Part shown: positions 1 to 26,343 of the stretch, in pieces | Layout of the letters: each line of letters begins with the position of its first letter | How positions within the stretch are numbered: position 1 is the first letter of the stretch | IMG/VR virus record: IMGVR_UViG_3300044640_001369 | Location: 1 to 26,343 of that record | Length of the DNA stretch: 26,343 nt | DNA from: a virus | Direction: 5' to 3' (one strand) | Translations under genes and position numbers: made by a program | Notes under the pieces: model-generated | The model's database searches: none | The model's input: the letters and a program-made list of their open reading frames with translations, nothing else | Told to the model about the DNA's origin: nothing

Positions 1-172
1 TTTTCCAAGTGAGAACGAAGCAAAAGAAGTTGTTTCCTTCGCATGGGGTATTCCTCAATTTCAAGTGTTATCACCTTAATCAAGTCAATGATATAGTGAG
101 CCTTTTCGTTGTTTGTCATTTCGTTATGATATTTTTTAAATGCAATTCCCTTGCTTTGTCCTTTGGTGTCAT
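1..172 (-). pseudogene. Fourth member of the MTPKEKAEEL paralog array, split by a frameshift and cut by the window edge
   Basis: The gene starts at 172 with MTPKDKAREL, the family signature, and its ATG overlaps the stop of the upstream paralog (ATGA). The zero frame stops at 116-118 after only 18 residues. Moving to the -1 frame at the heptamer TTTAAAA (minus strand, 140 down to 134, read T TTA AAA) restores a continuous reading frame that stays open to base 1. The restored sequence has KYHN where the neighbouring paralog has HYHN, which argues that the two frames belong to one ancestral gene. The frameshift could be a real mutation, a homopolymer sequencing error, or a programmed -1 shift. 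A separate gene could instead start at the ATG at 119, which overlaps the stop. Function unknown. Confidence 0.55.
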
Positions 173-396
173 ATACTTTCTATTTCGTGTTCAACCTCTT
201 CCCACCAATAATATTCATCTTCGCTGCCTTCTACCTCAATGTTCCATTTTTCTTTCATAACCTCCCGTGCGGTAAACAAGGCGCTTTGCTTTGCAAGGAT
301 TGAAACAAGGATCTCCTGTCCAAGTTCGCCTCCGATGCTTTGAATAAGGTTGTGGTAATGGGTGAATAATTCCTCTGCTTTTTCTTTTGGCGTCAT
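169..396 (-). CDS. Small phage protein of the MTPKEKAEEL paralog family (third in array)
   Basis: A 75-residue acidic protein that starts MTPKEKAEEL and ends in an aromatic/acidic tail (YYWWEEVEHEIES). The start at 396 is preferred over an in-frame ATG 11 codons upstream because its ATG overlaps the stop of the preceding paralog, as in the other members. The central part (AKQSALFTAREVMKE) aligns with AKKCALVAVDELIK in the next copy. Small proteins of this build recur in Bacteroidota phages as far as I recall, but I know of no function. It belongs to the leftward operon downstream of terL and is probably translated by coupling. Confidence 0.8.
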   Translation of the reverse strand: MTPKEKAEELFTHYHNLIQSIGGELGQEILVSILAKQSALFTAREVMKEKWNIEVEGSEDEYYWWEEVEHEIESI

Positions 397-611
397 AGGT
401 TTTGTATTTCTTTTTTTACTTCTTTCCAATAATTAATGGAAGGGGATGTGTCATGTGTAGCCGTTAAAAGATAATGGATTTTTATTAACTCATCCACGGC
501 AACCAAGGCGCATTTTTTAGCATTATTTTTTTTCATGTTATCGCCTAAAAATGAGGTTATTTCATTCCTGAACTTATCAATTAACTCCTCTGCTTTTTCT
601 TTTGGTGTCAT
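393..611 (-). CDS. Small phage protein of the MTPKEKAEEL paralog family (second in array)
   Basis: A 72-residue protein with the family N-terminus MTPKEKAEEL, a central KKCALVAVDELIK segment and the C-terminus YWKEVKKEIQNL, identical in its last nine residues to the upstream copy. A longer frame beginning MERSKKRNTKP exists only because the 3' end of the previous copy reads through in this frame. The ATG at 611 overlaps the upstream TGA, so I take it as the start. Predicted to be mostly helical and soluble. Function unknown. The near-identical ends suggest recent tandem duplication with a divergent middle. Confidence 0.82.
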   Translation of the reverse strand: MTPKEKAEELIDKFRNEITSFLGDNMKKNNAKKCALVAVDELIKIHYLLTATHDTSPSINYWKEVKKEIQNL

Positions 612-832
612 AGGTTTTGTATTTCTTTTTTTACTTCTTTCCAAAAATTAGTGTGTTCAATGCTATTATGTTTCCAAATAGCACATTTTAAAATTTCATC
701 AACCGCAGTCAACGCGTGTCCTTTTGCCTTGGATGAATCAATATATTCCACCCAGCCTTTTGTTTCTGTTAAAATTTTTCTGCGTTCACTAAATTTATTT
801 ACTAATTCCTCTGCTTTTTCTTTTGGTGTCAT
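608..832 (-). CDS. Small phage protein of the MTPKEKAEEL paralog family (first in array)
   Basis: A 74-residue protein, the first of four tandem relatives immediately downstream of terL (6 bases between them). It has MTPKEKAEELVNKF at the N-terminus, KGHALTAVDEILK in the middle and FWKEVKKEIQNL at the end. The repeat unit in the array is about 215-225 bases, and each unit starts on the ATGA that ends the previous one. No catalytic motif, membrane segment or metal site is visible. Position in a packaging operon does not prove a packaging role. Function unknown. Confidence 0.82.
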   Translation of the reverse strand: MTPKEKAEELVNKFSERRKILTETKGWVEYIDSSKAKGHALTAVDEILKCAIWKHNSIEHTNFWKEVKKEIQNL

Positions 833-838
833 GTCTTT

Positions 839-2068
839 TTAATTATGCGCAAGTGAATCAGAGCCTTGCATTAAACGAAGTGAGGCATAGCGAACTCCGT
901 CAATCCCGTGCTGATGCATATCCATTGGCGTTGAAGATTTCTTGTCATTCCAAATATAATTCCTTAATTCAAACTTTAAATTATACGATTCCTCTGTTAC
1001 AACAATCGTAAAATCAAGCATTCGTTTTATTCCGTCAACCACGCTGCCAGCGTACTTTTCCGTTTTATTCACATTGATTCCGTTTGACAAAAGCGCGTCA
1101 ATCAAACGTGGCTCACTTGTATCAGCAACAATCATAGCATCCGTTTCAACCTCATTCCTAATCTTTGTAACAACCATGTCATAAGAAAGGCTTTGTTCGT
1201 AAATGATTTCCTTTACATAAATCTTATTTGCCGTGGTATCAACCGCAACTTTGACAAGCGCCAAGGGGTCTGGATAAAATCCGAAGTCAAGCCCGTAGGC
1301 GAAAGGTAGGCTTGTATCAAATTCGCCCTCCACCCAGTTTGGAAATATTACGCCATGTTTCTTATCCAGCCACTTGCCCAAAAACCTGTGCGCGTATGCC
1401 TCAGGTGACTTGCTTTTAATCGCCTCAATCTTTGCGATGTAATCCTTGCTTATATTATGGTAATTGTCAAGGTACGTCGTATGAATATGCGTTATGTCCT
1501 CATGCGTGCTTATCGGGATTGAATGCCCGTCAATCGTCTCCATGCGGTGCGACTTTTCAAACCAACGTTTCCAAATCCAATGCTCCACGTCTTGCGGGTT
1601 CATGACAAGGATAACAAGGTTAGGGGTGTCAGGCATACGAATGGATTCGTCAATGGTATCGAAGTCCTTTTCGCTTACGAATTCCTCAGCCTCGTCCACG
1701 ATGAAAACATTGAGCCCAGGTATTGACTTTAACTTTGCCGTTTGATTTCCTGAACTTGTTTTGATTCCTGAAAAGATTATTTCACTCTTTGTAACCTTGT
1801 GACCAATTTGCGCGTTCGTCATGTTGAACTCGTCACCCACGCCAAGCAAGTCAATCTTTTCCCTGAACTCAGGGATAACGGAAATGTTGGCGCTTGATAA
1901 CGTGTACCTTGTAAACAGTACCTTCCAATTTTTGTAAGCAAGTAACATATTACAAGCCCAAAGCCCCACGGTGAAAGACTTTGCCGAACCACGTCCACCC
2001 GTGATGAGGAAGTAACGCGTCCGCGGTTGCCAAAGGGCTTGGTATTTGTCACTAACTTTTATCTCCAT
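839..2068 (-). CDS. terL: Terminase large subunit (ATPase-nuclease DNA packaging motor)
   Basis: A 409-residue protein with the two-domain layout of phage large terminases. The ATPase domain carries Walker A GGRGSAKS (residues 24-31) and Walker B VFIVDEAEE (121-129) with the DE pair at 125-126. The RNase H-like nuclease domain has acidic residues in GLDFG (D261), VADTSE (D316) and GIDGVRYA (D390), the expected three-aspartate pattern. TerL cuts concatemeric phage DNA and drives it into the prohead through the portal using ATP. The start at 2068 overlaps the 3' end of the small-terminase candidate by 17 bases. The length is on the short side but complete for this family. Confidence is high from motifs. 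Confidence 0.95.
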   Translation of the reverse strand: MEIKVSDKYQALWQPRTRYFLITGGRGSAKSFTVGLWACNMLLAYKNWKVLFTRYTLSSANISVIPEFREKIDLLGVGDEFNMTNAQIGHKVTKSEIIFSGIKTSSGNQTAKLKSIPGLNVFIVDEAEEFVSEKDFDTIDESIRMPDTPNLVILVMNPQDVEHWIWKRWFEKSHRMETIDGHSIPISTHEDITHIHTTYLDNYHNISKDYIAKIEAIKSKSPEAYAHRFLGKWLDKKHGVIFPNWVEGEFDTSLPFAYGLDFGFYPDPLALVKVAVDTTANKIYVKEIIYEQSLSYDMVVTKIRNEVETDAMIVADTSEPRLIDALLSNGINVNKTEKYAGSVVDGIKRMLDFTIVVTEESYNLKFELRNYIWNDKKSSTPMDMHQHGIDGVRYASLRLMQGSDSLAHN

Positions 2069-2360
2069 CCTTTGTAAATATAATCGTTGGCACGGTCACC
2101 TTTTCCCCCTGCGTCGTGATATCAATGTTTTGCTTTGCCTTGCCATAAGCACGGTCAAGGAGCAACTGAGCCGCCTTGATGTCACCCTTTGCCGCCTGTT
2201 CCCTTAGCTTCATGATAATTGCCTCGGCTGCGGTAATACCGTCTTTTTCCTGACCCATGACATTTGCCATGATAAGGTCAAGGGCGGGAAGTTTTTTAGG
2301 GCGACCTGTTCCAACCGTGTTTCCTGATTTCAATTTGCCTCCGTGTTTTCCTTCCCTCAT
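2052..2360 (-). CDS. Probable small terminase subunit or terminase-associated DNA-binding protein
   Basis: A 102-residue protein directly upstream of terL and overlapping it by 17 bases, the usual place of the small terminase. The N-terminus is glycine/lysine-rich with GTGRPKKLP (about residues 17-25), as in AT-hook-like or DUF5681-type phage proteins. A helical segment follows (AAEAIIMKLREQAAKGDIKAAQLLLDRAYGK), and the tail is strand-rich. Small terminases recognise packaging sites and regulate TerL. The assignment rests mainly on position and the basic N-terminus, not on a clear family match. Its ATG overlaps the stop of the glycosyltransferase upstream (ATGA). Confidence 0.6.
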   Translation of the reverse strand: MREGKHGGKLKSGNTVGTGRPKKLPALDLIMANVMGQEKDGITAAEAIIMKLREQAAKGDIKAAQLLLDRAYGKAKQNIDITTQGEKVTVPTIIFTKDGDKS

Positions 2361-3079
2361 GATTCGAGATTTAAACGAGAATTGATTCCATTATTTTTAA
2401 AAACTTTCCAATCAACAAAATGATGAATACGGTTAAAACGTATTACAGTTTTTGCATATTGCGGCCACTGTGCCTCTAACATTTTTGCTTTTAAAAGTTT
2501 CTTTTTTGGGTCATTGCCTTTGTATAATTCATCTTGATTCCCTCCTTTCATTTTTTTGGACGTACTTACTTTATTAATTGTATAATAAACACAACTTCCA
2601 GTACTACCTCCATTATGTAATACTTGTAAACACAAATCTACATCCTCATTATATTTAAGTCTCCACCGATAAGGCAAACTATTTTTTATTAACAATGCTG
2701 AATACAAATCAATATTATTTTTTAATGTGTAATTTTCAATATATGACAAAGATGTTTTTATGTCTTTTATTTGACATCTTTTTCCATTAATCCATTTATA
2801 AAAAGATGTTATGTTATCGTCAAATAACCAATGATGCGTATATCCTAATTTTATCGAATGCTCCCAACAAAAATTTCTTGCAGGAAAACTTCCAAGTCCT
2901 AAATTTGCAAAAGGTAATTTTAACACCCTTTCTTTTCCCAATTTATTTACATAACTATCATATTCTTGTGGCTCAACTGCTATTAAATAATCTAAGTTAT
3001 CTGCTTCAAATAAATTTGCAGTCATTGTAACGTCAAATCTTCCTTTGCTAATTATGTAAACAGGGAATTTATTTTGCAT
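2357..3079 (-). CDS. TET-associated-type glycosyltransferase (TAGT-like), candidate DNA-base glycosyltransferase
   Basis: A 240-residue protein with the pattern I associate with the TET-associated glycosyltransferase family: VYIISKGR (7-14), VEPQEY (35-40), HWLFDDN with a DxD-like DDN (83-89), YNEDVDL (143-149), MKGGN (177-181) and HHFVDW (219-224). Members were proposed from comparative genomics to add sugars to hydroxylated pyrimidines in phage DNA. The spacing and order of motifs fit a full-length GT-A-type enzyme. The gene is visibly AT-richer than its neighbours, which hints at separate acquisition. No hydroxylase (TET/JBP) or hydroxymethylase is seen in this window, so the substrate base is unknown. 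It could instead act on another acceptor. Confidence 0.65.
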   Translation of the reverse strand: MQNKFPVYIISKGRFDVTMTANLFEADNLDYLIAVEPQEYDSYVNKLGKERVLKLPFANLGLGSFPARNFCWEHSIKLGYTHHWLFDDNITSFYKWINGKRCQIKDIKTSLSYIENYTLKNNIDLYSALLIKNSLPYRWRLKYNEDVDLCLQVLHNGGSTGSCVYYTINKVSTSKKMKGGNQDELYKGNDPKKKLLKAKMLEAQWPQYAKTVIRFNRIHHFVDWKVFKNNGINSRLNLES

Positions 3080-3109
3080 ATTTTGTACTTAAATTAACGT
3101 GCCATACCC

Positions 3110-3658
3110 CTACATCGTCACCACCAAATTTTTATAATCATATTTCATCTTATTTTTATCATACCATTCGGCTGCTAAATCTTCATTATCAAAAATAAAA
3201 ATAATACGATGCAATCCTTTTGAATTACCAACAGGGTCAAACTCTTCATTAATATCCAATTCATCTTCATTCATTGTGTTTAATTCTGAACCTGCCGACC
3301 AATTCGGTATCTCCATGCCCCACGCTTCCAAGTCCACCACGTCCCAATCGTTCGCCAGTGTATCCCAGTCCCATTCTCCAAATGCTACATTGTCCGCAAT
3401 GATAAACCGCTTCTTTTCCTCCTCAGTTAAATCGCTGCTTCGCTTTACCCATGTTTCATCCACGTCCGTAAATCCAAGTTCTTGCAAGGCGCGAAGCCTC
3501 ATGTTTCCCCCGAGTACCACGTTATTTTCGTCAATGACCATCGGGCGAAGCGATAGCATCTTTGGAAACTCCTGTATGCTTTGCTTTAGCTTTTGAAACT
3601 TGTCGTCCCTTAGGACGCGTGGGTTGTTCGGGTTTGGTTTTATATCCTTTAGCTTCAT
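3110..3658 (-). CDS. ParB-like N-terminal domain protein (phage ParB/Srx superfamily)
   Basis: A 182-residue protein with the ParB/RepB N-terminal fold: NPNNPR (9-14), then PMVIDENNVVLGGNMRLRAL with the nucleotide-binding GGNMR (50-54), then IADN (87-90) and GEWDWDTLANDWD (94-106), a tail typical of phage ParB-like proteins. No helix-turn-helix centromere-binding domain is evident. Such phage proteins have been linked to nuclease, NTPase or accessory roles in DNA modification. The role here is unproven. It lies between two glycosyltransferase genes and overlaps the start of the operon's GT-B gene product by 4 bases, which suggests co-expression and perhaps one process. Confidence 0.8.
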   Translation of the reverse strand: MKLKDIKPNPNNPRVLRDDKFQKLKQSIQEFPKMLSLRPMVIDENNVVLGGNMRLRALQELGFTDVDETWVKRSSDLTEEEKKRFIIADNVAFGEWDWDTLANDWDVVDLEAWGMEIPNWSAGSELNTMNEDELDINEEFDPVGNSKGLHRIIFIFDNEDLAAEWYDKNKMKYDYKNLVVTM

Positions 3659-4659
3659 ATACTTTTTAACACTTGTTTACGTTTGTTGTTGACGGTGAGA
3701 AGATTTCGCTCAGTCAAAAGCCATTTTCTCCCAGCCTGCAAATGATTAAAATAATCCCCGTCCTTTTCCAACGCCTTTTCAAATTGTCCGCTTAAATCGT
3801 CGTTGCCCTCGTACAACCGCACGCCTGGGACATTGAACTCCGTTATTTCCTTCGGTGCATAAGGAACGCAACCAGTGACAAGCATCTCCATCGCAAAGTT
3901 ATTCGACTTACTTTGGTTAAAATTGTCATTTGTCAACGGGAACACGGCGTAATGTGCCGCACTGTTTTTAATGAGCTCAAAGTATTGAAACAAGGAATTG
4001 TTCCACGGTATGACCTTTACATTTGGGTAAAGCGTTTTGCCCAACCACTCAGGAATACCAATAAATGCAACCTCTGTGTCCTTGCGGCTGCTGACATAAT
4101 GCCAAAATATATCCACGGTTTTTAAATCCTCAATGTGTGTCATGCTTCCACGCCACAACACGCGTTTAATCTTTGCCTCAAGTTTATCAGGTGACACGGG
4201 ACAAAGTGGCGTCACTTGAAAGTCAATAGCGTTAGGAATAACCATTATTTTACTTTCGTCAAAGAATTGTTTGTAAAACTCTTTGAGGTACGGCGTTGAA
4301 ACGATTATATAATCGGCATACTTGAAAGCCTTTTCAACAGATTCTTTTACCTGCGTTTTACCGAAGTGTGCCGACGCTGGATTCGCAGCGTTAACCTCAT
4401 GTAATAAATCGTCGTGGTCAAGAATGATTTTTTTACCCATCTTCTTCGCCTCCGCGATCATTGATAACATTCCGTCACCATTGGGCCGTTGAAACAGGAT
4501 AACGTCAACGTCGTAAAAATCATACCACTTTACCGTCTCAGGATTAAGGTAAGTAATATGAAGATTTATCATCTGGGAGCGAAGCCGCATGAATGGATTA
4601 ACGGAACGATAATAATCGGTCGTTGGACTGGTTAAATTGGTGACAATGCCTAACCTCAT
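3655..4659 (-). CDS. GT-B-fold glycosyltransferase (GT4-like)
   Basis: A 334-residue protein with a Rossmann-type N-terminal half (MRLGIVTN) containing IILDHDDLLHE (D81-D84 region) and a VIPNAID linker (140-146). The C-terminal half has LWRGSMTHIEDLK (168-180), and then AMEMLVTGCVPYAP, which corresponds to the E-x7-E-like nucleotide-sugar site region of GT4 enzymes. This is the usual build of phage-borne glycosyltransferases that decorate DNA, virion proteins or host surface glycans. The acceptor cannot be read from sequence. It sits two genes upstream of the TAGT-like gene in the same operon. The start at 4659 overlaps the stop of a 57-residue CDS (ATGA). Confidence 0.8.
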   Translation of the reverse strand: MRLGIVTNLTSPTTDYYRSVNPFMRLRSQMINLHITYLNPETVKWYDFYDVDVILFQRPNGDGMLSMIAEAKKMGKKIILDHDDLLHEVNAANPASAHFGKTQVKESVEKAFKYADYIIVSTPYLKEFYKQFFDESKIMVIPNAIDFQVTPLCPVSPDKLEAKIKRVLWRGSMTHIEDLKTVDIFWHYVSSRKDTEVAFIGIPEWLGKTLYPNVKVIPWNNSLFQYFELIKNSAAHYAVFPLTNDNFNQSKSNNFAMEMLVTGCVPYAPKEITEFNVPGVRLYEGNDDLSGQFEKALEKDGDYFNHLQAGRKWLLTERNLLTVNNKRKQVLKSI

Positions 4660-4829
4660 TTACTTTGTTTTTGGTATGTGTCCAATAAAAGGTTTAAAAC
4701 CTCCTCCATCGAGTGTTTGACGTTTGTTTCCTTCCAAAGTTGAAATTGCAAATCAAGCAATTTTTTCCTTATTTTTTCGTCCCGATAGCTTACCGAAAAC
4801 ACGGCGGCGGCTGGTTTATTGACATTCAT
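4656..4829 (-). CDS. 57-residue hypothetical protein, ribbon-helix-helix-like in outline
   Basis: A short open frame of 57 residues (MNVNKPAAAVFSVSYRDEKI... ending in DTYQKQSK) that fills the gap between two operon genes. It overlaps the upstream gene by 14 bases and the downstream glycosyltransferase by 4 (ATGA), a spacing expected of a real gene in this operon. A strand-like start (AVFSVSYRD) followed by two helices is compatible with a ribbon-helix-helix DNA-binding protein, but no decisive signature is present. Function unknown. Confidence 0.6.
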   Translation of the reverse strand: MNVNKPAAAVFSVSYRDEKIRKKLLDLQFQLWKETNVKHSMEEVLNLLLDTYQKQSK

Positions 4830-5040
4830 TTTTTTGTTCTTTTAATCTGTAATAACGTTCCATTTGGTATTTATTAACCCTCTCTTTGTTCGCTTGATAC
4901 CACGCTTTATTCCTAATGCTTTTCTCAGCCTTCTTTTCAGGTGATTGATTCTGGTGATAAAGCCTAAAATATTCCCTTTGCTTTTGCTTTTGGTACTCGG
5001 TCATATTCTCCCGATACTGCTTTTGATACTCAGGTGTCAT
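4816..5040 (-). CDS. Small Lys/Tyr/Gln-rich helical protein (YxxNMxxYQK family)
   Basis: A 74-residue, strongly basic, tyrosine-rich protein. It shares RENMTEYQKQKQREY with YRNMPAFQKDKRKE and YQNMTPYQKEIRR in two plus-strand genes at 14471 and 14715. It also shares a second repeat, W/YYxxN-x-E-x-VN-YQMERYYRLK. This pattern resembles the helical, DNA-binding lead segment often found in front of endonuclease VII/HNH domains, but no nuclease histidines or cysteine pairs follow. Inferred: a nucleic-acid-binding helix protein. The gene abuts ssb with no intergenic base. Confidence 0.7.
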   Translation of the reverse strand: MTPEYQKQYRENMTEYQKQKQREYFRLYHQNQSPEKKAEKSIRNKAWYQANKERVNKYQMERYYRLKEQKNECQ

Positions 5041-5418
5041 TTAAAATGGGAGTGATTCGTCTTTTACCGTTGTTTCATTTGTCATCTTCGGGTTGTTCTC
5101 CCCAGGCGTTGCCTTGCCTCCAAATTCAATGTTATTTACCATGCAACGAATAACGCCCGTTGGTTCTCCGTTCTTCATGTACGCATTAACCCCACCTGTT
5201 CCTTCGACTACGACATACGTACCCTTTACCAAATGAGGCGCAAGTTTGGAACCACGGTCACCCCACATTGAACACGTCACCCAAACCGTCTTTTCCGTTG
5301 GATTGTTTCCAAATGTCTTTTCCGTATGTGCCACGGAGAAAGAACAAACGGTTGTATCACCAACGGACTTGATTTCAGCATCTGTACCAAGGCGACCCGC
5401 AACTATTAATTTTATCAT
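5041..5418 (-). CDS. ssb: Single-stranded DNA-binding protein
   Basis: A 125-residue protein with the bacterial SSB OB-fold: VAGRLGTDAEIK at the start, FSVAHTEK in the second strand, TVWVTCSMWGDRGSKLAPHL (WV/W aromatic ssDNA-stacking positions) and KGTYVVVEG. The disordered tail ends in the acidic tip DESLPF, the conserved motif that recruits partner proteins. It coats ssDNA during replication and recombination. It is the first gene of the leftward operon and has its own promoter. Placing a replication gene at the head of a packaging operon is unusual and means it is probably expressed with late genes, or that this operon is also active early. Confidence 0.95.
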   Translation of the reverse strand: MIKLIVAGRLGTDAEIKSVGDTTVCSFSVAHTEKTFGNNPTEKTVWVTCSMWGDRGSKLAPHLVKGTYVVVEGTGGVNAYMKNGEPTGVIRCMVNNIEFGGKATPGENNPKMTNETTVKDESLPF

Positions 5419-5437
5419 TGTTTTTATTTTCTTTCTG

Positions 5438-5465
5438 CAAATATAATATTATTTTTGTTATCAAA
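5438..5465 (-). promoter_or_regulatory. Bacteroidota-type promoter for the ssb-terL operon
   Basis: On the minus strand TTTG (5465-5462), 16 bases, then TATATTTG (5445-5438), which matches the -33/-7 form TTTG/TAnnTTTG of Bacteroidota. The same 16-base spacing recurs in the three plus-strand promoter blocks. The predicted start site is near 5430, leaving a short A-rich leader before the ssb ATG at 5418. Confidence 0.7.
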
Positions 5466-5493
5466 TTTAAAATATTTTTTAAGAATATATTTA

Positions 5494-5501
5494 TATCTTT
5501 G
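5494..5501 (+). promoter_or_regulatory. TAnnTTTG -7 box before the tRNA-like cluster
   Basis: TATCTTTG lies immediately 5' of the first tRNA-like sequence in a very AT-rich stretch. No good TTTG is found at the -33 position (only a T-run), so this is a partial match. Together with the opposite ssb promoter it makes 5420-5505 a divergent promoter region. Confidence 0.5.
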
Positions 5502-5504
5502 TGG

Positions 5505-5574
5505 CGCAAGTTAGTTTAGTGTTAAAATGTTTTGCGACGGCAAAAAGACGAAGATTAGATTCCTTCACTTGCAA
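5505..5574 (+). tRNA. tRNA-like sequence 1 (atypical, possibly degenerate)
   Basis: The ends can pair as GCAAGT (5506-5511) with ACTTGC (5567-5572). A D-arm of the GTTT-AGTGTTA-AAAT type follows, then a stem TTTTG/CAAAA that closes only a six-base loop (CGACGG). The T-arm is GAAGA-TTAGATT-CCTTC with one mismatch and lacks the usual TTC. No U33-type anticodon loop can be assigned, so the amino acid is not called. It may be a decayed tRNA or a tRNA mimic. Confidence 0.4.
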
Positions 5575-5577
5575 ATT

Positions 5578-5650
5578 AGCAAGGTGGCGGATGGGTAGCG
5601 CAAAGCGGCGACCGCGGCTGACATTGTGGGTTCAAATCCCACCCTTGTAC
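5578..5650 (+). tRNA. tRNA-like sequence 2, anticodon not assignable
   Basis: 73 bases. Acceptor AGCAAGG (5578-5584) pairs with CCTTGTA (5643-5649) except for the terminal position. A perfect T-arm GTGGG-TTCAAAT-CCCAC spans 5626-5642. The D-arm is GCG...CGC. The anticodon arm is poor: AGCGG/CGGCT with one mismatch around CGACCG. The string GCGACCGC resembles GCGACGGC at the same place in sequence 1. The T-arm and acceptor strongly suggest tRNA descent. Whether it is charged is unclear. Confidence 0.5.
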
Positions 5651-5717
5651 TTACCACCCGAAGGTTGAGCAATGCTGGCACCGTGCGTTGATAAAGGGAT
5701 GGAACGGTGTAAATTTT

Positions 5718-5840
5718 AGCAAGATGGCGGAATGGTAGACGCACAAGTCGGATGGGTGGAGTATCGTAGCCCAAGGTTATACTTCCTTAACAAAAAAAAG
5801 TAGGGAGATACTCGTACGGGTTCGATTCCTGTTCTTGCTG
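5718..5840 (+). tRNA. tRNA-Leu/Ser-type (class II-like) gene with extra-long anticodon/variable region
   Basis: Perfect 7-bp acceptor AGCAAGA (5718-5724)/TCTTGCT (5833-5839), a leucine-type D-arm GCGGAATGGTAGACGC, and a T-arm ACGGG-TTCGATT-CCTGT (5816-5832). Between the D- and T-arms lie about 73 bases, against about 31-35 in a normal class II tRNA. The insert can form GAGTATC (5759-5765)/GATACTC (5807-5813). No clean anticodon stem is found, so the anticodon is left open. No CCA is encoded. Confidence 0.55.
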
Positions 5841-5856
5841 CTAAAAAATTAAGGTT

Positions 5857-6114
5857 ATGAATATTAAACAATTAAAAGAATCAATCGCAAATCTTCCTGA
5901 CGAAATGGAAGTGGTTTTACAAAAAGATAGTGAGGGTAACGGGTATAGTCCACTTAAAGGTGTTGACTCAGATGCTGTTTACATTCCTTATAATACATGG
6001 TCAGGGGATGTTTATTCAATTGGATGGACTTCAGATGAAGCTGATATGTCAGATAAAGAATGGCAGGAAATAAAGTCGAAACCAAGAATTTTGATTTTAT
6101 ATCCTGTTAATTAA
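5857..6114 (+). CDS. Conserved small phage protein, function unknown
   Basis: An 85-residue acidic protein (MNIKQLKESIANLPDEMEV..., ending in ILILYPVN). It begins with a short helix, followed by VVLQKDSEGNGYSPLKGVDSD, an aromatic stretch around YNTWSGDVYS and a last strand RILILYPV. I recall closely similar proteins across many unrelated phages and plasmids, none with a known role. It sits between two tRNA-like genes, 16 bases after one and 9 before the next, so it is probably transcribed with them. The start is preceded by an A-rich leader and no Shine-Dalgarno site. Confidence 0.85.
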   Translation: MNIKQLKESIANLPDEMEVVLQKDSEGNGYSPLKGVDSDAVYIPYNTWSGDVYSIGWTSDEADMSDKEWQEIKSKPRILILYPVN

Positions 6115-6123
6115 TATTAACTT

Positions 6124-6225
6124 AGTCAGGTGGCGGAATGGTAGACGCACATCCTAAATACATTCAGATGGTGGAACTGAATTAATTGGGTGTACCACTT
6201 GCGGGTTCGAATCCCGTTCTGACTA
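6124..6225 (+). tRNA. tRNA-Leu/Ser-type (class II-like) gene with insertion in the anticodon region
   Basis: Acceptor AGTCAGG (6124-6130) pairs with TCTGACT (6218-6224), one G-U at the inner end. The D-arm GCGGAATGGTAGACGC is identical to that of the gene at 5718. T-arm GCGGG-TTCGAAT-CCCGT spans 6201-6217. CATCC (6150-6154) can pair with GGGTG (6188-6192) as an anticodon stem, but then encloses 33 bases instead of 7. These contain the hairpin ATTCAG/CTGAAT. The segment GATGGTGGA (6168-6176) recurs as GATGGGTGGA in the other long tRNA. The anticodon cannot be called safely. Confidence 0.55.
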
Positions 6226-6233
6226 CTTTTTAA

Positions 6234-6278
6234 ACCTCTCTTAAATCTCTAATAAATCTCTCTTAACCTCTCTTAAAA
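6234..6278 (+). repeat. Degenerate tandem CTCTCTTAA repeat
   Basis: Three copies of CTCTCTTAA or close variants, with related TCTCTAATAA units between, in the 102-base gap between the tRNA-like cluster and the methyltransferase gene. Low complexity and pyrimidine-rich on this strand. It could be a binding site or simply slippage. Nothing else is seen in this gap apart from an AACAAAACAAATG start context. Confidence 0.5.
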
Positions 6279-6327
6279 TTAAACCTTATTCCTAACCTCA
6301 GGAACATGGTAATAAAAAACAAAACAA

Positions 6328-6936
6328 ATGATTGATAACAAATTTTTTTTTGACAAATCCGTTGAACTTGGTTTTACCACGCGCGACTACGAACCCCTTG
6401 TTTCCTTGCATACCAACGGCGCAAGGGTTTTGCAAATCATGGGGTGTGAATCCGTGTTTGAGTTCGGATCAGGACTTGGATTCTTTTTATCCGCCTGCCA
6501 GCGCGTGGGCTTGTATAAACACGTTGGGTATGACATTAACCCGTATGAAAGGGAATTTGCAATAAGCAAGGGCATTGACCCAGGGAGATATTTACTTGCC
6601 AAATGGGTGACGAAATACCAGTTAGGAAGATATGAATTAAAGACTCATGGTTCATACGATGCCATTTACTCCACCGAAGTCTTTGAACACATGACCGACG
6701 AACAAATTAGCTTTGTCATGCCAATCCTTTACAAGACCTGTAAAAAGTATTTTTATTTTACGTCCACTCCTCATGCCTCAGCCGATCCAGCGTTCGACAT
6801 TGAATGGGGACATATTAACCTGAAGCAAAAGGACGAATGGGTTGCCTTGTTTCATCGACACGGTTTTGACTTGCTGAGGGAAGCGACGGAGGTAACGCCG
6901 TGGGGGCTTTTGTTCGTGAAACGGGAGAAAAAGTAA
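6328..6936 (+). CDS. Class I SAM-dependent methyltransferase
   Basis: A 202-residue protein with a Rossmann-fold methyltransferase core. Motif I is VFEFGSGLGFFL (about residues 43-54) for SAM binding, followed by YKHVGYDINPYE with the acidic residue after strand 2. YDAIYSTEVFEHM is the strand-4 motif of class I enzymes (compare D-x-x-x-x-EVxEH), and YFYFTSTPH is strand 5. The C-terminal half has GFDLLREATEVTPWG. It resembles small-molecule or lipid/sugar methyltransferases more than DNA enzymes, since no DPPY or PC motif is present. The substrate is unknown. It may tailor a glycan or nucleotide sugar together with the glycosyltransferases. An A-rich leader precedes the ATG. Confidence 0.85.
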   Translation: MIDNKFFFDKSVELGFTTRDYEPLVSLHTNGARVLQIMGCESVFEFGSGLGFFLSACQRVGLYKHVGYDINPYEREFAISKGIDPGRYLLAKWVTKYQLGRYELKTHGSYDAIYSTEVFEHMTDEQISFVMPILYKTCKKYFYFTSTPHASADPAFDIEWGHINLKQKDEWVALFHRHGFDLLREATEVTPWGLLFVKREKK

Positions 6937-6940
6937 AGGT

Positions 6941-7069
6941 ATGGCAAATTATATTAAGGCAGCATTGGACAAGGTTTTGACATACGAAACACCGCCAGCC
7001 GTGGTAAAATACATGGAAATGCAAAGCGCACTGGGGAATCCGCCGTGGAAAAAAAGAAGGAGAAAGTAA
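6941..7069 (+). CDS. 42-residue basic hypothetical protein
   Basis: A short frame starting four bases after the methyltransferase stop (MANYIKAALDKVLTYETPP..., ending NPPWKKRRRK). One amphipathic helix is followed by a proline segment and a strongly basic C-terminus that could bind nucleic acid. It is the last gene before the structured RNA at 7092. The tight spacing supports it as real. Function unknown. Confidence 0.6.
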   Translation: MANYIKAALDKVLTYETPPAVVKYMEMQSALGNPPWKKRRRK

Positions 7070-7080
7070 TTAATATTTTG

Positions 7081-7088
7081 TATATTTG
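7081..7088 (+). promoter_or_regulatory. TAnnTTTG -7 box for structured RNA copy 1
   Basis: TATATTTG placed four to six bases before hairpin 1 of the RNA. The same arrangement is seen in copy 2 (TATCTTTG at 9040). No TTTG is present 16-20 bases upstream, so recognition may need a phage factor or an extended -7 element. Confidence 0.6.
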
Positions 7089-7091
7089 TAA

Positions 7092-7192
7092 TGTTCTTTT
7101 GAATGGCGTAGCAGGTATTCAAAAGGAAATTGGAACAAACCATTGTTCTAACCCTTTGCCAACGAACTGCTACTCGTTGGCAATTTTTTTTT
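7092..7192 (+). ncRNA. Structured RNA with loop-terminator kissing interaction, copy 1
   Basis: About 100 nt. Hairpin P1 pairs 7094-7104 with 7117-7127 (11 bp, one G-U). P2 pairs 7132-7138 with 7143-7149. P3 pairs 7156-7165 with 7174-7183 and is followed by nine T. The P1 loop contains GTAGCAG (7108-7114), exactly complementary to CTGCTAC (7167-7173), which fills the P3 loop. The RNA starts just after a TAnnTTTG box and ends 6 bases before the ATG of the ParB-methylase gene. Paralogous to 9051-9148 with compensatory changes. It could be a trans-acting sRNA, an attenuator/riboswitch for the downstream gene, or an antitermination element. No named family is recognised. Confidence 0.82.
7156..7192 (+). 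terminator. Intrinsic terminator forming hairpin P3 of RNA copy 1
   Basis: Ten-bp stem TTGCCAACGA/TCGTTGGCAA with an 8-base loop, then nine T. It ends six bases upstream of the ATG at 7199, so transcription of the downstream gene from any upstream promoter must read through it. Confidence 0.85.
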
Positions 7193-7198
7193 ATACTC

Positions 7199-8467
7199 AT
7201 GCAAATATTAAAAGAACTTGAAGTCTTAATCCCACCGTTAACAAGTGAGGAATTTAAGCAACTGGAACGTAATATTCTTGAAGAAGGAATACGCGACCCA
7301 TTGGTGACATGGAACGGTATTTTAGTCGATGGACACAACAGGTACAGGATTGCTCAGGAATACGACATTGACTTTGAAACCGTGGAAAAGGAATTTCCAG
7401 ATATTTTAACGGTAAAGGTTTGGATGATTGTAAATCAATTCGGGAGAAGGAATTTAAACAATTATCAACGGAGTGTTTTAGCCTTGCATCTTGAAGGCGT
7501 TTACAATGAGAAAGCAAAGGAAAAGCAAAAAGGAGGACAAGGAGGTATTTTGCTTCCGCAGAAATCTGCGGAAGGAAATAAATTAGAAAATGAGACAAGG
7601 TATAAATTAGGTAAAGTTGCGAACGTTTCACATGATACGATAAGCAAGGTAAAGAAGATTGAAGCCACCGCCTCCCCCGAAATCAAGGCAAAGGTAAGCA
7701 CTGGGCAAATAAGCATAAACGAGGCATTTAAGGAAATCAAGAAGGAGGAGAATGAACAATCAAAAACGCAAAAGGCGATTGAGATAATTGAAAAAGTTTA
7801 CGAAAGCAATACAAATATTTTTCATGGAAATTGTATCGAGTTTATTAAAACCATTGAGGATAAAAGTATTGACTGTTTAATAACCGACCCACCCTACGGC
7901 GTTGACATTCAATTTGGCGCGTATGACAATCAACTGAGCCGCAAGATTGAAAACGATGGAAACATTGACGATGCTTTGCTTTTGCTTGATGAAATGTTAC
8001 TTGAAGTAAAAAGCAAATTAAAAGACAATGCACACATTTACATTTTTTGTAACTGGAAAATATATCCTCAATTCAATGCAATTATTTCAAAGCATTTTCA
8101 AATCAAGAACCTCATAATATGGGATAAATTATTCATGGGAATGGGTGACTTAAAAGGGAATTATTCGAGCTCTTATGAAATGATTGTTTTCGCTGGAGGC
8201 AACAGGGAATTTTTATCAAGACCCAAAAATATAATTCAATGCAGATTTAATGATGAAAGATTTCATAACACTCAAAAGCCCGTTGATTTAATTAAGCAAC
8301 TCATTGAAAATAGTACCAACGTCAATGAAACAATTTTCGATCCTTTCCTTGGAAGTGGCTCAACTGTCATTGCGGCAAATCAATTAAAAAGAAATTTCAT
8401 TGGATGCGAAATTGACGAACAAAATTATAAGATAACTTTAAAAAGACTTGAAGATGGTAAGTGTTAA
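7199..8467 (+). CDS. ParB-like domain fused to a beta-class DNA N6-adenine/N4-cytosine methyltransferase
   Basis: A 422-residue protein. Residues 1-90 form a ParB-like domain (ILVDGHNRYRIA around D44-R48). A helical, HTH-like linker follows (VANVSHDTISKVKKIE, about 140-155), then a DNA methyltransferase with catalytic motif IV DPPYGVD (230-236) and, after it, SAM-binding motif I DPFLGSGST (381-389), the order of beta-class enzymes. It would methylate the exocyclic amino group of A or C in DNA, protecting phage DNA or controlling genes. A longer frame extends upstream through the terminator of the structured RNA. The ATG at 7199, six bases after the U-tract, is the sensible start. The 3' end overlaps the next gene by 14 bases. 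Confidence 0.92.
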   Translation: MQILKELEVLIPPLTSEEFKQLERNILEEGIRDPLVTWNGILVDGHNRYRIAQEYDIDFETVEKEFPDILTVKVWMIVNQFGRRNLNNYQRSVLALHLEGVYNEKAKEKQKGGQGGILLPQKSAEGNKLENETRYKLGKVANVSHDTISKVKKIEATASPEIKAKVSTGQISINEAFKEIKKEENEQSKTQKAIEIIEKVYESNTNIFHGNCIEFIKTIEDKSIDCLITDPPYGVDIQFGAYDNQLSRKIENDGNIDDALLLLDEMLLEVKSKLKDNAHIYIFCNWKIYPQFNAIISKHFQIKNLIIWDKLFMGMGDLKGNYSSSYEMIVFAGGNREFLSRPKNIIQCRFNDERFHNTQKPVDLIKQLIENSTNVNETIFDPFLGSGSTVIAANQLKRNFIGCEIDEQNYKITLKRLEDGKC

Positions 8468-9023
8468 TTATAAAGAATTTAGAAAGTACTCAGACAAAAG
8501 CCTTCCAGAGGCAAAGGAGCATATTTCAAAATTTTTCAATCAAGGACTTTATAAAATATCGTTGGTCGAATTTATTAAGGAATCTGGAAAATATGACGAT
8601 ACCATTAACGCTATTGACTTATTTGTAAATATTCCTGAGTTTAAAATAAGTCACAGGGCACGAAAAAAGTACGGAGACATTATTGACATTACGATTAAAA
8701 CAAGAAGCCAAAACCCTGAGGTAAAATCTGAGTACGAAAAACTTTTGGAGTTTTCTTCACTCAATAAATCATGGTTTTATTTTTATTGTTTTTATGACGA
8801 GGAAAAGGATAATATAAGCAGATATATTATTTACGATTTACGCAAATTAATCAGGCTTCCAGAGTTTAAAGACAAATCAATCTTTGCTTATCCAACAGAC
8901 AAATTTAACACAAAAGACGGCGGCTCACATTTTAATTGCATAACCGTTAATAAGTTAATTGAGAAAGGTGTTATTTTGGCTGACTGGTCAAAAGGTGAAG
9001 GCGAAGCAAAATATTATATATAA
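8454..9023 (+). CDS. Hypothetical protein overlapping the methylase; possible modification partner
   Basis: A 189-residue protein starting at the ATG inside the last codons of the methylase (14-base overlap), so translation is probably coupled. It has mixed alpha/beta content with KKYGDIIDITIKTRSQ (about residues 73-88) followed by WFYFYCFYDEE and YIIYDLRKLI, an order reminiscent of PD-(D/E)XK-type nucleases. However, the E/D-x-K catalytic pair is not intact (T-I-K). AT-rich like the 3' part of the methylase. It may be a restriction partner, a specificity factor or unrelated. I do not recognise the family. Confidence 0.75.
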   Translation: MVSVNYKEFRKYSDKSLPEAKEHISKFFNQGLYKISLVEFIKESGKYDDTINAIDLFVNIPEFKISHRARKKYGDIIDITIKTRSQNPEVKSEYEKLLEFSSLNKSWFYFYCFYDEEKDNISRYIIYDLRKLIRLPEFKDKSIFAYPTDKFNTKDGGSHFNCITVNKLIEKGVILADWSKGEGEAKYYI

Positions 9024-9039
9024 TTTGCCAAATATTTAT

Positions 9040-9047
9040 TATCTTTG
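9040..9047 (+). promoter_or_regulatory. TAnnTTTG -7 box for structured RNA copy 2
   Basis: TATCTTTG four bases before hairpin 1 of the second RNA. A TTTG occurs at 9024-9027, but only 12 bases upstream, closer than the 16 seen elsewhere in this window. Confidence 0.6.
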
Positions 9048-9050
9048 GTT

Positions 9051-9148
9051 ATTCTTTTGAATCAGGTAGGAGCGATTCAAAAGAACTTCGGGACAATATC
9101 CGCATTGTTCACATTGCCCAATGAACTCCTACTCGTTGGGCATTTTTT
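9051..9148 (+). ncRNA. Structured RNA with loop-terminator kissing interaction, copy 2
   Basis: About 98 nt. P1 pairs 9052-9063 with 9074-9085 (12 bp, perfect). P2 pairs 9091-9097 with 9104-9110. P3 pairs 9115-9124 with 9133-9142 and is followed by six T. The P1 loop holds GTAGGAG (9066-9072), complementary to CTCCTAC (9126-9132) in the P3 loop. Against copy 1 the kissing pair has swapped C-G to G-C. P3 shows G-C to C-G and T-A to G-C double changes, and C-G to T-G. This is strong evidence that the fold and the loop-loop contact are selected. It lies ten bases upstream of the ATG of the replication-initiator-like gene. Confidence 0.82.
9115..9148 (+). terminator. Intrinsic terminator forming hairpin P3 of RNA copy 2
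   Basis: Ten-bp stem TGCCCAATGA/TCGTTGGGCA (one G-U), loop ACTCCTAC, then six T. Positioned just before the ATG at 9159. Confidence 0.82.
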
Positions 9149-9158
9149 ATTATAACTT

Positions 9159-10154
9159 ATGGAGTTTTCATTTAACGTTGAATTTGCTAATCGTTACGGT
9201 ATTGACGAAGCCATTATGATAAAATCCTTCCAATTTTGGATAAGGTTAAATAAGGCTAATGGAAATAATTTTAATGATGGTAAGTATTGGACGTATAATA
9301 CAAATAAGTCACTTGGTTTGTATTTTACCTTTTGGAGCGAAAAGCAAGTGCGAAGGATTATTGAAAGCCTTGTCGATAAAGGTATTTTAATAAAAGGTAA
9401 TTATAATAAAATCGGTTACGACAGAACGATTTGGTATGCCTTTGTTAACGAAGATTTATACCTTTCAGATAACTTTCATTTACCAGATAATGGATTTGAC
9501 CAAAAGGGAAATACCATTTTACCAAATGGGCAAATGGATATTTCCAAAAGGGCAAATCGATTTTCACGAAAGGGCGAACCTATACCAGTTGCTAACCAAG
9601 TACTAAATACATTTACTAACTCAGATAATATTGAAAATCATTCTGATTTTACCGAATTTGAAAAAATTGAAATTACTGAAAATGAAATTAACCAAAGTAA
9701 AAAGGTTAATCCATTTACTTTAATAACACAGTTAGAAAAAGAAAAAAGTTCCGCGAAAAAAGAAAAAGAAAAGATTCCCTCCCCCACTTACGCCGCCTTC
9801 TCCGTGTTTTGCCAAACCTTCGAAAACTTATCTGGCGCCGCGTATCCGACTGACCAGAATGGACATTACATCATGATGCCCAAAGACGCGGGTCAAATGA
9901 AATTTCTTATGCAATACATTGACAAAATAGACAGACAGGGCGATAGCCTTGAGGCGTTGAAGGTGTTTATTCAAGCGGCATGGAACCTGAATGACAAATG
10001 GCTGAGGGCAAATTTCACCATTGCAAACATTTACGGACAAGCCTCAAAGATATTTACCGCGTATCAAACGACAAGCCCAGCGGCAAAGGACAAGGCGTAT
10101 AATGATAAATTACAAGAATTGCTTGCCGAAAGAATGGCAAAGTTTCAAGATTAA
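9159..10154 (+). CDS. Replication initiator / replisome-organizer-like protein (winged-helix N-terminus)
   Basis: A 331-residue protein. Residues about 1-105 look like a phage replisome-organizer winged helix: MEFSFNVEFANRYGIDEAIM, then a wing region KYWTYNTNKSLGLYFTFWSEKQVRRIIESLVDKG with the recognition helix, and an aromatic wing IWYAFVNED. A polar, low-complexity linker follows (about 110-205, ending in a Lys/Glu run). The C-terminal domain is helical with ALKVFIQAAWNLNDKWLRANFTIANIYGQ, similar in shape to DnaD-type C-terminal domains. Such proteins bind the phage origin and help load helicase. Its gene follows structured RNA copy 2, so it is a candidate regulated target. The exact family is uncertain. 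Confidence 0.7.
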   Translation: MEFSFNVEFANRYGIDEAIMIKSFQFWIRLNKANGNNFNDGKYWTYNTNKSLGLYFTFWSEKQVRRIIESLVDKGILIKGNYNKIGYDRTIWYAFVNEDLYLSDNFHLPDNGFDQKGNTILPNGQMDISKRANRFSRKGEPIPVANQVLNTFTNSDNIENHSDFTEFEKIEITENEINQSKKVNPFTLITQLEKEKSSAKKEKEKIPSPTYAAFSVFCQTFENLSGAAYPTDQNGHYIMMPKDAGQMKFLMQYIDKIDRQGDSLEALKVFIQAAWNLNDKWLRANFTIANIYGQASKIFTAYQTTSPAAKDKAYNDKLQELLAERMAKFQD

Positions 10155-10169
10155 TAAAAACAACCAATT

Positions 10170-10904
10170 ATGAACAATTTACCAATGATTGCCAACCGCG
10201 TCGAAGAAAAAATACAAGACGTGCAGCTTGTTATCCAGAACCGCGAATTAAGGATTTTTAAAACAGGTACAAAGGAAGCCATCCCGAAGATTGCCCAAAC
10301 ATTAAGCCAACTTCTCCCCGTGTATGGCATTGAGCCAAAGCCAGAGCACTTAATGGAAGTCACCGACTTTATTTCAAATTACAAGTTACTTGCCGTCGAT
10401 GAAATTAAATTGGCATTTGAAAAGTTTGCAAAACAAGAACTTGATATTAATGACCACAAATTATACGGCAAAGTTGACCTTCATGCCATTGGTCGAATAT
10501 TAACGGCTTATATAACATGGAGGCAAAAGATATACTTTGCCATGGATTCCGACATTCAGGCGAAGAAAGAAGAAGAAGATCGCATTAAACGCCTGGGTAA
10601 AGTGGCTGAGGAATACGATAAGGACTTTGATAACAAGTTGAAAAACTTTCAAAAGCCATTGGAAGAAATACCCGTATTTTGGTACGACGAATGCGTTAAG
10701 CGTGGTTATATCAATGAATGGAAGGAAGGGGAAAAGGAAGCCTTGTGGCTTGAGGCTCAGGAAATGGCAAAGCAGGAAAAGCCCGATTCAGATAATTTAA
10801 TTGATCGCAAGAACCACATGAGGAAAATTGAAGAAGGAAATATGCCCCGTGCCCGCGCACTTGCTTACAAGTTAGCCGTCTGGCGCAAGGTGTTGCTAAG
10901 ATAA
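10170..10904 (+). CDS. Hypothetical phage protein next to the replication gene
   Basis: A 244-residue, mostly helical, charged protein. The first half has LVIQNRELRIFKTGTKEAIPKIAQTLSQLLPVYGIEP and LAVDEIKLAFEKFAKQELDINDHKLYGKVDLHAIGRILTAYITWRQ. The second half is a probable coiled coil (QAKKEEEDRIKRLGKVAEEYD) and a C-terminal basic helix. Its place 15 bases after the initiator-like gene, and the segment ending in AIGRILTAYITWR, suggest a replication accessory role such as a loader, but no Walker motif is present. Function unknown. A strong terminator follows 24 bases downstream, so this ends the transcription unit. Confidence 0.75.
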   Translation: MNNLPMIANRVEEKIQDVQLVIQNRELRIFKTGTKEAIPKIAQTLSQLLPVYGIEPKPEHLMEVTDFISNYKLLAVDEIKLAFEKFAKQELDINDHKLYGKVDLHAIGRILTAYITWRQKIYFAMDSDIQAKKEEEDRIKRLGKVAEEYDKDFDNKLKNFQKPLEEIPVFWYDECVKRGYINEWKEGEKEALWLEAQEMAKQEKPDSDNLIDRKNHMRKIEEGNMPRARALAYKLAVWRKVLLR

Positions 10905-10928
10905 GTTTCATAATTTGGTTTTGTTTTG

Positions 10929-10961
10929 GTGGGGCATAGAAATTATGCCTCACTTTTTTTT
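10929..10961 (+). terminator. Intrinsic terminator after the replication genes
   Basis: Ten-bp stem GTGGGGCATA/TATGCCTCAC (one G-U), loop GAAAT, followed by eight T. It separates the replication unit from the next unit, which begins at a promoter block 10 bases further on. Confidence 0.88.
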
Positions 10962-10970
10962 AATTTATTT

Positions 10971-11022
10971 TTGTAAATATTTTTTTATTCAAATAATTAT
11001 ATTTAAATTTACGTATTGAAAA
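10971..11022 (+). promoter_or_regulatory. Repeated promoter block A
   Basis: One of three near-identical 52-base blocks. It starts TTGTAAATATTTTTTT, has TTTA at 10984-10987, 16 bases, then TAAATTTA at 11004-11011, then CGTATTGAAAA. Identical to block B over most of its length and collinear with block C. It precedes the small-gene unit starting at 11041. Confidence 0.7.
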
Positions 11023-11040
11023 TAACAAAAGCCAATTATC

Positions 11041-11259
11041 ATGATGACAATGAATGAATTAAAAAACCACTTTGACAAGGTTCACGAATTAGTAGCCGAT
11101 GCAGCATTTGTAAAAACTGTTTACCACGCGGTAAAATCTCAGGGTTGCACCGACGAAGAATGGGAGGCAAATAAAATGCCAATAGTTGCAAGAATGGCAA
11201 ATGAGTATCTAAACAAATTAGACCAGGACATTAAAAAGGTTCAAGAATCATGGAGCTAA
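11041..11259 (+). CDS. 72-residue hypothetical protein
   Basis: A helical, acidic protein (MMTMNELKNHFDKVHELVADAAF..., ending QESWS), the first gene behind promoter block A, so probably strongly expressed. Three in-frame ATGs occur within the first ten bases (11041, 11044, 11050). The first is kept but any could be used. CTDEEWEANK is followed by a long C-terminal helix. No domain recognised. Confidence 0.75.
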   Translation: MMTMNELKNHFDKVHELVADAAFVKTVYHAVKSQGCTDEEWEANKMPIVARMANEYLNKLDQDIKKVQESWS

Positions 11260-11294
11260 CCACTCCATTTTTCCACCTTTAAAAACTTACCAAA

Positions 11295-11558
11295 ATGAAT
11301 ATTACAAAATACACATGCAAATGTACCATCGATAAAAAGAAAGGTCACTTTGTACACGTGACTTTTTCCCACGGCTTCGGCTTGTACGGGCAAACGTCAC
11401 CGCATTCGCCTGAGGATAACATGGAGATACACGGCTGGACATTTGAGCCAGCGGACATTGACCTTGAATTATATCCAAAAATCACCCGTTACAATCTCAT
11501 GCCCCTTGTAGCTGAGAATGAAATGGACTGGACAATTTTAACAAATCAATCACTTTAA
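11295..11558 (+). CDS. 87-residue hypothetical protein
   Basis: Beta-rich small protein with YTCKCTIDKKKGHFVHVTFSHGFGLYG at the start and HGWTFEPADIDLELYPKITRYNL in the middle. The two close cysteines (CKC) and two histidines do not make a recognisable zinc site. It lies 35 bases after the previous gene with an A-rich leader before the ATG. Function unknown. Confidence 0.75.
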   Translation: MNITKYTCKCTIDKKKGHFVHVTFSHGFGLYGQTSPHSPEDNMEIHGWTFEPADIDLELYPKITRYNLMPLVAENEMDWTILTNQSL

Positions 11559-11572
11559 AAACAAACCAAAAA

Positions 11573-11923
11573 ATGGAAGCTTTAAAAACCACATTAACCG
11601 ACAACGCGCTTACCCGTTATTACGAGTTGAGAATCAAGTATCTTGAAGGCGAAAACGAAAGATTAAGGAATGAGGCGCGCGCCGACTTTTTAACGGTGTT
11701 AGACTTTTGGATTTACGCCCAGCGTATAATTGAGGCTTATGTAATATTTCATAAGGAGTCCAATCATGACCATTATCTTGACATGATTAAAACAATATTA
11801 CAAAACATGGAAAGTAAAGAAGAAAAAGCATTGGATACTGGTATAAATAAGTTAAGAATTGAAATAATTGCTCGTTGCAAAATCGCTATTATTAAATGCC
11901 AACAAATAACCGCAGCAAGATGA
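11573..11923 (+). CDS. 116-residue helical hypothetical protein
   Basis: The N-terminal part (YYELRIKYLEGENERLRNEAR) looks like a coiled coil. A longer helical section, FLTVLDFWIYAQRIIEAYVIF, follows, and then a Lys-rich end. Fourteen bases separate it from the previous gene. Its TGA overlaps the ATG of the next gene. No family recognised. Confidence 0.75.
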   Translation: MEALKTTLTDNALTRYYELRIKYLEGENERLRNEARADFLTVLDFWIYAQRIIEAYVIFHKESNHDHYLDMIKTILQNMESKEEKALDTGINKLRIEIIARCKIAIIKCQQITAAR

Positions 11924-12180
11924 TTAATATACAAGACTTCGCGCTCAATGCCTCATTGAGTATTTGCCCTTCGCATATCGTTGAACCCCTTCACCTGAAA
12001 AAATGGTGGAGGGAACGCGGAGTGGGTGAAATAGAAAAATACTTTTGGACGGGTAAGAAAATAAAATACGATCAGGAAATAGACTGGAAGGCAATAAGTG
12101 ACCACAAAAAACAAATGTGGTACGATTCTCAAAATTTTCAAATTAATATGGGTCATGAATATTCTAAAAGGCAAGGTTAA
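11920..12180 (+). CDS. 86-residue hypothetical protein
   Basis: Start at 11920 chosen because ATG overlaps the upstream TGA (ATGA). An earlier in-frame ATG at 11896 would add eight residues. The protein has VEPLHLKKWWRERGVGEIEKYFWTG and WKAISDHKKQMWYDSQN, rich in Trp and Lys, mostly helical. Function unknown. It overlaps the following CDS by 26 bases. Confidence 0.65.
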   Translation: MINIQDFALNASLSICPSHIVEPLHLKKWWRERGVGEIEKYFWTGKKIKYDQEIDWKAISDHKKQMWYDSQNFQINMGHEYSKRQG

Positions 12181-12613
12181 ATACACGGCGGGCAAAGTGT
12201 TCGAAGGTCAATACGGACCATCCATTAACGCCGTCATTACATTGGACAACGGCACTGAGGCGCGCGTTTACGGAAAAGCAGACGATACAAAGTTAATGGC
12301 ATTGAAGAAAGACGACGCCGTCACCATTATCCACGACGGCAAAAGTTATAAAGTCGCATTCGATATGCTTACAGCGAACGAAATACCTGAAAAGGTACAA
12401 ACACCCACCGAAGGCGCAAACGTGCAGCAGGCGGCAAATGTACCCCCTAAAAGCAACGGTAAAATGACACCTGAGGAAATCACGGAAAAGGCGACGTTAA
12501 TGACTTCGGTTTATGCTGACATATTTCACCAGTTGCAAGCCTCGGGGCTGGAGCCTGCCCAGGCGCAACCAGCCGCCGCCACGATCTTTATTCAAATCGG
12601 AAAATATTTTTAA
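12155..12613 (+). CDS. Probable OB-fold-like phage protein
   Basis: A 152-residue protein starting MNILKGKVKYTAGK. The ATG at 12155 is preferred over one 19 codons upstream because the homologous-looking domain begins here. Residues 1-70 are strand-rich (GKVFEGQYGPSINAVITLDNG, ARVYGKADD, DAVTIIHDGKSYKVA), as in an OB-fold single-strand-binding domain. A low-complexity Gln/Ala/Pro linker follows, and then a helical tail (ADIFHQLQASGLEPAQAQPA). Such a layout suits an ssDNA-binding or recombination partner, and a PD-(D/E)XK nuclease is two genes away. The call is by shape only. A terminator follows its stop codon. Confidence 0.6.
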   Translation: MNILKGKVKYTAGKVFEGQYGPSINAVITLDNGTEARVYGKADDTKLMALKKDDAVTIIHDGKSYKVAFDMLTANEIPEKVQTPTEGANVQQAANVPPKSNGKMTPEEITEKATLMTSVYADIFHQLQASGLEPAQAQPAAATIFIQIGKYF

Positions 12614-12632
12614 TCAATTTGGTACGTTTTTT

Positions 12633-12660
12633 CCCCAGCCTGAAACATGGCTGGGGTTTT
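12633..12660 (+). terminator. Intrinsic terminator after the OB-fold-like gene
   Basis: Eight-bp stem CCCCAGCC/GGCTGGGG, loop TGAAACAT, followed by four T and preceded by six T. The short T-tract suggests partial termination, letting some transcripts continue into 12685. Confidence 0.75.
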
Positions 12661-12684
12661 ACCGCGCCGCAAAACAAAAGAACC

Positions 12685-12960
12685 ATGGAAAACCAAGAAG
12701 AAAAAGAAACGTCGTTGGAATACTTTTACGATAAGGTATTGGACGCCTCCGAGTTTTACGAATCAGAATACAAAGCCATTGTCGATGCTTTGAATGAGGC
12801 AAAGAAAATGTATGACGAGGAAATTGAAAAGGCTTATATGAAAGGTAAAATGGATTTTAAGAACCAAGCAATTGCATTTTATGAAGATAAAATAAATATG
12901 GCTTATAAAGAAGGTTGGTTTGATGGTGCTGAAAATTTTAACCCTAATAAAAACAAATAA
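12685..12960 (+). CDS. 91-residue acidic helical hypothetical protein
   Basis: Starts MENQEEKETSLEYF. A TTG-initiated extension at 12619 would run across the terminator hairpin and is rejected. The protein is almost wholly helical with heptad-like patches (IVDALNEAKKMYDEEIEKAYMKGKMDF). It begins after an AAAACAAAAGAACC leader of the type used across this region. It is two bases from the nuclease gene, so probably co-translated. Function unknown. Confidence 0.75.
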   Translation: MENQEEKETSLEYFYDKVLDASEFYESEYKAIVDALNEAKKMYDEEIEKAYMKGKMDFKNQAIAFYEDKINMAYKEGWFDGAENFNPNKNK

Positions 12961-12962
12961 CC

Positions 12963-13565
12963 ATGCTCCTTCCAAAAAAATATATATCAGTCAGCCAGAT
13001 TAATCTTTGGTACTCTGACCGTCAAAAGTACATTAATCGTTACTTTTTAAACCTTCCTGAGGAACCATCCATTTACATGGACTTTGGCAAACAATTTGCC
13101 GAGGATACGGAAGCGTTTATCAAAAACGGCATAATCATGGAAACCTTTCCCGATTTTTACATTGACAAAATACAAGGCTTCAAAGGTTTGGAGGCTGAGA
13201 AACCAATAAGCCTGAGTATTAACGATATTCAAGTCGTTGGTTATATCGACGCATGGGACAGGGAGAACAACCGCGTTATTGACTTTAAAACCTCAGGCAA
13301 ACCGTGGACAATGGAGACCTTAAAAACAAGCCTTCAAATGAAAGTGTACGCTCTGGCAATGTTTGTAAATGGTGACACGATTCCCGAAAGCCAAATCAAC
13401 TGGCTGGGAACAAAGAGAACGAAAAACGGCTTATCTTTTACGGGTGAAAGTTGTGAATTAAACCATACCTTTGAAATGGATGACTTGCTTAAAGCCATTG
13501 TTTTGATTGAGCAAACTTGCAAGCAGATAAGCGAGGTTTATAAAAGTTTTTTACACAGCCATTAA
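12963..13565 (+). CDS. PD-(D/E)XK superfamily nuclease (RecB/Cas4-like fold)
   Basis: A 200-residue protein with the expected motif series. The N-terminal SQINLWYSDR helix corresponds to the SxL/xxW motif of RecB-family nucleases. GYIDAWD provides the motif II aspartate (D96), VIDFKTS provides the D-x-K pair (D107, K109), and QMKVYAL provides the Q-x3-Y motif (Q125, Y129). No iron-sulphur cysteine cluster like that of Cas4 is present. Likely a ssDNA exonuclease or resecting nuclease in recombination or host DNA breakdown. Placed between small proteins and dNTP-metabolism genes. Confidence 0.85.
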   Translation: MLLPKKYISVSQINLWYSDRQKYINRYFLNLPEEPSIYMDFGKQFAEDTEAFIKNGIIMETFPDFYIDKIQGFKGLEAEKPISLSINDIQVVGYIDAWDRENNRVIDFKTSGKPWTMETLKTSLQMKVYALAMFVNGDTIPESQINWLGTKRTKNGLSFTGESCELNHTFEMDDLLKAIVLIEQTCKQISEVYKSFLHSH

Positions 13566-13566
13566 A

Positions 13567-13938
13567 ATGGAAGCCATGACCGATGATTTGGAAAATGAAT
13601 TGAAAAAGATAATGAAATCAGATACAAGGGGATTAAGGTTCAATGATGAAAAAATCAGATACGACCTTATTCCCCCGTTGGCTCACCGTGAATGTGCCAA
13701 AGTTTGGACAAAGGGATTGGACAAATACCCCGCAGGAAATTGGGAAAAAGGTATGCCGTGGAGCGAGGTGATTGCCTCCGCCTTGCGTCACCTTGAAGCC
13801 ATTCGTCTCGGTGAGGACATTGACCCAGAGGACGGTTGCCTTCACGCCGCGCACTTGCAATGCAACGCGCAAATGTTGACCGAATATTATTTTACTAAAC
13901 AAGATTTTGATAACCGCAAAAAATACGAAACAAAATGA
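13567..13938 (+). CDS. dATP/dGTP diphosphohydrolase-like protein (DUF5664-type)
   Basis: A 123-residue protein with LRFNDEKIRYDLIPP (about 21-35), KYPAGNWEKGMPWSEVIASALRH (about 52-74) and GEDIDPEDGCLHAAHLQCNAQML. Together these match the pattern I recall for the phage family annotated as dATP/dGTP diphosphohydrolase N-terminal domain. Such enzymes hydrolyse purine dNTPs and shift nucleotide pools, and related enzymes occur in phages with modified purines. No PurZ-like gene is visible, so a modified purine genome is not implied. The gene is followed with a 4-base overlap by dcd, which supports a nucleotide-pool module. Confidence 0.72.
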   Translation: MEAMTDDLENELKKIMKSDTRGLRFNDEKIRYDLIPPLAHRECAKVWTKGLDKYPAGNWEKGMPWSEVIASALRHLEAIRLGEDIDPEDGCLHAAHLQCNAQMLTEYYFTKQDFDNRKKYETK

Positions 13939-14474
13939 TTTTAACCGACAAGACAATTAATGACGAAATTAGCGAAGGTAACATCGTTATTGAGCCTTTT
14001 AACCCTGAGAACCTTGGCACCAATTCCTACGATTTAACTCTTTCAAATACCCTGGTACTTTACACCGAGCGAGTGTTAGACGTGCGCAAGAAAAACCCAT
14101 CTGCGCCAATCATTATTCCTGACGAAGGAATAATTTTGCAACCTGGCATTGTTTACCTTGCATCCACGGTGGAATACACGGAGACCTTGAAACACGTGCC
14201 AATTATCCAAGGGAAATCATCATTAGGAAGATTAGGTTTATTTGTCCATGTGACAGCAGGATTCGGAGACGTTGGATTCAAGGGGCATTGGACATTGGAA
14301 CTTTTGACGGTTCAGCCGCTGAAGATTTACGCGGGAATGAAAATCGCCCAGCTTACTTATCAGGATATTTCTGAGATGCCTAATATTTCGTATGATAAAA
14401 AGCAAGACGCAAAGTATTCAAATCAGGGGAAAGATCCAGTCGCCTCAAAGAATTATTTAAATAAGCAGCCATGA
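13935..14474 (+). CDS. dcd: dCTP deaminase
   Basis: A 179-residue protein with the Dcd/dUTPase trimer fold. QGKSSLGRLGL (92-102) is the phosphate-binding motif, and HVTAGFGDVGFKGHWTLEL (105-123) carries the catalytic glutamate E122. KIYAGMKIAQL and the C-terminal KYSNQGKDPVAS lid complete the fold. It deaminates dCTP to dUTP, the entry to dTMP synthesis, or supplies dUTP for a modified pyrimidine. Normal length. It overlaps its neighbours by 4 bases on both sides. Strong match. Confidence 0.93.
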   Translation: MILTDKTINDEISEGNIVIEPFNPENLGTNSYDLTLSNTLVLYTERVLDVRKKNPSAPIIIPDEGIILQPGIVYLASTVEYTETLKHVPIIQGKSSLGRLGLFVHVTAGFGDVGFKGHWTLELLTVQPLKIYAGMKIAQLTYQDISEMPNISYDKKQDAKYSNQGKDPVASKNYLNKQP

Positions 14475-14722
14475 CCGACGAAGAAAGGGAAAAGCAACGG
14501 ACGTATGACCGCGAATATTATCGAAATATGCCAGCCTTCCAAAAGGACAAACGAAAGGAGGCGACACGGCTGAGGAATAAGGACAAATACTGGAAGTTGA
14601 CGGACGAAGAAAGGCAAATAAGAAAAGACAAAAGCCTTGCCTATTATTATGCGAACATTGAGGCATTGAAAATAAAAGCAAAAGCCTATCGAGAACGAAA
14701 ATTAAAAAGTAAATATGAGTGA
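14471..14722 (+). CDS. Small basic helical protein of the YxxNMxxxQK family, copy 2
   Basis: An 83-residue, highly charged protein containing REYYRNMPAFQKDKRKE and AYYYANIEALKIKAKAYRERK. The same two blocks occur in the next gene and in the minus-strand gene at 4816. Likely a nucleic-acid-binding helical protein, perhaps a stand-alone version of the region preceding the catalytic part in endonuclease VII-like proteins. No catalytic residues. ATG overlaps the dcd stop. Confidence 0.72.
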   Translation: MTDEEREKQRTYDREYYRNMPAFQKDKRKEATRLRNKDKYWKLTDEERQIRKDKSLAYYYANIEALKIKAKAYRERKLKSKYE

Positions 14723-14975
14723 CGAGGAAAAAAAACTTTATAAATCGGAATACATGAAGTCATATTATCAAAATATGACACCCTACCAAAAGGAAATAAG
14801 GCGTTTAAAAAATTTGGAAAACAAGAAAAAAAGATATGATGAAAATAAAGTAAAAAAACCTGAACTTTTTTTTAATAAAGACAAAAGGTATTATCTTAAT
14901 AATATTGAAAAGATAAGAGCCTATCAAAAAGAATATCGTTTAAAACAAAAAGAAAAGAAAAATCATGATGACTGA
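14715..14975 (+). CDS. Small basic helical protein of the YxxNMxxxQK family, copy 3
   Basis: An 86-residue protein with KSYYQNMTPYQKEIRRLKN near the start and KRYYLNNIEKIRAYQKEYRLKQK near the end. It overlaps the previous paralog by 8 bases, so the pair looks like a tandem duplication that has since diverged; this copy is much richer in A. Function unknown, inferred nucleic-acid binding. Confidence 0.72.
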   Translation: MSDEEKKLYKSEYMKSYYQNMTPYQKEIRRLKNLENKKKRYDENKVKKPELFFNKDKRYYLNNIEKIRAYQKEYRLKQKEKKNHDD

Positions 14976-15093
14976 AAGGGAAAAACAAAAATTAATCAAA
15001 GATGCCGCCAACGTCTTCGTTGCCGCTGGAGGCATTGTTACTTTGGCTTTCGCAATTTATTTTATTATTCACACTTTAAAAAATTGGTATTAA
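14965..15093 (+). CDS. 42-residue single-pass membrane protein
   Basis: Frame MMTEREKQKLIKDAANVFVA followed by one hydrophobic segment (AGGIVTLAFAIYFIIHTL, about residues 21-38) and a short polar tail. The charged N-terminus suggests N-in topology. It overlaps the upstream gene by 11 bases, and its stop overlaps the start of the next gene (TAATG). Could be a small membrane effector such as a superinfection or lysis modulator. Not known. Confidence 0.6.
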   Translation: MMTEREKQKLIKDAANVFVAAGGIVTLAFAIYFIIHTLKNWY

Positions 15094-15242
15094 TGAGCAA
15101 ATTTGAAATTAAATACAATGACAAAAGAATGATCATTGAAGCCGAAAGCGTGGAAAAGGCGCTTGAGCAATTCAAGGAATTAAAAATTGAAGTTAAAAAC
15201 TTTGAGATAAGCATTGCAAAGTTTGGCGAATACAGGAAATAA
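15093..15242 (+). CDS. 49-residue hypothetical protein
   Basis: Frame MSKFEIKYNDKRMIIEAESV... with two strands, a helix (EKALEQFKELKIE) and a last strand. Start overlaps the previous stop (TAATG). A terminator lies 36 bases downstream, so it ends the unit that began at 10971. Function unknown. Confidence 0.6.
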   Translation: MSKFEIKYNDKRMIIEAESVEKALEQFKELKIEVKNFEISIAKFGEYRK

Positions 15243-15277
15243 ATGTGAAGTAGTAAGTTGTTAAAGTGTTCTTTTGG

Positions 15278-15308
15278 GTCCGTGTCCTTCGATGCGGACA
15301 TTTTTTTT
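15278..15308 (+). terminator. Intrinsic terminator ending the nucleotide-metabolism unit
   Basis: Stem GTCCGTGT/ATGCGGAC (8 bp with two G-U pairs), loop CCTTCG, followed by eight T. Promoter block B begins ten bases later, the same terminator-promoter arrangement as at 10929-11022. Confidence 0.85.
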
Positions 15309-15317
15309 ATTTTATTA

Positions 15318-15369
15318 TTGTAAATATTTTTTTATTCAAATAAATAATATTAAATTTACGTATTGAAAA
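15318..15369 (+). promoter_or_regulatory. Repeated promoter block B
   Basis: TTGTAAATATTTTTTT, TTTA at 15331-15334, 16 bases, TAAATTTA at 15351-15358, then CGTATTGAAAA. Same length and phase as block A. An A-rich leader (AACAAAAACAAACCAA) leads to the ATG at 15388. Confidence 0.7.
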
Positions 15370-15387
15370 AAAACAAAAACAAACCAA

Positions 15388-15723
15388 ATGACAACTTTAG
15401 CAAAAACAACAGAAAACAACGCAAAAGTAAAAGCACTTAAAAAAATAGCTGAGACTAAATGGACTGGAACAACTATTCACACAAATTTGGACGCTTGTTT
15501 AACAGGAATAAATTTAGATAGTACAAATTCAGGATGGTATAAACCATCGGCATCAAGAATAGATGGATTAACTGGTATTTTTATGATAAATCAAGATGGT
15601 TCAATTTTTTGCGAAGCAAGAGTTATAAAAATAAGCGAAAAAGAATATAAAATAGAATATATGACAATGGCAGGATGGAACGAATTTGAAAATCTTTTTC
15701 ATCAATTTATGGATGAAAACTAA
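15388..15723 (+). CDS. 111-residue hypothetical protein behind its own promoter and terminator
   Basis: Monocistronic gene flanked by promoter block B and a terminator. N-terminal helix (KVKALKKIAETKWTG), then strand-rich LDACLTGINLDSTNSGWYKPSASR, FMINQDGSIFCEARVIKISEKEYKIEYM and a final helix. AT-rich codon use. The dedicated control signals suggest a highly expressed early protein, perhaps a host-takeover factor. The family is not recognised. Confidence 0.78.
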   Translation: MTTLAKTTENNAKVKALKKIAETKWTGTTIHTNLDACLTGINLDSTNSGWYKPSASRIDGLTGIFMINQDGSIFCEARVIKISEKEYKIEYMTMAGWNEFENLFHQFMDEN

Positions 15724-15737
15724 AAATAAAAAAAAAC

Positions 15738-15770
15738 AAGAGGGGGGTGTAAACTCCCTCTTTATTATTT
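15738..15770 (+). terminator. Intrinsic terminator after the 111-residue protein gene
   Basis: AAGAGGG/CCCTCTT stem around a loop of 11 bases, extended on both sides by A and T runs (TTTATTATTT after). The T-tract is interrupted, so termination may be partial. Confidence 0.65.
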
Positions 15771-15789
15771 ACCATTAAAAACAAAACAA

Positions 15790-16053
15790 ATGGAAACAAC
15801 AATTTTTGCAGTTATGTACTTTGGCAATGCCAAAAGATACCAAGACCTAAACTATGAAATCGAAGCCTTTACAAAGCGCGAAGCCGTTGAAAAATTTTAC
15901 GAACAAATGCGCAACGAGGATTATTTTCCTGAAGACGAATTTGTTTACGGTGGACTTGTTCGCGACTGTGACGGAAACGTAATTGCTGAGCCAGGCAGCG
16001 AAAGCATTGAATACGACGGTGGATATTTTTACGCAGAACCAGTAATTCTTTAA
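15790..16053 (+). CDS. 87-residue acidic hypothetical protein
   Basis: Starts METTIFAVMYFGNAKRYQD with TTIFAVMYFG as a strand. FTKREAVEKFYEQMRNEDYFPED is a helix, then VRDCDGNVIAEPGSESIEYDGGYFYAEPV. Strongly acidic, which is seen in DNA-mimic inhibitors but is not diagnostic. Leader AAAAACAAAACAA before the ATG. Function unknown. Confidence 0.75.
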   Translation: METTIFAVMYFGNAKRYQDLNYEIEAFTKREAVEKFYEQMRNEDYFPEDEFVYGGLVRDCDGNVIAEPGSESIEYDGGYFYAEPVIL

Positions 16054-16055
16054 TC

Positions 16056-16253
16056 ATGAAATTATATAACAATTTTCAAAAAGAAGTACAAAAGTTTCCA
16101 ATTATTGCTGGTATGCGATTAGACGGAAAAGGCAACAATAAATTAAAAATTGTTGGTTACAGATGGGTTGAATTTACTTACGACGTTAATCCTGAAGTTG
16201 CAGACGATAAATTTATTGTTGGAGAAAAAATAATTAAAAAGACATTTTTATGA
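16056..16253 (+). CDS. 65-residue hypothetical protein
   Basis: Lies two bases after the previous gene and overlaps the next by 4 (ATGA), so translation is coupled. Sequence MKLYNNFQKEVQKFPIIAGM followed by strand-rich LKIVGYRWVEFTYDVNPEV. No motif recognised. Confidence 0.7.
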   Translation: MKLYNNFQKEVQKFPIIAGMRLDGKGNNKLKIVGYRWVEFTYDVNPEVADDKFIVGEKIIKKTFL

Positions 16254-17095
16254 AAGAGCCAATCATTGAAACCTACGTCCCACAAAATAAGCGGATGCCA
16301 TATCAGGTAGCCGCTGGCGTTGGCGTTGCCTTCGTTGTTGGGTTAATTTATTCCCCAATCAACACCCAATACCATTACACCTCATTCGTGCCAGTCGTTG
16401 AACGCGACACGGTGTATGTTCACAAAATTACAACGCTTACATTCCCAGCAAAGGAAGAAAAAAGCGAGGTCAATGAAAAGGCGTATGGCTCAAGGTCATA
16501 CGGCTGGGAAATAAGGAAAATGAATATTCACGAATTAAGAAAAAACCTTGAAGGCAAAGGTTTCCGAAACCTTGATAAAATCGACTTATTTAAAATGCGT
16601 CGTATATGGCTGGCGTATTCCTACGAAGCCATGCTTATGAATGTTCATCACTTGACCGACTTCCCAGTGTCCATGATCTATTCCTTTTTCATCATTGAGG
16701 CAACCACTTCAGGCGTTGAAACCGAACTTTGGCGTAAACACGCGAACGCTGGAGGCGTAAAGGCTTTGAAAAATCAAAAGTCGGTGACGTACAAAACACG
16801 GGAGGTCATTCGCGGACGCGACAAGTACATTCGCGCCAAGTTCATGAGTGCAAGCACCACGGAAGAAGGCATGAAGCTTTGGGCAGGCGTTTTGAACTCT
16901 GGCAGATACGCGGAATGTAAAAAGGCAAATTACAAGTTGAAAGGGATAAAGTTGTATGAAAGCATTTGTAAATGTGTTTACAAAAGCGGGTATCACACGG
17001 ACACCGATTACAAGTTTCGCGCCTCATTAATGGCTGAGTTCTGGGAGTTGAAAAAGAATCATTACCCGTTGAAAGGGAAAAGAGATGAATTTTAA
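16250..17095 (+). CDS. Membrane-anchored glucosaminidase-like (GH73-type) protein
   Basis: A 281-residue protein. A short cytoplasmic N-terminus is followed by one membrane segment (about 18-35, VAAGVGVAFVVGLIYS). After a linker, residues about 120-265 form a lysozyme-like domain. FPVSMIYSFFIIEATTSGVETE carries the likely catalytic glutamate E150. ASTTEEGMKLWAGVLNSGRYAEC and KSGYHTDTDYKFRASLMAEFW match the later helices of GH73 glucosaminidases, including the GY-x-TD-x-x-Y signature. It would cut peptidoglycan between GlcNAc and MurNAc in the periplasm. Its place in the early/middle region, far from the lysis cassette, suggests an entry, virion-associated or secretion-like role. Confidence 0.72.
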   Translation: MKEPIIETYVPQNKRMPYQVAAGVGVAFVVGLIYSPINTQYHYTSFVPVVERDTVYVHKITTLTFPAKEEKSEVNEKAYGSRSYGWEIRKMNIHELRKNLEGKGFRNLDKIDLFKMRRIWLAYSYEAMLMNVHHLTDFPVSMIYSFFIIEATTSGVETELWRKHANAGGVKALKNQKSVTYKTREVIRGRDKYIRAKFMSASTTEEGMKLWAGVLNSGRYAECKKANYKLKGIKLYESICKCVYKSGYHTDTDYKFRASLMAEFWELKKNHYPLKGKRDEF

Positions 17096-17113
17096 ATTAT
17101 TTTGCATTTATTT

Positions 17114-17165
17114 TTGTAAATATTTTTTTGTTTAAATATTACTTTGTATATTTACATATCGAAAG
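17114..17165 (+). promoter_or_regulatory. Repeated promoter block C
   Basis: TTGTAAATATTTTTTTG, with TTTG at 17127-17130, 16 bases, TATATTTA at 17147-17154, then CATATCGAAAG. It differs from blocks A and B mainly inside the spacer while all key elements keep their spacing, the pattern expected of functional conservation. Confidence 0.7.
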
Positions 17166-17201
17166 AACGAAACGATATTTCACACAACAAAAACAAACGT
17201 C

Positions 17202-17822
17202 ATGATCTCAATTAACATTTTAGCTCCAAAATCAGAACTTAGAACATCTTTAAAATCTTACATGGCTGTAAAGAATGACCAGCCAGTTATTTTCAAAAAA
17301 ACCGCCAACAAATTCTTTGCAGAAAATGGCATAGAATTACAAGACGCTTCGATGGTTATCATAAAAGACGGCATTTACTGGATGTTAAAGCACACAATAT
17401 ACAAAGGCTACAAAGGTAAAAGAATCGAGGAGGCATCATATCTTCCGATAGTTGACGTACAGGAAGAAGTAACAACTGCACCAGTAAGCGCAAAAGAAGT
17501 GTTCAATTCTATCAATTTTATTAACCCAACAAAAAATCATGTAAGCTCAGTTGGCTCTTATGTTAGCGAGGCAAGATTAGACGCGATTGCAACGAAGATA
17601 AGCGAAATTAAATCTTACCTTCCTGAGGGTTCATTGGCTCTAAACATCTTAACAAGCCAGTCAACATTTACTGACAAGCAACTTTGGGTAATTGCTTATG
17701 CGCTTGTAAAAACTAATTACCGCCCATCTGCCACAAAAAAAGCAGACAAAAACGAGCTACCAACACGCCGCTTAAAATATGTTGACGGCAAATTTTTCAC
17801 CGAAGAAATTGTTTACGCTTAA
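17202..17822 (+). CDS. 206-residue hypothetical protein behind promoter block C
   Basis: Monocistronic between promoter block C and a strong terminator. The N-terminal domain (about 1-85) is strand/helix mixed (SINILAPKSELRTSLKSYM, MVIIKDGIYWMLKHTIYKGYKG). A linker follows, and the C-terminal half is helical (ARLDAIATKISEIKSYLPEGSLALNIL, TDKQLWVIAYALVKTNYRP) with a basic TRRLKYVDGKFF end. It has its own promoter and an A-rich leader, so is probably abundant. Function unknown. Confidence 0.78.
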   Translation: MISINILAPKSELRTSLKSYMAVKNDQPVIFKKTANKFFAENGIELQDASMVIIKDGIYWMLKHTIYKGYKGKRIEEASYLPIVDVQEEVTTAPVSAKEVFNSINFINPTKNHVSSVGSYVSEARLDAIATKISEIKSYLPEGSLALNILTSQSTFTDKQLWVIAYALVKTNYRPSATKKADKNELPTRRLKYVDGKFFTEEIVYA

Positions 17823-17835
17823 TAATTGTTTCACA

Positions 17836-17865
17836 GGGCAGCGCCCCCAGCTGCCCCTTTTTTTT
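17836..17865 (+). terminator. Intrinsic terminator after 17202-17822
   Basis: Seven-bp GC-rich stem GGGCAGC/GCTGCCC, loop GCCCCCA, then C and eight T. Strong in the plus direction. Confidence 0.88.
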
Positions 17866-17888
17866 ACACACAACAAAAACAAAATCAA

Positions 17889-18437
17889 ATGGAAAAGAAT
17901 TTCACAAACACACAATTTAAATGGACATTCGAAAATATTTCGGATAACATTCCAACCATCATGCTTTTAACCATTATTCTAACGTATGGCATCAATGCCT
18001 ACTTAACCGCCATTTTTCTCCCTATTGACTTTTGGCTTGCGATCATTGCCGCCAGTATTTTGCAACTCGGACGCTTCGCCGTGGTTTTCATGGATTTCTT
18101 GAATCCAACCAAAGGAAGGAGTACTTATCCGCCGAAGATTGCCCTGGGTGCAACCCTTGTGGCATTGGTTGAAATCTTCTTTGGCTTGCAGGAAAAGTAC
18201 GAAGGCGGCGAATTTATCACCATGTTTTTATTTGTCGGCACCATCGTTGTTTTCGGTTATTTACTTGAAATCAACTTTGTTGACAAGGGCGTGGAGGCTT
18301 ATGGTATCAATGCACCTGAGCCAAAGCCAAAGCGCAAAAGGAAACCACGCGTAAAGGTTGAGGCAAAAGAAAACAATGAAACCACGGGAACAACGGCAAA
18401 AAACTTTGTATCTTCATTTAAAACAATAACACTTTGA
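17889..18437 (+). CDS. Four-helix membrane protein with basic cytoplasmic tail
   Basis: A 182-residue protein starting MEKNFTNTQF. An earlier in-frame non-ATG start would overlap the terminator. Four hydrophobic segments at about residues 22-44, 47-70, 83-99 and 106-128 are followed by a Lys/Arg/Pro-rich tail (KPKRKRKPRVKV) and a polar end. The even number of helices with a basic tail predicts both ends in the cytoplasm. The tail could bind nucleic acid or phospholipid. It may anchor replication to the membrane or alter the envelope; this is inference. It overlaps the resolvase gene by 4 bases. Confidence 0.75.
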   Translation: MEKNFTNTQFKWTFENISDNIPTIMLLTIILTYGINAYLTAIFLPIDFWLAIIAASILQLGRFAVVFMDFLNPTKGRSTYPPKIALGATLVALVEIFFGLQEKYEGGEFITMFLFVGTIVVFGYLLEINFVDKGVEAYGINAPEPKPKRKRKPRVKVEAKENNETTGTTAKNFVSSFKTITL

Positions 18438-18916
18438 GGACACTGATAGGCGTTGACCCAGCGTTAAGAATAAAGGGAATGGCGGTTTGCATTATCGCAG
18501 ACCGCACCATGATTTTCAAAAGGTATAAAAGGTTTGTCGATTTTATCGGTGACGTTATAACCTGGGTGACATACGAAAGTCCTGTTGTTTTGGTTGAAGA
18601 TTCAAGCCTCCAGAATGTGACCTTTAATAATTCAATCAACCGCGCGATCCTTTCTCGAATGTCCCGCAACGTTGGCATGAATCAAGCCGCTTCCAGGATT
18701 GCTTATGAATGGATAAAGGAACATGACATTGAAGCCTATAATATTAGCCCTGAAGCAAAGGGTAAAAAGTTTAATAAAGACGTCTTTATGCGAGTTGTCG
18801 CAAGTGAGCGACTGAAATTTGAACCAGATTTTAAACCAGCCAAAATAAGTCAAGACGAAATAGACGCTTTCTTCCTTGCGCTTATGGCAAAAAATTATAT
18901 GAAACATGGAAAATAA
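18434..18916 (+). CDS. RuvC-like Holliday junction resolvase (RNase H fold), TTG start
   Basis: A 160-residue protein with RuvC-type acidic residues: LIGVDPALRIKGMAV (D8), VVLVEDSS (E55) and SQDEIDAFFLAL (D141, D144). YNISPEAKGKKFNKD sits where RuvC has its basic DNA-contact region. It resolves four-way junctions or branched replicating DNA before packaging. No ATG precedes the D8 motif. The only start that keeps it is TTG at 18434, which overlaps the TGA of the upstream gene (TTGA), consistent with coupled re-initiation. Length fits phage RuvC-like enzymes. Confidence 0.85.
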   Translation: MRTLIGVDPALRIKGMAVCIIADRTMIFKRYKRFVDFIGDVITWVTYESPVVLVEDSSLQNVTFNNSINRAILSRMSRNVGMNQAASRIAYEWIKEHDIEAYNISPEAKGKKFNKDVFMRVVASERLKFEPDFKPAKISQDEIDAFFLALMAKNYMKHGK

Positions 18917-19127
18917 AGAAACAAAAGCAAATGAATCGATAAATAGGATTCTTTATATGGATAATTACACATCTGAGGGTCTTACAAAGCGCGAGTACTT
19001 TGCTGCAATGGCATTGCAAGGGTTGTTAGCAAATGACAGTGCATTAATTATAAGCAAAGTAATAGATGCTGTAAAATCTGCAGGTGCTTTAATTGAGGAA
19101 CTAAACAAAACAAAGACAAATGATTGA
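18906..19127 (+). CDS. 73-residue hypothetical protein
   Basis: Contains YTSEGLTKREYFAAMALQGLLAND, a pattern (TxREYFAAxALQGLLA) that I recall from many small proteins in phages of diverse bacteria, all without known function. Ends in ALIEELNKTKTND. Overlaps the resolvase gene by 11 bases and the next small frame by 8. Confidence 0.78.
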   Translation: MENKETKANESINRILYMDNYTSEGLTKREYFAAMALQGLLANDSALIISKVIDAVKSAGALIEELNKTKTND

Positions 19128-19203
19128 AAAAATAAAATCATTTCTTATTGAAATATGCATTTTTCTTGCATGTGGTATTTTAAAAGAACTAAACAAAACA
19201 AAG
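19098..19203 (+). repeat. 18-bp direct repeat spanning two gene ends
   Basis: GAACTAAACAAAACAAAG occurs at 19098-19115 and 19186-19203. Each copy encodes an ELNKTK protein end and also serves as the A-rich leader of the next ATG (19120 and 19208). Probably a duplication that copied a coding end with its translation-initiation leader. Confidence 0.8.
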
Positions 19204-19218
19204 CAAGATGAAAAATAA
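19120..19218 (+). CDS. 32-residue putative membrane peptide
   Basis: Frame MIEKIKSFLIEICIFLACGILKELNKTKQDEK. One hydrophobic stretch (FLIEICIFLACGIL) is followed by a polar end that repeats the end of the upstream protein. It overlaps both neighbours (8 and 11 bases). The overlaps and the leader support translation, but the small size leaves doubt. Confidence 0.4.
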   Translation: MIEKIKSFLIEICIFLACGILKELNKTKQDEK

Positions 19219-19492
19219 CGAATTAACAGACGGATTAACCAATGAACAATGGAAGGAAGCGCAAAGATGTTTTAACGCGCGCCCAGCTCCGATAAGATTT
19301 GCCGACACGGTAAATAGCAAACAATCGGTAATAAATTTTTACCTTAATCCTTTGATTCCCGAGACGATGCCCACCTATCAATCAATGAATAAGGAACGAA
19401 TGGTAAGCATTTGTTACCAACTTTATCATTCAAAGGAAACCGATATTCTGAAAGAATCAGCCGCAAAGCTAATAAAACTTATAATTGATTGA
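19208..19492 (+). CDS. 94-residue hypothetical protein
   Basis: Helical, basic N-terminal part (GLTNEQWKEAQRCFNARPAPIRF), then NFYLNPLIPETMPTYQSMNKERMVSICYQLYHSKETDI. Last gene of the rightward block, followed 33 bases later by a strong terminator. No family recognised. Confidence 0.72.
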   Translation: MKNNELTDGLTNEQWKEAQRCFNARPAPIRFADTVNSKQSVINFYLNPLIPETMPTYQSMNKERMVSICYQLYHSKETDILKESAAKLIKLIID

Positions 19493-19525
19493 TTATCATT
19501 TGTTAAATTGTTGATGTGTATATCG

Positions 19526-19554
19526 GGGCTGGCATTTGAACCAGCCCTTTTTTT
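19526..19554 (+). terminator. Intrinsic terminator ending the rightward gene block
   Basis: Seven-bp stem GGGCTGG/CCAGCCC, loop CATTTGAA, seven T. It sits between converging genes, two bases from the stop of the minus-strand endolysin. The T-tract is only on the plus side. Confidence 0.88.
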
Positions 19555-19556
19555 AT

Positions 19557-20219
19557 TTAAAAGATTACCCCTTGCGTTTTCGCGTAATCCACGACCGCCC
19601 TTGCATGAGACAAAGCCAACGTGTTTTGGAACACAGGGTCAAACATCATTAAAGCATCGTGGTAATTTGTAAAGAAGCCGTTTTCACTGAGCACCGCTGG
19701 CATATTGGTTTGAGTAATAACAAAGAAGCTTTCTTCTTTATCCTTGTCGCCGTCCGTTGTATCCATGCGATACACCCATTTAGGGAATGCCTCCTGAACC
19801 TCTTTGAAAAGAAACTCCGCGTAAATGTCCGACCTTGTTTTACCTTTGCTCGTAAACACCTCAAAACCCCTTGCGTTGGGTGACGTTGCCGCATTACCGT
19901 GAATGCTGAGGTACAACGAATCTTCGTAATTTTGAGCGTTAATATTTGCCTTCGCCACGCGCTTAGTCAATGAAATATCCAAGACAGGATCGTAAACGCG
20001 TACCACGGAAAAGCCCCAGTCAATTAAATACTGCTCAATCTTTGCCGCAACGTCGCGGTTGAACACGCCTTCAAAGAACCACCCGTAACCGTGGAATTTT
20101 GCGTTATTATGCTGAGCGCACTTTGACGGGTAAGTCGTATAATTGTAAGGTAACTTTTTCTTTGAGTCAATTCCTCCATGTCCCGCGTCAAGGAAAACAC
20201 AAAATTTAGATGCTTTCAT
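19557..20219 (-). CDS. N-acetylmuramoyl-L-alanine amidase endolysin (Amidase_3 type)
   Basis: A 220-residue single-domain protein with the zinc amidase motifs: FLDAGHGG (H14), GWFFEGVFNRD (E50), SLYLSIHGNA (H107) and AVLSENGFFTN (catalytic E179). It cuts the bond between MurNAc and the stem peptide, releasing phage at the end of infection. No signal peptide and no separate cell-wall-binding domain, so it needs the holin to reach the wall. It lies three genes downstream of the tail fibre, in the lysis part of the late operon. Strong match. Confidence 0.93.
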   Translation of the reverse strand: MKASKFCVFLDAGHGGIDSKKKLPYNYTTYPSKCAQHNNAKFHGYGWFFEGVFNRDVAAKIEQYLIDWGFSVVRVYDPVLDISLTKRVAKANINAQNYEDSLYLSIHGNAATSPNARGFEVFTSKGKTRSDIYAEFLFKEVQEAFPKWVYRMDTTDGDKDKEESFFVITQTNMPAVLSENGFFTNYHDALMMFDPVFQNTLALSHARAVVDYAKTQGVIF

Positions 20220-20235
20220 ATTTTAATATTTTTAA

Positions 20236-20261
20236 GGGCGATGCAAGTCAATGCACCGCCC
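20236..20261 (-). promoter_or_regulatory. Hairpin in the leader of the endolysin gene
   Basis: GGGCG/CGCCC and TGCA/TGCA stacked with one mismatch, loop of six. On the minus strand it lies 16 bases before the endolysin ATG and is followed by TTAAAAATATT, not a clean U-tract. It may weaken read-through or stabilise the mRNA end. Confidence 0.5.
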
Positions 20262-20294
20262 TGTAAGCCGCATAAGGTAGCGAATCGTCTGCGC

Positions 20295-20588
20295 CTATAA
20301 TTTGAATCCAATCAATGCGAAAGCCGCACCTACGATTGATAATTTTGCTGGCAATTTTACCTCAATTTCCTTTCCAGCGCATTCCCTGGATGTCTCCTTT
20401 ATTTTGTCCCAAATGATTTGAGCAAGTTGGATATATTCGCGCCAGGTGAATTTAACTTTGTTGCCCTCAAGATGAACGTTTATTTCACTTGCCAGCTCCG
20501 CAAAGTTCATTGAGTAACAAGCCACATCACCCATTGGTGACTTTATTCCATCTGCATTTTTCAATGCTTCTTTTAAATTAGTCTGCAT
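20295..20588 (-). CDS. 97-residue hypothetical protein in the lysis cassette
   Basis: Acidic helical N-terminus (LKEALKNADGIKSPMGDVACYSMNFAELASEINVHLEGN), a middle FTWREYIQLAQIIWDKIKE and a hydrophobic C-terminus (LSIVGAAFALIGFKL) that could be a membrane anchor. It lies between holin and endolysin, where accessory lysis proteins are often found. The role is not known. Confidence 0.72.
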   Translation of the reverse strand: MQTNLKEALKNADGIKSPMGDVACYSMNFAELASEINVHLEGNKVKFTWREYIQLAQIIWDKIKETSRECAGKEIEVKLPAKLSIVGAAFALIGFKL

Positions 20589-20598
20589 ATTATTTATT

Positions 20599-21003
20599 TT
20601 AACGATTAAAAAAACGTGTGATTAAAACGCCAAGGTTTACGCCTGTTATGCGTTTAATATTTTCCGAAATAGAATAAAGCTCCACCGTTGCAATTAAAAA
20701 CGCTGCCATGTACGTTATGTTGAACGGAAGGGAAAAAGTATTTCTTGCACCCTCGAATATCAGGATGCCACAGAAATAAACGACTATTTTTTCCATTGTA
20801 CGATAAAGGCCTTTGCTATTTATCTTTTGTTGCTCTTTCTTTGCTGCGAGGATTCCCGTAGCCATATCGGCAAAAACCACGAATACCGTAAATATCAAAA
20901 ATCCTTTTATTGGTATGAAAAATGAAAATATCCAGCCGCAACAAATGGCATATGTTATTTTTTCCCATCCAAGATGCAAAAAGTTTATTAAGGTTGCTTT
21001 CAT
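20599..21003 (-). CDS. Phage holin (holin_4-type)
   Basis: A 134-residue membrane protein with hydrophobic segments at about 15-30, 33-50, 70-85 and 93-110. The segment VFADMATGILAAKKEQQKINSKGLYRTMEKI is the hallmark D-x-x-T-G...S-x-x-x-x-R-x-x-x-K pattern of the Bacteroidota/Firmicutes holin_4 family. It forms holes in the inner membrane at a timed moment so the amidase can reach the wall. Overlaps the upstream secreted-protein gene by 4 bases. Good match. Confidence 0.88.
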   Translation of the reverse strand: MKATLINFLHLGWEKITYAICCGWIFSFFIPIKGFLIFTVFVVFADMATGILAAKKEQQKINSKGLYRTMEKIVVYFCGILIFEGARNTFSLPFNITYMAAFLIATVELYSISENIKRITGVNLGVLITRFFNR

Positions 21004-21593
21004 TGCTTTGTTTTTCTCAGGATTAATTTATTATCAAAGTCTTTGAAAACATTTGCCTTCGTTAAATAAATAACCATTCTATCGCCTTGATTGGGATAAT
21101 TTAAAATATACCCATACGTGTCAGAAATAATAACCAAAGGTCTATTCAAAGATTCACCTATTTTAATCCTCAGGCTTCCCGCTTGATTTACAAATATTTC
21201 AGCCCCTGCCACAACCTTTGTTCCGTTGGCAATGGCTTGATAATTGCCTGTCCAAAACCTTTTAAATTGTTCTTGCAAATAATCAAATGAGCCTTGTATT
21301 TTTCCGTTGCTCAATGACTTGTCTAACTTGTTCGCACTTGCAATAAACTTGTTTTGCCTTTCAAGTAAATTTAAGGCATCAGCCATTTTACGGGAATCGT
21401 CAACCAGGTCATTAGTAAGAAAAGGGACAATGAGATTTGAATCAGCAAACACGGTTAAACTTGAATTATCCGCGTCGGTAATTTGCTTTACCTGCCAGAC
21501 CGTGTCAGGGTCAATAAATACCTTTTTGATAATTATTGTATCCTGAGCAAAGGAATACAACGGGAAAAGGATAAGGAATAATATTTTTTTCAT
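21000..21593 (-). CDS. Secreted hypothetical protein with type I signal peptide
   Basis: A 197-residue protein. MKKILFLILFPLYSFAQ is a classical Bacteroidota signal peptide with cleavage around A-Q. The mature part starts DTIIIKKVFIDPDTVWQV, has a helical middle (DDSRKMADALNLLERQNKFIASANKLDKSL) and a strand-rich end with LNYPNQGDRMVIYLTKANV. It is encoded between tail fibre and holin, so it could be a spanin-like outer-membrane disruption factor or a structural accessory. No lipobox, so it is not a typical o-spanin. Function unknown. Confidence 0.75.
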   Translation of the reverse strand: MKKILFLILFPLYSFAQDTIIIKKVFIDPDTVWQVKQITDADNSSLTVFADSNLIVPFLTNDLVDDSRKMADALNLLERQNKFIASANKLDKSLSNGKIQGSFDYLQEQFKRFWTGNYQAIANGTKVVAGAEIFVNQAGSLRIKIGESLNRPLVIISDTYGYILNYPNQGDRMVIYLTKANVFKDFDNKLILRKTKQ

Positions 21594-21599
21594 GTGTGT

Positions 21600-23711
21600 T
21601 TATTTAAAAGCAATCCAAAAGAACCCAACGGACACAGTATCTAAGCCTACTCCCGTGGTTGAATCGTATATTCTAAATTCTAAATTTGAAGAAGTAATGC
21701 CCCTGACAACTATAACATAACTATTTAATTGTGCAATGGTCGCAATAACTTTTGAAGGCGTGTAAGATAAACCATGAGCAACATTTATATTTCCGACACT
21801 ATTAGTCGTTGCGGTTATTCCTCCTACTTTCATAACGCCACTTTGATTAATGTCAGTAACCTCCCCCACCACATTGCTTCCATCTTTTCCAAGTAAACTT
21901 GTCGGCGTTGCCGTTACCGTGTTTATTCTTACCTGCCCATTAACATCAAGCGTCTTTGTCGGCGCGTTTGTTCCAATGCCCACCCTGCTTGTTGAGGCAT
22001 CCACGAAAAGCATGTTTGCGTTGGCTTCACTTTCCACGCGGAAGTCGGAATCAGTTGAGCCCTCATTGAACACGGCTGAGGAATTAACGGTAAGCGGTGC
22101 GGACAATGTCGTTGCGCTTGTTACACCGAGGGTGCCGCCGATTGTAGCACTATTTATAATACTTAAATTACCTGAAGGTGTTATAGTCATTCGATTTGTT
22201 CTTACCGTTCCAAATCCTGTAAGAAAATTTAAACTACCAACATCAACTCCTACACCATCACCAGATGATTCAATCGATGCACCGTAATTTAAAAAACTAC
22301 CATTATTTGAAGAAAATATTAGCTTTCCATAGCTTCCAGCGTCTGCTGAAGATAATCTTAAAATTGAATTACTACTTTTAGAAATACCTAAATCACCGCT
22401 TAATGTTCCCCCTGTCAATGGCAAATAAGTTGACGCCGCTGACCCTGTTGTAAGATAAGTACTTGAATCGACATCACCATTTGCTTTAAGAAATTGCGAC
22501 GATGTACCACCTTGTTTTATGATTGTCCCAGCAGATAAAATAGGCGTTGAAATAACTCCCCCACTACCCATATTTAAATTACCATTTATATTAAGCGTTG
22601 CGTTCATTGTAGATTCAGTATTCAATGGAACATACGTTGAAGCCGCCGTGCCCGTGCGCAAGTAATTTGTAAGCATGGAAGCCGTGTCACTTGTTAACAA
22701 TACAGCCGTTGTATCCCTCCAAAGTCCACCTTTATAATACAAAGATGAATTTTCAATAGGTGATGAAATAGCAACATCATGAAGCTCATTCAATTTATAA
22801 CCCGATGCCACGCGTATTGCGATTGTTCCGTTATTTGCATGGCTATTTATACAAAAGCCAATAGGCATATCAAGATTTGGCGCAATGGGTTCAATATCTG
22901 TCCAAACACCTGCCACCGTTGGCGAAGGGTAAAGGATTGCGCCAGCCGCAAAGGTATCTGTGTTAACTTGTCGTATTTTGCCAAACGAAATAACATATCC
23001 ATCCTCACCATCTGTCAAATCATGAGCCGTTATTCCAAGTAAATATTTTGCATCTATTGAACCATTGGCGATAAATTTAGCAACGGTTATTCTTCCACTC
23101 GAACCAACCGTGCCATTGGCGTAAACAAGGCTACCTTTGGTAATGGTTGCGCCTGTTTGATTCTTAACTAACCAAAAGTTTTTGAATCCTAATTCGTTTG
23201 GAACATTGTCATTTAATCCAAGCACCACCGTAGCCAAATCCGAATCCCAACGCATTTTTGCCGTGTCAACATTGTTTGTCGGTACATTGACATTGAAAAA
23301 CAAGGAATCAACTGGTTGCGTGAAAGCCGCTGAACCACCGCCAATCAAGTTCCAAACGTTGGAAGTAAAATCAAACGTATAAAATTTAAGGTTAATGGTA
23401 TCAAGAATAACCCAGGCGTTTTGGTTGTTTATCGGTTGGATGGAAGCCGTGTCGGACAATGCACCACGCCAAACAAGCCCGTCGCCCGTGGTTTGAAAAC
23501 CAAGTCGTTGTTTGTTTAATGTGTTTGGGTACTGAGCAAAGAGGGTAAACGAAAGGAATATAAAAAGAATTGAAGGCAAAGTTTTTTTACCTCCAATCTT
23601 TCTAATTATGCTACTCCCCAGTTTAAGCAATACTTGTTCCACCAATATTTCACCCACGCGCCCCAATGTTTTTAAAAAACGTCTTTCTTTCTTTGGTTTT
23701 ATTTCACTCAT
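21600..23711 (-). CDS. Tail fibre / receptor-binding protein with an unusual hydrophobic N-terminus
   Basis: A 703-residue protein. Residues about 1-45 are basic, and about 46-61 form a signal-like or membrane segment (PSILFIFLSFTLFAQ). Then come a short domain (WRGALSDTASIQ..., Trp-rich) and fibre repeats: TAASTYVPLNTESTMNATLNI and SAASTYLPLTGGTLSGDLGI, the LPLTGGTLSGDL repeat of phage fibres. Gly/Ser/Thr-rich beta segments follow, and then RVGIGTNAPTKTLDVNGQVR, a motif frequent in Bacteroidota fibres, and a C-terminal beta domain. It likely recognises the host surface. Local base composition changes near 22160-22420 suggest mosaic exchange. Confidence 0.82.
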   Translation of the reverse strand: MSEIKPKKERRFLKTLGRVGEILVEQVLLKLGSSIIRKIGGKKTLPSILFIFLSFTLFAQYPNTLNKQRLGFQTTGDGLVWRGALSDTASIQPINNQNAWVILDTINLKFYTFDFTSNVWNLIGGGSAAFTQPVDSLFFNVNVPTNNVDTAKMRWDSDLATVVLGLNDNVPNELGFKNFWLVKNQTGATITKGSLVYANGTVGSSGRITVAKFIANGSIDAKYLLGITAHDLTDGEDGYVISFGKIRQVNTDTFAAGAILYPSPTVAGVWTDIEPIAPNLDMPIGFCINSHANNGTIAIRVASGYKLNELHDVAISSPIENSSLYYKGGLWRDTTAVLLTSDTASMLTNYLRTGTAASTYVPLNTESTMNATLNINGNLNMGSGGVISTPILSAGTIIKQGGTSSQFLKANGDVDSSTYLTTGSAASTYLPLTGGTLSGDLGISKSSNSILRLSSADAGSYGKLIFSSNNGSFLNYGASIESSGDGVGVDVGSLNFLTGFGTVRTNRMTITPSGNLSIINSATIGGTLGVTSATTLSAPLTVNSSAVFNEGSTDSDFRVESEANANMLFVDASTSRVGIGTNAPTKTLDVNGQVRINTVTATPTSLLGKDGSNVVGEVTDINQSGVMKVGGITATTNSVGNINVAHGLSYTPSKVIATIAQLNSYVIVVRGITSSNLEFRIYDSTTGVGLDTVSVGFFWIAFK

Positions 23712-24247
23712 AGTACTATTCCCATTGTATTATAAATATCAAATATTTCTTCGTCCTCGTCGCAAGTTGCCTCAGGACAACCCACGGCGCTGGGGATAAA
23801 TCCAAGAAGGTTCGTTGCGCAAGTGCATAAATAATCTTTGATTCTTTTCTTCTTTACCTCTAACCTTTGTAACAAAGTATCTTGATAAAATTTCAATCCT
23901 TCAACGCCCACGTTTTGCCCGTATTCGTTATCCAATGTATAAAGTCCATTTGTTCCAAGTTGCATCACCATGTAAGGCGCTGCCTCGTAAAGAACCGCGT
24001 TGGCGCAAAAGGATTTTAATTGGTCATTCCAAAGGTTTTGATAAGCCGTCGATGTAAACGCCGTGGAGCTTCCTTTGTCAGCAACAAGGGCATCGTAAAA
24101 CGTTAAGCCAACGGCGGGAATTATCCAACGGTATTCCGCGTCTTGAATGTGAGGGCTTATCAATGACTTATCAAGGCGTATGTCAGCAGGCGTTGGTCTT
24201 GCAACACCGCCGCTTATGACCTCAGATGGTTGTATTAATTGGCTCAT
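23708..24247 (-). CDS. Head-tail connector-like protein (DUF6712-like)
   Basis: A 179-residue protein starting MSQLIQPSEVI. IRLDKSLISPHIQDAEYRWIIPAVGLTFYDAL is the N-terminal part of a gp6-like adaptor, and KRIKDYLCTCATNLLGF with a cysteine cluster (CTC, C, C) lies near the end. Proteins of this kind in Bacteroidota phages lie beside portal and are annotated DUF6712, as I recall. It would join the portal to the tail. Overlaps portal by 26 bases and the fibre gene by 4. Assignment by context and general shape. Confidence 0.6.
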   Translation of the reverse strand: MSQLIQPSEVISGGVARPTPADIRLDKSLISPHIQDAEYRWIIPAVGLTFYDALVADKGSSTAFTSTAYQNLWNDQLKSFCANAVLYEAAPYMVMQLGTNGLYTLDNEYGQNVGVEGLKFYQDTLLQRLEVKKKRIKDYLCTCATNLLGFIPSAVGCPEATCDEDEEIFDIYNTMGIVL

Positions 24248-25631
24248 TTATTTCGATTGGTGAATAACCTAATATTTCCCTCTTTTCGTCTTGCGTCAAA
24301 TTATCCTCAACCGCAATATCACCCATGAAAGACACGGGTAAAGTATTTGATATTGAGAATTGAACGTCTTTTAAGGCTGGGTTATAAAGCCCAATTTCGG
24401 CTAAATAAGGATTTATGATTTTAGATAACATCAAGTTTTGGCGCGGTTTGATAACCGTACTTTGTAAGTACTCCATTTCCTGACGTATCTGTTGATTGCT
24501 TCCAAGTTGCCCCGCGGTTGCGAAGCCTGCAAGTGACTTGCTCCATCTGTTCGCCACAACAATCGCCGAGGCTGCCAAGTTTTGCAAGTTTAAAAATTCG
24601 CCCTCATTTTCTTTTGAGGTCGGAATCCAATTTGCTTTTAATTTTTCGTCCCTTAGAACTTGTACAAATAACTTATGATTATTTGCCATGCCTGTGAACT
24701 TGCTTTCTATTCCTTCAACCAATTTCTTTGCCTCAGCTGGTGTAATTGAGCCGAAAAATTGCATGATACCCGAAGGCATGAAGCCGTTTTCAAATTTACT
24801 TGTATTAAATCGCTGAATCCTGTATTCCATTTCAGCCCACATCTTTGCGCCAATCCACTCAGGTAAGCCAAAGTAAAAATAGCCCGCCGCGTATTGCTTT
24901 ACATGGATAACGCTTCTTTGCGTTCCGTCTTCAAATTTCTTAAAGTCTGGGTACATTGGTACCTCTCTAAATCCTTCGCTTTCATAAAACACGCCGTCGG
25001 TGGTAAGTGGCACTTCTTCCCAGTTGTCGTAAATGCCAACCGATTTTATAATCTGATCCGCTTCCGCTTTTCGAATACCAATGTTGTAAACGGGTACATG
25101 ATAAATATAAGTAAATGGTTCGCTGCCTACTTTGCCTTTAACAATTTCGCAAAAGCTATTTCCAAAAGCATCATAGTCAAACGCAAGTTGAGCCAAAACC
25201 TCCTGCAGATTTTGACCATGTAAATTAACCTGTGAAATAACATCCTCAATTTCATTTAAAGAATCGTCGGTGATAACCTCACCCTTCATTGACGTGGTAA
25301 GCAATGTATTTGCCTTACCCTTCATGGGAATAAAGCCGTCACCGACAACCATATTTGTTTTATCTTCGATTATTCTTCGTAACGTCGGCGAATTATTTAC
25401 AATGGCTATAAGGCTCTTTAAAAAGTCGTCTTTTTGCGTGAAGAACCTTACCCACTTTGCCCCTGTGAAATCAAGCCTCTCCCGTGACGGCTCGTTAAAA
25501 ATATCCTCCTTTACAAGCATGGTATTGGAGGTATCTAAGGTAACCGAGGCAAGTAAAGGGCTTTGATTCCGTTTACTTACCCTGTTGTTCCTGTTCGGGA
25601 CTGCCTGTATTTTCTTTAATTGTTGGCTCAT
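24222..25631 (-). CDS. Phage portal protein
   Basis: A 469-residue protein with features of the HK97/PBSX-type portal family. LAFDYDAFGNSFCEIVKG with VPVYNIGIRKAE follow the N-terminal clip-side region. FYFGLPEWIGAKMWAEMEYRIQRFNTSKFENGFMPSGIM and NQQIRQEMEYLQSTVIKPRQNLMLSKIINPYLAEIGL cover the stem and wing helices. It forms the dodecameric DNA gate at one capsid vertex and docks TerL. The start is taken as ATG 25631 (MSQQLKKIQ). A TTG 13 codons upstream would deepen the overlap with the neighbouring gene. It ends inside the connector gene. Confidence 0.9.
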   Translation of the reverse strand: MSQQLKKIQAVPNRNNRVSKRNQSPLLASVTLDTSNTMLVKEDIFNEPSRERLDFTGAKWVRFFTQKDDFLKSLIAIVNNSPTLRRIIEDKTNMVVGDGFIPMKGKANTLLTTSMKGEVITDDSLNEIEDVISQVNLHGQNLQEVLAQLAFDYDAFGNSFCEIVKGKVGSEPFTYIYHVPVYNIGIRKAEADQIIKSVGIYDNWEEVPLTTDGVFYESEGFREVPMYPDFKKFEDGTQRSVIHVKQYAAGYFYFGLPEWIGAKMWAEMEYRIQRFNTSKFENGFMPSGIMQFFGSITPAEAKKLVEGIESKFTGMANNHKLFVQVLRDEKLKANWIPTSKENEGEFLNLQNLAASAIVVANRWSKSLAGFATAGQLGSNQQIRQEMEYLQSTVIKPRQNLMLSKIINPYLAEIGLYNPALKDVQFSISNTLPVSFMGDIAVEDNLTQDEKREILGYSPIEINEPINTTI

Positions 25632-25809
25632 AGCTTTTTTTCTCAGGGGTATAAATGACGTGTTGCCCAACGGTCTGAGGGCTTGATGTGTACCAAGCCC
25701 TCAATTCGTTTTGTGAAAGTTCGCCGATAGTTTTTCGAATGATGCCTGCTTTGCCCGAAAGGTCTGCCCCAACGTAAAGCATTTGTTTGCTTTTATCTCT
25801 AACTATCAT
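25573..25809 (-). CDS. 78-residue hypothetical protein upstream of portal
   Basis: Starts MIVRDKSKQMLYVGADLSGKAG, a beta-rich segment, then a helix IGELSQNELRAWY and a Gln/Glu-rich tail (ENTGSPEQEQQGK). The tail overlaps the portal start by 59 bases. It lies between a structural protein gene and portal, so may be virion-related. No family recognised. Confidence 0.68.
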   Translation of the reverse strand: MIVRDKSKQMLYVGADLSGKAGIIRKTIGELSQNELRAWYTSSPQTVGQHVIYTPEKKSYEPTIKENTGSPEQEQQGK

Positions 25810-25816
25810 ACTTTTA

Positions 25817-26343
25817 TTAATCTAAGGCGTTCATCACTGTTTCGCCGTTCACAATGTACCTTGCTTTGTTCGTGGTTCTGCAAGTAATGGTAAGCGTTTC
25901 TTGATTTGAATCGGTAAACAATGCACCCGATAAACCTTCGGCGCTTGTTAACCTTGCAACTCTTTTCTTACCGCCAACCAATTCAACGCCCCAAATCCAA
26001 TAATTACCCGTGTTTTCCACGTGTACACAAACCAAGCCGCACGCCTGATTTGCCATGTCTTGAATAAGGTTACGTAATTCCTGGTCACGGCAATTAATGA
26101 CACCTGTCAAACTTTGCTCAATCGATACCGATAAAGTGTCAGGGTCTTGCGTTACCGTTTCCGTGAACGCTCCTGAGTTATCCCTAAACTCAATTTCGTA
26201 AAATACGCCAGCCGTGGAGGTCATGGCTATTGCCGTGGTTGCTCCTGAGGCGTTATTGGTAACGCTTGCGACTTGGTTAGCATTGGCAATGTAAAGTTTG
26301 CCAATACCACCTGCGCACGTTCCGTTTATACACTCGTTAAGCC
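25817..26343 (-). CDS. Probable virion structural protein, 5' end outside the window
   Basis: The frame ending at 25817 stays open to the right edge of the window (at least 175 residues). The ATG at 26224 is therefore probably internal. The visible product begins LNECINGTCAGGIGKLYIANAN and continues AVTNNASGATTAIA-like Gly/Thr/Asn-rich sequence, then FYEIEFRDNSGAFTETVTQDPDTLSVSIEQSLTG. A tail of strands follows (YWIWGVELVGGKKRVARL, TLTITCRTTNKARYIV). This is typical of tail or neck structural proteins; GVELVGG with TGVI is reminiscent of tail-tube-like folds, but no family is certain. Confidence 0.6.
   Translation of the reverse strand, partial: LNECINGTCAGGIGKLYIANANQVASVTNNASGATTAIAMTSTAGVFYEIEFRDNSGAFTETVTQDPDTLSVSIEQSLTGVINCRDQELRNLIQDMANQACGLVCVHVENTGNYWIWGVELVGGKKRVARLTSAEGLSGALFTDSNQETLTITCRTTNKARYIVNGETVMNALD

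Follow-up and report, generated by a model that had tools for sequence, protein, structure and literature searches.

In a family of phage leader RNAs a hairpin loop covaries with the RNA's own terminator loop, suggesting a possible switch for downstream genes

A number of described RNA systems provide points of comparison for the family reported here. In the ColE1 system loops of about 7 nt in RNA I and RNA II pair over nearly their full length, the two RNAs being made from opposite strands and acting on a primer. The pT181 attenuator sits before a replication gene, and its antisense RNA comes from the opposite strand. There the kissing partner is this antisense RNA, distinct from the leader, and the 5' part of the terminator stem can be paired with an antiterminator (PMC4878617). 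The put RNA of phage HK022 is about 70 nt long with two stem-loops, and it lets polymerase pass terminators up to 10 kb away (PMC9378689), for which no dedicated protein is needed. Kissing contacts backed by covariation are also described for GOLLD and ROOL, which occur in phages or prophages; GOLLD often exceeds 800 nt and GOLLD, ROOL and OLE form cages or dimers (PMC12286853). Rli51 is a short RNA freed by premature termination of a leader in which read-through is regulated (PMC11394854).

The DNA analysed here (the window, 26,343 nt) comprises positions 1 to 26,343 of IMG/VR virus record IMGVR_UViG_3300044640_001369 and carries two copies of a cassette of about 100 nt, in which a TAnnTTTG box is followed by hairpins P1, P2 and P3, the last an intrinsic terminator, and then by a start codon (Table 1). 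TAnnTTTG is the sigma-A -7 box in Flavobacterium (PMC9723704). A sequence-only reading had proposed that the first loop of each RNA kisses the terminator loop, and the complementary heptamers do lie where it had placed them, on one strand and with start-to-start distances of 59 and 60 nt in the two copies. The compensatory changes it had listed in the stems were likewise found: in P3, 7158/7181 is G-C against C-G at 9117/9140 and 7157/7182 is T-A against G-C at 9116/9141, and a U-G pair of P1 in copy 1 is U-A in copy 2. Folding returned the claimed three hairpins in either copy, with none of 200 dinucleotide shuffles folding equally well (z -6.6 for copy 1, -3.9 for copy 2). Both P3 hairpins with their U-tracts were picked as terminators by a terminator scan, in agreement with the same reading, but 3 such sites were found in 6900-9300 against a shuffle mean of 1.6, so that the scan alone is weak support. 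No copies beyond the two were found in the record, the third listed match being one of 15 bases with an E of 0.25. The ATG of ORF 1 (7199) and that of ORF 2 (9159), which the earlier reading had left out, lie 6 and 10 nt past the U-tracts, and therefore each RNA is placed as a leader. The ORF 1 product matches PF01555 (Pfam, 1.1e-35) and PHROG 67 (DNA methyltransferase, 1.8e-62), with ParB-like matches in its N-terminal part; that of ORF 2 matches PHROG 11233 (replication initiation, 3.5e-31) and PHROG 6493 (DnaD-like helicase loader, 2.4e-18) and has no Pfam match.

Table 1. Features of the two cassettes in the window.
Feature	Position	Strand	Basis
TATATTTG Bacteroidetes -7 promoter box, copy 1	7081..7088	+	sequence; TAnnTTT[GA] common to family
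P1 hairpin, copy 1 (arms 7094-7105 / 7116-7127)	7094..7127	+	fold; family pairing
Loop-1 kissing contact GTAGCAG, copy 1	7108..7114	+	complement of 7167-7173; kiss covariation
P2 hairpin, copy 1	7130..7151	+	fold; family pairing
P3 terminator hairpin, copy 1 (loop 7166-7173)	7156..7183	+	fold; terminator scan; family pairing
Terminator-loop contact CTGCTAC, copy 1	7167..7173	+	sequence; kiss covariation
U-tract of terminator 1	7184..7192	+	sequence; terminator scan
Downstream ORF 1: ParB-like N-terminal part and N6/N4 DNA methyltransferase	7199..8467	+	Pfam, PHROG
TATCTTTG Bacteroidetes -7 promoter box, copy 2	9040..9047	+	sequence; TAnnTTT[GA] common to family
P1 hairpin, copy 2 (arms 9052-9063 / 9074-9085)	9052..9085	+	fold
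Loop-1 kissing contact GTAGGAG, copy 2	9066..9072	+	complement of 9126-9132; kiss covariation
P2 hairpin, copy 2	9091..9110	+	fold
P3 terminator hairpin, copy 2 (loop 9125-9132)	9115..9142	+	fold; terminator scan
Terminator-loop contact CTCCTAC, copy 2	9126..9132	+	sequence; kiss covariation
U-tract of terminator 2	9143..9148	+	sequence; terminator scan
Downstream ORF 2: replication initiation / DnaD-like protein	9159..10154	+	PHROG; no Pfam match

Relatives were collected from IMG/VR contigs with a covariance model (R1) that holds the pairs of the three nested hairpins only, and 82 distinct RNAs were obtained, the window's two included. R1 is the basis of the kiss, covariation, leader-position and divergence counts. 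It was trained on 45 elements from a scan requiring a 6-nt loop complement; counts from those 45 are therefore biased, and the independence of R1 is partial because it was built from them and because loop columns are modelled as single letters. At least 37 of the 82 RNAs lie outside the training set. The cut-off was 50 bits; the weaker matches that were dropped mostly lay opposite real elements, on the antisense strand, or were due to chance. At or above it were 190 rows (84 + 42 + 64), of which 164 were used for the set of 82; the other 26 were loci repeating a used contig, except L237, which is on a different contig but has the same element as L227. The count of leader positions (110 distinct places) leaves out L307 (G075).

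An important consideration is whether such loop pairs might be due to chance, or might be plain terminators with accidental loop complementarity. The P1 pattern alone picked 67 stretches, 33 of which have no element by R1 and resemble unrelated palindromes, as that explanation would expect. However, a sequence-free search for a hairpin and a terminator hairpin with at least 6 Watson-Crick loop-loop pairs returned 2 places in the window, whereas 100 shuffles averaged 0.02 and never exceeded 1; applied to 140 chosen, partly redundant loci it gave 130 matches against 2 in shuffles. A reversed-sequence control (64 matches, 18 distinct) was discarded as invalid in favour of dinucleotide shuffles; reversal presumably preserves the hairpins and the loop complementarity of real elements. 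Moreover, loop 1 can pair with its own terminator loop in all 82 distinct RNAs, by at least 7 Watson-Crick pairs. The shuffle comparison, this universal contact and its covariation refute a chance origin, which we regard as extremely improbable.

The 7 kiss pairs take up nearly all of both loops, although in the GTGCAG group only 6 of them are confined to the loops. In the kiss helix 95.4% of cells are paired and all 7 pairs show two-sided change; the corresponding figures are 92.9% and 8 of 11 pairs for P1, 83.5% and 6 of 6 for P2, and 98.8% and 10 of 10 for P3. G-U pairs are present in the stems, as expected of RNA. The covariation of the kiss was 0.712 against 0.196 in shuffles, none of 500 shuffles reaching the former value, and a slid alignment gave at most 0.139; for the kiss alone, two of five covariation measures fell within the shuffle range (43/500 and 492/500 shuffles). 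A blind scan of alignment columns recovered P1, P3, part of P2 and the kiss, and found no other covarying helix. Predicted pairing of loop 1 with its own terminator loop, the two changing together, is thus demonstrated in the whole family. The homolog search has yielded many relatives among which the contact covaries, and the interpretation offered by the sequence-only reading is supported.

A TAnnTTT[GA] box precedes the RNA at 110 of 110 places, ending 3-6 nt before P1, and at all of them an ATG is found 5-25 nt past the end of the model (5-12 nt in 92/110), which, as far as sequence can do so, establishes the leader position of the family. By blastp the proteins behind the leader form 12 mutually dissimilar groups, chiefly ParB/methyltransferases, replication initiators (29/110 places) and HNH nucleases. 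In 21 pairs of places RNAs at least 97% identical precede genes that are dissimilar by blastp groups, while downstream identity drops to 0.22-0.44 about 12 nt after the start of the U-tract. Because such closely matching RNAs precede dissimilar genes while downstream identity collapses, the RNA is taken to move as a unit whose conservation is bounded by the putative promoter and the U-tract. A larger count of exchanges (43 pairs, with differing first five residues) was dropped, as it counted homologous methyltransferases as different. It has also to be asked whether the transcript is mainly a trans-acting small RNA directed at targets of the host or of other phages, with the kiss as a constitutive tertiary contact stabilising the terminated RNA and its place in front of a gene incidental. 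The transcript is structured throughout, from promoter to U-tract, and Rli51 is a 5'-UTR RNA with both cis and trans roles (PMC11394854), but the close spacing of the ATG would be unexpected for a purely trans-acting RNA and no long conserved unpaired, seed-like stretch is apparent by eye in the alignment, so this account is judged distinctly unlikely.

The reading to which we lean, if only slightly, is that the family consists of phage-borne 5'-leader transcription attenuators in which the pairing of loop 1 with the terminator would tune read-through. Transcription would start at the foot of P1 and polymerase would make P1, P2 and P3 in turn, P3 and the U-tract serving as intrinsic terminator, so that the U-tract may be the 3' end of many transcripts, leaving a compact RNA about 100 nt long. 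The downstream gene would then be made by read-through, since its ATG lies within a few nt of the U-tract with no space for a second promoter. Loop 1, made first, might capture 7 nt of the terminator loop as these emerge. With linkers as short as those joining P1, P2 and P3, such a capture would keep P3 (or P2) from closing fully without strain or delay, and the kiss would therefore set the frequency of read-through. Antitermination is the favoured sign of the effect and a kiss assisting termination the less probable one, and a signal might act on the kiss. In the blind scan no conserved helix of the conventional antiterminator kind shared the 5' arm of P3; any switching would therefore have to be exerted via the loop, an unusual mode of action. 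A 7-bp kiss may fail to stop P3, which by itself folds at about -15 kcal/mol. The layout of an attenuator leader (promoter, intrinsic terminator, then first codon) is found in the family, whereas that of a leader-peptide attenuator is not, an ATG ORF of at least 5 codons occurring in only 16 of 82 RNAs. The U-rich tail is poor in some members (L013 type), and a related methyltransferase (L015-L018) is without this leader; both observations were counted against the attenuator reading.

The geometry of the contact was approached through a crude length estimate. With stems complete an intramolecular kiss was within reach in 10 of 82 RNAs if straight and in 49 at 120 degrees; in the straight arrangement 0, 1, 2 and 3 frayed pairs brought 12, 37, 64 and 75 of 82 within reach. 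On this estimate the kiss would be out of reach for most RNAs if their stems were complete and straight, but a few frayed pairs or a bend would suffice. Strict steric exclusion of an intramolecular kiss is weakened by these figures, and the tether argument for control of read-through is itself weak, as 2 frayed pairs make 64 of 82 reachable even when straight. The same constraint raises the question of whether the contact is intermolecular and structural, forming a closed head-to-tail dimer, in which each RNA's loop 1 would pair with its partner's loop 3, or rings of more molecules. The near-complete use of both loops would suit such an assembly, as would short P2-containing linkers, to judge from the length estimate, in a side-by-side arrangement, and the kissing contact of GOLLD, first found by covariation, proved to be intermolecular, GOLLD-type RNAs being homo-oligomeric (PMC12286853). 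However, an intramolecular kiss is entropically favoured and requires little fraying, and there is no sign of a dimer function, so that such a structure is considered very unlikely.

Attenuation could also be exerted between molecules. The released short RNA holds both contact loops and can thus kiss sister leaders; by binding a nascent leader of the same version it would bias it toward termination, the gene being turned down as RNA accumulates, an arrangement akin to the control of plasmid copy number, except that the leader itself would supply the antisense RNA, and the versions would behave as incompatibility or immunity types. The contact exists in 20 versions among the 82 RNAs, and L022:3410 and L010:6828 differ in version but are otherwise identical. 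The versions are mostly self-specific. In the window each of the two copies does match itself best, the own contacts being worth -11.0 and -10.4 kcal/mol and the crossed ones -4.3 and -6.1. Across the family most versions do not match a different one, but of 6186 ordered cross pairs between versions 94 attain 7 pairs, and 35 of 380 crossed heptamer pairs are at -6 kcal/mol or better. Also in keeping with sensing in trans are the replication initiators behind the leader, the conservation limits, which resemble those of a discrete RNA, the linkers, short for an intramolecular kiss, and the precedent of pT181, a kissing-controlled attenuator of a plasmid (PMC4878617). Against it, the same leaders also stand before non-replication genes, and versions differ in 20 of 20 distinct combinations in two-copy genomes, as expected by chance (P = 0.49 when versions are drawn at random out of the slot-1 and slot-2 pools), while G078 has two nearly identical versions upstream of paralogous HNH genes. 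With the crossed pairs that attain 7 matches or -6 kcal/mol, these two results led us to reject orthogonality within a genome as evidence; it is not shown, because differing versions in one genome are no commoner than chance. Nor is the kiss generally faster-changing. It differs in 11 of 32 RNA pairs that are up to 3% apart elsewhere, in 1 of 15 at 3-6% and in 2 of 11 at 6-10%; its divergence exceeds that of the rest only in the closest pairs (0.094 vs 0.016 at up to 3%) and is below it at 3-20%. The kiss columns and those of P3 have the same entropy (about 1.1 bits). Accelerated change was rejected, as the excess is confined to pairs up to 3% apart and 8 of 12 switched closest pairs involve one and the same two versions. 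Sensing in trans is therefore regarded as rather unlikely. It is only tentatively suggested that a single RNA is a self-sensing attenuator, the leader being both target and regulator, whose product of about 100 nt would make the expression of genes for replication and DNA modification follow the copy number of the phage genome; the 20 versions would then be RNA recognition types among co-infecting phages.

The carrier viruses probably infect aquatic Bacteroidetes bacteria, a hint of the host being a Bacteroidia MAG contig with a terminase 85% identical (L308). In bacteria, searches without a positive control gave no match for the P1 pattern in genome contigs, for R1 in 6 genomes, or for R1, under stricter filters, in 395 genomes from the class to which the Bacteroidia MAG belongs; empty results of this kind show nothing by themselves. 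Among isolated phages, blastn with copy 1 returned short, chance-like matches only, two Flavobacterium phage regions had no real R1 match, and of five protein queries four had only matches below 60% identity and the fifth none. In this RNA element specificity lies with a 7-bp kiss that exists in nature in 20 versions, sometimes with the remainder of the RNA identical, and the terminator loop, usually seen as passive, is tied to a conserved contact. Should the proposed mechanism hold, the family would offer compact attenuators of differing specificity from a natural source, and it would reveal how the timing of replication and DNA modification is set in some Bacteroidetes phages.

No Rfam 15 family reached its gathering threshold in the region, the best being RF00242 with 27.7 bits against 56 (E 0.59), and the only matches passing in the window were two tRNAs elsewhere; the element is thus no match to an ordinary known one. 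It resembles the pT181 type (RF00242, ctRNA_pT181) in being a leader RNA with an intrinsic terminator controlled, as proposed, by a loop-loop kiss, but here loop 1 has its partner in the RNA's own terminator loop and no such antiterminator is conserved. With ColE1 it shares near-full-length pairing of loops of about 7 nt, whereas here both loops are on one strand, in one RNA, with a terminator. Unlike GOLLD, ROOL and OLE, which are not known as leaders, it is about 100 nt long and without an Rfam match. Rli51 is likewise a terminated 5'-UTR RNA, but its published abstract describes a predicted refolding between terminator and antiterminator and a distinct sRNA as partner, and it does not mention a kiss between loop 1 and the terminator loop (PMC11394854). 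HK022 put also consists of two related phage hairpin RNAs in early transcripts that act on termination (PMC9378689), whereas each RNA of the present family has about 100 nt and three hairpins, the third of which is itself a terminator.

Read back from the sequence, the positions and bases that the sequence-only reading gave for two leader RNAs in the window were correct. The element occurs twice in these 26,343 bases of a virus record, and in both copies a TAnnTTTG box is followed by the hairpins P1, P2 and P3 and a U-tract. Both RNAs adopt a three-hairpin fold that was equalled in none of 200 shuffles, and P3 of each was picked up by a terminator scan. When the window was searched, without reference to sequence, for any hairpin whose loop can form six or more Watson-Crick pairs with the loop of a terminator hairpin behind it, two places emerged, whereas 100 dinucleotide shuffles averaged 0.02. 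Over 140 loci (1.28 Mb) the count was 130, and 2 in dinucleotide shuffles; this second figure expresses specificity and not frequency, since these loci overlap and were picked as relatives. In Flavobacterium, TAnnTTTG serves as the -7 box of sigma-A promoters (PMC9723704). The gap between terminator and ATG is too small to hold a promoter, so expression of both downstream ORFs should require read-through of the terminator.

Features located in the window and, in the last two rows, in virus record G078
Feature	Position	Strand	Remarks
TAnnTTTG box, copy 1	7081-7088	+	ends a few nt before P1; from sequence
TAnnTTTG box, copy 2	9040-9047	+	ends a few nt before P1; from sequence
ORF 1 start codon	7199	+	6 nt past U-tract; ParB-like/N6-N4 DNA methyltransferase
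ORF 2 start codon	9159	+	10 nt past U-tract; replication initiation/DnaD-like protein
tRNA-like gene cluster	5505-5574, 5576-5650, 5716-5840, 6124-6225	+	
82-nt AT-rich intergenic repeat	10954-11035, 15301-15382, 17097-17178	+	later copies 87% and 74% identical to first
Tandem paralogous small ORFs	169-832	-	74-86 aa
G078 leader	39944-40041		near one record end, before HNH gene
G078 leader	1230-1327		near other record end, before paralogous HNH gene

Relatives were collected from loci in viral_contigs, fetched by the methyltransferase, the replication protein, a P1 pattern and three other downstream proteins; 34 of the 67 P1-pattern stretches held the element by model. The covariance model R1, built from an alignment of 45 elements and containing nested pairs only, gave bimodal matches (52-106 bits, versus at most 35 bits for a low group made up mainly of antisense strands or chance), and of the 190 rows in the high group 164 were retained, representing 82 distinct RNAs with the window's two among them. 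Virus records picked for related loci carried matches of at least 50 bits in 34 of 39 cases (manual count; 37 at E 0.01), and a second set, likewise picked and sharing one record with the first, in 43 of 50, with one or two such matches per record. Limited searches of bacterial genomes found no element.

Position was scored at 110 distinct places, each an RNA with its flanks. The promoter box was present at all of them, as was an ATG 5-25 nt past the model end (5-12 nt at 92). The next proteins fall into 12 blastp groups without mutual similarity, the largest being ParB/methyltransferases (40 members), replication initiators (29, mutually linked with differing N-terminal parts; four types other than the one beginning MELRLN were PHROG-checked) and HNH nucleases (16, named from one checked member), although these shares are biased by the use of such genes to retrieve most of the loci. 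The P1-pattern set, chosen without regard to gene, contributes 16 of the 110 places and shows the same leader position. Methyltransferases 76% identical to the window's (L015-L018) gave no match to the leader and directly follow other sequence that lacks the element, so the gene can do without the RNA. The leader moves as a unit: in 21 place pairs with dissimilar next proteins, spread over 8 versions of the kiss (the loop 1-terminator loop pairing), the RNAs are at least 97% identical, while identity drops to 0.22-0.44 about 12 nt past the beginning of the U-tract and stands at 0.29-0.69 in front of the promoter region. Methyltransferases are associated with 16 versions and initiators with 7.

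All 82 distinct RNAs can form at least 7 Watson-Crick pairs between their own loop-1 and terminator-loop regions (7 in 60, 8 in 18, 9 in 2 and 10 in 2), and in the five RNAs of the GTGCAG group, where the terminator loop is 6 nt, just 6 pairs are confined to the loops. Twenty kiss versions were distinguished, and in one, GCACTAC, the two sides are exchanged. When RNAs of different versions were crossed (6186 ordered pairs), the longest run was at most 5 in 5955, 6 in 137 and 7 in 94. As simple heptamer duplexes, own contacts ranged from -7.1 to -10.8 kcal/mol, against a mean of -2.4 kcal/mol for crossed contacts, 35 of 380 of which reached -6. The kiss differs in 11 of 32 RNA pairs no more than 3% apart outside kiss and apex, events that are not independent; in one such comparison (L022:3410 with L010:6828) the compared columns are identical except that two kiss pairs have changed with compensation and the closing pair of P3 is flipped. 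In more distant pairs the kiss differs no more than the rest of the RNA.

The compensatory change noticed between the window's two contacts extends across relatives. In the alignment made with the model, which has 91 rows (86 of them distinct) from 73 loci, the kiss helix is 95.4% paired, with two-sided change in 7 of 7 pairs, and its covariation is 0.712 against 0.196 when shuffled (0 of 500 shuffles, uncorrected for relatedness, reach it) and at most 0.139 when slid; the four helices together give 0.595 against 0.204 in shuffles likewise uncorrected. For the kiss alone two measures lay within the shuffles, 43 of 500 reaching the value for pairs with two-sided change and 492 of 500 that for further pair types. 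The stems contain G-U pairs and the kiss has few (7 of 592 cells), as RNA would be expected to show. When all column pairs were scanned blind, P1, P3, the kiss and part of P2 were recovered; the only further pairings joined A-rich letters of P1 to the U-tract or to other P1 letters, and these do not covary. Half of the top 40 corrected mutual-information pairs (20, including all of the top 10) are inside named helices and 20 are outside, one of which extends P1. In 86-93% of RNAs the terminator U-tract is complementary to the A-tract in the 3' arm of P1 (columns 32-37/101-106 of the leader alignment A4), a potential pairing that shows no covariation and possibly reflects composition only.

In two-copy genomes the versions differ in all 20 distinct combinations, and also in record G054, but chance alone would give this with P = 0.49. 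Record G078 has two nearly identical leaders, one with an uncompensated contact change, perhaps a recent duplication that is starting to diverge.

The arrangement is that of an attenuator leader, in which loop 1, made first, could capture the terminator loop. The linkers are short, with medians of 2 nt, an 8-bp P2 and 3 nt, and by length estimate a straight P1-kiss-P3 stack needs about 78 Angstrom, compared with a tether of about 68; with two frayed pairs, the kiss is within reach in 64 of 82 RNAs. As the tether is shorter than the straight stack and fraying suffices, kiss and complete stems would be in mild conflict, which could constitute a switch. The kiss may alternatively form between molecules rather than within one RNA. 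For the attenuator-like leader, an effect of the kiss on termination, of either sign, is predicted.

Elsewhere in the window, two genes of the tRNA-like cluster exceed the Rfam tRNA threshold and two more are alike by eye; ARAGORN reported no tRNA across 5505-6225, and these are possibly degenerate or unusual phage tRNAs. The 82-nt repeat holds a TAAATTTACGTATTGAAA-like core (3 core matches with up to 3 mismatches, 0.51 expected) and is possibly a second promoter class. The tandem small ORFs share MTPKEKAEEL and have repeated gene starts.

No Rfam family reached threshold for the element, and no description of it occurred among the matches listed in open-access PMC full texts for kissing terminators, phage attenuators or small RNAs, pT181, ColE1, put and P4 immunity; in a review of phage small RNAs (PMC12197685), searched by term, the words kissing, attenuat-, Bacteroid- and leader are absent. 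A real RNA family with a loop-terminator kiss in 20 compensated versions, unlisted in the sources searched, is well supported; its function is one that we infer. Compared with pT181 attenuators (PMC4878617), HK022 put (PMC9378689), ornate RNAs (PMC12286853) and Rli51 (PMC11394854), the element is by kind an attenuator-like leader and, as an RNA family, new to the sources searched.
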